NCBI RefSeq assembly: GCF_900115785.1
Contig: NZ_FOYS01000003.1
Location: 186,001 to 250,000, forward strand
Direction: 5' to 3'
From: Halogeometricum limi
GTDB lineage: Archaea; Halobacteriota; Halobacteria; Halobacteriales; Haloferacaceae
DNA: 64,000 nt
The translations under genes were made by a program, and so were the position numbers. How positions within the stretch are numbered: position 1 is the first letter of the stretch; every line of letters begins with the position of its first letter. Positions 1 to 64,000 of the stretch are shown piece by piece. The notes below the pieces were generated by a model. That model was not told the origin of the DNA, made no database searches, and saw only the letters and a list, made by a program, of their open reading frames with translations.

Positions 1-183
1 CCTCTCGTTCGGTCCGGTCTTTTTCGGCGCTGTTTCGTCTCTCCTCTCGTCCGTTCCTCTCGTTCGTCACGTTCGGCCGGTCTCGTCCACGATACCGACT
101 ACCGATACCGGCGTAAACGACCGCCAATCGTCAGACGTCGGTGGAATCAGGGGTGAATTTGGGTGAGAGTTCGGAAAATCCTC

Positions 184-190
184 TTTTAAG
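184..190 (+). promoter_or_regulatory. TATA element of the surface glycoprotein gene
   Basis: TTTTAAG is centred about 24 nt before the ATG at 211. This spacing fits a leaderless haloarchaeal transcript that starts at or just before the start codon. Bases 1-183 hold no gene that I can support. Confidence 0.55.
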
Positions 191-210
191 TATCTTCCTA
201 CCTCCTCGAT

Positions 211-2229
211 ATGCAACGCGCACTAACCGTATTCATCACGTTGGTCGTGGTCGTCGGGATGGTCCCGGCGGGCGTGGCCGCGTCGTCCGCGACGCAACAG
301 TCGTCGGACGCCTCAGTATCGTTCGCCGCACAAGCATCCGGTGGCAGCACCGTCGTCGTCGAGAACGTCACGCTCCCCGAGGGTGGCTTCGTCACCATCC
401 ACGACGCGAGCGTCGCCGACGGGAACGTCCTCGGCAGCGTCGTCGGTTCCTCGCAGTACCTCGAAGCCGGCACGCACGAGAGCGTGACCGTCACGCTCGA
501 CGAACCCCTGAGCGAGTCGGGCGCGTTCGTCGCGATGCCGCACTTCGACACCGACGGTGACCGCGTCTACGACTTCGTCGCGGACAACGGCGAGACCGAC
601 GGCCCGTACACGGCCGACGGCTCTGCGGTCGTCTCGCAGGCGAACGTCACCGTCTCCGCGACGGTGTCGATGTCCGACCAGCCCACCGACGGCGCGTCCG
701 TCGTCGTGGACCGCGTCGAACTCGCAGAGGGCGGCTTCGTGACGGTTCACGACGCGTCCGTCACCGAGGGTGCCGTCTTCGAGAGCATCCGCGGCACCTC
801 GGACTACCTCGAAGCAGGCGTCCACGAGAACGTCCGCATCACGCTCGACGCGCCCGTCGAGGAAGACACCACGCTCGTCCCGATGGCGCACAGAGACACC
901 GACGACGACATGGAGTACACCTTCCCCGAGAGTGAAGGCGAGACCGACGGCCCGTACACGGCCGACGGTAGCGCCGTCGTCGACACCGCCGCCGTGACGC
1001 TGTCCGACACGGCGAACGTCACCTACAACGCACAGGCGACCGGCGGTCAGTCCGTCGTCGTCGAGAGCGCGTTCCTGCCCGAGGGCGGGTTCGTGACGAT
1101 TCACGACGCGACGGTCACCGAGGGTGCCGTCTTCGAGAGCATCCGCGGCACCTCCGCGTACCTCGCACCCGGCCTGCACAAGAACGTCCGCGTCAGTCTC
1201 GACGCGCCCCTGAACAACTCCACGACGCTCGTCCCCATGGCGCACATGGACACCGACGACGACATGGAGTACACCTTCCCCGAGAGTGAAGGCGAGACCG
1301 ACGGCCCGTACACGGCCGACGGTAGCGCCGTCGTCGCGCAGGCCGAGACCACCGTCTCCGCCAGCGTCCACATGATGCAGCAGTCCTCCGACGGCCACAG
1401 CGTCGTCGTGGACCGCGTCGAACTCTCCGAAGGCGGTTTCGTCACCGTTCACGACTCCTCGCTGTTCGCGGGTGAAGTCGAAGGCAGCATCCTCGGAACC
1501 TCGGAGTACCTCGAAGCGGGCGTCCACGAGAACGTCACCGTGACGTTCGAGGAACCTATCCGCGCCTCGCAGACGCTCGTCCCGATGGCGCACATGGACA
1601 CCGACGGTGACGAGGAGTACACCTTCCCCGAAGCCGACGGACCGTACACCTACGACGGTAACGCCGTCGTCGACACCGCACAGGTGTCCGTGAACGCCGT
1701 CGTCACCGTCGCCGACCAGACGACCGACGGCCAGACGGTCACCGTCGAGTCCGTGACGCTCGCAGACGGCGGGTTCGTGACGATTCACGACGCGACGGTC
1801 ACCGAGGGCGCCGTCTTCGAGAGCGTCCGCGGCACCTCCGAATACCTCGCTCCCGGCACGCACGAGAACGTCACCGTCGAACTCGACGCGCCGTTAGAGG
1901 AGACGACCACCATCGTCCCGATGGCGCACAAGGACACGAACGGCAACGAAGCGTACGACTTCGTCACCAGCGAGGGCGCGAGTGACGGCCCCTACGTCGC
2001 CGCCGGCGGCGCAGTCGTCGCCACCGCCGAAGCCACCGTCGAGTCCGAAGAGATGACCGAGACGGAGATGGAGACGGAAATGGAGACGGAGATGGCCACC
2101 GACACGGAGATGAGCACGGAGACGAGTGAGGAGACGGACGGGTCCGGCACCAGCACGCCCGGATTCGGCGTCGCAGTCGCACTCGTCGCACTCGTCGCCG
2201 CGGCACTCCTCGCCGTCCGCCGCGACTAA
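211..2229 (+). CDS. Secreted surface glycoprotein with five DUF7282-type repeats and PGF-CTERM anchor
   Basis: This is an exported cell-surface protein of 672 aa. An N-terminal signal peptide (about residues 1-24) ends near VAASS. Five tandem domains of about 118 aa follow (roughly 34-610), each carrying a GGFVT(I/V)HD core, an 'Y-L-x-(A/P)-G-x-H' motif and an MAH-x-DT-D-x-(D/N) stretch. I recognise the repeats as the haloarchaeal DUF7282 type. A Thr/Glu/Met-rich spacer (about 612-645), probably O-glycosylated, precedes a PGF motif, a hydrophobic segment and a terminal RRD. That is the archaeosortase (ArtA) signal, so the mature protein is probably lipid-anchored on the outer membrane face. 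The ligand or partner is unknown. The start is supported by the TATA spacing. Confidence 0.9.
   Translation: MQRALTVFITLVVVVGMVPAGVAASSATQQSSDASVSFAAQASGGSTVVVENVTLPEGGFVTIHDASVADGNVLGSVVGSSQYLEAGTHESVTVTLDEPLSESGAFVAMPHFDTDGDRVYDFVADNGETDGPYTADGSAVVSQANVTVSATVSMSDQPTDGASVVVDRVELAEGGFVTVHDASVTEGAVFESIRGTSDYLEAGVHENVRITLDAPVEEDTTLVPMAHRDTDDDMEYTFPESEGETDGPYTADGSAVVDTAAVTLSDTANVTYNAQATGGQSVVVESAFLPEGGFVTIHDATVTEGAVFESIRGTSAYLAPGLHKNVRVSLDAPLNNSTTLVPMAHMDTDDDMEYTFPESEGETDGPYTADGSAVVAQAETTVSASVHMMQQSSDGHSVVVDRVELSEGGFVTVHDSSLFAGEVEGSILGTSEYLEAGVHENVTVTFEEPIRASQTLVPMAHMDTDGDEEYTFPEADGPYTYDGNAVVDTAQVSVNAVVTVADQTTDGQTVTVESVTLADGGFVTIHDATVTEGAVFESVRGTSEYLAPGTHENVTVELDAPLEETTTIVPMAHKDTNGNEAYDFVTSEGASDGPYVAAGGAVVATAEATVESEEMTETEMETEMETEMATDTEMSTETSEETDGSGTSTPGFGVAVALVALVAAALLAVRRD
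895..1336 (+). repeat. 88-bp perfect direct repeat between domains 2 and 3 of the surface protein
   Basis: Bases 895-982 and 1249-1336 are identical, offset by 354 bp (118 codons). A second identical stretch of about 40 bp lies at the same offset (760-800 and 1114-1154). Identity at third codon positions points to recent unequal exchange or gene conversion between these two domains. Confidence 0.85.
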
Positions 2230-2342
2230 CGCCGCTCACACCCCGACCCACCTCATGTTCTTTCGACCGCTACGCCGCGAGTGGCGACACTCGCGCAAGT
2301 GCGACACTACGACGCCGGCTGGCGACACCGCGACGCGCTCGC

Positions 2343-2837
2343 TCATTCGGGGTTCGCCGCGTCGCTCTCCGCGCCGACGTCGCGCATCCGTTCGGAGTAA
2401 TCCCACGAGTGCAGGCGCGTCGGCGTGATTCGAATCCGGACCTCCTCGCGGTCGTCCGAGAGCAGGAACCCGCCCAGTTCGTTGTCGGTGCCGCCGAGGT
2501 ACCGTTCGAGGAGCGTCCGCAGGAGCGCCTTCTCGTCGTCCGGTTCGATGGTCGCCGTCCCCCGCCCGCGGACGCCCCGGTAGGGCGGGTCGTTCGTCGA
2601 CACCTCGAACGCGACGTCGTCGTTCGCGCGGAGGAAGCGGACCACGTCCGCGTTCGCACCCGTCGCACAGCACAGTTCCGGGCGCTCTCCGTCGGCGTCG
2701 CCGTCGACCCACACGTACCACAGCGACAGCATCCACAGGTCGTCCTTCGGCGTTCGACACGCGAGACGGACGGGCACCGTCGACTCGCGGAGGAACTCGT
2801 TCGCGTCGGCGGCCGACCACGGGCCGGTGCGTTTCAT
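2343..2837 (-). CDS. Pyridoxamine 5'-phosphate oxidase-like (split-barrel flavin-binding) protein
   Basis: The 164-aa product resembles haloarchaeal PNPOx-like split-barrel proteins. A core with 'LACRTPKDDLWMLSLWYVW' is followed by a strand segment near VVRFLRANDDVAFEVSTNDPPYRGVRG, typical of the FMN- or F420-binding fold. The substrate is unknown. The start at 2837 (MKRTGPW) is chosen because upstream in-frame codons have no family-like sequence. It lies 68 bp downstream of the beta-propeller gene on the same strand and may be co-transcribed with it. Confidence 0.75.
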   Translation of the reverse strand: MKRTGPWSAADANEFLRESTVPVRLACRTPKDDLWMLSLWYVWVDGDADGERPELCCATGANADVVRFLRANDDVAFEVSTNDPPYRGVRGRGTATIEPDDEKALLRTLLERYLGGTDNELGGFLLSDDREEVRIRITPTRLHSWDYSERMRDVGAESDAANPE

Positions 2838-2905
2838 ACCGCTCCTTCGGCCCGTACGCGCAAAGTACCGGGGGTCCGCGACGCGGGCGACGCCGGACGC
2901 CCCTG

Positions 2906-4210
2906 TCACCGAAACACGTCGAACCCGTCGCCCGTCGAGACGAGGACGCGCCCGCCGGCGACGATGGGCGCGCGGTACGGGAACGACGAGAGCGCGGTCC
3001 GGTCGACGACCGACCCGTCGCCGGCGTCGAGACGGAGGAGTTCGTGGTCGTCGCCGTCGACGGTCAGCGTGAGGTAGACGCGTCCGTCGCAGACCGTTGG
3101 GTTCGACAGCGACCCCTCACCGGCGTCCGCCGCGGCGACGGTCCACCGGTCCGCTCCGCTCTCGGCGTCGACGGCGTGCAGCACGTCCGGTCGGGCGTCG
3201 TAGAAGCGTTCGACGGTGAACAGGACTCCGTCGGCGTACGCCCCCGGTTCGAAGACGTGAGCGTACCGACCCGAGGCGTCGAGTCGACGCTCCCAGTCGA
3301 CTTCGCCCGACGCGAAGTCGTAGGCTCGCAGGAGTCCCTCGTACGTCGCGACGAACGCTCTTCCGTCCGCGAGAAGCGGCCATCCGTACGGATTCGGATT
3401 CGCCCGGTCGTCGGGCGTCTGCTCGAACGTGTCGCGCCAGCGTCGTTCGCCGTCCGTCGTGTCGAACGCGGCGAGGCCGCGGAGCGTCTGGAGGACGACG
3501 GTACTCGCCCTGCGGTCGACGGCCGGCGGTCCGAGGAAACTCCCGTCGGTACTACGTCGCCACGCCGCCCGCCCGCCGCCGAGGCCGTGCGCTCCGAGGA
3601 CGGCCGTCCGTCCCTGCGACCCGCCGACGTACGCGCGACTTCCGGCGACGACCGGGAGGCCGACCAACCCGCTGTCTCCGGGCTCGTCGCGCCGCCAGAG
3701 TAACGACCCGTCTGCGGCCGCCCGCGCGTCGAGAACCGTTCCCTCGACGGCGTCGTGGAGGTGGAGAACCCGGTCACCGACGGCGACGACTGCTCCGCTC
3801 GCGTCGTCCATCCGGACGGCCCACCGTTCGTCTCCACCGGTTCGGTCGACCGCGCGGAGTGCCGACGGACCCGCGTCCCTCGATTCGGCGACGAAGACGG
3901 TTCCGTTCGCGACGACCGGTCGGGTTCGCTCGGGACCGTGCGGGGAACGCTCGAACGACCACGCGCGGTCGAGACCGTCACCGGTTTCTCGCGCGTCGGG
4001 AGCGCTCTCGGGCGGCGCGTGTCGGGTGTGCGCCGCGTCGCGTGCGGGGTGCGGCCAGTCCGTCGGAGCGACGTCCGCCGGGAGGTTCGAGTCGTCGCCG
4101 AACCGGTCATCGAACTCGTCGCGGAGGAGGAAGCCGCCGCTTCCGCCGACGCAGAGCAGACCGGCGGCGGCGAGTGCCTCGCGACGCGAGAGCGTATCGA
4201 GGGAGGGCAT
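2906..4210 (-). CDS. Secreted PQQ-like (WD-type) beta-propeller protein with twin-arginine signal
   Basis: A 434-aa protein whose N-terminus has a twin-arginine motif (SRREAL) and a short hydrophobic stretch, so it is probably exported folded by Tat. The body is a series of PQQ-like blades. Typical strand motifs such as 'GTVFVAESR..ALRAVDRTGGDERW', 'AFDTTDGERRW', 'RAYDFASGEVDW' and 'HAVDAESGADRW' repeat about every 40-50 residues. I see no quinoprotein dehydrogenase active site, so it is probably a binding or assembly propeller, not an enzyme. It is divergent from arcS, with 86 bp between the starts. Confidence 0.82.
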   Translation of the reverse strand: MPSLDTLSRREALAAAGLLCVGGSGGFLLRDEFDDRFGDDSNLPADVAPTDWPHPARDAAHTRHAPPESAPDARETGDGLDRAWSFERSPHGPERTRPVVANGTVFVAESRDAGPSALRAVDRTGGDERWAVRMDDASGAVVAVGDRVLHLHDAVEGTVLDARAAADGSLLWRRDEPGDSGLVGLPVVAGSRAYVGGSQGRTAVLGAHGLGGGRAAWRRSTDGSFLGPPAVDRRASTVVLQTLRGLAAFDTTDGERRWRDTFEQTPDDRANPNPYGWPLLADGRAFVATYEGLLRAYDFASGEVDWERRLDASGRYAHVFEPGAYADGVLFTVERFYDARPDVLHAVDAESGADRWTVAAADAGEGSLSNPTVCDGRVYLTLTVDGDDHELLRLDAGDGSVVDRTALSSFPYRAPIVAGGRVLVSTGDGFDVFR

Positions 4211-4296
4211 CGACCGACCGGTTCGGTCGCTGATACATAGCTCACACGGTACCGAGAGAAGGGAAGATAGTTCACCCTCCGTGGCCGACTCCGAGT

Positions 4297-6054
4297 ATGA
4301 CCGACTACTTCGAGGTTCACGGGCGCGACGGGGCCGCCCGACTCGCCGAACTCAGACTCACAGACCCCGTGACGACGCCGGCACTCGTGGACAGCGTGGT
4401 GGAAGACGCGGGGAGTCTCTGGGCCGCAGAACAGGAGGTTCCGGAGGGTTCGGACGACGTGCTGACCGTACTGCCGCACCGGTCGTTCCCCGCCGGTACC
4501 GACGAACGCGTACAGGAGTCGTTCAGCGTCGACTCGCCGGAACTCGACGCGCCCACCGCGTCGGTGGTCACCTCCGAGACGGCCGCCGAAACGGGCGCGG
4601 ACGCCTACATCCTCTCGAACGCGCAGGGGTTCGTCGGCCACGCCGCCGCGTTCCGCGAGGCGATTATCGAGGCGAAAGACCGGCTTCCGGCCGACACCGC
4701 GCTCTATCTCTCGGGTGTCGCGACGCCGCGAAACGTCTCCACGCTCGTCTACGCCGGCGTCGACCTGTTCGACGCCAAACTCGCCCGCGTGCGAGGACGA
4801 GAGGGGATGTACCTCACGACGGAGAGCGAGTACTTCCTCGAAGATTTAGAGGAACTCCCCTGCACCTGCGCGGCGTGTCAGACGCCTCGCTCGGAGTTCA
4901 CCCGCGCGGACTGCGCCGAACACAACGTGAACGCCCTCCGCGCGGAACTCGCCACCGTCCGCCGCCGCGTCCGCGACGGCCGACTCCGCGACTACATCGA
5001 GGGGCAAGCGCGCCACGACCAGTGGCTCACCGCCGCGTTCCGCGAGTTCGACCAGCAGTACGGCTATCTCGAAGAGCGGACGCCCCTCGTTCGGAACTCG
5101 GAACTCGCCGCCGCGTCCTCCGACACCATCCGCCGCGTCGAGATTCAGCGCTTCGCCGACCGGGTGACGAGTCGGTACCGAAACCGCTTCGACAACCCAC
5201 TCGTCCTCGTGCCGTGTTCGGCGACGAAACCGTACAGCGAGTCGCAGAGCCACGGACAGTTCCACGACGCCGTCCAGTTCCGCGCGCATCTCGCCTCGAT
5301 GACCTCGCCCATCGGCGTCGTCCCGTCCGAGTTGGAACTCACCTACCCCGCCCAGCACTACGACTCCGTCGTCACGGGCCGGTGGTCCGAAGACGAGAAG
5401 GGGTTCGTCGCCAGCGTCCTCCAGCGATACCTCGAACGCAACGACTACCCGCGCGTCGTCGCGCACGTCCCCGAACACGGCTACCGCGACATCTGCGAAC
5501 GGGTCGAGAAGGAGGTGGACGTGCCGTTCGAGTACACCGTCGAGGACCACCCGACGACGACGGACTCCATCGCGAACCTGATGTCGACGCTGCAGGGCGA
5601 ACTGAAGTACTCGAAGCGCGAGCGTCAGCACAACACCATCGCCGCGCTGGCGGACTACCAGTTCGGCGACGGTGCCGGCGACCAGTTGTTCGCCGACGTC
5701 GACGTGGAGATGACGAGTCGCTACCCCAAACTGCAGGTCTGGAACGGCGAGGGCGAGCAGTTGGCGACGATGGTGCCGCAGTACGGCGTCCTCTCCTTCA
5801 CGCTCGAAGGCGCGAGAGTGTGGAGCGAGTCGGACGCGCCGACGAAGCGCGTCGAGATAGACAACTTCGCGCCGCACGGCAGCGTCCTCGCGCCGGGCGT
5901 CGTGGACGCGGACGACGACATCCGCACCGGCGACGAAGTCGTCGTGGAGGGACCGAAGGCGTTCGCCGTCGGCCGCGCGGAGATGTTCGGGTCCGAGATG
6001 GCCGAGAGTACGCGCGGCGTGGCCGTCGAAGTGCGACACGTCGAAGAGAAGTAG
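4297..6054 (+). CDS. arcS: Archaeosine synthase subunit alpha (ArcS)
   Basis: ArcS acts after TgtA has placed preQ0 at position 15 of tRNA. It attaches lysine to the nitrile of preQ0, and the radical-SAM partner RaSEA then cleaves the adduct to give archaeosine. The 585-aa protein has the TGT-like region with a zinc-type cluster (C189, C191, C194, C206, H209), the diagnostic PCSATKPYS motif (306-314) and a C-terminal PUA RNA-binding domain (about 505-585). The length is normal for the haloarchaeal enzyme. The partner RaSEA lies at 23777 in this window. The tgtA gene is not visible here. Confidence 0.93.
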   Translation: MTDYFEVHGRDGAARLAELRLTDPVTTPALVDSVVEDAGSLWAAEQEVPEGSDDVLTVLPHRSFPAGTDERVQESFSVDSPELDAPTASVVTSETAAETGADAYILSNAQGFVGHAAAFREAIIEAKDRLPADTALYLSGVATPRNVSTLVYAGVDLFDAKLARVRGREGMYLTTESEYFLEDLEELPCTCAACQTPRSEFTRADCAEHNVNALRAELATVRRRVRDGRLRDYIEGQARHDQWLTAAFREFDQQYGYLEERTPLVRNSELAAASSDTIRRVEIQRFADRVTSRYRNRFDNPLVLVPCSATKPYSESQSHGQFHDAVQFRAHLASMTSPIGVVPSELELTYPAQHYDSVVTGRWSEDEKGFVASVLQRYLERNDYPRVVAHVPEHGYRDICERVEKEVDVPFEYTVEDHPTTTDSIANLMSTLQGELKYSKRERQHNTIAALADYQFGDGAGDQLFADVDVEMTSRYPKLQVWNGEGEQLATMVPQYGVLSFTLEGARVWSESDAPTKRVEIDNFAPHGSVLAPGVVDADDDIRTGDEVVVEGPKAFAVGRAEMFGSEMAESTRGVAVEVRHVEEK

Positions 6055-6061
6055 TCCGGGT

Positions 6062-7261
6062 TCACTCCGAGACGCGTTCGACCACGGTTCCGTCTTCTCC
6101 GACACAGACCACACCCGACGCCCCGGAATCGACTCCCCGAAGCGACGCCACCGGCGGGAGCGACGCACGCTCCCACCCGTTCGAGGAACGTTCGTACGCC
6201 GCGTTCTCGCCGACGGCGATGCAGTCGTCGCCGTCGCAGGAGAGCGCAACTAACCGCTCGTCGGCGACTCGCGTCGGCGTCCAGTTCGTCCCGTCGTACC
6301 GGTGGACCACGCCGGCGTCGTCGCAGACGAGACAGTCCCCGCCGTCGACGGCGACGTCCGTCGGCGCTCCGTCGCCGTCGAACGCCAGCGACTCGAACGT
6401 TCGATCCCCGTCGGCCGTTCGAAACACGCCGCCACCGCTGTCGCAGACGTAGCCGTTCGTCCCGTCGAGTTCGACGCTCGCGATGCTCGACCCACTGCCG
6501 GGCTTGGTGGGGTCTTCGAACCTGAGTTCGCCGTCCCGGTACTGTCCGCGCCGGACCCGGCCGGAACTATCGGTCAACAGCACCGTCTCGTCCGTGCCGT
6601 CGGCCGACGCCGCGACGTCAGAAATCGCGCTCGTGTCGCCGTCGGGTGCGGAGTGGTCGACGTGGGTTCCATCCGCGCCGATTCGACCGACAGCGCCGCC
6701 GTCGCCGACGACCCACGTCCCGCCGTCGGTGCTGTCGACGCCGCGGAGCGTGTTCGCGTCGGCACCGGGACCGTCGGAGAAGACGGCTGTCCACTCCGCT
6801 CCGTCGCGGGCGACGACGATGCCGCCCTCGCCGACGGCGTACGCCGCCGAGTCGCCGACTACGGCGTCCAGTAGCGTCCCGTCCGTGGGGACGTCTGCGA
6901 CGGTCCACTCGGGTTCGGTAGGTTCCTCGTCGGCCGTCTCTTTCTCACTCGCCGTCTCGTCCGCCTCCTCTCCGCCTATCGACTCGTCCGTCTCTCCTGT
7001 CTTTCCTCCGGTCGCCTGTGCCGTCTCCGTCGACTTCGTCGTCTCCGTCGTCTCCGCTGTCTCCGCGGTTCCTCCCGACGAGCCTCTGACGTACTGGACG
7101 ATGGGCGGCAGGACGTACGCGGCGATGGCGACGACGGCGAACAGTTTGTTCACGAACGTCAGCATCCCGAACGCCGTAAGCGCGGCCGTCGCCACCGCGT
7201 GGACCCACGTCTGACTGTACCTGCGATAGAACGCGGCGAAGCCGTCGTCCGAGGAACTCAT
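6062..7261 (-). CDS. Membrane-anchored protein with Ycf48-like beta-propeller domain
   Basis: A 399-aa protein with two N-terminal hydrophobic segments (about residues 14-35 and 41-60). A Thr/Glu-rich spacer (about 68-125) follows, then repeated propeller-like strands ('TLLDAVVGDSAAYAVGEGG', 'LRGVDSTDGGTWVVGDGG', 'VALSCDGDDCIAVGE', 'LRGVDSGASGVVCVGEDG'). These repeats resemble Ycf48/photosystem assembly-type or sialidase-like blades. No catalytic motif is visible. It ends 7 bp from the arcS stop in convergent orientation, so the two are not an operon. Function is unknown. Confidence 0.7.
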   Translation of the reverse strand: MSSSDDGFAAFYRRYSQTWVHAVATAALTAFGMLTFVNKLFAVVAIAAYVLPPIVQYVRGSSGGTAETAETTETTKSTETAQATGGKTGETDESIGGEEADETASEKETADEEPTEPEWTVADVPTDGTLLDAVVGDSAAYAVGEGGIVVARDGAEWTAVFSDGPGADANTLRGVDSTDGGTWVVGDGGAVGRIGADGTHVDHSAPDGDTSAISDVAASADGTDETVLLTDSSGRVRRGQYRDGELRFEDPTKPGSGSSIASVELDGTNGYVCDSGGGVFRTADGDRTFESLAFDGDGAPTDVAVDGGDCLVCDDAGVVHRYDGTNWTPTRVADERLVALSCDGDDCIAVGENAAYERSSNGWERASLPPVASLRGVDSGASGVVCVGEDGTVVERVSE

Positions 7262-7422
7262 CGTCTCTCGATTGCGGACCCGGACGGTTGAGTCTGTCCG
7301 CCGGCCGGTCGAACCGCCGGCACGTCGAACCGAGTCGTTTCGACCGCCGGGATGCGAACGTTCAGGGGGATGTGTTCACTCACCGGACGTATGAGCGACA
7401 CGCAACGCCGAGGCGGTTCTCG

Positions 7423-9462
7423 GTGACAGAGGAGACGCGCGTCGGCGTCGACATCGGCGGGACGTTCACGGACTTCGTGACCGTCTCCGAGGGTCGACTC
7501 GGCGTGACGAAGGTGCCCTCCACGCCGGACGCACCCGAACGAGCGGTGCTCGACGGCCTCGAATCAGTCGACGCCGACGGCGTCGACCCGGCCGCCGTCG
7601 ACTTCTTCGGCCACGGAACGACGGTGGCGACGAACGCCGTCCTCGAAGGCGAGTGGGCCGACACCGCACTGGTCACCACCGAGGGCTTCCGCGACGCCCT
7701 CGAAATCGGCCGTCAGAACCGTCCCGACATCTACGACTTCCAGGCGGAGAAGCCGACGCCGGTGGTCGAACGCGACAGACGCTACGAAGTCGGCGGACGA
7801 GTCGACGAACGCGGCGCGGAACTCGAACCCCTCGCCGAGAGCGACGTGCGCGAACTCGCCGCGGAACTGCGGGAGACGGGCGTCGAGAGCGTCGCCGTCT
7901 CGCTCCTTTTTCCCTTCGAGAACGACGACCACGAGCGTCGCGTCCGAGAGATTCTCCGCGAGGAGGGCGTCGACGTGCCCGTCTCGCTCTCGTCGGCGGT
8001 CCTCCCCGAGATTCGCGAGTACGAGCGCACGCTGACGACGGCGCTCAACGCCGGACTGAAACCCGTGATGGACCGCTACCTCGGGCGTCTGACCGACGAA
8101 GTCGCGGACGCGGGCGTCGACGCGCCGGTGAAGATTATGCAGTCGAACGGCGGCATCATCACCGCGGACGCCGCCCGAGAGCGACCGGTCAACACGCTCC
8201 TCTCCGGCCCCGCGGCGGGGGTACAGGGAGCGACGCACGTCGCCGGAGCCTGCGGGTTCGACGACGTGGTGACGATGGACATGGGCGGCACCTCGACGGA
8301 CGTCTCGCTCGTGACCGACGGAGAACCGTTCGTCACCACCGACACGAACGTCGGCGACTACCCCGTCTCGGTTCCCACCGTCGACATCCACACCGTCGGC
8401 GCGGGCGGCGGGTCCATCGCGTGGCTGGACTCCGGCGGCGCACTCCGCGTCGGTCCGCGCTCTGCGGGCGCGACTCCCGGACCCATCTGCTACGGGCGCG
8501 GCGGCACCGACCCGACCATCACCGACGCGCACCTCCTCCTCGGCCGCATCGACCCCGGCGCGTTCCTCGCGGACGACCTCTCGGAGACCCGCGAGGCGGT
8601 CGAATCCGCGTTCGCCGACCTCGCGGCCGAACTGGACACGACTCCGGAGGGGGCGGCGCAGGGCGTCCTCGACGTCGCGAACGCCAACATGGAACGCGCG
8701 CTCCGCGTCGTCAGCGTCGAACGCGGGCACGACCCCCGCGAGTTCGCCCTCGTCGCCTTCGGCGGTGCGGGTCCGCTCCACGCGACGGAGCTCGCCGCCG
8801 CGTTGGACGTCCCGCGCGTCGTCGTCCCGCGGACGGCGGGCGTCCTCTCCGCGCTCGGACTGCTCATCAGCGACGTCATCTACGACTACAGCACCTCCCG
8901 CGTTCGGCGTCTCGCCGACGTGGACGCCCGCGACGTCCGCGACACCTTCTCCGAATTCGTCGCGCAGGGGCGAGAGCGACTCGCCGCCGAGGGGCGAACC
9001 GACGAGACGGTGCAGTTCGAGGCGTCGATGGACCTCCGCTACGCCGGGCAGTCGTTCGAACTCTCCGTCCCCGTCGACCCCGACGTCGACGCGTCCACGC
9101 TCGACGAGGCGAGAGACCGATTCGACGCGGCGCACGAACGCCGATACGGCCACGCCTCGCCCGAGGAACCGGTCGAACTCGTCACGCTTCGCCTCCGCGC
9201 CCGCGGCCTCGTCTCGCCGCCGGACCTCACCGTCGAGGCTCGCGAGGGAGCGGTTTCCGACGCGGTTCGAGAGACGCGCCGGGTCGTCCTCTCCGGCGAC
9301 GCGTACGACGCGCCGATTTACGACCGCTCGCTGCTCCCTCTCGGCGGCGAGTTCGACGGCCCCGCCGTCGTCGAAGGCGCGGAGAGCACCGTCGTCGTCC
9401 ACTCCGACCAACGGGTGCGGATAGACGACTCCGCCGCCCTCGTCGTGGAGGTGGGCGAATGA
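7423..9462 (+). CDS. hyuA: Hydantoinase/5-oxoprolinase family protein, subunit A
   Basis: The N-terminal ATP-binding subunit of the ATP-dependent hydantoinase/oxoprolinase/acetone carboxylase family, 679 aa with this start. The phosphate-binding motif GVDIGGTFTDF (8-18) and the second motif 'VVTMDMGGTSTDVSLV' are intact, as is 'DIHTVGAGGGS'. The GTG at 7423 is preferred because the protein then begins VTEETRVGVDIGG, as family members do; an in-frame ATG at 7288 would add 45 atypical residues. The stop overlaps the start of hyuB by ATGA, so the subunits are translationally coupled. The substrate (hydantoin, 5-oxoproline or another lactam) cannot be read from sequence. Confidence 0.9.
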   Translation: MTEETRVGVDIGGTFTDFVTVSEGRLGVTKVPSTPDAPERAVLDGLESVDADGVDPAAVDFFGHGTTVATNAVLEGEWADTALVTTEGFRDALEIGRQNRPDIYDFQAEKPTPVVERDRRYEVGGRVDERGAELEPLAESDVRELAAELRETGVESVAVSLLFPFENDDHERRVREILREEGVDVPVSLSSAVLPEIREYERTLTTALNAGLKPVMDRYLGRLTDEVADAGVDAPVKIMQSNGGIITADAARERPVNTLLSGPAAGVQGATHVAGACGFDDVVTMDMGGTSTDVSLVTDGEPFVTTDTNVGDYPVSVPTVDIHTVGAGGGSIAWLDSGGALRVGPRSAGATPGPICYGRGGTDPTITDAHLLLGRIDPGAFLADDLSETREAVESAFADLAAELDTTPEGAAQGVLDVANANMERALRVVSVERGHDPREFALVAFGGAGPLHATELAAALDVPRVVVPRTAGVLSALGLLISDVIYDYSTSRVRRLADVDARDVRDTFSEFVAQGRERLAAEGRTDETVQFEASMDLRYAGQSFELSVPVDPDVDASTLDEARDRFDAAHERRYGHASPEEPVELVTLRLRARGLVSPPDLTVEAREGAVSDAVRETRRVVLSGDAYDAPIYDRSLLPLGGEFDGPAVVEGAESTVVVHSDQRVRIDDSAALVVEVGE

Positions 9463-11207
9463 CGGCGCGCGACGAGGCGGGCGCGGCCGGCGACGGGGCC
9501 GGCGACGCGGCCGACGTCGACCCCGTCACCCTCGAAGTCGTCCGCAACGCCTGCGCCGCCATCGCAGAGGAGATGAACGCCAACCTCGTCCGCACGGGCT
9601 ACTCGCCGAACATCAAGGAACGGCGCGACTGCTCGACGGCGCTGTTCGACGCCGAGGGCGAGATGATAGCCCAGGCGGAGACGATGCCCGTCCACCTCGG
9701 CGCGATGCCGTTCTCCGTGCGGGCGGCCGTCGACCGGTTCCCGAGAGAGACGCTGTCGCCCGGCGACGCCGTCCTCCTGAACGACCCGTTCCGCGGCGGT
9801 GCCCACCTCCCCGACCTGACCCTCGTCTCGCCCGTCTTCGTCGACGGCGAGGTGGTCGCCTACGCCGCCAACCGCGCGCACCACGCCGACATCGGCGGGG
9901 CCCGCGCGGGCAGCGTCGCCGCCGACTCCACCGAAATATACCAGGAGGGACTACGCATCCCGCCGGTGAAGTACGCCAGCGGAGACGAGGTGAACGAGGA
10001 CGTCCTCGCGATGATTCTCGCGAACGTGCGAACCCCGGAAGAGCGACGCGGCGACCTGCGCGCGCAGGAGGCCGCCAACGCCACCGGACGGCGGCGGTTC
10101 GCGGACCTCGCGGAGCGACACGGCGACGAGTTACCGACCATCCTCGACGCCGTGAAAGACTACTCCGAACGGCGGATGCGGGCGGAGATTTCTGACCTTC
10201 CCGACGGCACGTACGAGTTCTCGGACCTGTTGGACGACGACGGCCGCGGGAACGAGGACCTCCCCGTGGAAGTCGCGGTCACCGTCGACGGCGACGAGGT
10301 GGTCGTCGACTTCGAGGGAACCGCCGCGCAGACCGAGGGACCGATAAACGCCGTCTTCGCCGTCACGGCGTCTGCGACGTACTACGCGGTGCGTTGCGTC
10401 ACCGACCCCGATATCCCGCCGAATCACGGCTGTTACCGCCCCGTCACCATCGAAGCACCGGAGGGAACCATCGTGAACCCGACGCTCCCGGCGGCCGTCG
10501 TCGGCGGCAACTTAGAGACCTCACAGCGAGTGACCGACGCCGTCCTCGGCGCGTTCGGTTCCGTCGTCCCCGAACGCGTCGTCGCCGGGTCGCAGGGGAC
10601 GATGAACAACGTCACCTTCGGCGGCACCGACCCCCGCACCGAGAGCCCGTACGCGTTCTACGAGACGCAGGGCGGCGGGTTCGGCGGGCGTGCAGGCAAG
10701 GACGGGATGGACGCCGTTCACGTCCACATGTCGAACACCATGAACACGCCCGCAGAGGTGTTGGAGACGGCGTACCCCCTCCGCGTCGAACGCTACGAAC
10801 TCCGCGAGAACTCCGGCGGCGCGGGGCAGTTCCGGGGCGGTCTGGGACTGCGCCGCGACATCCGCGTCCGCGACCACGAGGCGACGTTCAGCCTCCTCGC
10901 GGACCGCCGGACGCACGCGCCGTACGGCCTCGCCGGCGGCGAAGACGGCGAACCCGGCGACGCCGCCCTCGTCGACGACGACGGTGCCGACGTCGACCGA
11001 CTCCCGGGGAAGACGACGCGCGAACTCCCCCCGGGGTCGGTGGTCAGTATCCGAACCCCCGGTGCCGGCGGCTACGGGCCCGCATCCGACCGCGACCCCG
11101 CCGCCCTCGCCCGTGACCTCAGACTCGGCGTCGTGACAGAATCGGACGCGAAATCGACTTACGGCGACCGGTTGCTCGACGCCGCCCGCGAGTATCTATC
11201 CGAGTAA
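9459..11207 (+). CDS. hyuB: Hydantoinase/5-oxoprolinase family protein, subunit B
   Basis: The 582-aa partner of HyuA. Recognisable family features are 'DPVTLEVVRNACAAIAEEMN' near the start, 'RRDCSTALFD', 'LNDPFRGGAHLPDLTLVSPVF', 'ANRAHHADIGG' and the C-terminal 'ELRENSGGAGQFRGGLGLRRDI', followed by 'TPGAGGYG'. Its ATG overlaps the hyuA stop. Together the subunits should open a cyclic amide with ATP hydrolysis in the cytoplasm. No permease or racemase sits next to them, so the physiological substrate stays open. Confidence 0.92.
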   Translation: MTARDEAGAAGDGAGDAADVDPVTLEVVRNACAAIAEEMNANLVRTGYSPNIKERRDCSTALFDAEGEMIAQAETMPVHLGAMPFSVRAAVDRFPRETLSPGDAVLLNDPFRGGAHLPDLTLVSPVFVDGEVVAYAANRAHHADIGGARAGSVAADSTEIYQEGLRIPPVKYASGDEVNEDVLAMILANVRTPEERRGDLRAQEAANATGRRRFADLAERHGDELPTILDAVKDYSERRMRAEISDLPDGTYEFSDLLDDDGRGNEDLPVEVAVTVDGDEVVVDFEGTAAQTEGPINAVFAVTASATYYAVRCVTDPDIPPNHGCYRPVTIEAPEGTIVNPTLPAAVVGGNLETSQRVTDAVLGAFGSVVPERVVAGSQGTMNNVTFGGTDPRTESPYAFYETQGGGFGGRAGKDGMDAVHVHMSNTMNTPAEVLETAYPLRVERYELRENSGGAGQFRGGLGLRRDIRVRDHEATFSLLADRRTHAPYGLAGGEDGEPGDAALVDDDGADVDRLPGKTTRELPPGSVVSIRTPGAGGYGPASDRDPAALARDLRLGVVTESDAKSTYGDRLLDAAREYLSE

Positions 11208-11222
11208 CGTCGCCGTATTATT

Positions 11223-11254
11223 TTCACGTTTCGTGAACTCGGGTTGGACAACCC
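11223..11254. promoter_or_regulatory. Pair of perfect inverted repeats upstream of the HTH gene
   Basis: Two perfect palindromes lie side by side: TTCACGTTTCGTGAA (11223-11237, 6-bp arms) and GGGTTGGACAACCC (11241-11254, 6-bp arms). They lie after the hyuB stop and about 60-90 bp before the TATA element of the HTH gene. They could be operators for that regulator, or the first could help terminate hyuAB (T-rich DNA lies just before it). Confidence 0.45.
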
Positions 11255-11315
11255 TTGACAAACTGGTGGTATATCCTATCGGACTTGATGAATTGACAAC
11301 ATGGTATGCATTTAG

Positions 11316-11323
11316 TATTTAAC
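11316..11323 (+). promoter_or_regulatory. TATA element of the small HTH gene
   Basis: TATTTAAC is centred about 32 nt before the ATG at 11351. This predicts a transcript with at most a few leader bases and argues against the upstream in-frame ATG at 11306, which lies before the TATA box. Confidence 0.5.
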
Positions 11324-11350
11324 CGCGTAGCTGATAGCAAGGTCAACGCC

Positions 11351-11653
11351 ATGAAACTGGCAGTCCCCACCGATTTCGACATCCTGAACGCCCTCTCGAA
11401 CGACAAGCGGAACACCGCGGTGAACCTCTCGCACGAGTTGGACAAGAACCGGTCGTACATCAACACGCGACTGCCAGTCCTCGCCGACTACGGACTCGTC
11501 GACAGAGTCGGACCCGCGAAGAACTCCGGACTGTACGAGATAACCGAGAAGGGCCACGTCACCCTCGCGAAACGCGAACAGTACCGCACGGAGGGCGTCG
11601 ACTTCGACCGTCTGGTCGCGAACCAGTTGGAACGAGCGAACGCCAGCGACTGA
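11351..11653 (+). CDS. Small winged-helix DNA-binding protein (PhiH1 repressor-like)
   Basis: A 100-aa protein that is almost entirely one winged helix: 'ILNALSNDKRNTAVNLSHELDKNRSYIN' (helix-turn-helix) and then 'LADYGLVDRVGPAKNSGLYEITEKG' (wing). It resembles the halophage PhiH1 repressor-type family common in haloarchaea. It is likely a transcription regulator of itself or of neighbouring genes. The start at 11351 is set by the TATA position. Two palindromes upstream are candidate operators. Confidence 0.82.
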   Translation: MKLAVPTDFDILNALSNDKRNTAVNLSHELDKNRSYINTRLPVLADYGLVDRVGPAKNSGLYEITEKGHVTLAKREQYRTEGVDFDRLVANQLERANASD

Positions 11654-11716
11654 GCGGCGTCGGTCGGTGACGCCGCCTCCCACGACTTTTTCACCCGCGG
11701 CGTCCACCGTTCGGGT

Positions 11717-12121
11717 ATGACAGACGACAGCACCGACCGACGCGTCTCTCTCGGCGTCCCCCAGCAGATTCTCGACTCGCTTCCGGACGACGGCGCGAAC
11801 GCCGCCGCGGACCTGAAGCGGGCGGTTCGAGGTATCGAGTCGAGTCTGAACGACGCCTTCGAACGCGCCGAGTCGGACGCCGAGGCGGCGAGTTACGCCG
11901 TCGACGCCATCGAACATCTCGAAGACCGGATGGAGACGTACGACGCGTTCGTCCCCGAACTCCGCGCGTGGGGGCAGTCGCCCATCTACGCCATCGCGTG
12001 GCGCAACCTGCAAGCCGACCTCATCGCGCAGATTCGCGAGTACGAGTGGCTGGACGCGCACGTCGACAGAGAGCGGAACTACCGCCTCGTCGAGGACGGC
12101 ATCCGATTCGGCAAGCGCTGA
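11717..12121 (+). CDS. Conserved haloarchaeal protein of unknown function
   Basis: A 134-aa acidic, mostly helical soluble protein that I cannot assign. Residues about 25-75 look amphipathic ('AAADLKRAVRGIESSLNDAFERAESDAEAASYAV') and the C-terminal half is rich in Tyr, Trp and Arg. No signal peptide or membrane segment is visible. A T-rich stretch (about 11686-11692) just upstream may serve as a terminator for the previous gene and as a promoter element here. Confidence 0.65.
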   Translation: MTDDSTDRRVSLGVPQQILDSLPDDGANAAADLKRAVRGIESSLNDAFERAESDAEAASYAVDAIEHLEDRMETYDAFVPELRAWGQSPIYAIAWRNLQADLIAQIREYEWLDAHVDRERNYRLVEDGIRFGKR

Positions 12122-12133
12122 CCGTGGACGCGC

Positions 12134-12141
12134 ATTTTTAG
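12134..12141 (+). promoter_or_regulatory. TATA element of the SAMP-like operon
   Basis: ATTTTTAG is centred 27 nt before the ATG at 12165, which is ideal for a leaderless transcript covering the three overlapping or adjacent genes at 12165, 12442 and 12724. Confidence 0.5.
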
Positions 12142-12164
12142 TTCACTGCGACACAGTAGACGGT

Positions 12165-12449
12165 ATGACTGTGCAGTTGCGGTTCTTCGCTAACTTCCGG
12201 GAGGCGGTGGGGTCGAAGACCATCGAACGCGACTACGAGATGTCGACGGTCGGCGACGTCCTCCGGGAACTCGAAGCCGAGTTCGACGGCCTCGCCGGAG
12301 AAATCCTCGAAGACGGACACGTCCGCCCGCAGGTGAACGTCCTGTTGAACGGCCGCGACGTCGAACACGAACAGGGCGTCGACACCGCGATAGACGAGGA
12401 CGACACACTGAGTATCTTCCCGCCCGTCGCCGGAGGCGCGCGTGAGTGA
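12165..12449 (+). CDS. SAMP-type ubiquitin-like modifier / MoaD-family protein
   Basis: A 94-aa beta-grasp protein ('VQLRFFANFREAVG', 'STVGDVLRELEAEF', 'VNVLLNGRDV', 'DTLSIFPPVAGG'). Such proteins act as sulfur carriers for molybdopterin or tRNA thiolation and, in haloarchaea, as ubiquitin-like modifiers activated by the E1-like UbaA. From memory it most resembles SAMP3 of Haloferax, but I could not align it. The reactive diglycine is not C-terminal: three residues (Ala-Arg-Glu) follow it before the stop. The last 8 nt overlap the next gene. A maturation protease (JAMM type) would have to trim the tail. Confidence 0.85.
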   Translation: MTVQLRFFANFREAVGSKTIERDYEMSTVGDVLRELEAEFDGLAGEILEDGHVRPQVNVLLNGRDVEHEQGVDTAIDEDDTLSIFPPVAGGARE

Positions 12450-12720
12450 CTCAAAAGACGACTGGGTGACGCGCGAGAAAGCGTTCCGCGGCATCTCCGC
12501 CCGTCTCGCGGGCGAGTACTTAGAGAAGGTCGGCGGCGAACGCGTCGCCGACGACGCGGTCGAAGGCGACGGGTGGGACGCCACCTACTCGGCCGACACC
12601 GTCTCTATCGGCCCGACGGTTGAACTCACCGAGGTGACCATCGTGTTCGAGGGCGACCCCTCCGTGCTCGACGGCGTGGTCGAACGCTTCTCGCAGAAGG
12701 CGATGCGCGCGGGCGGGTAG
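12442..12720 (+). CDS. Conserved haloarchaeal small protein in the SAMP-like operon
   Basis: A 92-aa protein starting with GTG inside the end of the SAMP-like gene (8-nt overlap), so it is probably translationally coupled. It has no membrane segments. The C-terminal half 'SIGPTVELTEVTIVFEGDPSVLDGVVERFSQKAMRAGG' looks like an alpha/beta fold. I do not recognise the family. The tight linkage suggests a role connected with the modifier or the pterin cofactor, which is inference only. Confidence 0.72.
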   Translation: MSDSKDDWVTREKAFRGISARLAGEYLEKVGGERVADDAVEGDGWDATYSADTVSIGPTVELTEVTIVFEGDPSVLDGVVERFSQKAMRAGG

Positions 12721-12723
12721 ACG

Positions 12724-13083
12724 GTGCCCGAGACGATTCCGCTCGACGGCGACGTCCTCCTCCTCGCCGGCGCACGCGCCAGCGTCACGCCCGACAGACT
12801 ACCCGAACTCGTCCGTCTGGCGCAGGCGCACCTGCGGTCTCGGTTCGACGACTACGACCGGGAGTTCGAGTCCGTCCATCACGGGGACGACCGCACGCTC
12901 TTTCTCGTCCCCGAGGGTCACTGGACCGAACTCGGTTCGGACCTCGGACTCGAACCCCGCGAGGCGGACGCCCTTCGGCGTGCACACGAACAGCAACTAC
13001 TCCGAATCGGCACGAAAGCCGGTCGCAGAGACGAGTTCGAGACCGCACTGGAGATTCGCGAAGCCGTCGTCGTCGGTCGCTGA
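12724..13083 (+). CDS. Conserved haloarchaeal protein of unknown function
   Basis: A 119-aa soluble protein with a GTG start 3 bp after the stop of the preceding gene, hence the third member of the SAMP-like operon. It has a helix-rich middle ('LPELVRLAQAHLRSRFDDYDREFE') and 'VPEGHWTELGSDLGLEPREADALRRAHEQQLLRIG'. No known domain is recognised. Confidence 0.68.
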   Translation: MPETIPLDGDVLLLAGARASVTPDRLPELVRLAQAHLRSRFDDYDREFESVHHGDDRTLFLVPEGHWTELGSDLGLEPREADALRRAHEQQLLRIGTKAGRRDEFETALEIREAVVVGR

Positions 13084-13403
13084 CGGCGTTCCGACCGCCG
13101 CTTTCGTTTGAGGGACGGTCGTTCTGCGACACGCGTTCGGTGCGAGACCACGGTCCGTCCCGCGAGTCGTTTCCGGTCCAGCGGAGACGGTCCGGCGAAG
13201 ACGGTCCAGTGGAGGCAGTCGCCGGCGATTCGAAGTTCTGTATCGCAGAATGCGATGTATCGGGGGTCGCCTACGAGACCACTCGAAACGTTCGCTGAGG
13301 AGTCTTTCGGCGGTTTCTCGACGCCTGAGTCGTCGACAGCGTTCGGTGGCGACGCCGGCGACGGGCGCGGACGGATACGCGTCACCCCGGGGGAACTCCC
13401 CGC
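13084..13403. other. Intergenic region without a supportable gene
   Basis: About 320 bp lie between two convergent stops. Open frames here are unsupported by start signals or recognisable protein sequence. Repeated 'acggtcc' words around 13130-13215 give a degenerate look, but no clear inverted repeat or RNA was found. Confidence 0.5.
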
Positions 13404-15581
13404 TCAGAACGTGAGTCGTTCGAGGAGTCGCCGGGTGAACCGCGGTTGACGCGACTTGTGCGGGTACACCGTCACCGTCGTACAACCGGGACTCGGGACG
13501 ACCGGACTGCGGTCGAACAGGACGTTTCGGAGTCCCGCGTCGGTCCCGCGACGCACGACGACGTCGGGACGCGACGGCTGTCCCCCGTCGAACTGAACGG
13601 TTCTCGACCGAACCGGGACCGAGAGCATCGCCGAGAGTTCGGCCTCGTAGTCGTCTATCGTCCGCTCGTACTCGTCGGTCTCGGTCCGGTCGGCGGGGTG
13701 CCAAAGCGAGACGTCACCTCGGTTCGCGGTGGCGACCGCTCCGGCGACGTTCACCGCCGGCGGCGGGTACGGACCCCCGTCTCCCGAGAGGACGACGTGT
13801 TCCGGCCGGTCGTAGCCGAGGTTGTCCACCAACAGGACGTCGCACGGCGCGTGGCGAACGACCCAGTCGATGGGGTCGCCGAACAGTCGAGACCGGAGGC
13901 GAAGCGGTTCGTGCTCGGCCACTATCGTATCGACGCCCCGGTCGTCCGCGAAGTTGACGACCGCGTGCTTCGTGTCGTGGCTCACCACCTCGTCGGCTTC
14001 GATGTCGACGTCCAACTCGTCCGAGAGCGACTCGATTCGGGCCTCGTAGGAGAGGTCTGCGGAGGACTGTACCGTCACGTCGTCGGTGAGGGGGGCCTGG
14101 TCGGGCACTTCCTCGAACCGAACGACGACCACGCGGCCGTCGTCGGAGCGAACCAGGTCAGCGGCGAGCGCCACCAGCGACCGCTCTCGACTCTCGTCGA
14201 GGTTCTTGGTGAGGGCGACGAGCACCTCGCGGGAGGGATGCTCGACGGCGGACTCCGTCTCCGTGAGGACGTCTCTGCCGACGCGTCGGCGGACCGCATC
14301 CGTCGCCGCACCCTCTCGGCTCACCCGCGGGCGGACGTAGAACAGATACCAAAGGACGCTTCCGACGGTGATGACGACCGCGCCGAGAAGGGCGATGGCC
14401 CCCATCTGCGTGAGCAAGAGCACCCCGGTGATGGCACCGAATATCTGCATCCACGGGTACAACGGCGACGTGAACTCGGGCTCGTACTCCGCGCTTCCCT
14501 CGCGAAAGGCGACGACGGCCAGGTTGATGAGTGCAAACACCAGAATCTGGAACGCGCTCGCGAGTTTCGCTATCTCCAGAATCGGGACGAACGCTATCAG
14601 CACCAGCAACACTGCGCCGGTGAGCGTGATGGAAGCCACGGGCGTCCCGAATCGGTCGCTCACCGACGAGAACGCGGGCGGAACGAGACTGTCACGGCTC
14701 ATGGCGAACGGGTACCGCGACGAGGAGAGAATCCCGGCGTTGGCCGTCGAAATCAGCGCGAGGATGGCCGCGAGGATGACGATGATGACACCGACCTGAC
14801 CGAGAGTCTGTTCCGCGGCGACCGCGACCGGCGTCAGCGACCCGGCGACGCTCCCCGGGTCCGTGACGCCGACCAGAACCGCCACGATAGCGACGTACAG
14901 CACCGTCGTGAAGCCGAGCGACCCGAGGATACCGATCGGAATGTTACGACCCGGGTCTTCGACCTCTTCGGCGACGCTCGCCACCTTCGTGACGCCCGCG
15001 TACGAGACGAACACGAGGCCGGTGGCGGCGAGGAGGCCACCCAGACCGTCGGCGAAGAAGTTCGCGTAGTTGGCCGACTGAACGCTCGGCGCGCTTCCGG
15101 CGGCGAACCACCCGAGGGCGGCCAGCATGACGACGACGATGACGACTTGGAGACGACCGGTCTGTTTCGCGCCGACGACGTTGATGAGTATCAACACCGC
15201 CGCGAGCCCCAACGCGACCGGTTTCAGCGGCAGGTCGAACAGCAAGAGCAGATACGGTACGCCGCCGACGAGCGCGAGCGCCCCCTTGAACGACAGGGAG
15301 AACCAGGTACCGACGCCCGCAATCGTGCCGAGCAGCGGGCCCATGCCGCGCTCGATGTAGATGTACGTCCCGCCGGCCTCGGGCATCGCGGTCGCCATCT
15401 CGGACTTCGAGAGGGCCGCCGGAACGACGAGTAGTCCCGCCAGCGCGTACGCAACGATTACCGACGGTCCCGCGATTTCCAGCGCGAGCGCGGGCAGAAT
15501 GAAGATACCACTGCCGATCATCGCGCCGATGCTTATCGCGAGGACCGACGGGAGGCCGAGGTCGCGTTCCAGTTCTTTCAT
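13404..15581 (-). CDS. APC-family amino acid permease fused to C-terminal universal stress domains
   Basis: A 725-aa protein. Residues about 1-425 are an APC-superfamily transporter of 12 or so membrane helices, starting with the family motif 'SIGAMIGSGIFILPALAL' and 'EAGGTYIYIERGMGPLLG'. Residues about 445-725 form cytoplasmic Usp-like regions: 'REVLVALTKNLDESRERSLVALAADL' and 'HVVLSGDGGPYPPP' resemble two half-domains. Such fusions are known in haloarchaea, and the Usp part probably regulates transport by binding nucleotide. Its ATG overlaps the stop of the TrkA-N gene (ATGA), so the two form an operon. The amino acid carried cannot be assigned. Confidence 0.9.
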   Translation of the reverse strand: MKELERDLGLPSVLAISIGAMIGSGIFILPALALEIAGPSVIVAYALAGLLVVPAALSKSEMATAMPEAGGTYIYIERGMGPLLGTIAGVGTWFSLSFKGALALVGGVPYLLLLFDLPLKPVALGLAAVLILINVVGAKQTGRLQVVIVVVMLAALGWFAAGSAPSVQSANYANFFADGLGGLLAATGLVFVSYAGVTKVASVAEEVEDPGRNIPIGILGSLGFTTVLYVAIVAVLVGVTDPGSVAGSLTPVAVAAEQTLGQVGVIIVILAAILALISTANAGILSSSRYPFAMSRDSLVPPAFSSVSDRFGTPVASITLTGAVLLVLIAFVPILEIAKLASAFQILVFALINLAVVAFREGSAEYEPEFTSPLYPWMQIFGAITGVLLLTQMGAIALLGAVVITVGSVLWYLFYVRPRVSREGAATDAVRRRVGRDVLTETESAVEHPSREVLVALTKNLDESRERSLVALAADLVRSDDGRVVVVRFEEVPDQAPLTDDVTVQSSADLSYEARIESLSDELDVDIEADEVVSHDTKHAVVNFADDRGVDTIVAEHEPLRLRSRLFGDPIDWVVRHAPCDVLLVDNLGYDRPEHVVLSGDGGPYPPPAVNVAGAVATANRGDVSLWHPADRTETDEYERTIDDYEAELSAMLSVPVRSRTVQFDGGQPSRPDVVVRRGTDAGLRNVLFDRSPVVPSPGCTTVTVYPHKSRQPRFTRRLLERLTF

Positions 15582-16000
15582 ACGGATTCACCAACCGCCG
15601 CAGAGACCGCAGACGTCACGCACAGCGGTTCGTGACCCGCGTCTGCGAAGAGCGACGTTCGCTCGGGTTTGTCGACGAGTGCGACGACTCGCGGAACGTC
15701 GAACCGGGCCCGGACGAGTTGTGCGATGAGCAAACTGCGACGGTCCGAGCGCGCCGCGACGACGACGACGTCCGCGTCGGCGACTCCCGACGCCGCGAGG
15801 ACGTCGGGGATCGCTGGATCGCCCGCGAATCCGGGGACGTCGCTCGACTCGTACGACTCGTCGACGATGGCGACTCGGTGACCAGCAGCCTGCAACCGTT
15901 CGGCGACCGCGGTACCGAGGTGAGCACCGCCTAGTACGTAGTGCGTTGCCGCTCGAATCTCGTGAGACGAGGTGCCTCCGTTGGCTCGTGCTGGGGTCAT
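15578..16000 (-). CDS. TrkA-N (Rossmann) domain protein coupled to the permease
   Basis: A 140-aa protein with one NAD-binding RCK-like domain: 'HYVLGGAHLGTAVAERLQAAGHRVAIVDE' (glycine-rich beta-alpha-beta) and 'VADADVVVVAARSDRRSLLIAQLVRARFDVPRVVALVD'. The start at 16000 (MTPARANGG) is chosen because a TATA-like GTATAC at 16043-16048 on this strand lies about 45 nt upstream; longer in-frame extensions run through that promoter. It shares a 4-nt overlap with the permease gene and probably gates or regulates it. Confidence 0.82.
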   Translation of the reverse strand: MTPARANGGTSSHEIRAATHYVLGGAHLGTAVAERLQAAGHRVAIVDESYESSDVPGFAGDPAIPDVLAASGVADADVVVVAARSDRRSLLIAQLVRARFDVPRVVALVDKPERTSLFADAGHEPLCVTSAVSAAVGESV

Positions 16001-16088
16001 TGCGTGCTCCGAGTGGGTCGATGGGACAGATCTCTCCACGATGTATACTCCGTCTTTGATGACGGAAGCTGATAAGTTAGGCGGTATA

Positions 16089-16105
16089 TTTGACGACCCG
16101 TCAAA
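16089..16105. promoter_or_regulatory. 17-bp perfect palindrome in the Lrp/permease divergent promoter
   Basis: TTTGACGACCCGTCAAA has 7-bp arms and a 3-bp centre. It abuts TATATTTG at about 16085-16092, between the divergent TrkA-N/permease operon and the Lrp gene. It is a good candidate operator for the adjacent Lrp protein. Confidence 0.5.
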
Positions 16106-16180
16106 ACGTGGGCGGATATTGTTCATTATCGTCTCCTCAAATGTGCGGTGGCTCACGCAAACGGGCGGCGAGAGAACAGG

Positions 16181-16708
16181 ATGGCAGAGACGGAACAAGA
16201 CTATACGCGTTCGGCGCGCCACCATCCATCATCGATGAAAAAGGGCGAACTGGACTCCGTCGATAGGCACATCTTGTACTACCTACAGCAGGACGCGAGG
16301 TCGACGTCGTCCACGGATATCGCGGAGAAACTCGGACTCTCGTCGAGTACGGTTCGGACTCGTCTCAACAAGTTAGAGGAGACCGGCGTCATCCGAGGCT
16401 ACCACATCGACATCGACTACGACCTCGCCGGCTATCCGCTGTACACAAAGATAATCTGTACCGCGTCGGTGCCGGAACGAGGCGATCTCGCGAACGAAGC
16501 GCGAGGTATCCGGGGTGTGACGGCGGTGCGTGAGATCATGACCGGCGAGCGGAACGTCTACGTGAACGCCATCGGGAAAGACCACGACGACCTCAACCGC
16601 ATCAGCACAGAGTTAGACGCACTCGGGCTTACCATCGTCGACGAACAACTGATTCGCGACGAGTACGCCTGTCCGTACCACGGCTTTTTGGACGACAAGG
16701 ACTGCTGA
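16181..16708 (+). CDS. Lrp/AsnC-family transcription regulator
   Basis: A 175-aa regulator with an N-terminal winged HTH ('LDSVDRHILYYLQQDARSTSSTDIAEKLGLSSSTVRTRLNKLEETGVIRGY') and a C-terminal RAM ligand-binding domain. The end 'DEYACPYHGFLDDKDC' has extra cysteines. The ATG at 16181 is used; an ATG at 16235 immediately before the HTH is also possible. It is divergent from the TrkA-N/permease operon across a palindromic operator, so it probably controls amino-acid transport. Confidence 0.87.
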   Translation: MAETEQDYTRSARHHPSSMKKGELDSVDRHILYYLQQDARSTSSTDIAEKLGLSSSTVRTRLNKLEETGVIRGYHIDIDYDLAGYPLYTKIICTASVPERGDLANEARGIRGVTAVREIMTGERNVYVNAIGKDHDDLNRISTELDALGLTIVDEQLIRDEYACPYHGFLDDKDC

Positions 16709-16839
16709 GCGACTGCGGCCGTCCGCGCCGGAGACCGTAGCGGTCGCTCACTGCCCACGCGAGTTGTAAACCCGATGTAGCGATATCGAACGAGAGGAGA
16801 CCCCGCCGTCTCGGGGGGCCGGGGTCGAACTGTCGGGAG

Positions 16840-17271
16840 TCAGTCCCGAGCGACCAGCGTCGAGACGGGTGCCGACTGCACAACTTCGTCCGTCGTGGTC
16901 CCGAAGAACCGCTCCGAGAGGGTCGAATCCTCGCTCTCCCCGACGACGACGAGGTCGATTCCGTGGTCGGTGCTGTACTGGCGTATCGCGTCTTCGGGGA
17001 CGCCTTCGAGGACGACCCGTTCGGACGTCACGCCGGCCTCGTTGGCCTTCTTCTCGGCGCGGCCGACCGCCTCTTTCGTCTCCTCGTCCAGCGTCTCGGT
17101 GAGTTCGTCCGCGACGTCTCCGACGCCGGACGCGGACATCTCGATACCCACGCCGACGACGTGCAGGAGATGCACCGTCGCACCCGTACTCGACGTGATT
17201 GCTATCCTGTGGCTCAGTGCTGTGTCGCTCGCCTCGGACCCGTCCGTGAGGATCAAGACGTCGTCGTACAC
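16840..17271 (-). CDS. Universal stress protein (UspA family)
   Basis: A 143-aa nucleotide-binding stress protein: 'YDDVLILTDGSEASDTAL' at the N-terminus and the ATP-site signature 'VVVGESEDSTLSERFFGTTTDEVVQSAPVSTLVARD' at the C-terminus (G-x2-G variant, here GESE). The GTG at 17271 gives the normal family N-terminus; an ATG at 17343 would add 24 basic residues that are unlike the family. Confidence 0.83.
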   Translation of the reverse strand: MYDDVLILTDGSEASDTALSHRIAITSSTGATVHLLHVVGVGIEMSASGVGDVADELTETLDEETKEAVGRAEKKANEAGVTSERVVLEGVPEDAIRQYSTDHGIDLVVVGESEDSTLSERFFGTTTDEVVQSAPVSTLVARD

Positions 17272-17398
17272 GCTCTCGTGTACTGGACGGACGGCAATGG
17301 ACGTGACGCGGAGCGGACACGAGAGGCGCCTCCGAGTGACCACGGCCGCCCGTGCCGGAAACGGTAGCGGTTAGTGCGGGCATCGTCCACCCACGAGT

Positions 17399-18157
17399 GT
17401 GTCCAGTTCTCGTCTCCCGAGTGAGGTCCGTCGCGCCGTCCGCGACGTGAGTCCGATTCTCCTCGGTATCGTTCCGTTCGGCCTCGTCTCGGGGGTCGCC
17501 GCCGTGGAAGCGGGACTCTCGCCGTTGCAGGCCGTGGGTCTCTCCGTCGTCGTCTTCGCCGGCGCGTCGCAGTTGGCGATGGTCGACCTGTTGGGTCGAA
17601 ACGCGGAACTCGTCGTCGTCTTCCTCACCGCCGTCGTCATCAATCTCCGGATGCTGATGTACTCGGCCTCCATCGCGCCGTACTTCCGCGACTTCCGCAC
17701 TCGCTGGAAGACCGTCTCCTCGTACCTCTTGGTCGACCAGGCGTACGCGCTCGCCATCGCTCGCTACAACGAACCGGGCGACGGCGACGGTCCGACGAAG
17801 CGCGAGCGGCGCATCTACTACCTCACCGTCGCGTTCTCGCTGTGGAGCGTCTGGCAGGTGTGTGCGATAGTCGGTATCGCCCTCGGCGCGGGCGTCCCCC
17901 AGTCGTGGGGCCTGGAGTTCGCCGTCCCCCTCGTCTTCCTCGCGCTGTTGGTTCCGGCGGTGTCGAACCGCCCGAGTCTCGCGGCGGCCGTCGTCGGCGG
18001 CGGCGTCGCCGTCGCGGGCGAAGTCGTCCCCGTCGCCGGCGGGACGGGTCTCCCGTTCAACCTCGGCCTCGTCGCCGGTGCCGTCGCGGGGGTCCTCGCG
18101 GGCGTCGTCGTCTCCGCACTCGGTGACACCGCAGTCACGACGGAGGCGAGTCACTGA
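17399..18157 (+). CDS. azlC: AzlC-family branched-chain amino acid exporter subunit
   Basis: A 252-aa integral membrane protein. Family motifs 'DVSPILLGIVPFGLVSGVAAVEAGLSPLQAVGLSVVVFAGASQLAMVDLL' and 'VVVINLRMLMYSASIAPYF' are clear. AzlC with AzlD forms a branched-chain amino acid (or azaleucine) exporter. The gene starts with GTG and its TGA overlaps the azlD ATG by one base. Confidence 0.9.
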   Translation: MSSSRLPSEVRRAVRDVSPILLGIVPFGLVSGVAAVEAGLSPLQAVGLSVVVFAGASQLAMVDLLGRNAELVVVFLTAVVINLRMLMYSASIAPYFRDFRTRWKTVSSYLLVDQAYALAIARYNEPGDGDGPTKRERRIYYLTVAFSLWSVWQVCAIVGIALGAGVPQSWGLEFAVPLVFLALLVPAVSNRPSLAAAVVGGGVAVAGEVVPVAGGTGLPFNLGLVAGAVAGVLAGVVVSALGDTAVTTEASH

Positions 18158-18534
18158 TGCCGACCGACTACGGCCCAGTGGCCATCTGGGGTGTCGTCCT
18201 CGCCGTCGGCGTCGCGACGTTCGCCATCCGCGCGTCGTTCGTCTACCTGTTCGGCCGCGTCGACACGGTGCCGCCGCGACTGAACCACGCGCTCCGGTTC
18301 GTCCCGCCCGCCGTGTTCGCCGCCCTCGTCGTCCCGTCGCTCGTCGTCACCGACGGGTCCGCGACGTTCGCGCCGGTCACGCTGTCGCTCTCCGAGGGGT
18401 TCGCGCTCTCGGTCGGCAACGAACGACTCCTCGCCGGACTGGTCGCCGCCGCCGTCGCGTGGGTCGCAGAGGACGTGTTCGCCACCATCGCGGCCGGAAT
18501 GGTGACGCTGTGGCTGCTTCGCTTCGTCGTCTGA
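18157..18534 (+). CDS. azlD: AzlD-family small subunit of the branched-chain amino acid exporter
   Basis: A 125-aa protein with about four membrane helices and the AzlD pattern 'FAIRASFVYLFGRVDTVPPRLNHALRFVPPAVFAALVVPSLV'. It is translationally coupled to azlC (TGATG junction). Confidence 0.9.
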   Translation: MPTDYGPVAIWGVVLAVGVATFAIRASFVYLFGRVDTVPPRLNHALRFVPPAVFAALVVPSLVVTDGSATFAPVTLSLSEGFALSVGNERLLAGLVAAAVAWVAEDVFATIAAGMVTLWLLRFVV

Positions 18535-18572
18535 ACCCGAAAGCACTTGTTGGATAGCCGACGACTCCCGGC

Positions 18573-19241
18573 GTGTCCTCCGAGTACGACGCCCGACACG
18601 CCGACACCGGCGCTCGTTCGCTCGCCCGCCTCGCCGCCGCTCTCGGTGTGGCCGCTCTCGTCGTCGGCGTCGCGTTCGTCGCCCTCTGGGTCGCCGTCGC
18701 GACGGACGGTCCGTTCTCCACGCTCGACGCCGTGACGACGATGACCGGCGGAAAGCCCGCCCCGTGGCCGTTCGTTCCGCTCTGGACGTACGGCGGGAGT
18801 CTGGGTCTCGCGGTGTCGTTCGTCGAACCGACGGTGGTCGTCCGCCGCAACCTCGTCACGTCGCTCGACGGTTCCGCCGACGGCTGGTGGTGGCTCGGAC
18901 TTCTCGCACCCGCGACGCTCGCCGGGGCGGGCCTCCTCTCGGCGCGACGCTCGAGCTGGGCGCGGAGTGCGAGAGGCGGACTCGCCGCGGGTGCGGCCGT
19001 CGCTCTCGGCTACGTTCCGCTGTTCGCTCTCTTCGTCCTCGTCGCCCGTGTCGGCGTCGGCGACGTCCCGCCGAACGCCGAGGGCTACGTCCGACTGGGG
19101 ACGACGGGGTTCCCGCCCGAGACGCTGGACGGCGAGTCCGTGGGACTCAGAATCTGGCGGTCGATTCTCGCTTCCTTCGTCGCCGCTGTCGGCTTCGGCG
19201 GAGTCGGTGGCGTCGTCGCGTCCGCGCTGTGGAATCGCTGA
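18573..19241 (+). CDS. Hypothetical integral membrane protein
   Basis: A 222-aa protein with about five hydrophobic segments (roughly 20-42, 65-85, 103-120, 132-160, 196-218). The GTG start lies 38 bp after azlD, so it may belong to the same transcript. No recognised motif is present. Confidence 0.65.
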   Translation: MSSEYDARHADTGARSLARLAAALGVAALVVGVAFVALWVAVATDGPFSTLDAVTTMTGGKPAPWPFVPLWTYGGSLGLAVSFVEPTVVVRRNLVTSLDGSADGWWWLGLLAPATLAGAGLLSARRSSWARSARGGLAAGAAVALGYVPLFALFVLVARVGVGDVPPNAEGYVRLGTTGFPPETLDGESVGLRIWRSILASFVAAVGFGGVGGVVASALWNR

Positions 19242-19285
19242 CGCTCGGCGTCTGGCGACGGCCGAAAAGATAGGGTTCGGTTCGC

Positions 19286-21223
19286 TCAGTCGTCCGCCGG
19301 TGCGGGACTGTCGCCGGAGGAGACGCCCGTGCCGGGGCCGACGTCGATGCCGAGTTCTTCGAGGCGTTCGTCGGGGACGACGCCGTCCACCCATCCGCGG
19401 CGGGCGTAGTACTCCTCTTTCATCTCGTCGAGTTCACAGAGCTGACCCTCCGAGGCGCCCTGTCCGGGCATCGCGCCCTCGCCCTCGACGAACCGGGCGG
19501 GCAGCGAGTCGTCCGCGCCGTCGAAGCCGGCGAGGTTGTTGTAGTAGCGTTCGAGCGTGTAGATTCGGTCGCCGGTCTCCATCAGTTCGTCCTCGGTCAC
19601 GTCCAGCCCGGTCATGCCGTTGTACTGGAGGACGTACTCGTCGATACCCTCCGCGAAGGCGTTGAACTTGCAGATGTCGAACGAGTCGGAGATGGCGTGC
19701 ATGTCCTGGAACAGCGCGCAGAGTTCGCCCTTGCCCTCCCAGTCTTGCGGGTCGACCTTCTCCGGGATACCGAGAATCTCCGCCGACGGCGTGTAACCGC
19801 GCAGGTGGCACGCGCCGCGGTTCGAGGTGGCGTAGCCGATACCCATGCCCTTCATCGCACGCGGGTCGTACGCGGGGATGGTCTGGCCTTTGACGGCCAG
19901 CGAGTTGCTCTCGGCGTCCATCTCTTCGGCGATGTGGCGCGCACCGCCCGCGAGGAGGTCACCGAGGTCGGAGTCGCGGTGAGCGATCTGTTCGAGGAGG
20001 TCCATCATGTGCTCGACGTCGCCCCACTCGATACCGTCACCGAGACCGTCGAGTTTGCCCTCTTCGGTCATCTCCATCGCCATGGCGATCATGTTCCCGG
20101 CCTCGATGGTGTCGATACCGAGGTAGTTGCACATATCGATCATGACGGCGATGCTGTCTCGGTCGTCGTTCATCGAGTTCGGACCGAGCGCGAACGCGGA
20201 CTCGTACTCGTAGGACTCGCCGCGGACGTTCAGCTCCTCACCCTTGCGCTCGTAGGTGACTTCGACCTCCTTCTTGCAGGCGACGGGGCAGGAGTGACAG
20301 GTCGGCTCGTCGACGAGGATGTTCTCGCGGACGTTCTCACCGGACACCTTCTCGGCGTCGATGTTCGGTTCGTCGGGGCTCTCCTCGGCCTCTGCGCTCG
20401 TGGAGGTGTACTTCGCGTTGCGCGTCGGCAACCCGTCCATCTCCTCGGTGAGGTTCATGAGGACGTTCGTCCCGTACAGCGAGAGACCGCCCTCGTTCGG
20501 GCCGGTCACGTCGGACTCGCGGATGAGTTGCATCGCGTTCTGATAGCCCTCGGTGAACTGCTCGGGATTCGCCGGTTTCGGCATCTTCGTTCCGGACTTG
20601 ACGACGACGGCCTTGAGCCCCTTCGAGCCCATGACACAGCCCGTGCCGCCGCGGCCCGAGGCTCTGTCGTCCTCGTTCATGATGCAGGCGTACCGGACTT
20701 CGTTCTCGCCGCCGGGGCCGACGGCCATCACGGAGAGGTTCTTGCCGAACGCGCCGTCGACCTCCGATTCGAGTGCGTCCATCGTCTCGTGGACGTCTTT
20801 CCCCCACAGGTGCGAGGCGTCGCGGAGTTCGACTTCGCCGTCCTCGACGTAGGCGTACACCGGGTCCTCGGACTTGCCCTCGAACAGGAGGCCGTCGAAC
20901 CCGGACCACTTGAGTCGCGCACCCGACCAGCCACCCTGGTGGGAGTCCGTGACGGTTCCCGTCAGCGGCGACTTCGTCACGACGGCGATGCGTCCGCTCA
21001 TCGGGGCCTGTGTGCCCGTGAGCGGGCCGTTCATGAACGCGAGGAGGTTGTCCGGCCCCATCGGGTCCACGTCCGGCCCTTGGTCGAAGACGTACTTCAC
21101 GCCCAGTCCGCGCCCGCCGATGTACTTCCGCGCGTCGTCGTCGTCGATGCCTTCGTACTGCACCTCCCCCGAAGAGAGGTCCACCCGTGCTACGTGGTCT
21201 TGGAATCCGCCTTGGTCGGTCAT
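19286..21223 (-). CDS. aor: Aldehyde:ferredoxin oxidoreductase (tungsten enzyme family)
   Basis: A 645-aa cytoplasmic member of the AOR family, which oxidises aldehydes to acids with a tungsten- or molybdenum-bispterin cofactor and passes electrons to ferredoxin. Family features: 'YIGGRGLGVKYVF' (35-47), 'GPLTGTQAPMSGR' (66-78), 'SGRGGTGCVMGSKGLKAV' (189-206), and the [4Fe-4S] ligands C309, C312, C316 and C518 (the last within 'ISDSFDICKF'). The length is full. The nearest MoaD-like gene is 7 kb away, so no direct link can be claimed. The substrate is unknown. Confidence 0.92.
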   Translation of the reverse strand: MTDQGGFQDHVARVDLSSGEVQYEGIDDDDARKYIGGRGLGVKYVFDQGPDVDPMGPDNLLAFMNGPLTGTQAPMSGRIAVVTKSPLTGTVTDSHQGGWSGARLKWSGFDGLLFEGKSEDPVYAYVEDGEVELRDASHLWGKDVHETMDALESEVDGAFGKNLSVMAVGPGGENEVRYACIMNEDDRASGRGGTGCVMGSKGLKAVVVKSGTKMPKPANPEQFTEGYQNAMQLIRESDVTGPNEGGLSLYGTNVLMNLTEEMDGLPTRNAKYTSTSAEAEESPDEPNIDAEKVSGENVRENILVDEPTCHSCPVACKKEVEVTYERKGEELNVRGESYEYESAFALGPNSMNDDRDSIAVMIDMCNYLGIDTIEAGNMIAMAMEMTEEGKLDGLGDGIEWGDVEHMMDLLEQIAHRDSDLGDLLAGGARHIAEEMDAESNSLAVKGQTIPAYDPRAMKGMGIGYATSNRGACHLRGYTPSAEILGIPEKVDPQDWEGKGELCALFQDMHAISDSFDICKFNAFAEGIDEYVLQYNGMTGLDVTEDELMETGDRIYTLERYYNNLAGFDGADDSLPARFVEGEGAMPGQGASEGQLCELDEMKEEYYARRGWVDGVVPDERLEELGIDVGPGTGVSSGDSPAPADD

Positions 21224-21400
21224 AAGTAACTATCTACCCTTATAGACGGACGGAAGCGGGTTAGTCGTTCCCACGGAGACGTAACTGATACTGATTACGT
21301 CGTGGCGGGCTCTGCGACCCGAACGGCGGTACTGTCACCGAATATCGGCGGTTCCGGCCGGTAAATGTGGTTTCGCCCGACACCGCTCGGCGACTAGCGG

Positions 21401-22495
21401 TCACCACCGCATCTGGCTCAGCGACCCGCCGCCGGACGCGTCGACGACGACGGCGGCGGCGCCGCGGGGCGGACACGACCACCACACCGAGTAGAACGGG
21501 TCGGCGTCGTCTATCTGGACGCGGACGCCGTACCGTCCCGACGACGAGACGGGGACGACGCTCGTCGACTCGTCGGCCCCGAGCGTCCATCGCTCCGCGA
21601 ACAGTTCCTCGTCTCCGGACTCGATTCGCACGTCGACGGCGTGCGTCTTGTCGTCGTAGTTCACCACGGTCAGTTCGGAGTTCGCCGGTCCGCACCCCGT
21701 CGTCGCGTCGCGTACGTCGACGAACAGACTCGGTTGTCCCGGCACCGTCCACGACTCGGCCACCACGCTCTCGTCGAGTTCGACGCGTACCCGGTACTCG
21801 CCGCTTCTGTACGTTATCGGGACCTCTACTTGCGTCCCCGCCGGCACCTCGTACGCGCCGTCGACCAGCGTCGCGTCGTCGAGTTCGACTTCGACGCGGG
21901 CCGTCCGCACCACCGTCTCGGGGTTCTCCAAGACGAGACTCGCCGGGGCGTACCACCGACCGCTCCCGTCGCCGGGGAGAGGCACGTCGTCGCTCGCGCC
22001 GCGGCCGAGCGCGCAGTCGCGACACCACGCGACCCGCCAGAAGTCGAAGCCGTCGGGCAGGACCGTCAGCGAGAACCCGTCGAGGCGTTCGTCGCTCGTC
22101 CACTCGAACGTCTCGCGCCGCCCGTCGCTCGTCTCGGCGAGGACGCGGTACGAGCCCGACTCGGGAATCGACGCGTCGAGCGGACGGCGCTCCCCGGGCG
22201 TCAACGCCGCGCTCTCGACGAACACCGTCCGGTCGGACTCGTCGGTGACGACGACGGTGACGTAGGCGTCCGTCGCGTTCGGGTTCCCGACCGACACCGT
22301 CTGTTCGAGCGCCTCCCCGCGCCCGTTCGGTCGACGCTTCGTCGTCGTCTCCGACCGCGCGGTGCCGTCGCGTCCCTTCGAGGTTTCCTCGCCGCCGGAA
22401 CCGACGAGGGCGTTGCACCCCGCGAGTCCGACAGACCCGAGGGTCGCCACGGCCCCCAACAGACGCCGTCTGTTCGTCGCGTCGAGTCGTCGCAC
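21401..22495 (-). CDS. Secreted lipoprotein, paralogue of the upstream gene
   Basis: A 364-aa lipoprotein. The GTG start at 22495 gives an N-terminus with NRRRLLG and a lipobox LAGC (Cys about 26). The mature part contains repeated beta-sandwich-like units ('VTVVVTDESDRTVFVESAALTPGERRPLD') and conserved cysteine pairs (WCRDC, and a late WWSCPP). It shares these features with the protein encoded 41 bp upstream, so the pair arose by tandem duplication and is probably one operon. Binding function is unknown. Confidence 0.75.
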   Translation of the reverse strand: MRRLDATNRRRLLGAVATLGSVGLAGCNALVGSGGEETSKGRDGTARSETTTKRRPNGRGEALEQTVSVGNPNATDAYVTVVVTDESDRTVFVESAALTPGERRPLDASIPESGSYRVLAETSDGRRETFEWTSDERLDGFSLTVLPDGFDFWRVAWCRDCALGRGASDDVPLPGDGSGRWYAPASLVLENPETVVRTARVEVELDDATLVDGAYEVPAGTQVEVPITYRSGEYRVRVELDESVVAESWTVPGQPSLFVDVRDATTGCGPANSELTVVNYDDKTHAVDVRIESGDEELFAERWTLGADESTSVVPVSSSGRYGVRVQIDDADPFYSVWWSCPPRGAAAVVVDASGGGSLSQMRW

Positions 22496-22536
22496 GGAGA
22501 ACGTTCGCCGCGACGGCACAAATCGGTTCGCCCCGG

Positions 22537-23688
22537 TCACCGAACGAAGAACGCGTCGACGCCGTCGCGGGCGCGGACGAGGAGGAGGCCGTGACGCGTG
22601 ACGACGACGCTTCGGGTGCTCGTCCGCGCGCCGCCGTCCCCGCCGTCGCCGAGCGTCATTACGACGCGGTACAGCCCCGGTCCGGGGACGAAGTCGTCCA
22701 CCGTGGCGGTCCCGTTCTCGTCGAGTTCGCCGCTCCACTCGGCGACCCGGTTCCCGCTTCGGGTGAGCGTGACCGTCACCGTCCGGGGACCGCGTTCGTT
22801 CCGAACTCTCAGGTCCGCGCCCGCGTCGGGCCACGCGTCCACGCGCACGCCGTCGCCGTCGACGGCGAGTGGGAGGGCGACGCTTCGGTCCTCGTCAAGT
22901 CGGCCGCGCCAGCGGTCGCCGTTCGCCTCGACGGTCACCCGAAGCCGTCTGAGCGGCGGCACCGTCGGGAAACCGAGCACCGTTCCTCGCGGCGGTCGGT
23001 AGCGGTAGTCCAGCACCGTCTCGCCGTCCACGTCGAAGACGACGCGCACGTCGTGCGTGTTCTCGCCCGCGTTCGCCACGGTGACGGTGTAGCCCGCCCA
23101 CGCGTCCACCTCCGGCCATCGCGGGTTGCCGAACGGTTTCGCGTCGCCGCCGCGAGAGATGGCCCCGCAGTCGGGCGCACAGCGGACGGTCTGGCGAACC
23201 CTGACCGCCGGCCCGAGTTCGACGACGGCGTCGTCGTGCACGTCGTCGACGCGGAGGACGCCGCGTCCGGTCGCGCCGTCGCCCGTCTCCACGTACACCT
23301 CGTACGTCCCGCGACGGGCGACGAGTTCGGGGTAGCGCCGGGTCCGACCCGTCCCCTGCGGCGCGTAGTCGGCGCTCTCGACGAACACCGTCTCGTCGCC
23401 GCGGGCCACGACGACCGTCGCGAAGCGCGACTCGACGCCGACGTTCCTGACGACGACGCCGCGCGGCCTGTCGACGTTCTCCGTCTCGTCGGCCGCGCGG
23501 TACGGGAGCGAGGACGAGGACGTCGCCTCGGCCGCCGCCGTCCCCGAGGACGTGGACGTCGCTCGCGACGCCGTCGTCTCGCGCTCCGGCGTCGACTCGG
23601 GCGACGTGCGACCGAGAGCGTCACACCCCGCGAGGGAGGTCGCCCCGACGACCGAGAGCGACGCGAGGACCGTGCGTCGTGTTGGCAC
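22537..23688 (-). CDS. Secreted lipoprotein, paralogue of the downstream gene
   Basis: A 383-aa lipoprotein with N-terminus 'MPTRRTVLASLSVVGATSLAGC' type: basic N-region, hydrophobic stretch and LAGC lipobox. A Ser/Thr-rich linker (about 27-65) precedes Ig-like strands ('FATVVVARGDETVFVESADYAPQGTGR') that mirror the neighbour. Cysteines in 'VRCAPDCGAIS' match the WCRDC of the paralogue. It is divergent from RaSEA. Confidence 0.75.
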   Translation of the reverse strand: MPTRRTVLASLSVVGATSLAGCDALGRTSPESTPERETTASRATSTSSGTAAAEATSSSSLPYRAADETENVDRPRGVVVRNVGVESRFATVVVARGDETVFVESADYAPQGTGRTRRYPELVARRGTYEVYVETGDGATGRGVLRVDDVHDDAVVELGPAVRVRQTVRCAPDCGAISRGGDAKPFGNPRWPEVDAWAGYTVTVANAGENTHDVRVVFDVDGETVLDYRYRPPRGTVLGFPTVPPLRRLRVTVEANGDRWRGRLDEDRSVALPLAVDGDGVRVDAWPDAGADLRVRNERGPRTVTVTLTRSGNRVAEWSGELDENGTATVDDFVPGPGLYRVVMTLGDGGDGGARTSTRSVVVTRHGLLLVRARDGVDAFFVR

Positions 23689-23776
23689 GAGTGACGTTCG
23701 GAGGCGAGGTGGATAACGTTTCCTCGCACGCGCCGCAGGCGAAGCGGATTTACGGGCCCGTCGGATAGCTTCGGTA

Positions 23777-24859
23777 ATGAGTCAGCCGAGCCCCGAAGTG
23801 TACGAACGGGGGAAGGGCATGGACGCCCACAACGAAGTGATGCGCGAGATTCGCTCGCGCAAAGACCGGACGTACGACCCGCACGAACCCACGCGCGTCT
23901 GGATGGACGAGGACAACACCCCGGACGGCGTGAAGCAGTCGCTCACCATCATTCTCAACACGGGCGGCTGTCGCTGGGCGCGGGCCGGTGGCTGTACGAT
24001 GTGCGGCTACGTCGCCGAGTCCGTCGAGGGCGGCAGCGTCGCGCACGAGGCGCTGATGGACCAGATTCAGGTCTGTCTGGACCACGAGGCCGAGCAGTTA
24101 GACGACGGCGAAACGGCCGAACTCATCAAGATATACACCTCCGGTAGCTTCCTCGACGAACGCGAAGTCGGCGCGGAGACGCGCGCGGCCATCGGCGAGA
24201 CGTTCTCGGACCGCGAGCGAATCGTTGTGGAGTCGCTCCCGGACTTCGTCGAACGGGAGAAACTGGAGGACTTCACCTCGCAGGGGCTGGAAACCGACGT
24301 GGCAATCGGGCTGGAGACGGCGACGGACCGCGTCCGCCACGACTGCGTGAACAAGTACTTCGACTTCTCGGACTTCGAGGACGCCTGCGCGGAGGCCGGT
24401 GCCGTCGGGGCGGGCGTGAAGGCGTACCTGCTGATGAAACCGCCGTTCCTCTCGGAATCGGAGGCCGTCGAAGACATGAAGTCGTCAATCCGACGCTGTG
24501 CCGACGTCGACCACTGTCACACCGTCTCGATGAACCCGACGAACGTCCAGCGGTACACGATGGTGGACGAACTCTACTTCAACGGCGGCTACCGCCCGCC
24601 GTGGCTCTGGTCGGTCGCGGACGTGCTCGAATCCACCGCCGACGTGGACGCCATCGTCGTCTCCGACCCCGTCGGTCACGGCTCCGACCGCGGCGCGCAC
24701 AACTGCGGCGAGTGCGACGATTTGGTCCAGAAGGCCATCAAGGACTTCGACCTGCGACAGGACCCGACGGTGTTCTCGCAGGTGTCGTGTGAGTGCGAAG
24801 GCACGTGGGACGTCGTGATAGAAGAAGAGACGTCCTACTCGATGCCGCTGGCACGATAA
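23777..24859 (+). CDS. raSEA: Archaeosine synthase subunit beta, radical SAM enzyme RaSEA
   Basis: A 360-aa radical-SAM protein of the TIGR01210 type. RaSEA forms a complex with ArcS and cleaves the lysine adduct on preQ0-tRNA to give archaeosine at position 15. The cluster cysteines C65, C73 and C76 have the long C-x7-C-x2-C spacing seen in Elp3-like enzymes ('NTGGCRWARAGGCTMCGY'). 'IYTSGSFLD', 'ESLPDFV' and 'GLETATD' follow as in Elp3-type radical SAM proteins. Late cysteines 'HNCGECDD' and 'SCECEG' probably bind metal. ArcS is encoded at 4297 in this window. Confidence 0.92.
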   Translation: MSQPSPEVYERGKGMDAHNEVMREIRSRKDRTYDPHEPTRVWMDEDNTPDGVKQSLTIILNTGGCRWARAGGCTMCGYVAESVEGGSVAHEALMDQIQVCLDHEAEQLDDGETAELIKIYTSGSFLDEREVGAETRAAIGETFSDRERIVVESLPDFVEREKLEDFTSQGLETDVAIGLETATDRVRHDCVNKYFDFSDFEDACAEAGAVGAGVKAYLLMKPPFLSESEAVEDMKSSIRRCADVDHCHTVSMNPTNVQRYTMVDELYFNGGYRPPWLWSVADVLESTADVDAIVVSDPVGHGSDRGAHNCGECDDLVQKAIKDFDLRQDPTVFSQVSCECEGTWDVVIEEETSYSMPLAR

Positions 24860-24896
24860 CCCGAATTAATCGGCGTCCAACGGGAGTAGGGAGCCA

Positions 24897-24919
24897 CAAC
24901 CCGCGTTCTAACGGCGGGT
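24897..24919 (+). terminator. Hairpin downstream of RaSEA
   Basis: AACCCGC (24897-24903) and GCGGGTT (24913-24919) form a perfect 7-bp stem with a 9-nt loop, 38 nt after the RaSEA stop. There is no strong T-run after it, so a processing site or RNA structure is as likely as a terminator. Confidence 0.35.
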
Positions 24920-25035
24920 TACGGTTCTCGAAGGCTGTGAGTAGTGATGGGGGTTTCCGCCCACTGTTCATCCGGGTGTGACGTGACCGTGAAAGTCTGC
25001 GTACCCGCGCGCTCGAGCGGCGTCACACCTGTATA

Positions 25036-25149
25036 ATGAAGGATACGTACAAGACGGTGTACTACGCGGACGGCTGGCTGGAAATCCGAGAATCGGACAA
25101 CCCCGACGGGTGGATAGCCACCAGTTCGCCGTGCACGACCGAACAGTAG
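25036..25149 (+). CDS. Haloarchaeal micro-protein (37 aa, DUF7331-like)
   Basis: The short frame from the ATG at 25036 to the TAG at 25149 encodes an aromatic, acidic 37-mer with the core YYADGWLEIRESDNPDGWI. Small haloarchaeal proteins with a YY..GW(I/L)EI..S.NP.(A/D)WI pattern are widespread (DUF7331-like from memory), which supports real coding. No membrane segment. Function is unknown. Confidence 0.68.
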   Translation: MKDTYKTVYYADGWLEIRESDNPDGWIATSSPCTTEQ

Positions 25150-25309
25150 TCGGCCCCGGTCGCTCATCGGACCGCTTCGTGTTGCTCATGGAGGGCCGGT
25201 CACGAACGAGTCGCGCACCCGGGCCCCACACCCGAACCGTCTCACAGACCGCGACGGCGGCGGACCCCGTCGTCGCACTTTTCCGAGAGTTCGCTCGCCG
25301 AGTGCCGAC

Positions 25310-25990
25310 TCAGGCGTGTTCGAACCCGCGGAGGACGCCCGCACCGTCGGTGCTCCCGTTCAGGTCGGGGAGACACGCGCGTTCCGGGTGCGGCATCAAC
25401 ACGCCGACGCCGTAGTCGCCGCAGATTCCGGCGACGTTCCCCCGCGAACCGTTCGGGTTCGCGTCGTCGGTGACGTTTCCGTCGGCGTCGCAGTAGCGAA
25501 ACAGCACGCGATTCTCCTCGACCAACTGGTCGTATCGCTCCTCGCTTACCTCGAATCTCCCCTCGCCGTGCGCGATGGGGAGCGCTATCACGTCGCCCTC
25601 GTCGTAAGCGGCGGTCCACGGCGTGTCGGCGTTCTCCACGCGCAAGAAGACGCGTTCGCACTGGAAGCGCGCGCTCTCGTTCGTCGTGAACGCGCCGTCC
25701 GTGAGACCGGACTCACAGCCCACCTGCGCGCCGTTGCAGACGCCGAGGACGGGGACGCCGTCGGCGGCCGCCTCGCGAACCTCGGAGAGAATCGGCGACC
25801 GCGCGGCCATCGCGCCCGCGCGAAGGTAGTCTCCGTAGGAGAACCCGCCCGGGAGCATGATTCCGGTCACGTCCTCGGGGAGGCCGTCCTCGTGCCAGAC
25901 GCGTTCGGCGTCGATACCGAGATGCGAGAGGGCGCGGACGGCGTCGCGGTCGCAGTTCGACCCGCCGAACTGGACCACTGCGACCGTCAT
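25310..25990 (-). CDS. purQ: Phosphoribosylformylglycinamidine synthase, glutaminase subunit
   Basis: PurQ supplies ammonia from glutamine to PurL in the fourth step of purine synthesis, in complex with PurS. The 226-aa protein has the class I amidotransferase triad: the nucleophile in 'GVCNGAQVG' and the His/Glu in 'LMPHPER'. The oxyanion region 'LPGGFSYGDYLRAGAMAA' is also present. It lies 113 bp after purS on the same strand, with a hairpin in between. Confidence 0.96.
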   Translation of the reverse strand: MTVAVVQFGGSNCDRDAVRALSHLGIDAERVWHEDGLPEDVTGIMLPGGFSYGDYLRAGAMAARSPILSEVREAAADGVPVLGVCNGAQVGCESGLTDGAFTTNESARFQCERVFLRVENADTPWTAAYDEGDVIALPIAHGEGRFEVSEERYDQLVEENRVLFRYCDADGNVTDDANPNGSRGNVAGICGDYGVGVLMPHPERACLPDLNGSTDGAGVLRGFEHA

Positions 25991-26047
25991 CGGGACACGC
26001 CTCCGTGCGTGACCTCGACGTTCCCACGAGACCCGACGAGTGGGAAG

Positions 26048-26075
26048 CCGTCGGACGAGTGAGCGAGTCCGACGG
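26048..26075 (-). other. Stem-loop between purS and purQ
   Basis: CCGTCGGAC (26048-26056) and GTCCGACGG (26067-26075) form a perfect 9-bp stem with a 10-nt loop inside the purS-purQ spacer. It could be an RNA processing or attenuation element, or an intergenic repeat of the GAGTGAGCGAG type. Confidence 0.5.
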
Positions 26076-26103
26076 AAGTCGCAGTGAGTGAAGCGACGGT
26101 CAT

Positions 26104-26355
26104 CTACGCCTCGGCCACCTCGACGTCGTAGTCGTGGATGGTCGGGTTCGCGAGGAGTCGTTGGGCCATCTCGTCGGCGCGGTCCTCGGCCTCGCCGGCC
26201 GAATCCGCATCCACGTCGACTTCGAACTGGTCGGCCGACCGGAGCGACTCCAACTCGAACCCGAGGCGTTCGAGCGCGCGTTTGGTCGTCTCGGCTTCCG
26301 GGTCGAGAACCCCCCGCTTCAGGCGGACCGTCACCGTGGCGGTGTAAGTCGTCAT
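26104..26355 (-). CDS. purS: Phosphoribosylformylglycinamidine synthase subunit PurS
   Basis: The 83-aa PurS bridges PurQ and PurL in the FGAM synthase complex. The family pattern 'YTATVTVRLKRGVLDPEAETTKRALERLGFE' and 'AQRLLANPTIHDYDVEV' is clear. The ATG at 26355 gives the standard N-terminus. It is upstream of purQ on the same strand. Confidence 0.95.
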   Translation of the reverse strand: MTTYTATVTVRLKRGVLDPEAETTKRALERLGFELESLRSADQFEVDVDADSAGEAEDRADEMAQRLLANPTIHDYDVEVAEA

Positions 26356-26538
26356 CAGTTCGTGGTGCGCGGTCATGTGCAAAAGCAGTTTTGGACTGCG
26401 TTCGGTGTACACGAACGTGCGCACCGTCACCCGCGCCGGCGAGGCGTGTGCGCGTTCGGGGCGTCCCACGCGGGCCGGCGCGAATCAATCGTTGCATCGA
26501 AAGACATCCTTTTGGCCGCCCATCGTCTCCCTCCACCG

Positions 26539-26577
26539 ATGACACCGTTCGACAGCAGACGGAGGTGGTACCGATGA
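26539..26577 (+). CDS. Possible 12-codon leader peptide of purU
   Basis: ATG at 26539 opens a 12-residue frame (MTPFDSRRRWYR) whose TGA overlaps the purU ATG (ATGA). A T-rich CCTTTTGG centred 27 nt before it could be the promoter, and the purU Shine-Dalgarno GGAGGTG (26561-26567) lies inside it. It may be a translationally coupled leader or may be chance. Confidence 0.3.
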   Translation: MTPFDSRRRWYR

Positions 26578-27551
26578 CAGCCCTCACCGAGATTACCGTC
26601 ATCGGAGGAGACAAGACCGGACTCGTCGCGAACGTCACCACTCTGCTGTTCGAGCGCGGAATCAACGTCGAAGACATCGACCAGGCGGTCCGCGAGGGCG
26701 TCTTCCGGATGACGCTGCACGCGGACACCTCGGAGATGGTCTGCACCGAGGAGACGCTTCGCGACGCCCTCCACGAACTCGGCGACGAGTTGGGCGTCGA
26801 CGTGCAGGTGCGGTTCCCTTCCGACAGAGAGACGAAGCAGATAGCAGTCCTCGTCACGAAGGAGAGCCACTGTCTCGAATCGCTATTCGAGGCGTGGGCG
26901 AACGACGAGTTGGACGCGGAGATATCGGTCGTCATCGGCAACCGCGACGACTTGCGACCGTTGGCCGAGCGATACGACGTCCCGTTCCACGACGTGGGCG
27001 ACGAGAAGGGGTCGCCCGACGAGGACGAACTCGTCGACCTGTTGGACGAGTACGACGCCGACCTCATCGTCCTCGCGCGCTACATGCGCATCCTCGGGCC
27101 GAACGTGGTGTTCCGCTACGAGGACCGCATCATCAACGTCCACCCCTCCCTGCTCCCGGCGTTCCCCGGGGCGGCCGCCTACCGGCAGGCGAAGGAGGCG
27201 GGCGTCCGAATCGCGGGCGTCACCGCCCACTACGTGACGACCGACCTCGACCAAGGCCCCATCGTCACCCAACGGGCGTTCGACGTGCCCGACGACGCCT
27301 CGGTAGACGAGATTCGCTCGCGGGGCCAACCGCTCGAAGCCGACGCCCTCCTCGAAGCGATTCGCCTTCACCTCGACGACGCCGTGAGCGTCCACCGCGG
27401 GCGCACGAGCCTCCGCGAAGGCGTCGACGGCAGTCGCTATCAACTCGGGACGACCGACGAAGCGACCGCGGCGAACCCGGACCGCCCCGTCGACGGACTC
27501 GCGGCGACACTCGGCGAGAACGAGACGACGCCGGACGCGTCCGACGACTGA
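26574..27551 (+). CDS. purU: Formyltetrahydrofolate deformylase
   Basis: PurU hydrolyses 10-formyl-tetrahydrofolate to formate and tetrahydrofolate. The 325-aa protein has an N-terminal ACT domain ('ITVIGGDKTGLVANVTTLLFERGINVEDIDQAV') and a formyltransferase-type catalytic domain. Catalytic features are 'LARYMRILGPNVV', 'INVHPSLLPAFPGAAAYRQA' and 'GVTAHYVTTDLDQGPIV' (Asn, His and Asp triad). A C-terminal tail of about 40 acidic residues extends past the usual end. A strong Shine-Dalgarno GGAGGTG lies 6 nt before the ATG. It is divergent from purS. Confidence 0.95.
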   Translation: MTALTEITVIGGDKTGLVANVTTLLFERGINVEDIDQAVREGVFRMTLHADTSEMVCTEETLRDALHELGDELGVDVQVRFPSDRETKQIAVLVTKESHCLESLFEAWANDELDAEISVVIGNRDDLRPLAERYDVPFHDVGDEKGSPDEDELVDLLDEYDADLIVLARYMRILGPNVVFRYEDRIINVHPSLLPAFPGAAAYRQAKEAGVRIAGVTAHYVTTDLDQGPIVTQRAFDVPDDASVDEIRSRGQPLEADALLEAIRLHLDDAVSVHRGRTSLREGVDGSRYQLGTTDEATAANPDRPVDGLAATLGENETTPDASDD

Positions 27552-27611
27552 CGGGCCGCGGTTTCCCCAGTTTCCCGCCGGCCGGCGAGTAATCCGTCGT
27601 TTAACGAGGCG

Positions 27612-28634
27612 TTACAGCTCTCTCACGCGGTCGACGGCGTCCGCTATCGGCGGCGCGTCGAACCACTCCGACTCGGTGTAGGCGTTCGTTCCGGCGGCGT
27701 ACATCTCTGCGACAGCCGTGAGAACCGACGCGGGAAGCGGGTTCGGCGACGTCTCGCACAGCGACCGCCAGTCGGCGACGCCCTCCTCGCGGGCGCGGGT
27801 CTTCGCCTCGCCGACGCCGTCGACCCACTCGGGGTCGGTCCGCTTGTAGTACTGGCGGACGACCTCTTTCGACACCTCCTGGCCGTCGTAGGAGAAGCGA
27901 TTCTCGTCGAACGTCCCGACGACGTCGGCGACTTTGATCGTGCCCTCGTGGTACAGACACTCTATCTTCCCGTCTTCGTGGGCGAACCCGGCGCGGGCGG
28001 CGCGTTCGGTCAGGATGTGGTTCACCGCGAGAGCGAGTTCCTCCAACCGGTCGAGTTCGGCCGCGCCCGCTATCTCCGCGGCCTTGTCCCGGCCGAGGTA
28101 CCGGTCCTGTTCTTCGTACTTCGTCGAGAACTCCACGACCGGTGCGGGCAGGTCGACGGATTCGTCGGGCCACTCGTCGGCGTCGAGGCCGTAGTCGTCG
28201 GGCGACCCTCGGGTTCGGAGACTCGACCCGACGGGCACCGTGTTTCGGAAGACGATTTCGAGCGGAATCAGGTAGTTCTCGCCGGCGTCCTCGTGGTAGG
28301 CCTCGTAGTCGTACTCGCCCCCACCGACGTACGGGAGGTCGGGCACCTGCGTGAGTTCGATGACCATCTCCGTCGGCGGCGTCTCACAGTCGCCGAGGTC
28401 CTTCACCTCGCCGTCCGCTCGCACCCCGACGTAGTGCGTCGGGATGTGGTTGAGGTCCAACAGTTCGAAGTTGAACGCGCCCATCGTACAGAGCGACGCT
28501 CCCTTGCCCGGAACGTGGTCGGGCATCTCGCCCCAGTCGAACACGGAGTACTGGTCGGTGAAGACGAACCGGCCGCGACCGAGTTCGTCCGCCGTCGGTT
28601 CCGCTTCCACGCGGAACTCCTTCACGCTCGTCAT
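27612..28634 (-). CDS. purC: Phosphoribosylaminoimidazole-succinocarboxamide synthase
   Basis: PurC joins CAIR and aspartate with ATP to form SAICAR. The 340-aa protein has the archaeal-type long form, with '[30 protein letters not shown]', 'IPLEIVFRN', '[16 protein letters not shown]' and 'DGKIECLY'. It is convergent with purU (60 bp between stops) and belongs to the purine group purC-purU-purS-purQ. Confidence 0.95.
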
Positions 28635-28728
28635 ACGAGAGGTGGCGTCCGCCTCTCACAAGAATCCTTCCACTCTCGTGCCTACTCTGAGCCCACACAA
28701 CTCCACGATGCCCACGTTCATGTATCGT

Positions 28729-28757
28729 TAAGGTGGCCTTAGTATCAAAATAATATC
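28729..28757. promoter_or_regulatory. Promoter of the sirtuin-like gene with small palindrome
   Basis: An AT-rich AAAATAATATC (28747-28757) lies 14-24 nt before the ATG at 28771. Just upstream is the perfect inverted repeat TAAGGTGGCCTTA (28729-28741). The position is right for a regulatory site above the TATA/BRE region. Confidence 0.4.
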
Positions 28758-28770
28758 GAACGGGAGATTT

Positions 28771-29607
28771 ATGTCGGTTCGAGACACAGTCGTGAACATG
28801 GACGAACAGGTGGGTACACTGGCCGAGACGTTGGTCGAGGCCGACGGGGTAACCGTACTAACCGGCGCAGACGTGGGTGCCACGTCGGGCGTTCCGACAC
28901 TCGGGGGAGACGGAAGCGCTCGATGCGACGAACTGGACCCGAAGATGTTCGGTATCGACCGATTCGAGACCGACCCGGCCGGATTCTGGGAGGACGGACT
29001 CGAACTCGACGCACTGTACGACGACTCGGCCGACCCGGCGGACGCACACCGGGCGCTGGCGCGACTCGAAGAACTCGACGTCGTCGACGCCGTCCTCACG
29101 GAGAACACCGACGGCCTCCACGCCGACGCCGGGACGCGGCGACTGGTCGAACTCCACGGTGACGCCTCGCAGTCCGCCTGCGTCGAGTGTGGACGGTCCG
29201 TCCCGACGGCCGACGCGTTGGACCGGGTTCGCTCGGGCGAGTCGCCGCCGCACTGCTCCGAACCGGGCTGTCACGGCCATCTCAAGCCCGACGCCGTCCT
29301 GAACGGCGAGGACCTCTCCGAATCCGCGTACGGCGCGGCCCGTCGGATGGCGTGGGAGAGCGACGTCCTCCTCGTCGTCGGGTCGTCGCTGTCGGTCGAA
29401 CCGGTGGCGACGCTCCCCGAGGAGGCCGCAGAACGAGGGACGCTCGTCATCCTCGGCGAGGAACGGACGGAGAAAGACCACCTCGCGGAGTACGTCGTAC
29501 GCGGCGACGCCGACGAACTCCTCCCCGAACTCGTCGAGGCGATGCAGGGTCGGATGCCGCGAAGAGAAGACAGGGGACAGGCGCGCGAAGCGACGCGCGT
29601 CAGATAG
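28771..29607 (+). CDS. Sir2-family (sirtuin-like) protein with altered NAD-binding motifs
   Basis: A 278-aa protein with the overall sirtuin layout: N-terminal Rossmann start (28-45), 'TENTDGLHADAG' (110-121), the catalytic-type His129 in 'VELHGD', a zinc ribbon (C137, C140, C162, C167), 'KPDAVLNGE' (172-180) and 'LLVVGSSLSVEP'. Sirtuins deacylate lysines using NAD. Here the usual GAG-(I/V)-S is GADVG (32-36) and the PDFR/PTFR element is PTLG (42-45), so NAD-pocket residues are replaced. The usual Phe-Gly-Glu has become Leu-Asn-Gly-Glu. It may have lost or changed activity. It overlaps the downstream convergent gene by 8 nt. Confidence 0.82.
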   Translation: MSVRDTVVNMDEQVGTLAETLVEADGVTVLTGADVGATSGVPTLGGDGSARCDELDPKMFGIDRFETDPAGFWEDGLELDALYDDSADPADAHRALARLEELDVVDAVLTENTDGLHADAGTRRLVELHGDASQSACVECGRSVPTADALDRVRSGESPPHCSEPGCHGHLKPDAVLNGEDLSESAYGAARRMAWESDVLLVVGSSLSVEPVATLPEEAAERGTLVILGEERTEKDHLAEYVVRGDADELLPELVEAMQGRMPRREDRGQAREATRVR

Positions 29608-30064
29608 TCGGGTCGACGTCGGGTTCTTTCTCGCGGCGTCCGGCACCTTCGCGTCGAGCGTTGTCGCCGCCGCCGGACGTCTCCCGGACGTACGCGCCGA
29701 GATAGCCACCGAGAGCCGAGAGTCCGGCCACCAGTACGACGACGACTCCCGTGGCGACCAGGAACAGGCCGACGAAGAGCGCCGCCGCACCGGCCGCGTC
29801 TTCGACGATGGTGAAGAGGCTGAGGCCACCGAAGAGGAGTGCGACGACGACCACGACGGGTATCGCGGCGAGGACGCCGGAGGCGGCCCCGACTCGGAGT
29901 CCCTCGGTTCGGGACCGTCCGTAGAGGTAGCCCGCCACGCCGCCGCCGAGGACGGGAGACAACGGGACGAACGACGTGACGACACTCACGACGGCACCCA
30001 GGAGTGCGCTCGGCCAGAAACGCAACTCGGTCCGTGTCTTCGTCTCGCTCGATTCGGTATCCAT
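29600..30064 (-). CDS. DUF5518-type small membrane protein
   Basis: A 154-aa protein with about four hydrophobic segments. The first half, 'SALLGAVVSVVTSFVPLSPVLGGGVAGYLYGRSRTEGLRVGAASG', matches the haloarchaeal DUF5518 pattern. The ATG at 30064 gives a soluble acidic N-terminus (MDTESSETKTR). A charged C-terminal tail follows the last helix. Function unknown. Confidence 0.75.
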   Translation of the reverse strand: MDTESSETKTRTELRFWPSALLGAVVSVVTSFVPLSPVLGGGVAGYLYGRSRTEGLRVGAASGVLAAIPVVVVVALLFGGLSLFTIVEDAAGAAALFVGLFLVATGVVVVLVAGLSALGGYLGAYVRETSGGGDNARREGAGRREKEPDVDPTI

Positions 30065-30179
30065 GCGACTAGAGACGCGCGCTGAGGACATAATCGTAGA
30101 CGAGTGGCGTGCTGTCTCGGCGCTTCCGGCCGTCACCGATACCGCCTCACTTTTGTGCGCCCGCGCGGTGTCACGTACC

Positions 30180-31565
30180 ATGACTGACGCGTCGGTACCG
30201 GACGGGGAGTTCGAGTTCGAACACCGCCCCGACACCGACCAGTCGTTCGAGAACGCCCTCGTGAAGGCGCGGGCGGGCGACAGACTGAGCGTCGCCGACG
30301 GCATCGAGTTGATGACGACGGGGACGGACCGACCGGGCGTCGACCCGGTGCGGAAAGAACAGGTGCTGGAGGCGGCGGACCGCCGCCGGGCCGAGATGGT
30401 CGGCGACGACGTGACGTTCGTCGCGAACCTGAACAACAACGTCACGACGGCGTGCAACACGGGGTGTCTGTTCTGTAACTTCAAGAACACCGCCCACCAG
30501 TTCGAGACCGGGTACGACGACGACCACACCGGATTCACGAAGACGCCCGCCGAGTCGCGCGCCGTCGTCGAAGACGCCCTCGACACGGGCATCTACGAGG
30601 TCACCTCCGTCTCCGGACTCCACCCCGCGTTCGTCCTGAACGAGGAACACCGCGAGATTCTCGAATCGTACGACAACCCGTACGCCGAGGTGGACTACAA
30701 ACCGCCCGCGGCGTACGACGACGACCCCGGAACCTACGTCGAACAGATGCGCGCGATGTCCGTCGGCGGCGTCCACCTCCACTCGATGACGCCCGAAGAG
30801 GCGTACCACGCCCGCCGCGGCACCGACTGGTCGTACGAAGACGTCTACCGAGAACTGAAAGACGCCGGCTTGCACTCCGCGCCCGGCACCGCCGCGGAGA
30901 TTCTCGTCCCCGAGGTCCGAGACGTCATCTGTCCGGGGAAGATTTCGACCGACGAGTGGGTCGCGGGGATGGAAGGAGCCATCGCCGCCGGACTGGACGT
31001 GACGGCGACCATCATGTACGGCCACGTCGAGAACGCCGCCCACCGCGTCATGCATCTGCAGGTGATTCGCGACCTGCAGGACCGAACCGGGGGTATCACC
31101 GAGTTCGTCCCTCTCTCGTTCGTCCACCAGAACACCCCGTTGTACGACCGCGGCCTCGTCACCGAGGGGGCCTCCGACGCCGAGGACGAACTGATGATAG
31201 CCGTCTCGCGACTGTTCCTCGACAACGTCGAGAACCTCCAGTCGTCGTGGGTCAAGTTCGGTAACGCGAAGGGGCTGAAACTGCTCAACTGCGGCGCGAA
31301 CGACTTCATGGGAACCATCCTCTCAGAAGAGATAACGAAACGCGCGGGCGGCGGCTACGGCGAGTACCGGTCGTTCGACGACTACGTCGAGATGATATCG
31401 GCCATCGGCCGCCCCGCCGTCGAACGCTCGACGGACTACCGCGAACGGCGGCGTCTCGACCCCGGCGACGGTCCGCACGGCCCGATGCTCGGCCCCCGCG
31501 CCGACGGGACACCGATGCTCTCGGACCGCGACGGCGGCGGAGAACCCGCCCACGCCGACGACTGA
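30180..31565 (+). CDS. cofH: F0 synthase subunit 2 (5-amino-6-(D-ribitylamino)uracil-tyrosine transferase)
   Basis: CofH works with CofG to make 7,8-didemethyl-8-hydroxy-5-deazariboflavin (F0), the chromophore of coenzyme F420. The 461-aa radical-SAM protein has C92-x3-C96-x2-C99 ('ACNTGCLFCNF') and the CofH features 'EVTSVSGLHP', 'LHSAPGTAAEILVPEVRDVICPGKIST' and 'HVENAAHRV'. The ATG at 30180 follows a divergent spacer and is preferred over an in-frame start at 29976. A C-terminal Asp/Gly/Pro-rich tail of about 40 residues is a haloarchaeal extra. Confidence 0.94.
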   Translation: MTDASVPDGEFEFEHRPDTDQSFENALVKARAGDRLSVADGIELMTTGTDRPGVDPVRKEQVLEAADRRRAEMVGDDVTFVANLNNNVTTACNTGCLFCNFKNTAHQFETGYDDDHTGFTKTPAESRAVVEDALDTGIYEVTSVSGLHPAFVLNEEHREILESYDNPYAEVDYKPPAAYDDDPGTYVEQMRAMSVGGVHLHSMTPEEAYHARRGTDWSYEDVYRELKDAGLHSAPGTAAEILVPEVRDVICPGKISTDEWVAGMEGAIAAGLDVTATIMYGHVENAAHRVMHLQVIRDLQDRTGGITEFVPLSFVHQNTPLYDRGLVTEGASDAEDELMIAVSRLFLDNVENLQSSWVKFGNAKGLKLLNCGANDFMGTILSEEITKRAGGGYGEYRSFDDYVEMISAIGRPAVERSTDYRERRRLDPGDGPHGPMLGPRADGTPMLSDRDGGGEPAHADD

Positions 31566-31658
31566 GACGCGCCGTCCGCCTCCGCGACCAATCGAGACTT
31601 GCGGCCAACGACGCCGACTGCCGCGGTCTGAAGTACGCTCGCGTCGTCTCTCCGCACG

Positions 31659-32210
31659 ATGATGGTGACCACGCACGCGGCCGCCGCACTCCTCCTCTTG
31701 GCCGTGCCTGCGTCGGTTCTCGTTCCAGAGTTCACCGCCGCCGCCGTCGTCGCCGCCCTCCTCGGCGGCATCGCCCCCGACGTCGACCTGTTCGTCGGCG
31801 TCCACCGCAAGACGCTCCACTTTCCGATTTACGCCTCCGTCGCGGGCGTCGTCGCCGCCCTCGTCGCCGTCGCCGCCCCGTCCGCCGCGAGCGTCGCCGT
31901 CGCGGTGTTCCTCCTCGCGGCGGGTCTGCACGCCGTCTCGGACTGGTTCGGCGGCAGCGACGAACTCCGGCCGTGGGAGCGTACCTCGCCGCGCGCGGTG
32001 TACCTCCACCCGCGACGCCGGTGGCTCAGGCCACTCCACGTCGTCCGATACGACGGCGCGCCCGAGGACTTCCTGCTCACGGCCGTCTTCGCGCTTCCCG
32101 CGGCGCTCTTCTTCGTCGGTCCGGTCCGCCTCGTCGTCGCCGCGGGTCTCGTCGTCGCGGCGACGTACACCGTCTTTCGGCGGTACGTCCCGGACGTGCT
32201 CGGTATCTGA
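31659..32210 (+). CDS. YdjM/DUF457-like membrane-bound metal-dependent hydrolase
   Basis: A 183-aa protein with about four membrane helices. Metal-ligand motifs typical of the LexA-regulated YdjM family are visible: His6 in 'MVTTHAAAA', 'GGIAPDVDLFVGVHRKTLHFP' and 'HAVSDWFGG'. The substrate is unknown; phospholipid-type hydrolysis is only inferred for such families. ATG 31659 or the next ATG (31662) may be used. Confidence 0.75.
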   Translation: MMVTTHAAAALLLLAVPASVLVPEFTAAAVVAALLGGIAPDVDLFVGVHRKTLHFPIYASVAGVVAALVAVAAPSAASVAVAVFLLAAGLHAVSDWFGGSDELRPWERTSPRAVYLHPRRRWLRPLHVVRYDGAPEDFLLTAVFALPAALFFVGPVRLVVAAGLVVAATYTVFRRYVPDVLGI

Positions 32211-32355
32211 GTCGGTCGCGCGGCGTCCGGCCGAACGGCTTCTTCACCCACCGACACCGTCCCGACGACGACGTAGCGGTACGGCGGCAGTTCGTGCGTC
32301 TCGAACGCGTCGAACACCGACTGAAGGCGGTGACCCGTCACTCGGCCGCGTGCGT

Positions 32356-33513
32356 TCAGTCCGCCGACCCGACGGACAGCGGTCCCTCGCGTCGGGCGAC
32401 GCCGCGGTAGCGTTCGCCGTGGACGTCGTCGGCGTCCATCGCCGCCAGCACTCGCTCGGAGAGCCACGACCGGTCGGTCTCGACGCCGTCGAACGCCGCA
32501 CGGCGGAAGCGTTCGGGGAGGTAGCGTTCGTACACCGGGAGGCGTTCGTACAGGGGGACGCCCGCCTCGTCGGCGACGTCGCGCAGTTCCCGGAGGGCCG
32601 GCCACTCGTAGTCGGGGTTGACGTAGTCGTCGGTGACGGGCGAGACGCCGCCCAAGTCGTCGACGCCGCAGTCGAGGAGTTCTCGGGTCGGCGAGAGGTT
32701 CGGCGGCACCTGGACGGACACCTCCTCCGGGAGGGCCGCGCGGGCCATCGCGACGACGCGACGCATCGTCTCGACCGAAGGCGTCTCGAAACTCGACCGC
32801 TCGTTCGGGACGACGTTCTGCACGATGACCTCCTGGACGTGGTCGTAGCGTTCGTGGAGTTCGCAAATCGCGAGGAGGCTCTCCGCGCGGTCACGCCACG
32901 TCTCGCCGATGCCGACGAGGATGCCGGTGGTGAACGGAACGCCCACCTCGCCCGCGGCGCGGATGGTGTTCAGTCGCTGACCGGGAGTCTTGCGCCGCCC
33001 GCCCGAGTGCGCCTTCACGTCCGCCGTCGTCTCCAGCATGACGCCCATCGAGGCGTTGACGGGCGCGACTCGTTCGAACTGCGCTTCGGTGAGGTCGCCG
33101 GGGTTCGAGTGCGCGAGGAGGCCCTCGTCCATCGCCATCTCACAGCAGTCACGGAGGTACGCGAGGATGTCGTCGTACCCCCACGCCGCCAACTGGTCGT
33201 GGACGGCGGTGTAGCGGTCGTCCGGTTCGTCGCCGAACGTGAACAGCGCCTCGGTACACCCCGCGTCGGCCCCGCGTCGAAGCGTCTCGCGCACGTCGTC
33301 GGGGGACATGAGCGTCGCCTCGCCCGGCACGTCGTAGTAGGTGCAGTAGGTGCAGGTGTAGCGACACGCCGTCGTCAACGGGAGGAACACGTTGCGCGAG
33401 AAGGTGAGTTCGGGGGCGGCGCTCACGTCGTCCGGCGACACCGACAGCAATCGCTCGACTGCGCCGTCGTCGACGGTGACGTCCACGTCGTACTCGTCGG
33501 CCGCGGGAAACAC
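32356..33513 (-). CDS. cofG: F0 synthase subunit 1 (CofG)
   Basis: CofG is the radical-SAM partner of CofH in F0 formation. The 385-aa protein has C50-x3-C54-x2-C57 ('ACRYTCTYCTYY') and 'LLAHSNPGDLT', 'TTADVKAHSGG' and 'GVPFTTGILVGIGET'. The GTG at 33513 gives the standard N-terminus (VFPAADEYDVDV). The frame is open for another 95 codons to a GTG at 33798 that overlaps the cofC stop (GTGA), so a longer form cannot be excluded. The extension has no family similarity that I can see, and AT-rich DNA at 33774-33781 may be a promoter. Confidence 0.92.
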   Translation of the reverse strand: MFPAADEYDVDVTVDDGAVERLLSVSPDDVSAAPELTFSRNVFLPLTTACRYTCTYCTYYDVPGEATLMSPDDVRETLRRGADAGCTEALFTFGDEPDDRYTAVHDQLAAWGYDDILAYLRDCCEMAMDEGLLAHSNPGDLTEAQFERVAPVNASMGVMLETTADVKAHSGGRRKTPGQRLNTIRAAGEVGVPFTTGILVGIGETWRDRAESLLAICELHERYDHVQEVIVQNVVPNERSSFETPSVETMRRVVAMARAALPEEVSVQVPPNLSPTRELLDCGVDDLGGVSPVTDDYVNPDYEWPALRELRDVADEAGVPLYERLPVYERYLPERFRRAAFDGVETDRSWLSERVLAAMDADDVHGERYRGVARREGPLSVGSAD

Positions 33514-33794
33514 GAGTCGGCGTCCGTCTCGGAGGCACAAAAACGTGCCACATCCCCGGGGGAACGGGTCGTTCCCGACCGAACCCGTCGCTCGGGACTC
33601 GATGAACGCCGCGGGGATGTCCCGCGGCAGACACGCGCGGACGCCGCGAGTTGGGAGCGGTGCGGCGTCGCTCGCGGTGTCGCGAGACACCGATACGGCA
33701 CGACGCGCGTCTTCGTGCGGTACGCGGCCCGGCACACCCCGCGCGTCGTGCACCGTCCACGTTTCGCCTGTCGTAATTAGCTCTGCTGGCCGCC

Positions 33795-34421
33795 TCACTC
33801 GCGCGTGACCCCGACGCGGCCGTCCGCCACGTCGAGTTCGAATCCGGCGTCGACCAGCCAGTCTCTCGCCGCGCCCGTCCCGTGCAAGAGTACTTCCGCG
33901 AGGTCCGACGGTTCGTCCACGTCCGTCGACAGTCGCATCGAGTCGACGTCCGTCACCGAGAGGTCGGCGGCGGCGGCGAGTCGGCGGTGGTCGCGGTAGG
34001 ACGCCCCGTGGTAGTCGACGCGGAAGTCGGGGTGGCGAACGACGAGGGCGTTCGTCCCGCCGCCGCGGCCGGGAGCGACGACGACGTCGCCCTCGCTCTC
34101 GAACAGTCGGGAGAGCGCGTCGGGCGTCGCGAGCGCCAGGTCGGCCATCACGACGGCCACCGACTCCGTCTCGGCGTGCGTTTCGAGTACCGCGTTCACC
34201 GCCGGCGTGAGCGGTCTGTCGTCGACGACGGCGGGCGCGTCCGCCCCGTCGGCGTCCGACTCGTCGGCCGTCAACAGCGTCGGCGTCTCGCCCGCCGCGC
34301 GGACGGCGTCGAGGACGTCGTCGCGCATCGCCCGCGCGAACGCGCGACGCTCCGCGAGCGAGAGCACGTCGGCGAGACGGCTCTTCGGGTCGCGCGTCGT
34401 GTACGGGACGACCACCTGCAT
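33795..34421 (-). CDS. cofC: 2-phospho-L-lactate guanylyltransferase
   Basis: CofC activates 2-phospho-L-lactate (or phosphoenolpyruvate) with GTP, giving the side-chain donor for F420. The 208-aa protein has the nucleotidyltransferase pattern 'VVPYTTRDPKSRLADVLSLAERRAFARAMRDDVL', 'VAVVMADLALATPDALSRL', 'VVVAPGRGGGTNALVVRHP' and 'MRLSTDVDEPSDLAEVL'. It lies 21 bp downstream of the CetZ-associated gene and upstream of cofG, all on one strand. Confidence 0.94.
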   Translation of the reverse strand: MQVVVPYTTRDPKSRLADVLSLAERRAFARAMRDDVLDAVRAAGETPTLLTADESDADGADAPAVVDDRPLTPAVNAVLETHAETESVAVVMADLALATPDALSRLFESEGDVVVAPGRGGGTNALVVRHPDFRVDYHGASYRDHRRLAAAADLSVTDVDSMRLSTDVDEPSDLAEVLLHGTGAARDWLVDAGFELDVADGRVGVTRE

Positions 34422-34442
34422 GAGAAAAGTCGCGTGTCGGCG

Positions 34443-35228
34443 TTAGCCGAGTTTGTCGTAGCTGCTCTGTTGGGACCGCCAGTAGACGATTCCACCGACC
34501 ACGACGGCGACGACGACGAGGCCGCCGACGGCGTAGATGAGCAGTTGTTGGGTCTGGCTCGACTGCTGCGCCTGTTGCGCTTCGGTCTGCGCCTGGTTCG
34601 CCAGTTCGGTGGCGAGTTCGAAGTTACCGTTCTCGAACGCGCTGACCGCGTTGTCGAACGTCTGCTGCGCTTGGTCGGACCCGCTGCTTCCGACGACGGC
34701 CTGCGCGTCGTCGAGTGCGGTCCGCGCACCCTGGCTCTCCTCGGTGAAGTGGTGCGCCGTCCACGTCTGGATGTCGTTCGAGGAGCCACCCTGTCGCGTC
34801 TGCTGGAGGCTCATCGCCTCGAACGCCTGCGCGGGGTCGTAGGTGAACGCGTCCACGCCCGGTGCGGTACCGGCGACGCGCACTTCGACTTCGCTCGTCC
34901 CGTCGTCGGCGGCTATCTCAGCGCCGCTGAAGTTCTGGCCGTCGAACGACTGCTGGTTTATCTTCGCACCGGTCTGGTCGTAGTAGGTGACGGTCCACGT
35001 CACGTCCTCTAGCTCGGTCGTTCCGGCGAGCGTCCACGACTCTAACTGCGGGTTCTTGTACAGTTCCGTCAGCGTCACCGTCGCGGTGATCTTCGAGTCG
35101 GCCTGCGCGTCGCTGGGCACGTCCTCCTCGGCGACCGAAATCGCGGCCACGGGGGCCGCGAACGCCGAGAGGCAGACGAGACAGGCGAGCGCCAGCTTAG
35201 AAAAGCGACTCCAACTCGTCTTCGTCAT
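34443..35228 (-). CDS. Exported, C-terminally membrane-anchored protein overlapping cetZ
   Basis: A 261-aa protein of unknown function. Residues 1-29 form a signal peptide (basic start MTKTSWSRFSK, hydrophobic core, cleavage near APVAA). Residues about 30-150 look beta-rich ('TATVTLTELYKNPQLESWTLAG'). A Gln/Ala-rich, probably helical or coiled region spans about 170-228. One membrane helix lies at about 229-249, then a short cytoplasmic tail (WRSQQSSYDKLG). The start codon lies inside cetZ: the genes overlap by 32 nt in different frames, so translation is probably coupled. A signal peptide starting exactly at this ATG supports the start. It may connect CetZ-dependent shape control with the envelope (inference). 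Confidence 0.82.
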   Translation of the reverse strand: MTKTSWSRFSKLALACLVCLSAFAAPVAAISVAEEDVPSDAQADSKITATVTLTELYKNPQLESWTLAGTTELEDVTWTVTYYDQTGAKINQQSFDGQNFSGAEIAADDGTSEVEVRVAGTAPGVDAFTYDPAQAFEAMSLQQTRQGGSSNDIQTWTAHHFTEESQGARTALDDAQAVVGSSGSDQAQQTFDNAVSAFENGNFELATELANQAQTEAQQAQQSSQTQQLLIYAVGGLVVVAVVVGGIVYWRSQQSSYDKLG

Positions 35229-36378
35229 CGTTGACTAGGTTCTCCAAGTTTTGGTCGCTCTCTTGCCGAATCTCGTCGATGTTCTCCTGCGCCTCGATGG
35301 CCACCTGCTGGAGCTCTTTGATGCGGGGCACGTTCGTGACCCCGGAGAGCAGGATGACCGACGCGACTTTTCCGGAGTTCCGGATGGGGTAGTCCCCACC
35401 GCGAACCTCCATGCTGCCGGTCTGCTCTTCGATCCACTTCCGCCCGCGCTCTATGCCTTTCCGGTTCAGATGCTCCGGCGGTCCGGCCATCACGAGTAGT
35501 GCACGTTCGGTCCCTTCTACCTCACACGGGAGCGTGAGACGGCCGAGTGCGGCCTTGCGGACCAAGGACGTGATGCGGTTGGTCGTGTGTGCGGTGTCTA
35601 TCTGGTCGTCCTCGCTCCCGCCCGTAATGCGCGAGAGGAGGCCGCTGCCCGAGTTCTTCTCCTCGACGGTCTCGGAGGCGTATCCGACCGTGGAGACGCC
35701 GCCGCCGGCGAGCGTGTTGATTATCTCGGAGGAGTCGACGACGCTCTCTGCGACCTCGCCCCCTTGCTCGACTTCTCCTGCCCCGAACAGGACGCCGAAG
35801 CGGGTGACGATCTCTTCGTTGATCTCGTCGTACCCTCCTTGCACCGACTCGCCGGTCTTTCGCCAGGAGTCGTTGTCGAACACCATGAGGTTGTCAACCT
35901 CGCGGACGAACGTCTGGAACGACCGCGCGGCGTTGAGCGTGTAGATTCCACCCTCGTCACCGCCCGGCAAGACGCCGAGTCCGTAGACTGGCTCTGTGTA
36001 GATTCGTTTCAAGTGTTTCGCTAATACGGGCGCGCCACCGCTTCCGGTGCCGCCACCGAGTCCCGAGACGACGAGGAACGCGTCCACTTCGTGGACGGGG
36101 ATGCTGTCGACAGCACCCTGCACCTCGTCGATGTCTTCTTCGGCGATTTCGGCTCCGAGTTCGTTGTCGGCACCGACTCCGTGACCTTTCACACGCGACT
36201 GCCCGATCAGGACGCGCTTGTCCTGTGGGATGTGTTCGAGGCCCATCAAGTCGGCCTTCGCTGAGTTGACCGCGACGGCGGCGCGGACGATGCCCGAACC
36301 GTGTCGCTGGTCGTACTCGACGAATTTGTCGACGATCTTTCCCCCGGCCTGCCCGAATCCGATCATTGCGAGTTTCAT
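35197..36378 (-). CDS. cetZ: Tubulin-like protein CetZ
   Basis: CetZ proteins are GTP-binding cytoskeletal proteins of the FtsZ/tubulin superfamily that control haloarchaeal cell shape and motility. The 393-aa protein has the nucleotide loop GQAGG (9-13), the tubulin signature GGGTGSG (108-114) and the T7-like 'NEEIVTRFGVLFGAGEVEQGG' region. The length matches CetZ1, and from memory the neighbourhood (cetZ followed by cofC and cofG) is like that of Haloferax cetZ1, but paralogue assignment is not proven. The long AT-rich upstream region (36379-36605) probably carries its promoter. Confidence 0.95.
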   Translation of the reverse strand: MKLAMIGFGQAGGKIVDKFVEYDQRHGSGIVRAAVAVNSAKADLMGLEHIPQDKRVLIGQSRVKGHGVGADNELGAEIAEEDIDEVQGAVDSIPVHEVDAFLVVSGLGGGTGSGGAPVLAKHLKRIYTEPVYGLGVLPGGDEGGIYTLNAARSFQTFVREVDNLMVFDNDSWRKTGESVQGGYDEINEEIVTRFGVLFGAGEVEQGGEVAESVVDSSEIINTLAGGGVSTVGYASETVEEKNSGSGLLSRITGGSEDDQIDTAHTTNRITSLVRKAALGRLTLPCEVEGTERALLVMAGPPEHLNRKGIERGRKWIEEQTGSMEVRGGDYPIRNSGKVASVILLSGVTNVPRIKELQQVAIEAQENIDEIRQESDQNLENLVNDDEDELESLF

Positions 36379-36605
36379 CGTTTCTCCGGTCCCCTCGCCA
36401 TTGCGTGTAAGCCAACACGAACGCAGACATAAACTTTGTGATGGGGAACTATCTCGAAAATGATACAATAATTTCGTCAATCGCAAGACAGCGTCGACCC
36501 ATTAATCCATCATTATACGCTTTCGAGTATTTCACGAAACGGTGACTGTCAACTAACTCTGTATATTTTGGTGGTCTTAACGCCGAAAATTGGGCGGCTT
36601 CGTCG

Positions 36606-37505
36606 TCAGTTTCGGTCGTGCGCGTCGCGGAGGTAGGCACGCAACGTGGTGAGTTCACCAGTGCCGTAGCCGAACGCGCCGATGGCGTTGTCGTCGGTGA
36701 CGTTGTCGAACTTGAGCGAGCGGTACTGGTCCGTTCCCATCGGGAACCCGGGGATGGCCCCGCCGATGGTGAGTCCGACCTTCGCCAGTCCCATCGGAAC
36801 GGGAACGACGGTGGTCGAACGGCCGTCCGACTCGTGGATCAGCTTGGCGATCTCCGCGAGGGTGAGTTTGTCGGGGCCGCCTATCTCGTACGTCTGGCCG
36901 ACGTGTTTCTCGTCCTCTACGGCGTCGGCCATCATCCGGGCGACGTCCGTCACGTGGATGGGCTGAAAGCGCGTCTTGCCGCCGCCGGGGAGTGCGCTGA
37001 CGTACGGCGGGGCGAGGAGTTTCGTAAAGGAGACGAACTCGCCGCCGTCGCCGAAGATGACGGAGGGGCGGAAGATGGTCCAGTCGAGGACCGACTCCGT
37101 AACGATCTCCTCGGCGCGGCCCTTCGCCCGGATGTACGCGGTCGGTCCGTCCGGGTCGGCACCGAGCGCGCTCATCTGGACGAACCGGTCGACGTCGTTT
37201 TTCTCGGCCGCGCGGACGACGTTCTCGGTTCCCTGTCGGTGTATCTTGTCGTGCATCTCCTTGCCGCCGCTCGGTTTGAACAACGGCGAGAGCGCGACGA
37301 GGTTGTAGACGGCGTCCATCCCGTCGAACGCGTCTTTGATGGAGTCGTAGGCGGTGACGTTGCCCATCACCTTGTTGACGCCCTTCGGGAGGTCGTCGCT
37401 GTTCGGACTCCGGGACATCGCGGTCACCTCGTGACCCCGTTGTTTCAGTTCGCGGCACAGGTTCGTTCCGACGAAGCCGCTGCCGCCGACCACGAGAACT
37501 TTCAT
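36606..37505 (-). CDS. NDUFA9-like NAD(P)-binding atypical SDR protein
   Basis: A 299-aa protein with the dinucleotide-binding motif '[30 protein letters not shown]' at the start and '[23 protein letters not shown]', '[12 protein letters not shown]' and '[11 protein letters not shown]' as in atypical short-chain dehydrogenases related to complex I NDUFA9. Such proteins often bind NADPH without a full catalytic triad. Divergent from tmk. Confidence 0.88.
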
Positions 37506-37655
37506 CGGTTCTACTTGTCTCGGAAGCGCCGTAAATCTACCCCCGCCGCGGCCGTCGTCTCCCGATTTCTCGTCGGATTCCTCGCGCGTACTATCCGGTG
37601 CGTCCGTCGAGTGAGACCCGAGTCGTTTTACTCCCCCGACGGTCCACGTCGAACT

Positions 37656-38252
37656 ATGCTCATCACCTTAGAGGGACTCGACGGGAGCGGAAAGACCACC
37701 GCGTGGGAGGCGTTGCACGACGTCTACCCCGACGCGGTGTTCACCCGCGAACCCACCGAGTCGTGGTACGGCGACGCCGTCTACCGTTCGATGGGGGACG
37801 AAGACGCCGACGCCCTCGCCGAACTGTTCCTCTTTACGGCGGACCACGCCGACCACCTCTCTCGGGTCGTCCGGCCCGCACTCGCCGAGGGCGAACTCGT
37901 CGTCTCGGACCGCTACTCGGACTCGCGGTTCGCCTACCAGGCGGCGACGCTCGAAGAGTCGGAACTCCGTCGCCCCCTCGACTACATCCGCGGCATCCAC
38001 GCCGCCTTCTCCCGGCCGCCGGACGCGACCATCTACTTAGACGTCGACCCGGAGACGGCCGCCGCCCGCGCGGGAGCGACGAACAAGTTCGAGCGAGCGT
38101 CGTATCTCCGGACAGTCCGCGAGAACTACGAACGTCTCATCGACGCCGAACCCCACCGATTCGTGCGCGTCGACGCGACGGAACCACCCGAGGACGTCGT
38201 CGAGATGGTCGAACGGAGCGTCGAGCGTCTGGTCCGCGAACACGACGACTGA
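37656..38252 (+). CDS. tmk: dTMP kinase (thymidylate kinase)
   Basis: Phosphorylates dTMP to dTDP. The 198-aa protein has the P-loop GLDGSGKT (7-14), '[17 protein letters not shown]', the DR-Y motif '[14 protein letters not shown]' and '[15 protein letters not shown]'. The start at 37656 gives the exact family N-terminus ([13 protein letters not shown]). Its stop lies 4 bp from the stop of the convergent membrane-protein gene. Confidence 0.95.
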
Positions 38253-38256
38253 CCCG

Positions 38257-38580
38257 CTAGCTCCGCGACTCGGGCAGGTCGTACTCCTCCGGCGGCGGGA
38301 CGTAGACGGTGTCGATGGTGAACCCGAGAGCGAGGGGCATCCCGACGCTGATTGCTAACAGGGTCACTCCGTCGAAGTTCAGCCCCGCACCGATTGGAAG
38401 GAGCCCGAAGAAGACGAGCGTTGTCACGACCAGAACGAGCGGAGTGAGCAGCAGCGAGTAGATGACGTACCCCCACTGGGTCTTCAAGCGGATGCGGAAG
38501 AACCGGGTCAGCACCGCGGCGACGAGGGTGTGGACGACGAGCACCACCCCGAACAGCGCGAGGTTGAGGACCGAGACCAT
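38257..38580 (-). CDS. Small haloarchaeal membrane protein
   Basis: A 107-aa protein with about three hydrophobic segments (roughly 5-27, 38-65, 72-92) and a C-terminal 'VYVPPPEEYDLPESRS' tail. No recognised family function. The ATG at 38580 is used; the longer open frame upstream lacks membrane-protein character. Confidence 0.72.
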   Translation of the reverse strand: MVSVLNLALFGVVLVVHTLVAAVLTRFFRIRLKTQWGYVIYSLLLTPLVLVVTTLVFFGLLPIGAGLNFDGVTLLAISVGMPLALGFTIDTVYVPPPEEYDLPESRS

Positions 38581-38701
38581 ACCCGAGGTAGGGAGTCTGG
38601 AGACTTTACACCAACGGGTCCGGCCGTCGACAGGCGGCCGACTCCGACATTGCTCACGAAAATCGTGGACGTTTATGACGGCCCCCGGTGACGTGCCCCG
38701 T

Positions 38702-39748
38702 ATGCACCGACTCATCGGCAAGCGCTCTCTCGACGACTCGTGGCTGGACGAGGAGGACGCGCGCGCCGCCTTCCGCGACATGGTCCGGACGCGACGACTC
38801 GACGAACGCGCGCTCGCTCTCCAACGTCGCGGGTGGATGAGCGGCTATCCGCCGTATCAGGGACAGGAGGCCTCGCAGGTGGGCGCCGCGCACGCGATGC
38901 GCGAGGACGACGTGCTCTTTCCCACGTACCGGTCGAACGCGCTCCAGGTCGCACGCGGCGTCCCGATGAGCGACGTGCTCGCGTTCCGCCGCGGCCACCC
39001 CGAGTTCACCTCCGGTCACGACGTCCCCGTCTTCCCGCAGGCCGTCCCCATCGCCACGCAGATTCCGCTCGCGACGGGCGCGGGCATGGCGGCGACGTAC
39101 CTCGAAGAGGAACACGCCATCCTCGTCTGCTTCGGCGACGGCGCGACGAGCGAGGGCGACTTCCACGAGGGGCTGAACTTCGCGGGCGTCTTCGACGCGC
39201 CGGTGGTGTTCTTCTGCGAGAACAACGCGTGGGCCATCTCGATGCCGCAAGAGCGCCAGACCGCGAGCGAATCTATCGCCGTCAAGGCCGAAGCGTACGG
39301 CTTCGAGGGCGTTCAGGTTGACGGCAACGACCCGCTCGCCGTCCGCGAGACGGTGACCGAAGCGCTCTCGGACGCCCGCGAGGGGTCGCCGGTGCTCGTC
39401 GAGAGCCTCACCTACCGACAGGGTGCGCACACGACGGCCGACGACCCGAGCGCGTACCGCGACGACGACCCGGACCTGCCGGAGTGGCGCGTCCGCGACC
39501 CGCTGGAGCGCTTCGAGGAGTTCCTTCGCGGGGAGGGCATCGTCGACGACGCGTTCGTGGAGTCGGTCCGCGAGGAGACCGAATCCGAGTTACGAGACGC
39601 CGTCGAGACGGTCGAGTCGCTCCCCGACCCCGACCCGGACGACGTCTTCGAACACGCGTACGAGACGCTCCCCCCGGAACTGCTTCGCCAACGCGAGGAG
39701 ATGCGCGAGTTCCTCGCTACGCACGACCCCTACGAACTGGAGCGCTGA
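38702..39748 (+). CDS. Thiamine-dependent dehydrogenase E1 component, alpha subunit
   Basis: A 348-aa homologue of pyruvate/branched-chain 2-oxoacid dehydrogenase E1-alpha. The thiamine diphosphate motif runs from 'GDGATSEGDFHEGLNFAGVF' to 'FFCENNAWAIS'. 'YPPYQGQEASQVGAAHAMREDDVLFPTYR' and 'YRQGAHTTADDPSAYR' are also typical. No E1-beta, E2 or E3 gene is adjacent, so its partner subunit must be elsewhere. The substrate is not predictable. Confidence 0.9.
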   Translation: MHRLIGKRSLDDSWLDEEDARAAFRDMVRTRRLDERALALQRRGWMSGYPPYQGQEASQVGAAHAMREDDVLFPTYRSNALQVARGVPMSDVLAFRRGHPEFTSGHDVPVFPQAVPIATQIPLATGAGMAATYLEEEHAILVCFGDGATSEGDFHEGLNFAGVFDAPVVFFCENNAWAISMPQERQTASESIAVKAEAYGFEGVQVDGNDPLAVRETVTEALSDAREGSPVLVESLTYRQGAHTTADDPSAYRDDDPDLPEWRVRDPLERFEEFLRGEGIVDDAFVESVREETESELRDAVETVESLPDPDPDDVFEHAYETLPPELLRQREEMREFLATHDPYELER

Positions 39749-39753
39749 GTCGC

Positions 39754-40158
39754 TTAGGAGGCGAACACGGAGCCGTCGTCGCCGACGTACTCGACGCCGA
39801 CGACCGAGTGGAGATACCAGTTCGTCGCCGCGGTTCCGACGAGGAACGACACCACGCCGAGACGGACCGGGGGCGACGCACGGAGGACGAGAAACACCGC
39901 CGCCAGCGTAAACGAGGCGATGAAGGCGAACCGGACGCCTCGGTGTCCGAGCGCTTCTGCGACCCGCGGCGAACTCCGCCCGAGAGAGAAGTAGCTACCT
40001 AACGGAACTCCGACGAGGACGACGGCGAGACTCGTCGAGGGCGAGAGGGCGGACACCACCGCGTGCACGTCTCCGAAGACGGCGAACGCGGCGGCGAACA
40101 GACTCGTCGCCGCGTCGGTCTTCAGCGACGAGCGGACGTCGTCGGGGAGAGCGGTCAC
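39754..40158 (-). CDS. Hypothetical small membrane protein
   Basis: A 134-aa protein with about four hydrophobic segments ('SLFAAAFAVFGDVHAVVSAL', 'SLAVVLVGVPLGSYF', 'VRFAFIASFTLAAVFLVL', 'LGVVSFLVGTAATNWYL'). Convergent with the E1-alpha gene (5 bp apart). Function unknown. Confidence 0.68.
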   Translation of the reverse strand: MTALPDDVRSSLKTDAATSLFAAAFAVFGDVHAVVSALSPSTSLAVVLVGVPLGSYFSLGRSSPRVAEALGHRGVRFAFIASFTLAAVFLVLRASPPVRLGVVSFLVGTAATNWYLHSVVGVEYVGDDGSVFAS

Positions 40159-40225
40159 GGAGACGCGTTCGTCTGACCGCTACTTCAACGTCCGTCGCGT
40201 TCGTCGCCCGTCGCCCGCTTCGCCT

Positions 40226-40459
40226 TCAGTCCTCCATCGAGATGTACGTCTTCGTGTCCGTCACGCCCTGAAGCCCCTGGATGTTGCTCGACGACGTCTT
40301 GAGGATGTCGTACACCTCGTCGGCCTCGACTTCGGTGATGATGTCGTACGCACCGGCGACGATGTGCGCCTCCGTCACCGTCTCGAACTCACGAATCGGC
40401 GTGAGCAGTTGCTCTGATTCGCCCGCCCCGGTCTTGACCATGATGAAGGCGTGTACCAT
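40226..40459 (-). CDS. Stand-alone RAM (Lrp ligand-binding) domain protein
   Basis: A 77-aa protein consisting only of the Lrp/AsnC effector domain: 'VHAFIMVKTGAGESEQLLTPIREFETVTEAHIVAGAYDIITEVEADEV' with the final 'TDTKTYISM'. It has no DNA-binding part, so it may sense an amino acid and act through partners. The ATG at 40459 gives the standard start. It is divergent from trkA (91 bp spacer). Confidence 0.85.
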   Translation of the reverse strand: MVHAFIMVKTGAGESEQLLTPIREFETVTEAHIVAGAYDIITEVEADEVYDILKTSSSNIQGLQGVTDTKTYISMED

Positions 40460-40517
40460 GCTACACATGACCACGCGACGCGACATAGCGTTTGCGACAC
40501 CTGCTACCGCGGGGCAA

Positions 40518-40527
40518 GCTTATTCAT
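40518..40527 (+). promoter_or_regulatory. TATA element of trkA
   Basis: GCTTATTCAT is centred about 28 nt before the trkA ATG at 40551, as expected for a leaderless transcript. Confidence 0.5.
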
Positions 40528-40550
40528 CTCAGACGGCGTACGTGTGTTCC

Positions 40551-41234
40551 ATGCGGTTCGTTATCATTGGTGCAGGACGAGTGGGGCTTCGAACGGCCCG
40601 TGTCCTCCGCGAGGAGGGACACGAGGTGACTATCGTCGAACTGGACGACAACCGCGTCGAGCGGGCCCGTGAGGCGGGCTTCGAGGTGGTCGAAGGCGAC
40701 GGCTCCAGAGAGGAGACGCTGGAACGCGCGGGCGTCGAAGACGCCGACGCGCTCGGCGCGCTCACGAGCGACTTGAACGTCAACTTCGCCGCGTGCTCTA
40801 TCGCGAAGCACCACGGCCTCCGGACGGTCCTCCGCGTCGACGAGGACTACCGCGAGGAGGTGTACCACAAGTACGCCGACGAAGTCGACGAGGTGGTCTA
40901 CCCCGAACGCCTCGGAGCCATCGGCGCGAAGAACGCCCTCCTCGGCGGGTCGATTCGCGCCATCGCCGACATCGCACAGAACCTTCAGGTCGTCCTCATG
41001 ACGGTCACGGAGGAGTCGCCGATGCGAGGCTACTCCATCGAGGAAGTCGCGCTCCCCGCGCAGGCGCGTATCCTCGCGTTCGGGAAGTCCGACGAACCGA
41101 TGGGTATCCCGCTGGCGGACGACTCGCTCGAAGTGGGTGACCGACTCGCTATCCTGGCCGACTTCGACGTGCTCGGCGAGGTCAGACAACTCCTCGTCGG
41201 CGAGGGAGTCGCCGCGGCCGTCGGGGGTGCCTGA
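40551..41234 (+). CDS. trkA: TrkA-family potassium uptake regulatory protein
   Basis: A 227-aa peripheral regulator of potassium transport. It has an NAD-binding TrkA-N domain ('FVIIGAGRVGLRTARVLREEGHEVTIVELD', then 'GDGSREETLERAGVEDADALGALTSD') and a TrkA-C domain (about 140-220; 'GYSIEEVALPAQARILAFGKSDEPMGIPLADDSLEVGDRLAILADF'). No TrkH/Trk membrane subunit is in the window. A RAM-domain gene begins 1 bp after its stop, and another lies divergently upstream. Confidence 0.9.
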   Translation: MRFVIIGAGRVGLRTARVLREEGHEVTIVELDDNRVERAREAGFEVVEGDGSREETLERAGVEDADALGALTSDLNVNFAACSIAKHHGLRTVLRVDEDYREEVYHKYADEVDEVVYPERLGAIGAKNALLGGSIRAIADIAQNLQVVLMTVTEESPMRGYSIEEVALPAQARILAFGKSDEPMGIPLADDSLEVGDRLAILADFDVLGEVRQLLVGEGVAAAVGGA

Positions 41235-41235
41235 G

Positions 41236-41466
41236 ATGGTCACCGCTTACGTCATGGTGAAAGCGTCGACGGGCGACGTGGACCGCCTGAAAGAGACGAT
41301 GCTGAACCTCCACGACGGCGTCGAGAGCGTCAGCATCGTCGCCGGCGACGTGGACTTCATCGTCAAAGCGCACGTCGAGACGCCGGCGGAAGTGAAGGAC
41401 ATCGCCGCCTCGATACACGAGATGACCGGTATCGAGGACACGCAGACGTACATCGCGATGGACTAA
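41236..41466 (+). CDS. Stand-alone RAM (Lrp ligand-binding) domain protein coupled to trkA
   Basis: A 76-aa RAM-domain protein: 'TAYVMVKASTGDVDRLKETMLNLHDGVESVSIVAGDVDFIVKAHVETPAEV' ending 'EDTQTYIAMD'. It is 1 bp downstream of trkA, so it is co-transcribed. It is a paralogue of the divergent protein at 40226. Confidence 0.87.
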   Translation: MVTAYVMVKASTGDVDRLKETMLNLHDGVESVSIVAGDVDFIVKAHVETPAEVKDIAASIHEMTGIEDTQTYIAMD

Positions 41467-41505
41467 AGAGAGAACGAAAGAGAACGAGAGACGGACGAAC
41501 GGCGG

Positions 41506-42006
41506 CTACAGCGGTGGGCCGTCTCCGTTCGCCGCGTCCGTCGCGCGGTTTATCAGACCGGAGACGGGCTCCGTGTACTCGTAGCCCGGGATGATTCCCT
41601 GTACGTACGTCCCCTCGACGTAGTCGATGACCGCTCCGGCGTCCTCGACGCCCCGCCGTTCGTTGATGTCGGAGAACGAGGTGCTGACGACGGCCGTCTC
41701 GCCCGCGCGGGTCACGTCGACCGCGAAGTCGTGTTCGGCCTTCGTGACGCCGCCGACGTCCGCCGCGCGCAGCTCGAACGTCTCGTACCACCCGTCTTCG
41801 ACCACCGGAGCCACGTCGTCGGCGACGGTGGCGTCGAGCATCGGGACGCGAACCGTCACGTCGAACGTTATCTCGCCGCCGTCTTCGCCGACGGTGACCC
41901 GGCCGTCGAACACCGTCGCGGTCCACTCGAACGTCGCGTCGTCGATTCGGTCGAACGAGTCGTGGTCGCGGAAGGCGCGTCGCGCCCGGTCAGGTACCTC
42001 ACTCAT
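41506..42006 (-). CDS. Haloarchaeal DUF5813-like protein
   Basis: A 166-aa acidic soluble protein. The start 'RARRAFRDHDSFDRIDDATFEWTATVFDGRVTV' fits the haloarchaeal DUF5813 pattern from memory. The end 'YVQGIIPGYEYTEPVSGLINRA' is a distinctive conserved-looking stretch. No membrane segment; function unknown. Confidence 0.72.
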   Translation of the reverse strand: MSEVPDRARRAFRDHDSFDRIDDATFEWTATVFDGRVTVGEDGGEITFDVTVRVPMLDATVADDVAPVVEDGWYETFELRAADVGGVTKAEHDFAVDVTRAGETAVVSTSFSDINERRGVEDAGAVIDYVEGTYVQGIIPGYEYTEPVSGLINRATDAANGDGPPL

Positions 42007-42395
42007 CGCTCGAAGGGAGGCGTCGGCGGGACAAAAGCCCCTCGTGTCGACCGACCCGCGAGTCGAGTCGTCGCCGAGAGCGTTGCGGGGTGCGGCACGT
42101 TTAAGTGGCTGCCCGGCATCATTGCAGATGACGCTTCGCTTTGGAGGGCCGAAGCGTCAGCGGGGACCAATTCAGGGCGGCAGCGTCCGTTCGGGATTTT
42201 CCCGACCGGGCGCTACCTTTTCCCACGAACTCACGAGACAGAGCGACTGCGTCGTCGCACGCGTCGATTACTCGCCGCCGAGTGTAGCGAATCGATAGTG
42301 GATAGGTTCGAAGTCGAACGCGAGTGACGACGCCGTCCCGAACGGCGCGCGAGGATTCGATTCGACGCTCACCGACGCGGCGGAGTTGAGGCCAG
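42007..42395. other. Intergenic region holding a promoter-hairpin locus
   Basis: This 389-bp spacer contains the promoters of the DUF5813 gene (minus strand, T-rich at about 42034-42040) and the possible RNA gene annotated separately. Bases 42230-42395 hold nothing that I can support. Confidence 0.5.
42127..42222 (+). ncRNA. Candidate small non-coding RNA
   Basis: A TATA-like GTTTAAG (42099-42105) lies about 25 nt before a perfect 10-bp stem, TGACGCTTCG (42129-42138) with CGAAGCGTCA (42150-42159) and an 11-nt loop. A second hairpin, TCGGGATTTTCCCGA (42191-42205), is followed by a T-run at 42219-42222. No plus-strand gene follows for 4 kb, so the promoter would drive a short RNA. The boundaries are approximate and the family is not recognised. 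Confidence 0.35.
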
Positions 42396-44897
42396 TCAGT
42401 CGTCGTCGGCCGCGGCGGTCGGCGCGGAGTCTGGCACCGGTTCGTCCGCGTCGGTGTCTCTCTCCTCTGTTCCCGTGGCGACGTCCACGTCTTCTGTATC
42501 CGCGCCGGTCTCTCCCGCTTCTGTATCCGCGTCGACGCCCACCTCTGCGTCTGCGTCCACATCGGCATCTTCCGCGCCTGCGCCGACGTCCGCGCTCGCG
42601 CCCGCGCCCGTATCCTCGTCGGCATCTGCGACCGGTTCCGCCACCGACTCGGCGTCCGCCGGACGCTCGCCGTCGTCTGCGTCCTCTCGGTCCGCCACCG
42701 CTTCGCTCACGTCGAACGCCTCGACGCGTTCCGCGAGGTCCGCCGTCTGGTCGGACAGTTCTTCCACCTCCCGCGCGACGGTCTCCAGCGAGGCGGTCTG
42801 TTGCTGGGCGGCGGCGGCGACGTCCTCGGCTTGACCGTCCGTCTGCGCGGCGATGGCCGCCGCGTCGTCGACGCTCTCGGCGACCTGTTGGGTCGACGTG
42901 GCCTGCGAGTCGGTCGCGTGGTCGATAGACTGGACGCTGTGGTCGACTTCTTCGACCAGGTCGACGGCGTCTCGGATGGCGTCGACGCCGTCCTCGATGG
43001 TGTCGGAACCGGATTCGACGGACGACTCCATCTCGTGCATCTGTTCGACCGCCTCCGTCGTCGCGCCGCGCACGGCGTCGATGGAGTCGGCGATGTCGTC
43101 CGTCGCGGCCGCCGTCTCTTCTGCGAGGTGTTTCACCTCGTCGGCGACGACGGCGAATCCGGCACCCGCCTCGCCCGCCCGCGACGCCTCGATGGACGCG
43201 TTCAGCGCGAGGATGTTCGTCTGCTCTGCGATGTCGTCGATGAGGTCGACGACCGACGCGATGTCCGTCACCTCCTCGTCGAGACGCGACACGCACGCCG
43301 TGACCGTCTCGGCTTGCGCGGCTATCTCTCGCATCTCGCGACCGACGGCCGTCGCCGCTTCTCGCCCGTCGTCGCCGCGTTCGGCCGCCCGCTTCGATAG
43401 GTCCGACAGTTCGTTCGCCTGCGCGGCTATCTCTTCGACCGTCGCCGAGAGGTCGGCCGTCTGGTCGGAGACGCTCTGGAGCGTGTCGAGTTGCTCGGCG
43501 GCACCGGCCGAAATCTCCTGCGTCGAGCGACTCACCTGTCGACTCGCCGTCGCGACCTCTTCGGTCCCGACGCCGACCCGTCCGGAGGAGGCGGCCACCC
43601 GGTCGGCGAACGCGCCGACTTCGGCCACCGTCTCCTCCCACTCGTCCATCATCCCGTTGAACCGCCGACCGACCTCGGCCATCGCCTCGGCGTCGCCGGC
43701 GGCGTCGGGGTCCATTCGAACCGTCAGGTCGCCCGCCGCGGCGGCGTCCATCGTCTCGCCGTAGTCGGTGGCGGCGCGTTCGAGCGTCGCGGCCGTCGCC
43801 TCGGACTCGCGTATCCGCGCGTCCAACGCGTCGCGCATCTCGGCGAACGACTCCGAGAGCGTGCCGAACTCGTCGACGCGGCGCGAGGAGAACTCCACGT
43901 CCATGTCGCCGTCGGCGAGTCGTTCCGCGCGGGACTGGAGGCGGCGGAGCGAGACGACGGTGCCGCGTCCGAGCGTCAGGCCGACGAGGACGAACCCGGC
44001 GACTGCGGTGCCGATGAGCACCGAGAGGTCGTTTCGGACCTGCGTGAGAAGCGCGAAGACGTTCTCTCTCGGGGCCTGCACGAGGACTATCCAGTCGGTG
44101 CCCTGCACCGGCGCGTAGGCGACGACGCTCGCGTCCGACTTTCCGTCGGCGGCGCGTTCGACGACGCCGCTCTCGTCGCCCGCCTCGACGGCGGCGGCCA
44201 GACCGGGCGTGTTCTCGCCGTCGCGGTACGCCGTCAGGACGTTCTTGCCGTAGCGGTCGAACAGCACCGTCCCGTCCGTTCGGACGACCTGCGTGTGAGA
44301 GCCCTCGACGGGTTCCGCAAAGGACTTCGCGTGCTGCGTCGCGTCGGTCACGACCAACACCGCGCGGTCGGTTCCGGGGACGGGACTGGCGAACGCGACG
44401 AGTTGGAGGCCGCCGTTGCGGTATACCTCGCTCACCGCGACGTCGGTCGATTGGCTGAACGAGAGTCCCCCGCCGGACCACTCGATGCCCGCGTCGTCCA
44501 GCGTCTTCGTCTCCATCGACCCCGAGGTACTGCGGACGACGTCTCCGGTCGCCGTGTCGACGTAGTGAAGCGCGTACACGTCGCTCGGCAACTGCCCGTG
44601 TTCGCGCAGGAGCGCCCGGTCAGCCTCGTCCGCGTCGGCCGACTGCAGACCGCGGTGCTCCGACAGCATCCGCGCTCGCTGTTCGTTCGTGTCCACCCAC
44701 TCGTTGAGTCCGTCGGCTTCCAACTCTGCCATCGTCTGCAACTCCGCGTGCTTCTCTCTCGTCAGTTCCTCGTCGACCTGCGCTTGGGTGTACAGTCCGA
44801 CGCCGACCATCACGCCGAGAAGTACGACGAGGACGAGAGCGTACTTGCGAAAGTAACTCCGCCGCAAGAACGCCGGGAGAACGTCCAGTCTCTTCAT
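42396..44897 (-). CDS. Methyl-accepting transducer (halobacterial Htr-type)
   Basis: An 833-aa membrane receptor. TM1 (about 19-37) and TM2 (about 290-312) flank an extracellular dCache-like sensor domain ('[30 protein letters not shown]', '[19 protein letters not shown]'). Two HAMP-like regions and a long coiled coil follow. The signalling tip '[38 protein letters not shown]' would bind CheA/CheW. Unusually, the last 90 or so residues are a low-complexity Asp/Ala/Glu/Thr tail. No che genes are nearby and the ligand is unknown. Confidence 0.92.
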
Positions 44898-45019
44898 CGA
44901 CTGGATGTGTCTACTCCGCTATTTAGTGGTACCCCAGAGAGTATCAAACGTGATATTGGGTGGCGACGCGACGACGGGTGAGATAGCGGACGAGCGAGCG
45001 ATGCGAGAAGCGGCTCCGC

Positions 45020-45205
45020 CTACTGATACTCACCGAGCGTCCCGCCGACGAGGACGCCGGCGGCGAGAAGTGAGCCGACGCTCCCGGCGAGGTAGAGCGG
45101 AACCGAAGAGAGGACGCCGAGAATCGCCGCGCAAGCGAGACTCACTCCCATCACGCCGAGGAGGTAGTCGAAGCGCGTCGGTTCGTTGGCGGGCATCACT
45201 GACAT
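45020..45205 (-). CDS. Small two-helix membrane protein
   Basis: A 61-aa protein with two hydrophobic helices (about 15-34 and 38-56) and a polar N-terminus (MSVMPANEPTRFDY). It resembles small haloarchaeal membrane proteins of unknown function. Two 9-bp direct repeats sit just upstream of its start. Confidence 0.62.
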   Translation of the reverse strand: MSVMPANEPTRFDYLLGVMGVSLACAAILGVLSSVPLYLAGSVGSLLAAGVLVGGTLGEYQ

Positions 45206-45208
45206 GGC

Positions 45209-45227
45209 TGTAATTAGATGTAATTAG
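45209..45227 (-). promoter_or_regulatory. Tandem 9-bp operator-like repeats
   Basis: TGTAATTAG occurs twice (45209-45217 and 45219-45227) with a 10-bp period, one helical turn. This is only 4 bp upstream of the start codon of the small membrane protein and below a TATA-like CTTATT on the minus strand (45239-45244). A protein bound here would cover the transcription start. Confidence 0.45.
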
Positions 45228-45259
45228 GGCCAGGCACGAATAAGTTGTGGCGCACCGCA

Positions 45260-45994
45260 TTACTCGCGGAGCGACCGCGTCGACTGCGTGTCGCGGGCCT
45301 CCGTGGCCCGTTCTTCGACGTCCGCCGCCCGTTCGTACTCGCCGAGTCCCTCCAGCGCTCGAATCCGTTCGTCGTGGAGCCACGCGGTCCGCAGTCCGAG
45401 CGAGACGGCCACGTCGAGACACCGAAGCGCCTCCTCGTGTTGACCGCGTTCGTTCAGGAAGTACCCCCTGTTGTACCACGCCTCCGGCAGTCGCGGGTCG
45501 CGTTCGACGGCGGCTTCGGCGTGTTCCAGTGGGTTGCTGCTGTCGCCGCCCTCCCAGAGCGCCGTCGCGAGGTTCGTCTCCGCCGCCGCCGAGACGCCGC
45601 CGTCGGCGTCGATGCGCAGTGCCTCTCGGTGGGCGCTGACGGCGTCGTCCCATTCGCCGAGTTCGCCGTGGGCGATTCCCTTGTTCACCCACGCCTCCTG
45701 CGCTATCGCGGAGTCTTCGGGCGCGTAGAACGCCGCCCGCGCGAACGAGTCGACGGCCTGTTCGTACTGCTCGATGGCGACGTACTCCAGTCCCACGTCT
45801 ATCAGCGCCGGGACGTCGACGCCGTCGGGCCGAACCTGCGACTCGTCGACGACGTCCGCGAGCACGTAGTCGTCGACCGGGTCTACGTCGGCGACGGGGC
45901 CGTAGCGGCCGTCTCCGAGGTCGAACCCCTCGTACGGGTCGTCGAATCCCTGTCCTTCCGAGTATCGGTGGGGTCGGTCACGTCGCGTTACCAT
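45260..45994 (-). CDS. Tetratricopeptide-repeat protein
   Basis: A 244-aa protein. Residues about 65-235 carry four or five TPR units ('ALIDVGLEYVAIEQYEQAVDSFARAAFYAPED', 'AWVNKGIAHGELGEWDDAVSAHREALRIDAD', 'AWYNRGYFLNERGQHEEALRCLDVAVSLG'). It is probably a protein-protein scaffold. The ATG at 45994 is preferred over the open extension upstream. Divergent from a lipoprotein gene. Confidence 0.85.
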   Translation of the reverse strand: MVTRRDRPHRYSEGQGFDDPYEGFDLGDGRYGPVADVDPVDDYVLADVVDESQVRPDGVDVPALIDVGLEYVAIEQYEQAVDSFARAAFYAPEDSAIAQEAWVNKGIAHGELGEWDDAVSAHREALRIDADGGVSAAAETNLATALWEGGDSSNPLEHAEAAVERDPRLPEAWYNRGYFLNERGQHEEALRCLDVAVSLGLRTAWLHDERIRALEGLGEYERAADVEERATEARDTQSTRSLRE

Positions 45995-46120
45995 CAGTAC
46001 GTGTTGGCCGGACAGAGAGATAACCGCGTCGGCGGTCGGAGCGGCGAGCATCCACTCGCCCGGTGTCGTCGGACCTCCGCGACGGAAAGCTTATGTCCGA
46101 CCTGTCGTCTCTTCGACCGT

Positions 46121-46978
46121 ATGTCCTCCAGACGGGACGTTCTCTCTTCGAGCGGTGCCGTACTCGCCCTTCTCGCTGGCTGTCTCGGTGGTCCACCGAC
46201 CGACTTGGCGGCGTCGCAGACGGAGACGAGGACGCCCACGAACACCGAGGCGTCCGCGACTCCTACGACGACCGAAGTCGAAGCGGACGTTCGCCTCCGG
46301 GACGTCACGGTCACGCCGTCGCTCGCCGCGCCGAACTCGCCGGACTCCATCGGCACGTACGGCGACGCGGAGGAGCAGTACGTCGTGGTCGAAGTCGGGA
46401 CCCGCGGACCGCTTCCGCTGAACGCCGCGGAGTTCGCGGTTGCCGTCGACGAAACGACGTTCGGTCCGCGGAGCGTCCGGGACCTGACGGGGTACGGCTG
46501 GCTGTGGGGCTTCGACGGCGCGTACGAACGTGGTTCGGGTGGAACGCTCGTGTTCCCGCTTCCGAAACCGCTGGACGCCGACACCACGACGCTCCGCTGG
46601 CCCGGAGACGAACACCGACTCTCGGACGACGCCGTCGTACGACTCTCCCGCCCGCCGACAGCGTTCTCGGTGACCGAGTTCTCCGCGCCCGAAACCGTCG
46701 TGAACGGTCAGCAGATGACGCTCACAGTGACGGTGGAGAACACCGGCGACGCGGACGGGACGTTCGTCGGTGCGCTCAACCGTACCGGACCGGAAGTCGC
46801 CTACGCGCCCGTCGAAGCCGTCTCGCTGGACGTGGCCGCCGGCGAGTCGACGACGTGGACGCACTCGTTCACGCCGTCGACGTCCGTCCCCGACGACGGA
46901 CGGTCGTTCGACTTCGTGATGCACTGGCGCGACGGAGAGACGGTACGGACGCGAACAGAAGTGGTCGAATCGGAATGA
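46121..46978 (+). CDS. Secreted lipoprotein with C-terminal CARDB/FxLD-like domain
   Basis: A 285-aa lipoprotein: basic start MSSRRDVL, hydrophobic stretch, lipobox LAGC (Cys21), Thr-rich linker (about 30-52). The C-terminal half has a beta-sandwich pattern 'SVTEFSAPETVVNGQQMTLTVTVENTGDADGTF', typical of CARDB-like adhesion or binding domains. Function unknown. Confidence 0.78.
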   Translation: MSSRRDVLSSSGAVLALLAGCLGGPPTDLAASQTETRTPTNTEASATPTTTEVEADVRLRDVTVTPSLAAPNSPDSIGTYGDAEEQYVVVEVGTRGPLPLNAAEFAVAVDETTFGPRSVRDLTGYGWLWGFDGAYERGSGGTLVFPLPKPLDADTTTLRWPGDEHRLSDDAVVRLSRPPTAFSVTEFSAPETVVNGQQMTLTVTVENTGDADGTFVGALNRTGPEVAYAPVEAVSLDVAAGESTTWTHSFTPSTSVPDDGRSFDFVMHWRDGETVRTRTEVVESE

Positions 46979-46991
46979 CGGTCACGTGAGC

Positions 46992-47203
46992 GCGCAGGAT
47001 GGGATTCGAACTTCCGAAACTCGCTACGCTCGTTTCGACGTTCGAATCCACCCGTAGAACGCCGCTGCTCGCTTCGCTCGCGGACGACGAATGCGGGGGA
47101 TGGGATTCGAACCACGGTCGCTCCGGTCACTTCGTTCCCTTCGCTCCCTGATTCGAACCCATCCGTAGAACGCCGCTGCTCGCTTCGCTCGCAGACGACG
47201 AAT
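46992..47203 (-). repeat. Degenerate tandem copies of the tRNA-Leu 3' end
   Basis: The last 20 nt of the tRNA-Leu gene (47204-47223) recur at 47093-47112 (identical) and 46992-47011 (two mismatches). Each is followed by a unit containing 'gccgctgctcgcttcgctcg'; the stretches at 47052-47113 and 47163-47224 differ by a single base (111-bp offset). Such partial 3' copies are what repeated integration and loss of elements at a tRNA attachment site leave behind. No integrase is nearby. Confidence 0.75.
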
Positions 47204-47287
47204 GCGGGGGATGGGATTCGAACCCATGAACTCCTACGAGAGCGGATCTTAAGTCCGCCGCCTTTGGCCTGGCTCAGCCACCCCCGC
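47204..47287 (-). tRNA. tRNA-Leu, anticodon TAA
   Basis: An 84-nt gene. The acceptor arms GCGGGGG and CCCCCGC pair perfectly. The anticodon arm GCGGA-CTTAAGA-TCCGC gives anticodon TAA, a long class II variable arm follows, and the T arm is ATGGG-TTCGAAT-CCCAT. No intron is present. CCA is not encoded. It decodes UUA/UUG leucine codons. Confidence 0.96.
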
Positions 47288-47473
47288 TCGTCTTCCGATT
47301 CTGCGTACCCACCAATGATGGTTTCGCTTCGTCGGCATCGACTCGCCGCGGTCTCGCGGTACGCTCGACGCGCGACAACCGTCTCTGAGTAGACAGTTTT
47401 TCGTCGTAGATGCCGGAGAATTCTGCATCCGGGCGTCAGACATTTTGACCTGCATCCGCTACACCGCTCAGAG

Positions 47474-49135
47474 ATGACTGACGAAAACGACAGTCCGTCC
47501 AGACGACGGGTGTTGCAAGCCATCGGTGCCGCGGGTGTCACGGGCCTCGCTGGCTGTTCCGGTGGGGGCGGCGACGAGGGGACGGCGACCGGCACAGACG
47601 CCGGTGGCGCGACGGGAACGGCGACGGAGACGTCCGAGTCGACGGGGACGGCCGAGTCGAGCGGGGCGACGCTCAACTTCGCGCAGTCGAAGTCGGCGCT
47701 CGACTTCGACCCCCTGAAGGCAAACGACGTGCCGTCGCTGCAGGTGACCGAGCGAATCTTCGACTCGCTGTACACGTACGAGGAGGGGACGACGCTCACG
47801 CCGCAACTCGCCGCCGGAGAACCGGAGATAAACGGCGACGGGACGCAGTACACCGTCACGCTGAAAGACGACATCACGTTCCACAACGGCGAACCCATCA
47901 CCGCCGAGGACGTGAAGTACTCGTACCTCGCCCCGGCGCGCGAGGAGACGGAGAACGGGTCGGAGTTCACGATGATAGACGAGATAACCGTCGTGGACGA
48001 GAAGACGGTGCAGTTCGACCTGAAGTACCCGTTCGGGCCGTTCAAGCACAAACTCGCGTGGGCGCCCGTCCCGAAGGCCGCCCGCGAGGAGGACCGCGAG
48101 GGCTTCAACTCCGACCCCGTCGGGAGCGGTCCATACGAACTCGAAGACTGGCAGGAGGGTAGTTACGTCCGGATGACGCGTCACGAGGACTACTGGGGCG
48201 AGAAGCCCGAGATTCAGACGCTGAACTTCACGCCGGTCTCCGAACCGACGACGCGCGTGACGACGCTCCGAAACGGCGAGAACCACATCGTTCAGACCGT
48301 GCCGCCGAAGCTCTACTCCACCGTCGAGGGTATCTCGGAGGCGAGCGTGCAGGAACGCGGCGGCCTCGGCTACTACTACCTCGCGTTCAACTGCAACGAG
48401 GGACCGACGGCGGACAAGAAGGTCCGCGAGGCCATCGACTACGCCGTCTCGATGGACCAGGCGGTGCAGAACTACGTCGAACCCGCGGGGACGCGCATGA
48501 CGAGTCCGCTGCCGCAGTCCATCATCGAGTCGTGGGGCTTCCCCGGCGAGGAGTGGGCGGACATCGCCCACGACAAGGACCTGACGAAGGCCGAGCAGTT
48601 GCTGGAGGAGGCCGGCGTCGACAAAGACTACGACTGGACCATCATCGTCCCGCCGGACGACAAGCGCGAACAGATTGGAATCACCGTCTCGAACGCCCTG
48701 CAGGAACTCGGGTTCTCGAACGCGTCCGTCCAGCGACTCGACTGGGGCGCGTTCCTCGACAAGTACGCCACCGGCGACGAGGACGACTACAACATGTACA
48801 CCCTCGGCTGGGTGGACGAAGTCGACCCGGACGGCTTCCTCTACTTCCTGTTCCACGAGTCCGAAGAGGGCTCGACGAACGGCTGTTACTACGAGAACGA
48901 CGAGGTCATGCGCCAACTCGACGAGGCGCGGAAGTCGCCGGACCGAGAGACGCGCAAGGAACTGTACACGAAGGCTGTCACCTCCATCTTGGAGGACCGC
49001 GCGCACCTGCCGGCGTACAACCTCAAGAACAGCTTCGGCGTCCGAAGCGAGGTGAAGGGCTTCCGGCCCCACACCATCTCGGGCATCAACCCGCGGATGA
49101 CCGGTCCGCTCGGGTCGGTGACGCTGGACGACTGA
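47474..49135 (+). CDS. ABC transporter substrate-binding lipoprotein (peptide/nickel type, family 5)
   Basis: A 553-aa exported protein. A twin-arginine motif (SRRRVLQ) and lipobox (LAGC, Cys28) show Tat export and lipid anchoring. A Gly/Thr/Ser linker follows to about residue 65. The family 5 body has 'TYTVTLKDDITFHNGEPITAEDVKYSY'-type sequence ('YTVTLKDDITFHNG', 'SDPVGSGPYELEDWQEGSYVRMTRHEDYWG', 'VREAIDYAVSMDQAV'). It should bind a di- or oligopeptide. No permease or ATPase genes adjoin it, so it is an orphan here. Confidence 0.92.
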   Translation: MTDENDSPSRRRVLQAIGAAGVTGLAGCSGGGGDEGTATGTDAGGATGTATETSESTGTAESSGATLNFAQSKSALDFDPLKANDVPSLQVTERIFDSLYTYEEGTTLTPQLAAGEPEINGDGTQYTVTLKDDITFHNGEPITAEDVKYSYLAPAREETENGSEFTMIDEITVVDEKTVQFDLKYPFGPFKHKLAWAPVPKAAREEDREGFNSDPVGSGPYELEDWQEGSYVRMTRHEDYWGEKPEIQTLNFTPVSEPTTRVTTLRNGENHIVQTVPPKLYSTVEGISEASVQERGGLGYYYLAFNCNEGPTADKKVREAIDYAVSMDQAVQNYVEPAGTRMTSPLPQSIIESWGFPGEEWADIAHDKDLTKAEQLLEEAGVDKDYDWTIIVPPDDKREQIGITVSNALQELGFSNASVQRLDWGAFLDKYATGDEDDYNMYTLGWVDEVDPDGFLYFLFHESEEGSTNGCYYENDEVMRQLDEARKSPDRETRKELYTKAVTSILEDRAHLPAYNLKNSFGVRSEVKGFRPHTISGINPRMTGPLGSVTLDD

Positions 49136-49144
49136 GGACCGAGA

Positions 49145-49498
49145 CTACCAGTCGACGCTGAGCGTTCCGTCCCCGTGCGGGTCGGGCGCTATCTCTTCGT
49201 CTTTTCTGCGGTCGATGACGTGGATGACGCCGCGGTCTTTCTTCGCCGGACACACCTCGGCCGCGCGGACGTTCTCCTCCAGTTCGTCCTCGCCGAAGAA
49301 GTACGACTTCGGTTTGGCCAGTCCGGAGGCCATGTCCATCTCCCAGTTGTCCGCGACTTCGGCGCACCGACCCGCGCCGAAGCACTTGTTCGCCTCGAAG
49401 ATTATCTTGTAGGGTTTCTCGTCTATCGGCGGCGCGTTCGCCTCGTCACCCACCTCGCTCGGGCGGAGTGGACCGTCCGAGCCTTCGGTGTCGCTCAT
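49145..49498 (-). CDS. Ferredoxin with three-cysteine cluster motif
   Basis: A 117-aa ferredoxin. Cluster cysteines C39, C45 and C83 occur in 'EANKCFGAGRCAEVADN' and 'RAAEVCPAKK', the pattern of single-cluster ferredoxins in which the second Cys is replaced (here Gly), usually holding [3Fe-4S]. The N-terminal 28 residues are an acidic extension typical of halophiles. Its stop is 9 bp from the stop of the convergent binding-protein gene. Confidence 0.85.
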   Translation of the reverse strand: MSDTEGSDGPLRPSEVGDEANAPPIDEKPYKIIFEANKCFGAGRCAEVADNWEMDMASGLAKPKSYFFGEDELEENVRAAEVCPAKKDRGVIHVIDRRKDEEIAPDPHGDGTLSVDW

Positions 49499-49600
49499 CG
49501 AAGGGAGGTAGCGACGCGGCGGACTTTGCGCTGTCGGTCGGGCGTCGAAAGAACGCGTGCGGTCTGCGTGCCGGTTCCGGAATCGCGTCGCCGTCGGCGA

Positions 49601-50113
49601 CTACCGGTCGACGTCGATGGACTCGATTTCGACGTCCTTCATCGGCTTGTCGTTGCGGTCCGTCGGGAGGTTGCCGATCTCTTCGACGACGTCCATCCCG
49701 TCGACGACTTCGCCGAAGACGGCGTGGCGGCCGTCGAGGTGGGGTTGCGCGTCGAGCGTGATGAAGAACTGCGAGCCGTTCGTGTCGGGGCCGCGGTTCG
49801 CCATCGACAGTTTGCCCGCGCTGTCGTGGCGGAGTTCGTCGTGGAACTCGTCGTCGAAGGTGTAGCCGGGACCGCCGCGACCGGTTCCCTCGGGGTCGCC
49901 GCCCTGAATCATGAAGCCGTCGATGATGCGGTGGAAGATGGTTCCCTCGTACAGCGAGTCGGTGCGTTCGTCGCCCGTGTCGGGGTCCTTCCACGCCTTC
50001 TCGCCCGTCGCGAGACCGACGAAGTTCTCGACCGTTCGCGGCGCGCGGTCCTCGAACAGTTCGACGGTGATGTCGCCTCGGCTTGTGTGGAGCGTGGCAG
50101 TCGGGTTGCTCAT
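49601..50113 (-). CDS. Cyclophilin-type peptidyl-prolyl isomerase
   Basis: A 170-aa cytoplasmic cyclophilin. '[23 protein letters not shown]', '[30 protein letters not shown]' (catalytic Arg in FHRII) and '[35 protein letters not shown]' are all intact. It speeds proline isomerisation in protein folding. Confidence 0.95.
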
Positions 50114-50202
50114 ACCTGCCCCGAAGCGGTGCGGAGTGAAAACGTTGGTGAGTCTCGTCGCCGGCCAGTACGTCCATATTCCCGCACGTCGCAGTCACGG
50201 GC

Positions 50203-50430
50203 ATGACGCAGGAGACGACGTGGGAGTACCACACGCTTCGGCCGCCGAGAGGGTCGGCGAGAGCGGAGGCGGAGGACCCGATAGACGAGTTGAACGAACT
50301 CGGCGACGAGGGGTGGGAACTCGTCTGCGCCGTCGACTACACCGGGGGCGGGACGAAGTACCTCGTCTTCAAACGGCCGAAGGCGGACGCCGAGTCGGAA
50401 TCGGGACCGGGCCGGGAGACGCATGCCTGA
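50203..50430 (+). CDS. DUF4177 protein
   Basis: A 75-aa protein with the DUF4177 pattern: 'WEYHTLRPPR' at the start, 'LNELGDEGWELVCAVDY' in the middle and 'KYLVFKRPK' at the end. Function unknown. The last 8 nt overlap the following membrane-protein gene, so the two are co-translated. Confidence 0.85.
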   Translation: MTQETTWEYHTLRPPRGSARAEAEDPIDELNELGDEGWELVCAVDYTGGGTKYLVFKRPKADAESESGPGRETHA

Positions 50431-51490
50431 CGACGAGAGCGACGTCGTCGAGCAGACGTACGACCCCGCCGAGGACGACGACGCGACGGTCGGCTCTGCG
50501 AACACGATGCGCGAACGCGCCGGCGAGTCCCGGCTGAAACTGTGGATTCTCCTCGAATCGAACCGCCTCGTCGCCACCGGCGTCCTCGCGGGGGCGGTGT
50601 TCGTCGTGCTCCTTCTCGTCGGCGTCGTCCTCGAACCGCCGTTCGCCACCAGCGTCGCCAGTGGGGACGTGCTGGACTCCATCTTCACGACGATGGCGAG
50701 CGGAACCATCACCGGCGTCACCCTCGTCGTCACCATCACGCAGGTGGTCATCTCCCAAGAACTCGGCCCGTTCGACGACCAGCGCGTACGGATGAGCGGG
50801 ACGATGGACACCCGCGAGTACGTCCGGGAACTCACCGGCCTCGACGCCGCCCCGGCGGACCCGTCGGCGCTCATGTCCTCGCTCGTCGCCGCCGCGGCCA
50901 TCGAAGCCGGCAACGTGAACGAGGCGACGTCGAAGATAGACGACGAAGACGCGACCGAGGAACTCGCCGAGTTCACGGACAGTCTGCGGCAGAACGCGGA
51001 CGTCGTCCTCGACAGACTCGACGGGGCGCAGTTCGGGACGTTCGGTCTCCTCTCTTCGGCACTCGACTTCAACTACGGCCGGAAGGTGTTCGAGGTGGAC
51101 CGACTCCTCGCCCGACACAACGACGCCATCGGCGACGAGACGCGCGAGGCACTCGGTGACCTCCGCGACGCGCTCGTGATGTTCGGCCCCGCCCGCGAAC
51201 ACATCAAGACGCTGTACTTCCAGTGGGCGCTGACGAGTCTGTCGCAGTCCGTCGCGTACGCCGCCGTCCCCGCGCTCCTCGTCTCGCTATCGATGGTCGC
51301 GTTCGTGGACGCCGCGACGTTCCCGGGGGCGTTCGTGGGTATCGACAGCATCCTCTGGGTGACATCGTTGGCGCTCGCTCTCTCGCTGCTTCCCTTCCTC
51401 CTCTTGCTGTCGTACGTCCTGCGCATCGCCACCGTCTCGAAGCGGACGCTCGCCATCGGGCCGTTCGTCCTCCGAGACAGCCAGCGCTGA
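50423..51490 (+). CDS. Haloarchaeal membrane protein coupled to the DUF4177 gene
   Basis: A 355-aa integral membrane protein. Acidic N-terminal 40 residues precede two hydrophobic helices (about 48-72 and 85-110; 'SIFTTMASGTITGVTLVVTITQVVISQELGPFDDQ'). A soluble helical middle (about 115-265) is followed by two more helices (about 275-300 and 312-335). No recognised transport motif. The 8-nt overlap with the DUF4177 gene suggests a joint function. Confidence 0.78.
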   Translation: MPDDESDVVEQTYDPAEDDDATVGSANTMRERAGESRLKLWILLESNRLVATGVLAGAVFVVLLLVGVVLEPPFATSVASGDVLDSIFTTMASGTITGVTLVVTITQVVISQELGPFDDQRVRMSGTMDTREYVRELTGLDAAPADPSALMSSLVAAAAIEAGNVNEATSKIDDEDATEELAEFTDSLRQNADVVLDRLDGAQFGTFGLLSSALDFNYGRKVFEVDRLLARHNDAIGDETREALGDLRDALVMFGPAREHIKTLYFQWALTSLSQSVAYAAVPALLVSLSMVAFVDAATFPGAFVGIDSILWVTSLALALSLLPFLLLLSYVLRIATVSKRTLAIGPFVLRDSQR

Positions 51491-51574
51491 CCGGAGCCGT
51501 CTTCGCCGAACCGCCTCTCCGTCTCGCTCGCCGCCGACCGTAGCTACAAAACCCCCTCGCGACGAACCCCGGGT

Positions 51575-52534
51575 ATGCACACCGCCGAGACGCTCACGCT
51601 CGCGACGCTCCCCTCGGGCGTCGAGTTGGAGACGACGGTTCACACCTACGGCGACGGCGACGGCCCCACCGTCTACGTCCAAGCCGCCCAGCACGGCAGA
51701 GAGATAAACGGGACCGAGACGCTCCGCCGCGTCCACGAACGTCTCGACGCCGACGAGGTGACCGGGACAGTCGTCGCCGTCCCCGTCGCCGACCCCCTGA
51801 CGTTCGACCACGTCTCCTACACCACCCCGGAGTCGCTCGACTCGGTGAACTCCAACATGAACCGCGTCTGGCCGGGCGACGCGGAGGGGACGCTCCACGA
51901 GCGAATGGCCGCCGCCCTCTGGGAGTACGCGGGCGACGCGGACTACATCGTCGACTTACACACGGGGAGTCCGGAGATGCTGACGCACACCGTCTACCTC
52001 GACGGCGACGACGACTGCCGCCGACTGGCCGAGGCGTTCGGCACGGAACTCCTCCTCGCGGAGGCGGCGGGCGACGACGCCGACGTGGAGTGGTCCGAAC
52101 GGAACTTCGGCGGGAAACTCCGAGTGGCGGCGACGCGGGCGGGCATCCCCTCCATCACGCCGGAACTCGCGTACAACAAGCAGCTGGTCGAACCCGCCAT
52201 CGAGACGGGCGTCCGCGGCGTCTTCAACGTCCTGCGCGAACTCGACGTGCTCCCCGGTAATCCCGAGGTACCGGCCGAACAGACGACGGCGCGGAACCAC
52301 CTCGGTCGCGTCAAAGCCGCCGAATCCGGGCTGTTCCATCCGGCTCCGGAGACGGAACTCGGCGCGAGCGTGGAGGAGGGCGACCACCTCGGGCGCGTCT
52401 ATCACCCGACGACGTACGAGGTGCTTCAAGAGGCGACGGCCGACCGCTCCGGCGTCGTCTACTCCGTCTGCCGCGAGGCGACGGCGACGGCGGGGCAGAC
52501 GCTCGTCGGCGTCGCGATGCCGGTAGAAGAGTAG
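51575..52534 (+). CDS. Succinylglutamate desuccinylase/aspartoacylase family deacylase
   Basis: A 319-aa zinc hydrolase of the M14-like AstE/AspA family. Zinc ligands appear as H-x2-E in 'AAQHGREINGTETL' and the later His in 'YIVDLHTGSPE'. The catalytic Glu is probably in 'SITPELAYNK'. The C-terminal region ('SGLFHPAPETELGASVEEGDHLGRVY') is the usual lipoyl-like domain. The N-acyl substrate is unknown. Confidence 0.88.
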   Translation: MHTAETLTLATLPSGVELETTVHTYGDGDGPTVYVQAAQHGREINGTETLRRVHERLDADEVTGTVVAVPVADPLTFDHVSYTTPESLDSVNSNMNRVWPGDAEGTLHERMAAALWEYAGDADYIVDLHTGSPEMLTHTVYLDGDDDCRRLAEAFGTELLLAEAAGDDADVEWSERNFGGKLRVAATRAGIPSITPELAYNKQLVEPAIETGVRGVFNVLRELDVLPGNPEVPAEQTTARNHLGRVKAAESGLFHPAPETELGASVEEGDHLGRVYHPTTYEVLQEATADRSGVVYSVCREATATAGQTLVGVAMPVEE

Positions 52535-52575
52535 TCCGTCACGGACGCGGACCCGACGTCGGACGTTTCGGCCGG

Positions 52576-53847
52576 CTACGTCCCGGCGGCCAACCGCCGA
52601 ACCGTCTCGGTGACGACGCCGACGCCGATGTCGAGTGCGTCTTCGTCGATGTCGAAGTACGCCGTGTGGTGACCGGCGGGGTTGCTCGCGCCGATGCCGA
52701 CGTAGGAGGCGACGCCGCCGTTCTCTTGAACGCGGCGGACGAGAAAGGAGGCGTCTTCGCTCCCGCCGAACGGACTCCGGCCGCAGACGTGGTCGACGCC
52801 GTCGACAGTCTCCGCGGCGCGCATCACCGTCTGCACGACGGACTCGTCGTTCTCGAACGTCGTCGTCATCCCGTACAGACTCGTCTCGTAGCCGACGTCG
52901 TGCATCTCGGCGGCGCTCTCGACGACGCGTTCTGCTCTGTCCATCATGTAGTCGTTCAGGTCCGCGTCCTCGCCGCGTACCTCCACGCGCATCCGCGCCT
53001 CCTCGCAGATGACGTTCTGCGCGTTGTCCGCGTGGACCTGTCCGACGTTGATTCTGGTCTTCCCCTCGGAGTGTCGAGGGATGGCGTAGAGGTTCTGCAG
53101 CGCCGTTCCGAGCGCTTGCAGGGCGTTTCTGCCCTCGTTCGGCGCGCCGCCCGCGTGGGCGGGTTCGCCCTCGAACGTCACGTCCACCTTCGCGTTCGAG
53201 AGCGGACGGTCGTAGCCGCCGACGACGGTGCCGGTCTCCTCGCCGAGGCCGAGGTGGAGGGCGACGAGAGCGTCCACGTCGTCCAAGTGTTCGGTCTCGC
53301 TCATCGGTTTCCCGCCGCGGCCGCCCTCCTCTGCGGGTTGGAAGAACAGCTTCAGCGTGCCGTCGAACCCCTCCTCGTCGAACGCGCGGGCGACGCCGAT
53401 GCCGATGGCGGTGTGGCCGTCGTGGCCGCAGGCGTGCATCTCCGAGGGGTGGGTGCTGGCGAACCCCTCGCGGGCGGGGCGGTGGTCGTCGTCGGACGCC
53501 TCCGGGCGGGCGAGGGCGTCCACGTCGACGCGAACGCCGACGGTCGGCCCGTCGCCGTAGCGCTTCTTCGCGACGAGACCCGTCACGTCGCCCATCCAGT
53601 CGAGGTACTCTTCGGGCGCGCCCTCCCGGCGGGCGCGTTCGCGGGCGGCGGCTATCTCGTCGTCGGACGGGACGCCGAGTCGTTCCTCGACGTTCACCGC
53701 CTCGGCTCCGAGCCAGAGTTCGAAGCCGCGTTCGTCCAGTTCTTCGGCGACGAGCGCCGTGGTTCGGAACTCCTTCCACCCTTCCTCGGGATGTCGGTGG
53801 AGGTCACGACGGATCTCCGTGAGCGTGTGGTCTGTGAACGTGGTCAT
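52576..53847 (-). CDS. M20-family amidohydrolase (aminoacylase-like)
   Basis: A 423-aa metal-dependent hydrolase of the M20D type. 'IRRDLHRHPEEGWKEFRT', 'HACGHDGHTAIG' (metal ligands), 'KLFFQPAEEGGRGGKPM' (catalytic Glu pair) and 'GASNPAGHHTAYFDIDEDAL' are intact. An insertion at about 50-85 is longer than in bacterial relatives. It probably removes acyl groups from amino acids. Convergent with the deacylase gene. Confidence 0.9.
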   Translation of the reverse strand: MTTFTDHTLTEIRRDLHRHPEEGWKEFRTTALVAEELDERGFELWLGAEAVNVEERLGVPSDDEIAAARERARREGAPEEYLDWMGDVTGLVAKKRYGDGPTVGVRVDVDALARPEASDDDHRPAREGFASTHPSEMHACGHDGHTAIGIGVARAFDEEGFDGTLKLFFQPAEEGGRGGKPMSETEHLDDVDALVALHLGLGEETGTVVGGYDRPLSNAKVDVTFEGEPAHAGGAPNEGRNALQALGTALQNLYAIPRHSEGKTRINVGQVHADNAQNVICEEARMRVEVRGEDADLNDYMMDRAERVVESAAEMHDVGYETSLYGMTTTFENDESVVQTVMRAAETVDGVDHVCGRSPFGGSEDASFLVRRVQENGGVASYVGIGASNPAGHHTAYFDIDEDALDIGVGVVTETVRRLAAGT

Positions 53848-53910
53848 ACCGAACGCTCGCCGTCGACGTAAAAAAGCACGAGGGAAGCGGACAGCGAGTC
53901 TCCGTCTCGG

Positions 53911-54984
53911 TCAGAACGCGCGCAGGTTGTCGAGGACCGCTTCGGCCGCACCGGAGTCGATGCTCTCTCTCGCCATCTCCAGTCCCTCGTCTAAGTCGTC
54001 GGCGTCCTCGCGGGCGTAGATGCGGAACGCGGCGTTGAGGGCGACGGCGTCGGCGAAGTGGTCGGTTCTGTCGCCGGTGACGACGGCTTCGGTGATGGCG
54101 GCGGAGTCGCCCGCCACGTCGTCGGGGTTCACCTCCAAGTCCTCGTTCGCGAAGTCCATCCCGTACTCGGCCGTCTCTATCTCGAAGTCGGTGAACTCGC
54201 CGTCGGTGGACTCGCCGACCTTCGTGTAACCGGGGCGGATGTCGTCGTAGCCCTCCATCCCCTGGAACATGACGACGCGACGCGGACCGAGCGTCTCGGA
54301 CTGCTCGAACGTGTCGACGATTTTCTTCGCGAACGCGAGGTGGTAGAAGCTCCCGAGGTGGACGTCGGCGTTCGCGGGGTTCGCGATGGTCTCGATGGTG
54401 TTGACGAACGTGCGAACGCCCATCGCGTCGCGACGCTCGAACAGGGCGTGGATGGCCGGGTTGAACTCGGGTTGGTAGTAGAAGCCGAACCCCGTGTCGT
54501 CGACCTGGTCGGCGCTCTCCTGCGGCGAGAGTTCGGTGCGGACGCCGAGTTCGTCCAAGACGTGCTTGTACGCGTCCTGTTTCTGCGTCGGGACTCTGTC
54601 GCCCGAGTGGACGACGACGGGCGTGCCCGCACCGGCGGCGACGATGCCCGCGGCGGCGCCCAGGATGGCCGTCTTCCCCTTCCCGTCGTAGTTCGCCCCG
54701 CAGTCGACGGGGTCGGCGTCGGGTTCGGCGTACTCGACGTGTTCCGTCATCACGTCGGCGTAGGCGGCCAGTTCTTCGGCGACGTTGTGCTTCCAGCGGT
54801 TCGCCAGCCAGAACGCGCCCAGCGTCGTGTGGTCCGGTTCTCCGGCGAGGATGCGCCGCATCGCCTCGGTCGCCTGTTCGCGGGTCATGTCCTCTGCGGA
54901 CTTCGTCCCCGTCCCCACCACTTCGGTCATGAGTCGCTTCAGCGGCCAGTCCCCGAACTCGGTGGTCTCCGGCGCTTGTGACAT
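53911..54984 (-). CDS. Anthranilate phosphoribosyltransferase-like (TrpD2/YbiB-type) protein
   Basis: A 357-aa protein with the TrpD fold layout ('LKRLMTEVVGTGTKSAEDMTREQATEAMRRILAGE', 'CGANYDGKGKTAILGAAAGIVAAGAGTPVVVHSGDR', 'NPANADVHLGSFYHLAFAKKIVDTF'). The PRPP-binding loop that reads GTGGD in true TrpD is GANYD here. TrpD2/YbiB relatives with such changes bind nucleic acid and do not work in tryptophan synthesis. No trp genes are adjacent. Divergent from the siroheme decarboxylase gene. Confidence 0.78.
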   Translation of the reverse strand: MSQAPETTEFGDWPLKRLMTEVVGTGTKSAEDMTREQATEAMRRILAGEPDHTTLGAFWLANRWKHNVAEELAAYADVMTEHVEYAEPDADPVDCGANYDGKGKTAILGAAAGIVAAGAGTPVVVHSGDRVPTQKQDAYKHVLDELGVRTELSPQESADQVDDTGFGFYYQPEFNPAIHALFERRDAMGVRTFVNTIETIANPANADVHLGSFYHLAFAKKIVDTFEQSETLGPRRVVMFQGMEGYDDIRPGYTKVGESTDGEFTDFEIETAEYGMDFANEDLEVNPDDVAGDSAAITEAVVTGDRTDHFADAVALNAAFRIYAREDADDLDEGLEMARESIDSGAAEAVLDNLRAF

Positions 54985-55100
54985 GGTTCGGCGTTGGGCG
55001 CGGCGCGGCAAAAGTGGTGCGTTGTCGGCGCACCGTTCCCCTCGCGGCGCGCCCGGCCGGACCCGAAATAGGTACCTTCGCTCGGTCCTGAGATGAGTCA

Positions 55101-56144
55101 ATGAGTTCCCTCGCCGACGACTGGCGTGCCGACTTGGACGAGGTGGACGCGACGCTCATCGACGAGTACCAGAGCGGTTTCCCCGTCGTCGAACGTCCGT
55201 TCGGCGCCCTCGCAGACGAACTCGGCGTCTCCGAAGACGAAGCGCTGGACCGCGTCCGCAGACTTCGAGAACGCGGCGTCTTCCGCCGCTTCGGCGCGGT
55301 GTTGAACCCGCCGGTCATCGGCAGTTCGACGCTCGCGGCCGTCTCAGCGCCCGAGGAACGCTTCGAGGAGGTCGCCGAGGTGATAAACGGCTACCGACAG
55401 GTGAACCACAACTACCGCCGCGACCACGAGTGGAACATGTGGTTCGTCGTCACCGCCGGGTCCAGAGGGAAGCGCGACGAGATTCTGGCCGACATCGAGG
55501 ACAGGACCGGCCTCTCGGTGCTGAACCTCCCGATGCTGACGGACTACTACATCGACCTGGAGTTTCCCGTGATGAACGACGACCGGTTCGCCCGCGAGAG
55601 TCTCGCCGCGACGGAGGTGAACGCGACGCGCATCTCCGAGGAGGCCACCGGAAACCTCTCTGCGCTCGACGCCGCCCTTCTCGTGGAGATTCAGGACGGC
55701 TTCCCGCTCTCGGCGACGCCGTACCGCGACGTCGCCGACGCCGTCGGCGCGGACGTAGACGACGTACTCTCGGCCATCGAACGACTCCGCGACGACGGTT
55801 GTATCAAGCGAATCGGTTGCGTCGTCAACCACGTCGTCACCGGCTTCGACGCCAACTGCATGGTCGTCTGGGACGTGCCCGACGACGAACTCGACGCGCG
55901 CGGCGAAGCGGTGGGGCGACTCCCGTACGTCACGCTCTGCTATCACCGTCCGCGCCGCCCGGAACAGGACTGGCCGTACAACCTGTTTACGATGATTCAC
56001 GGCCGCGAGGCCGGCGCCGTCGACGAGAAGATAGACGAACTCGCCGCCGAACACCTCCCGTTCGACCACGAACGCCTGTACTCCACGGAGACGCTGAAAC
56101 AGACGGGCGCGCAGTACGAGGAGTTAGTGAGTTCGGAGGAGTAG
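55101..56144 (+). CDS. ahbAB: Siroheme decarboxylase, fused AhbA-AhbB type (Lrp/AsnC-like)
   Basis: A 347-aa protein made of two Lrp-like halves (about 1-170 and 175-347). Each has an HTH-like start and a RAM-like end. The first has 'QVNHNYRRDHEWNMWFVVTAG', the second 'LCYHRPRRPEQDWPYNLFTMIHG'; these are the diagnostic AhbA/AhbB (NirD/L-type) stretches. The enzyme removes two acetate carboxyls from siroheme, giving didecarboxysiroheme in the archaeal heme pathway. In most organisms the subunits are separate genes. A 26-nt piece of its 3' end is duplicated downstream. Confidence 0.88.
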   Translation: MSSLADDWRADLDEVDATLIDEYQSGFPVVERPFGALADELGVSEDEALDRVRRLRERGVFRRFGAVLNPPVIGSSTLAAVSAPEERFEEVAEVINGYRQVNHNYRRDHEWNMWFVVTAGSRGKRDEILADIEDRTGLSVLNLPMLTDYYIDLEFPVMNDDRFARESLAATEVNATRISEEATGNLSALDAALLVEIQDGFPLSATPYRDVADAVGADVDDVLSAIERLRDDGCIKRIGCVVNHVVTGFDANCMVVWDVPDDELDARGEAVGRLPYVTLCYHRPRRPEQDWPYNLFTMIHGREAGAVDEKIDELAAEHLPFDHERLYSTETLKQTGAQYEELVSSEE

Positions 56145-56333
56145 TCCGCGACCGAAGGGAGCGGCGTTTTTGGTCCACCGATGGACGTTTCACGCCCATC
56201 GAGCCTCACTTCACCTTGTTCAGCGAGACAGATTTTTGCGCCGAGTGGGCCGCTCTGCGGCCCCGAGGTGGAAAAAGGTGGTCGCAGGAGTTAGTGAGTT
56301 CGGAGGAGTAGTCCGCGACCGAAGGGAGCGGCG
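56119..56333 (+). repeat. 48-bp direct repeat copying the 3' end of ahbAB
   Basis: Bases 56119-56166 and 56286-56333 are identical (offset 167 bp). The repeat includes the last 26 nt of ahbAB with its stop and the next 22 nt. The 119 bp between the copies contains T-rich stretches and no gene. This could be a tandem duplication or the footprint of a small inserted element. The remaining bases to 56420 hold nothing else I can support. Confidence 0.8.
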
Positions 56334-56420
56334 GTTTTCGAGTCACCTTTCACTCGGTCCGTCGTCACTCCGATAGATGCGCTCCGAAACGGACGACTTC
56401 GACACGATGGACGCCGACCG

Positions 56421-56756
56421 ATGAACCGAGACGACGTCGACACGCAGTGGCTTCTCACGGGCGTCGTCGCCCTCGTCGGGTTCGCCCTCCTCGACAGACC
56501 GGCGACGCTCACCGAGTACGCTATCGCCGGAACCGTCCTCGCCGTCGTCTTCGCCGGGGCCGTCTACGCCGTCCGCGCGAACCGCCGGTTCCGCCTCGTC
56601 GCTCTCGTCACCTGCTTCGGTATCGCCACCGTCACCGGGTTCAGGGCGTTGGACGAACCGAACGTCGTCGTCGCGTGGGGGGTCGGCGGGATGTTCTCCG
56701 CACTCGTCGTCGTGGAGTTCGTCGGCGAGGCGTACCGTCACCGCAGCGACGACTGA
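56421..56756 (+). CDS. Hypothetical small membrane protein
   Basis: A 111-aa protein with about four hydrophobic segments (roughly 10-26, 33-51, 57-75, 82-100). The C-terminus is polar (YRHRSDD). No recognised family. It stands between the duplicated ahbAB tail and the histidine-rich protein gene. Confidence 0.66.
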   Translation: MNRDDVDTQWLLTGVVALVGFALLDRPATLTEYAIAGTVLAVVFAGAVYAVRANRRFRLVALVTCFGIATVTGFRALDEPNVVVAWGVGGMFSALVVVEFVGEAYRHRSDD

Positions 56757-56903
56757 CCGCGGTTCGCCCGGACGAAACCTCCGTTTCGACTGGAATTTGT
56801 GCCTAACTCGTGCGTCTCTCGTGTCCGTTTCTCGCCCGTCTCGTGCCCGAGTTCGGCAAATCTCCTTTAGGCCCCTCGGCTTCGGACTCGTCGGGTACCA
56901 CCC

Positions 56904-57602
<699 letters not shown>

Positions 57603-57707
57603 GGCGTCACGCGACACCTCGTCTTCCATCTCCCCCTACACCTGCTGACGCACCGGCTACACCCCGGTCCGCGTCGTTTTTGTACCCGTCCCGTGAGGTG
57701 AGGGTAG

Positions 57708-57989
57708 ATGCGTCGGGTGCTCTGGTGGCTCGTCGGCGGTGCACGCGGCGGGAAGAACCGCCTGCGCGTCGTCAGAACGCTCTCGGAGACGCCGATGAAC
57801 GCGAACCAACTCGCCGAAGCACTCGACCTGAACTACAAGACGGTGAGACACCACCTCGAACTCCTCGAAGAAAACGGAGTACTGACCACGATGGGTGACG
57901 GCTACGGGAAGACGTACTTCCTCTCGGACCGGATGGAACAGAACATGGACCTCCTCGACCGGATTGCGACGGAGGCCGACCTCGAATGA
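57708..57989 (+). CDS. ArsR-like winged-helix regulator
   Basis: A 93-aa DNA-binding protein. 'ARGGKNRLRVVRTLSETPMNANQLAEALDLNYKTVRHHLELLEENGVLTTMGDGYGKTYFLSDRM' is a complete winged helix. A Shine-Dalgarno GAGGTGA (57695-57701) precedes the ATG by 6 nt. The stop overlaps the next gene (ATGA). No metal-binding cysteine motif is seen. Confidence 0.88.
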   Translation: MRRVLWWLVGGARGGKNRLRVVRTLSETPMNANQLAEALDLNYKTVRHHLELLEENGVLTTMGDGYGKTYFLSDRMEQNMDLLDRIATEADLE

Positions 57990-58396
57990 GTCACGCGGAC
58001 CCCGACCCGACGACGCGAACGCTGTTCGTCACGCTCCTCGGCGTCCTCGTCGCCCTCGTCGCGACGGTGTTCACGCCCGTCCTCGCGGGGCGACCGGTGG
58101 ACCTCAGACTCCCGATGTTGCTCCGAGTGAAACTGTTCGTGTCGACGTTCAACGTCGCGCTCTTGGTGGCACTCGCGTACAACTACGTCCGCGTCTACCG
58201 CGACCTGCCGAACCCCTTCACGATGAGTCTCGTCGTGTTCACGCTCGCATTGCTGTTGTACGCGCTCACGTCGAACCCCCTCGCGGCCGTGCTGTTCGGC
58301 TTCCGACCGACGGTGAGCATCGGGCCGTTCACGTTCCTTCCCGACCTGTTCGCGGCCGTCGCGGTGGTCGTGCTTCTCTATCAGAGCTATCGGTGA
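57986..58396 (+). CDS. Four-helix membrane protein coupled to the HTH gene
   Basis: A 136-aa integral membrane protein with about four helices (roughly 11-33, 45-65, 77-100, 112-132). It is translationally coupled to the HTH regulator, so the two may form a membrane-linked regulatory pair. No family function recognised. Confidence 0.8.
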   Translation: MSHADPDPTTRTLFVTLLGVLVALVATVFTPVLAGRPVDLRLPMLLRVKLFVSTFNVALLVALAYNYVRVYRDLPNPFTMSLVVFTLALLLYALTSNPLAAVLFGFRPTVSIGPFTFLPDLFAAVAVVVLLYQSYR

Positions 58397-58412
58397 GAGG
58401 AGAGTCCGACCG

Positions 58413-59192
58413 CTACCGCGAGAACGGGAACGCGCGGTAGAGCGTTCGCGCGGCCTGCGCGACGCCCGTCTTCGCGAGCGAACCGCTCTTGACCGCGCCG
58501 CGCTTGGCGAAGTACCCGCTCTTTCTGACACCCGCACCGGCGTAGTGGCGCGCGCTCGTCGGGATGGGCGTCCGCCGCCCTTCGACGCGCGTAGAACCGC
58601 CGCGGATAGCGTCCAAGATGACGTCCTGGGAGAGGCCCGCGCGGGTCACGTCGGGGATGTCTATCTCGGTGTACGCGCGGCCGACGTACCCGACTTTGTG
58701 GGCGTCGCTCCCGGCGACGCCGGGGTAGCCGCCGCCGTCGGCGAAGCGGCGCGCGCGGCGGTTCTTCCACCCGGTGAACAGCCACGAGTTGTACACCTCG
58801 ATGGCGTCCGGTTCGACGCCGCGGAGGCGTTTCTTCCGGACGCCGTGGCGACTCCGCTGGAACGGGTGCGGGACGATGGCGACGCCGCCTCGGTCGCGGA
58901 CCCACTCCACCGTCTCCTTCATCGGGGCGCGGCGCGGCGGCATCTCCTCTATGCCGAGACAGAGGAGATGTCCGTCCGCCGTCGAGACTTCCACGCCGGG
59001 GATGCCGACGAGGCCGTACATCGGGGCCAGCTCCGCCGCGCGAATCGACTCGTGGATGACGTCGTGGTCGGTCACGACGACGGCGTCGAGGCCGATTTCG
59101 GCGGCCTGTTCCAAGATGAGCTCCACGGGGTCGTGCGCGTCGTACGACGCTTCCGAGTGAACGTGGGGGTCGATGCGGACGGTGAGGGACAC
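58413..59192 (-). CDS. PHP-domain phosphoesterase
   Basis: A 259-aa metal-dependent hydrolase. PHP motifs: 'RIDPHVHSEASYD' (ligands His-x-His), 'DAVVVTDHDVIHESI', 'GIPGVEVST', 'GVAIVPHPFQRSRHG' and 'GVAGSDAHKVGYVG'. Probably cleaves phosphate esters; the substrate is not known. A basic C-terminal 60 residues lies outside the domain. Confidence 0.9.
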   Translation of the reverse strand: MSLTVRIDPHVHSEASYDAHDPVELILEQAAEIGLDAVVVTDHDVIHESIRAAELAPMYGLVGIPGVEVSTADGHLLCLGIEEMPPRRAPMKETVEWVRDRGGVAIVPHPFQRSRHGVRKKRLRGVEPDAIEVYNSWLFTGWKNRRARRFADGGGYPGVAGSDAHKVGYVGRAYTEIDIPDVTRAGLSQDVILDAIRGGSTRVEGRRTPIPTSARHYAGAGVRKSGYFAKRGAVKSGSLAKTGVAQAARTLYRAFPFSR

Positions 59193-59410
59193 ACCCCCCT
59201 CTTCGTGTTCTCTGGCAAAAAACCGTCGGAGCGTATGACAACACGGGGCACGCGCGAACGCTCGACGTCGCAGCGCCTCTCTCGAACACTCTCAGGTGCT
59301 CTCGACGGCTTTCACGCCGAGCTGACAGTACCGTTTCGGATAACTAACAGTGAATTTACAACAATCCGCTTCAGCGAACGTTTACCCGCCCCGGTACGCT
59401 ATCACTTCCC

Positions 59411-61159
59411 ATGAGTTCGACAGACCGCTTCCGCGAAGTCGTCTCGCTCTCCGACCTCCGGCGCGAGGGTCGCCTCCAGCGAACCGTCGACGGCCGCGCA
59501 CTCGCGCTCTTCCACCACGAAGACGAGATTCGCGTGGTGGACAACCGCTGTCCGCACATGGGATTTCCGCTCTCGAAGGGGAGCGTCGAAGACGGCGTGT
59601 TGACCTGCCACTGGCACCACGCCCGCTTCGAACTCTCCTGCGGCGACACGTTCGACCCCTGGGCCGACGACGTGCAGACGTTTCCCGTCGAGGTTCGCGA
59701 CGGCACCGTCTTCGTCGACCCGCACCCCGACCCGGACGACCCGCCGGCGGTCCACTGGGCGAGTCGGTTGGAGGACGGCCTCGAACAGAACCTCAGACTC
59801 GTCGTCGCGAAGTCCGCCGTCGGCCTCGTCGACGCCGACGTCCCCGCCGAAGCGATTCTCGAACGGGGGGTCCTGTTCGGGTCGCGCTACCGCGAGTCCG
59901 GGTGGGGGCCGGGACTCACCATCCTCGCGGCGATGGCGAACGTCCTCTCCGATTTGGGGGCGGACGACCGCAAGCGCGCGCTGTATCAGGGTCTCGTCCA
60001 CGTCGCCGGCGACTGCGCCGACGAACCCCCGCGGTTCGACCAGGACCCGTTCGACACGGACGACGTGTCGCTCGACCGACTGGAGACGTGGTTCCGCGAG
60101 AACGTCGAGGTTCGCGACGCCGACGGCGCGGAGCGAGTCCTGCGGACGGCGATAGCGAACGGCGCGGACGACGCGCAGGTGGCGACGATGCTGGCCGCGG
60201 CGGCGACGGACCACCGCTACCTGAACACGGGGCACACGCTCGACTTCATCAACAAGGCCTGCGAGGCACTCGACCACGTCGGCTGGGACCACGCCGACGC
60301 CGTCCTCCCGAGTCTCGTCCGCGACCTGGCGACGGCCGACCGGGCCGAAGAACGCTCCTCGTGGCGTCAGCCTATCGACCTCGCGGCGATGCTCGACGCG
60401 ACGTTCTCGGACCTCGACTCGCTGGTCGCCGAGGGGTCGGAACTCCACTGGTCGGTCCCCGAGGACTTCACGCAGACGCTGCTCGCAGAGGACCCCGAAG
60501 TGGTCGTCTCGGCGCTCGAAGACGCGGTTCGTGCGGGGGCGACCGTCGAGGAACTCGCCCGCGAAGTCGCGTTCGCCGCGGCCACGCGCGTCGCGCAGTT
60601 CGCCACCGTCAACGAGTTCTCCGACTGGAACACCGTCCACCACACGTTCACCTACGCGAACGCCGTCCACCAGTTGGCCCGTCGAACCGAGTCGCGGGAA
60701 CTCTACCGCGGCGTGTTCGACGCCGCTATCAACGTCTACCTCGACCGCTTCCTGAACACGCCGCCCGCGCCGATTCCCGACGCCGCGCCCGACGCCGACG
60801 CCGACCCGCAGTCGCATCTCGACGCGTTGGTCGAGTCGTTCGACGTGGAGGGTTCGGTGGACGAGGCGGGGAGGCGGGCGGCGCACTACCTCGACTGCGG
60901 CGGCGACGTGGCGCGCCTCCGCGAACGACTCGGCGAGGCGCTCCTCCGCGAGGACGCCGGATTCCACACGTACCAAGCGCTCGAAGCGGGGTTCACGCAG
61001 GCGTCGCTTCGCGAGGACCCCGACGAGGTCAGGACGCTCCTCGTCGCCGTCGCGCGCTACCTCGGCGCGCACTTCCCGACGCGCCGCGAACGCGAGCAGA
61101 CGTTCACCATCGCGTCGCGTCTCCACCGCGGCGAGAAGATACACGAGGCGGCCGAGTAG
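59411..61159 (+). CDS. Rieske [2Fe-2S] protein fused to a large helical domain
   Basis: A 582-aa protein. The N-terminal Rieske domain (about 5-105) has ligands C47, H49, C66 and H69 ('NRCPHMGFPLSKG', 'LTCHWHHARFELSCG'). About 470 residues follow, mostly helical with repeating motifs such as 'DHRYLNTGHTLDFINKACEALDHVGW' and 'NTVHHTFTYANAVHQLAR', including several conserved-looking histidines. It lacks the usual catalytic domain of Rieske oxygenases. It may be a monooxygenase-like or redox sensor protein (speculative). A flavoprotein gene lies convergently, 19 bp away. Confidence 0.82.
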   Translation: MSSTDRFREVVSLSDLRREGRLQRTVDGRALALFHHEDEIRVVDNRCPHMGFPLSKGSVEDGVLTCHWHHARFELSCGDTFDPWADDVQTFPVEVRDGTVFVDPHPDPDDPPAVHWASRLEDGLEQNLRLVVAKSAVGLVDADVPAEAILERGVLFGSRYRESGWGPGLTILAAMANVLSDLGADDRKRALYQGLVHVAGDCADEPPRFDQDPFDTDDVSLDRLETWFRENVEVRDADGAERVLRTAIANGADDAQVATMLAAAATDHRYLNTGHTLDFINKACEALDHVGWDHADAVLPSLVRDLATADRAEERSSWRQPIDLAAMLDATFSDLDSLVAEGSELHWSVPEDFTQTLLAEDPEVVVSALEDAVRAGATVEELAREVAFAAATRVAQFATVNEFSDWNTVHHTFTYANAVHQLARRTESRELYRGVFDAAINVYLDRFLNTPPAPIPDAAPDADADPQSHLDALVESFDVEGSVDEAGRRAAHYLDCGGDVARLRERLGEALLREDAGFHTYQALEAGFTQASLREDPDEVRTLLVAVARYLGAHFPTRREREQTFTIASRLHRGEKIHEAAE

Positions 61160-61178
61160 TGCCGGTCGGTCCGGTTCG

Positions 61179-62216
61179 TCACTCGCCGTCGACCATCCGC
61201 GCGGCGGTGTCGTGACCGTTCCAGAGGGCGCGGTGCACCCGCCCCTCGCCGACGACCCAGTCGCCCGCGAAGAACAGTCCGGCGTCTTCCGCGACGCGAA
61301 CCGACTCGGCGTCGACGCCGCCGTTCGGGAGAGCGTAGCGCCAGCCCTGGTCGTCCACCCAGTCGGGGTCCGCGTACCGGTCGTCCGAGAGGAGGTCGGA
61401 GACGAGCGACGCCGCCTCCGCGGACGCCTCGTCCAACGGGTCGTCGTAGTGCTTCGCGGACCAGTCGGGAGCCATCTGCACGACGAGCAGACTCTCGCCG
61501 TCGGGGACGTGGCCGTCCTTGCACTCCTCTCTGGAGACCCACCCGACGTCGTGGCCATCGTCGACGTTGACGAGGGCGTACCACGGGTGGTCCTCGCGGA
61601 ACGGGTAGTGAAGCAGGATGCTCCGAATCGTCCGGTACTCAACGTCGGCGACGGCGTCTGTCACCGCCGCGAGTCGGTCGTCGCCCCACGCCGTCGACCG
61701 CAGGAGGTCGGCCGTCTGCGGCGCCGGCGGGGTCACGAGTAGTCGGTCGAAGGGGCCGTGCGTCGCCCCCTCGGTGTCGGTGAGCGTCCACGTCCCGGCG
61801 CCGTCGCCGCGTTCGACCGACTCGACTCTGGTGTCGCGGCGGACGTCGGCGTCGGTCCGCGCGAGGAGACGCTTCGCCAACTGCGTCAACCCCTCCGTCC
61901 ACGTCCACTTGTGGTCGTCTCTGTCGTCTCCTTCCTCGATGTCGCCGTCGCCGTCGAACACCCACACGGGCGCTTCGACGTCGACGAGTCCGTCCTCGCC
62001 GAGGTCACGGAGGAGGCTCTCCGTCCGGTCGTCGGGGTCCTTGACGTAGTTCGCGCCGTGGTCGTAAGTGCAGTCGCGTCGCCGTCGCGTCGCGGCGCGA
62101 CCGCAGACGCCGCGACTCTTCTCGACGATTGTCACCGCGGCGTCGACGTCGCGGAGGGCGTACGCCGCGCCGACGCCCGCCGCGCCCGCGCCGACGATAC
62201 CGACGCGCAGCGTCAT
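61179..62216 (-). CDS. FAD-dependent amine oxidase/renalase-like protein
   Basis: A 345-aa flavoprotein. The FAD-binding motif 'VGIVGAGAAGVGAAYALRDVDAAVTIVEKSRGVCGRAATRRR' is followed by 'DHGANYVKD'. The C-terminal 'ESVRVAEDAGLFFAGDWVVGEGRVHRALWNGHDTA' closes the FAD site as in renalase-like amine oxidases. Substrate unknown. Confidence 0.88.
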   Translation of the reverse strand: MTLRVGIVGAGAAGVGAAYALRDVDAAVTIVEKSRGVCGRAATRRRRDCTYDHGANYVKDPDDRTESLLRDLGEDGLVDVEAPVWVFDGDGDIEEGDDRDDHKWTWTEGLTQLAKRLLARTDADVRRDTRVESVERGDGAGTWTLTDTEGATHGPFDRLLVTPPAPQTADLLRSTAWGDDRLAAVTDAVADVEYRTIRSILLHYPFREDHPWYALVNVDDGHDVGWVSREECKDGHVPDGESLLVVQMAPDWSAKHYDDPLDEASAEAASLVSDLLSDDRYADPDWVDDQGWRYALPNGGVDAESVRVAEDAGLFFAGDWVVGEGRVHRALWNGHDTAARMVDGE

Positions 62217-62419
62217 CTGACCGTCCCGCCGTCGTCCGCGTTCGTCCGTTCGTCCATAGCCGCGATTGGGACGCTCGCCGCTTTACCGTTCGGGCGACGG
62301 CGATTCGAGAGGCGGGTGAGACGAGGGTTCGCGGACCGGTCTCCCCCTCTCTTTCTCTCTCGACCCCCGCTACGGCCGGACCCCGGTGAACTATCGTCTC
62401 TCACCTCCCGAGGGTCGGT

Positions 62420-63220
62420 ATGGAAGACCAGTCGACAGTCGGCGCGGCCGGCGTTCCGGCCGTCGGTCTCGGGACGATGGGACTCGACGGAGACGCGGGC
62501 GCCCGGTCGGTAACGGACGCTATCGAGATGGGGTACAGACACGTCGATACCGCGCAGATATACGAGAACGAAAGCGTCGTCGGCCGCGGCATCGCCGCCG
62601 CGGACGTCCCGCGCGAGGAACTGTTCGTCGCGACGAAGGTGTGGGCGGACAATCTCGCTTACGACGACGTCCTCGAAAGCACCGCAGAGAGCATGGCGAA
62701 GTTAGGGGTCGAATATCTCGACCTGTTGTACGTCCATCGACCCATCGACACCTACGACCCCGAGACGACGCTCGCGGCGTTCGACCATCTCCGCGAGGAG
62801 GGACAGATTCGCCACGTCGGCGTGAGCAACTTCGAGGCCGACGAACTCGACACCGCACGCGCGCACCTCGACGCCCCCATCGCCGCCCACCAGATGGAGT
62901 ATCACCCCCTTTTCACCCGGCCGGAACTACTCGCCGACGCGCGCGACCACGACTACGCGCCCGTCGCGTACTCGCCGTTGGCGGGCGGACTCGTCACCGA
63001 GGTGGACGACGTCGTCGCCGTCGCGGAGCGACACGACGCGACGCCGCAGGCCGTCTCTCTGGCGTGGTTGCGCGCGAAGGGGTGTGCGGTCATCCCGAAG
63101 GCGAGTTCGGCGAAACACCTGCGCTCGAACTTCGAGGCGGCGCGGACGCTCGAACTCGACGCGGACGACGTAGCCCGTATCGACGGAATCGAGCGAGAAC
63201 GAGAGCTGTTTCCCGAGTGA
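62420..63220 (+). CDS. Aldo/keto reductase
   Basis: A 266-aa NADPH-dependent oxidoreductase. The catalytic tetrad is present: D43, Y48, K73 and H106 ('GYRHVDTAQIYENE', 'VATKVW', 'LLYVHRP'). The cofactor region 'IRHVGVSNFEADEL' and 'VIPKASSAKHLRSNF' is intact. Reduces aldehydes or ketones; substrate unknown. Confidence 0.92.
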   Translation: MEDQSTVGAAGVPAVGLGTMGLDGDAGARSVTDAIEMGYRHVDTAQIYENESVVGRGIAAADVPREELFVATKVWADNLAYDDVLESTAESMAKLGVEYLDLLYVHRPIDTYDPETTLAAFDHLREEGQIRHVGVSNFEADELDTARAHLDAPIAAHQMEYHPLFTRPELLADARDHDYAPVAYSPLAGGLVTEVDDVVAVAERHDATPQAVSLAWLRAKGCAVIPKASSAKHLRSNFEAARTLELDADDVARIDGIERERELFPE

Positions 63221-63236
63221 CGTAACCCCCGGAACG

Positions 63237-63244
63237 ATTATAAG
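63237..63244 (+). promoter_or_regulatory. TATA element of the RAD55-like gene
   Basis: ATTATAAG is centred 26 nt before the ATG at 63267. It predicts a leaderless transcript from that ATG and argues against the GTG at 63252, which would lie before the transcription start. Confidence 0.55.
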
Positions 63245-63266
63245 TCAGAATGTGGAGAATATCTCT

Positions 63267-63971
63267 ATGCGGATTCCGAGTGGGGTGAGTGGGTTCGACC
63301 ACCTCATCCAAGGGGGGTTCATCCCCGAACGACTCTACGTGCTATCGGGCCCTCCAGGGAGCGGTAAGACGACGTTCACCGCCCAGTTCGTCGCAGAAGG
63401 GCTTCGAAACGGAGAGAACTGCATGTACATCACGATGCACGAGACGCGCGAGGAACTCGTCAACGACATGTCGAGCTACGACTTCGGCTTCGAGACGTTG
63501 ACGAACTCCGACCAGTTCCGGTTCATCAACCTCGCGAGCCAGAAGGGCAAACACGTCCTCAACCAGTTCTCCGGAAGCGGGAGCACTTCGGGCGTACAGA
63601 GCCTGACCGACAAAGTCGTCGCCTTCGTGAACTCGCGACAGGTCGACCGGTTGGTCATCGACTCGACGATGCTCCTCCAACTGCTCTTCACGGGCGACGA
63701 CCAGGAGATGACGCGCTTTCTGACGGCGCTCAAACAGGGCTCGGCGACGACGCTCCTCATCTCCGAGATGACCGACCCAAGTTCGTACTCCGACGAACAC
63801 TTCCTCGCGCACGGCGTCATCTTCTTCCACAACTATCTGGAAGCGACGGGGATGACGCGCGGTATCCAGGTGGTGAAGATGCGCGGGACCGACATCGACT
63901 GCGACATCCGGTCGCTGAACTTCACCGACGAGGGCCTCGTGGTCGACCCGATGGACCACGTGGACTTTTGA
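63267..63971 (+). CDS. RAD55/KaiC-like ATPase
   Basis: A 234-aa RecA-superfamily protein. Walker A is GPPGSGKTT (28-36), Walker B is 'VDRLVIDSTMLL', and 'GFDHLIQGGFIPERLYVLSGPPG' is the typical KaiC start. It is a single-domain form of the kind used as signal-transduction or DNA-repair ATPases in archaea. A GTG at 63252 would add five residues. The next gene starts 1 bp after the stop. Confidence 0.88.
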   Translation: MRIPSGVSGFDHLIQGGFIPERLYVLSGPPGSGKTTFTAQFVAEGLRNGENCMYITMHETREELVNDMSSYDFGFETLTNSDQFRFINLASQKGKHVLNQFSGSGSTSGVQSLTDKVVAFVNSRQVDRLVIDSTMLLQLLFTGDDQEMTRFLTALKQGSATTLLISEMTDPSSYSDEHFLAHGVIFFHNYLEATGMTRGIQVVKMRGTDIDCDIRSLNFTDEGLVVDPMDHVDF

Positions 63972-63972
63972 G

Positions 63973-64000
63973 ATGTACGAACGCGCCTTCGACCTCGATT
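63973..64000 (+). CDS. Start of a gene cut by the window end
   Basis: The ATG at 63973 follows the stop of the RAD55-like gene by one base and opens a frame reading MYERAFDLD to the window edge. Probably a co-transcribed partner; the product cannot be named. Confidence 0.5.

Follow-up and report, generated by a model that had tools for sequence, protein, structure and literature searches.

A family of type I membrane proteins encoded next to cetZ is a candidate link between the CetZ skeleton and the cell envelope

The gene that overlaps cetZ1 by 32 nt in Halogeometricum limi encodes a type I membrane protein (hereafter the partner), and a gene of the same type was found directly downstream of cetZ in most of the CetZ-encoding genomes sampled outside the haloarchaea. 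Haloarchaeal CetZ1 determines rod shape and the placement of the motility machinery (e.g. PMC11621097), and a literature search found nothing on a membrane anchor or an envelope link of CetZ. The partner family, which is the best candidate yet for a link from the CetZ skeleton to the envelope, is undescribed; neither the protein encoded here nor distant members matched a Pfam or NCBIfam model above the curated cut-off. If the proposed role is true, a tubulin relative and the protein cell wall would be joined across the membrane. A five-residue conserved cytoplasmic motif makes the question of a CetZ1 envelope link simply testable.

The window is the whole stretch of 64,000 nucleotides that was analysed (positions 186,001 to 250,000 of contig NZ_FOYS01000003.1), and the features of the locus are collected in Table 1. 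The upstream gene was assigned to cetZ1 by the domains of its product (CetZ_C, 3.6e-83; Tubulin, 9.8e-31; Pfam) and by its neighbours sdr, cofC, and cofG. The gene order sdr-cetZ1-partner-cofC-cofG was kept across haloarchaeal families, and cofC adjoined cetZ1 directly in most genomes without the partner gene. A promoter-like element, CGAAATTATT, is located upstream of cetZ1, and no BRE/TATA-like element was found ahead of the overlapping start of the partner gene.

Table 1. Features of the cetZ1-partner locus (positions in the window)
Feature	Position	Strand	Basis and remarks
SDR epimerase-like gene (sdr)	36606..37505	minus	upstream of cetZ1, conserved there
BRE/TATA-like promoter of cetZ1 (CGAAATTATTGTATC)	36462..36476	minus	haloarchaeal consensus CGAAA/TTWT from PMC4983044
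cetZ1	35197..36378	minus	ATG 36378, stop ending 35197; 393 aa; tubulin/CetZ family; C-terminus ...NDDEDELESLF
CetZ Asp codon GAT, gives AT of partner ATG	35227..35229	minus	GAC or GAG where partner absent
cetZ1/partner overlap, 32 nt, different frames	35197..35228	minus	ORFs; kept in 48/49 family loci; annotated in NZ_CP100463
Partner, CetZ-linked type I membrane protein	34443..35228	minus	ORF, ATG 35228, stop ending 34443; 261 aa
Signal-peptide-like N-terminus, residues 1-29	35142..35228	minus	hydropathy and cross-locus comparison
Extracytoplasmic beta-sandwich, residues 31-161	34746..35138	minus	AF2
Alpha-hairpin, residues 163-225, continuous with TM helix	34554..34742	minus	AF2
C-terminal transmembrane (TM) helix, residues 226-252	34473..34553	minus	hydropathy, AF2 helix
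Cytoplasmic tail QQSSYDKLG, nine residues	34446..34472	minus	alignments; conserved end YDKLG = 34446-34460
cofC	33795..34421	minus	next gene after partner; TIGR03552 5.4e-52

The initial annotation had described a 261-residue protein, exported and membrane-anchored with a short cytoplasmic tail, whose frame opens within cetZ1 32 nt before its stop. The overlapping start was confirmed from positions 35197-35228, and the topology was supported by hydropathy, an AF2 model, and alignments. The ORF, the model, and the family alignments gave the domain order signal peptide, beta-domain, alpha-hairpin, TM helix, and short tail. The N-terminus, MTKTSWSRFSKLALACLVCLSAFAAPVAA, resembles a signal peptide; the codons of its basic n-region specify, in the frame of cetZ1, the acidic CetZ tail. 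Hydropathy detected a single TM segment beyond the signal peptide. The AF2 model, built from 37 sequences, had a mean pLDDT of 82 with disordered ends and placed helices at residues 163-182, 185-199, and 203-254, the last of which includes the TM segment. A Foldseek search with this model returned nothing but generic beta-sandwiches (Spo0M, arrestin N-lobe, RhoGDI, and C3; best TM-score ~0.3 normalised to the query), so that no named fold was assigned, and a PDB search for sequence relatives gave no significant match. Several known identities were considered and rejected. The sequence preceding the TM helix, QSSQTQQLLIYAVGG, lacks the PGF of archaeosortase (PGF-CTERM) substrates; a lipoprotein is not indicated, since the signal-region Cys is not conserved and the processing site is like A-x-A; a SepF-type FtsZ anchor does not fit a protein with a signal peptide, an extracytoplasmic beta-domain, a C-terminal TM helix, and no Pfam SepF match; and RodZ does not fit ~9 residues inside and no helix-turn-helix (HTH) match. 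No paper was found under HVO_2203, the presumed locus tag of the Haloferax volcanii orthologue.

A phylum-wide profile search with the haloarchaeal partner gave weak matches outside the class. Protein homology alone led to eight loci outside the haloarchaea; in all eight the partner was directly behind CetZ, with CetZ proteins 50-58% identical and the two genes overlapping by 4 or 1 nt or separated by short gaps; none of the window's other genes was found at these loci. To avoid selection bias, the non-haloarchaeal genomes of the phylum were sampled at every fourth entry (75 genomes, 52 with CetZ), and the gene behind CetZ was scored for a signal peptide, an ectodomain, a C-terminal TM helix, and a short tail. 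Such a gene was directly downstream of cetZ in 45 of the 52 CetZ genomes (counted by hand), against a background of 8/216 ORFs with this architecture. A profile of the outside members detected the partner anywhere in the genome in 51/52 genomes with CetZ but in only 2/23 without (Fisher p=2.6e-15, with genomes counted as independent and phylogeny ignored). In one of the two CetZ-less exceptions (G490) the contig ends exactly where CetZ would lie, and in the other (G462) the partner tail is different. The partners of the four genomes in which the gene is unlinked still end in F/W-D-E-L-K/R. The CetZ paralogues (L282, L283, L299) and the CetZ-like genes of ~30% identity that were examined have no such neighbour. 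A second cetZ-partner pair was found on a plasmid of Salinigranum marinum (NZ_CP100463.1:42260-44222; L150/L318), where the 32-nt overlap is retained among unrelated neighbours, away from the cof/sdr block; cetZ and partner of this pair were not placed identically in trees. The cetZ-partner pair persists where all other neighbours differ. A mirror-tree correlation (r=0.57) gave no evidence beyond shared ancestry and was set aside. The functional link to CetZ proposed in the initial annotation gains support from this pairing and co-occurrence, from the plasmid-borne pair, and from the conserved tail described below.

Judged by their sequences, the haloarchaeal and outside partners are one family. 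Signal peptide, TM segment, and tail were removed before comparison. The haloarchaeal ectodomain profile then detected 41/69 outside proteins at E<1e-3 and 0/345 shuffled sequences, and hhalign aligned haloarchaeal with outside ectodomains over 187-196 columns at 99% probability (E 2e-18 and 6.5e-17). By hydropathy, a signal peptide and one C-terminal TM helix were present in 117/120 haloarchaeal and 65/69 outside members (background 8/216), and most outside members shared 17-35% identity with the sequence that heads their alignment. The beta-domain of the outside members (profile positions about 1-160) also matched other, often large ORFs of methanogen-like genomes, which are putative surface proteins.

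The C-terminal motif [W/Y]D[E/K]L(x) was present, under a strict definition, in 75/120 haloarchaeal and 49/69 outside members, and after redundancy removal in 29/58 and 33/47, respectively. The window partner, with the tail peptide YWRSQQSSYDKLG, ends in YDKLG and hence conforms to [W/Y]D[E/K]LG; WDELG versions occur in other families. Among the 356 open frames of the window, this ending was found only in the partner gene. A genome-wide search of 14 genomes returned the partner alone in four neighbour-positive haloarchaea and in G539, and no match in six genomes without the partner gene; the remaining matches were the partner in two more genomes and three non-gene-like frames. The outside members are basic between the TM helix and the motif, carrying about four K/R among their last 14 residues. 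The tail was altered in the genus group without cetZ1 (g46, e.g. SWRDR) and in the one whose CetZ1 lacks its own conserved end (g42). Since tail variants also occur beside normal CetZ1 (e.g. NTNRLR, PSQKLR; one outside family uses KRGIY), this covariation of tail and CetZ1 is suggestive only.

The overlap is not due to chance, and the start of the partner is kept under selection. Among 49 distinct neighbour-positive loci of the window's taxonomic family, 48 had the partner start exactly at -32 and the remaining one at -29. The Asp codon of CetZ that contributes to the partner ATG was GAT in the same proportion (48/49, the exception having GAT/ATG one codon later), whereas in the 20 loci without partner it was GAC in 19 and GAG in one. 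Since these 49 and 20 loci were picked by protein homology, the count of GAT versus GAC is not circular; a separate GAT count among the -32 starters was circular and was discarded. The minimum free energy (MFE) of RNA folding was compared between 33 partner-positive and 27 negative representatives. It was -7.2 versus -14.5 kcal/mol for the region from -25 to +25 of the start (p=8.5e-9) and -3.0 versus -9.1 kcal/mol for that from -15 to +15 (p about 1e-8), and the frequency of A/T at third positions across the cetZ body was not higher in the partner-positive representatives. Other haloarchaeal partners use this reading frame too, with starts at -32, -29, -26, or -23, or, beside a divergent CetZ1, at -11. 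On the Salinigranum plasmid, the 32-nt overlap is part of the RefSeq annotation as well. For annotators, the start at the 32-nt overlap is real. Because the CetZ tail of partner-less loci is already T/S/R-rich in the other frame (e.g. TTRTSSSRCS), the overlap looks as if one synonymous change had recruited a pre-existing basic signal-peptide start. It would be a haloarchaeal detail, in which replacing GAC by GAT yields the ATG and the local mRNA is kept unfolded.

The length of the overlap had been taken to argue for coupled synthesis, and this part of the initial annotation is not supported. In H. volcanii, termination-reinitiation is attributed to gene distances of about -8 to +10 nt, with longer overlaps being rare (PMC10666635), and is nearly gone at a distance of about 20 nt (Huber et al. 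2023, PMC10666635); in E. coli coupling is lost at -25 (cited in the review PMC12548453). Since -32 is outside this range, the 32-nt overlap is no argument for coupled synthesis. Moreover, cetZ and partner outside haloarchaea mostly lie +2 to +23 nt apart or overlap by 1-4 nt, and a long overlap is thus no feature of the partnership. The partner start is also unfolded by itself. It is therefore very unlikely that termination-reinitiation synchronises cetZ1 and partner as two subunits of one complex, even though complex subunits are over-represented among the short-overlap genes of H. volcanii (PMC10666635) and a few outside pairs overlap by -4 or -1 nt. The coupled pairs of H. volcanii (PMC6728339, PMC10666635) are likewise unidirectional overlapping genes, possibly encoding partners, but they typically overlap by 4 or 1 nt rather than by 32 nt. 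Less probable again is transcription of the partner as a leaderless mRNA from its own promoter within cetZ1. In H. volcanii leaderless transcripts predominate and 1153 internal transcription start sites are known (PMC4983044), and third-position A/T was raised at one position, -26. However, TTWT was present in the TATA window of 0/33 representatives and CGAAA in only one, and the low folding energy was centred on the start codon itself; an internal promoter was thus rejected. A better reading of the conserved overlap is that of an internal start, accessible on its own, which selection would keep open.

In the haloarchaeal class, a profile search detected the partner in 202 of 394 genomes and CetZ1 in 353 (E<=1e-185); in the window's taxonomic family the numbers were 87 and 164 of 171. 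Comparison of the lists by hand showed that 186 genomes have both genes and that 167/353 CetZ1 genomes (47%) have no partner. Losses of the partner were seen in a large Halorubrum-like genus group, in most of a Natrialbaceae-like family (f4), in the family f9, and in some genera of f3, and CetZ1 retains its own conserved tail in partner-less haloarchaea. By the initial annotation, frequent absence or unlinking of the neighbour where cetZ1 is kept would speak against a common function. This objection applies in part: about 47% of the haloarchaeal CetZ1 genomes, in a few clades, have no partner. The partner is dispensable, since several clades retain CetZ1 alone, which is not to say that it is unrelated to CetZ1.

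The remaining 16 of the 202 partner genomes are eleven of the genus group g42, one genome with a broken cetZ1 and the partner present (G087), Haloquadratum walsbyi J07HQW2 (G100), and three of the genus group g46. The eleven g42 genomes have a divergent CetZ1, which was adjacent to the partner in both loci checked (L134 and L180). In H. walsbyi J07HQW2 the interval from sdr to cofC lacks cetZ1, and the partner is a start-less remnant (L152, L107, L190). CetZ was not detected at E<=1e-110 in the two g46 genomes searched out of three. At the g46 loci (L193, L194, L195) and in a metagenome-assembled genome (L123), cetZ1 is absent and the partner is right after sdr with its own start; these genomes are a natural test of a CetZ-independent function of the partner. 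At the g42 loci (L134, L180, L189, L191), the divergent CetZ1 (62-63% where measured, L134 and L180) has no DELxxLF end, and the partner starts at -11 with tails ending in PSRLR or PSRLQ. In Halogranum amylolyticum (L045, L122) the partner is split by a frame change or stops, through decay or sequencing error. An apparent CetZ-partner fusion in Haloquadratum J07HQX50 (L102) is an artefact, because its single open frame crosses a stretch of N. An ORF between cetZ1 and cofC at another locus (L173) was rejected as a member since its sequence looks like a GNAT acetyltransferase.

The partner, whose association with CetZ is observed, is probably a membrane receptor or anchor that would couple CetZ filaments to the envelope via its tail. 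The overlapping gene would then be the haloarchaeal member of an ancient type I membrane family working with CetZ. Its product would be exported with the beta-domain and the alpha-hairpin outside, cross the membrane once, and leave a very short tail inside, which is basic next to the membrane and usually ends in [W/Y]D[E/K]LG. Most likely, CetZ itself or a factor bound to it is where this tail docks; the two outer domains may contact the S-layer or another surface partner. As an anchor or receptor, the protein would couple CetZ filaments to the envelope, probably to the S-layer, and we infer an effect on shape or motility. The wider reading appears to us evenly balanced: that a membrane receptor dedicated to CetZ predates the separation of the haloarchaea from other CetZ lineages of the phylum, with [W/Y]D[E/K]LG as the CetZ-docking peptide of a transmembrane linker from cytoskeleton to envelope. 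Such an ancient receptor would have been lost several times in haloarchaea.

The main rival to this linker is that the protein works outside, in S-layer binding, surface assembly, or sensing, as an envelope client in the process that CetZ serves. CetZ would then place or regulate it indirectly, and the tail would serve topology, stability, or another partner. The bulk of the protein is extracytoplasmic, a few lineages without cetZ1 retain it, and other genes of methanogen-like genomes contain a related beta-domain, all of which would suit such a role. On the other hand, the ectodomain is far more divergent across the phylum than the last five residues, and the tail is retained in members whose genes are unlinked to cetZ; we thus consider the client role unlikely, although it deserves more weight than the other alternatives. 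The least probable explanation is that the gene is merely co-transcribed, carried along in a conserved operon with no functional tie to CetZ. The whole block sdr-cetZ1-partner-cofC-cofG is indeed kept in haloarchaea, but outside them only the cetZ-partner pair is conserved, the plasmid carries a second pair without the block, and the presence of the partner tracks CetZ even when the two are unlinked.

The linker proposed here has its nearest functional analogues in RodZ-MreB and the FtsZ anchors, which share neither homology nor a common layout with it. RodZ, the membrane partner of bacterial MreB, binds by a large cytoplasmic helix-turn-helix domain. Like RodZ, the CetZ partner has a single span and an extracytoplasmic beta-domain and may join an internal filament to the envelope; unlike RodZ, it has only a short tail inside and a type I topology with a signal peptide, and no sequence relation between the two was found. 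Integrin-type receptors, cited here as an analogy only, likewise have an extracellular domain, one span, and a short conserved tail meeting the cytoskeleton; they are not homologous to the CetZ partner, for which the binding partner of the tail is putative. SepF, ZipA, and FtsA also anchor a polymer of the tubulin superfamily to the membrane, as proposed for the CetZ partner, but their polymer is FtsZ, on which they act from within the cytoplasm (archaeal SepF: PMC8178401, PMC8187382), whereas the protein described here pairs with CetZ and is mainly extracytoplasmic.

Neighbourhoods of cetZ have been surveyed before on the basis of arCOGs, in the haloarchaeal class and further orders (Brown and Duggin 2023, PMC9856176). 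The conserved epimerase and F420 genes around cetZ1 described in that paper agree with the surroundings found here, and few similarities were noted among the cetZ regions of Archaeoglobales, Methanomicrobiales, and Methanosarcinales. Its main text names no downstream membrane partner; the supplementary tables may list the gene. Across the phylum (L205-L281), CetZ proteins themselves have a short C-terminal end (PLF, PLFE, or DELxxLF), with the partner adjacent or not.
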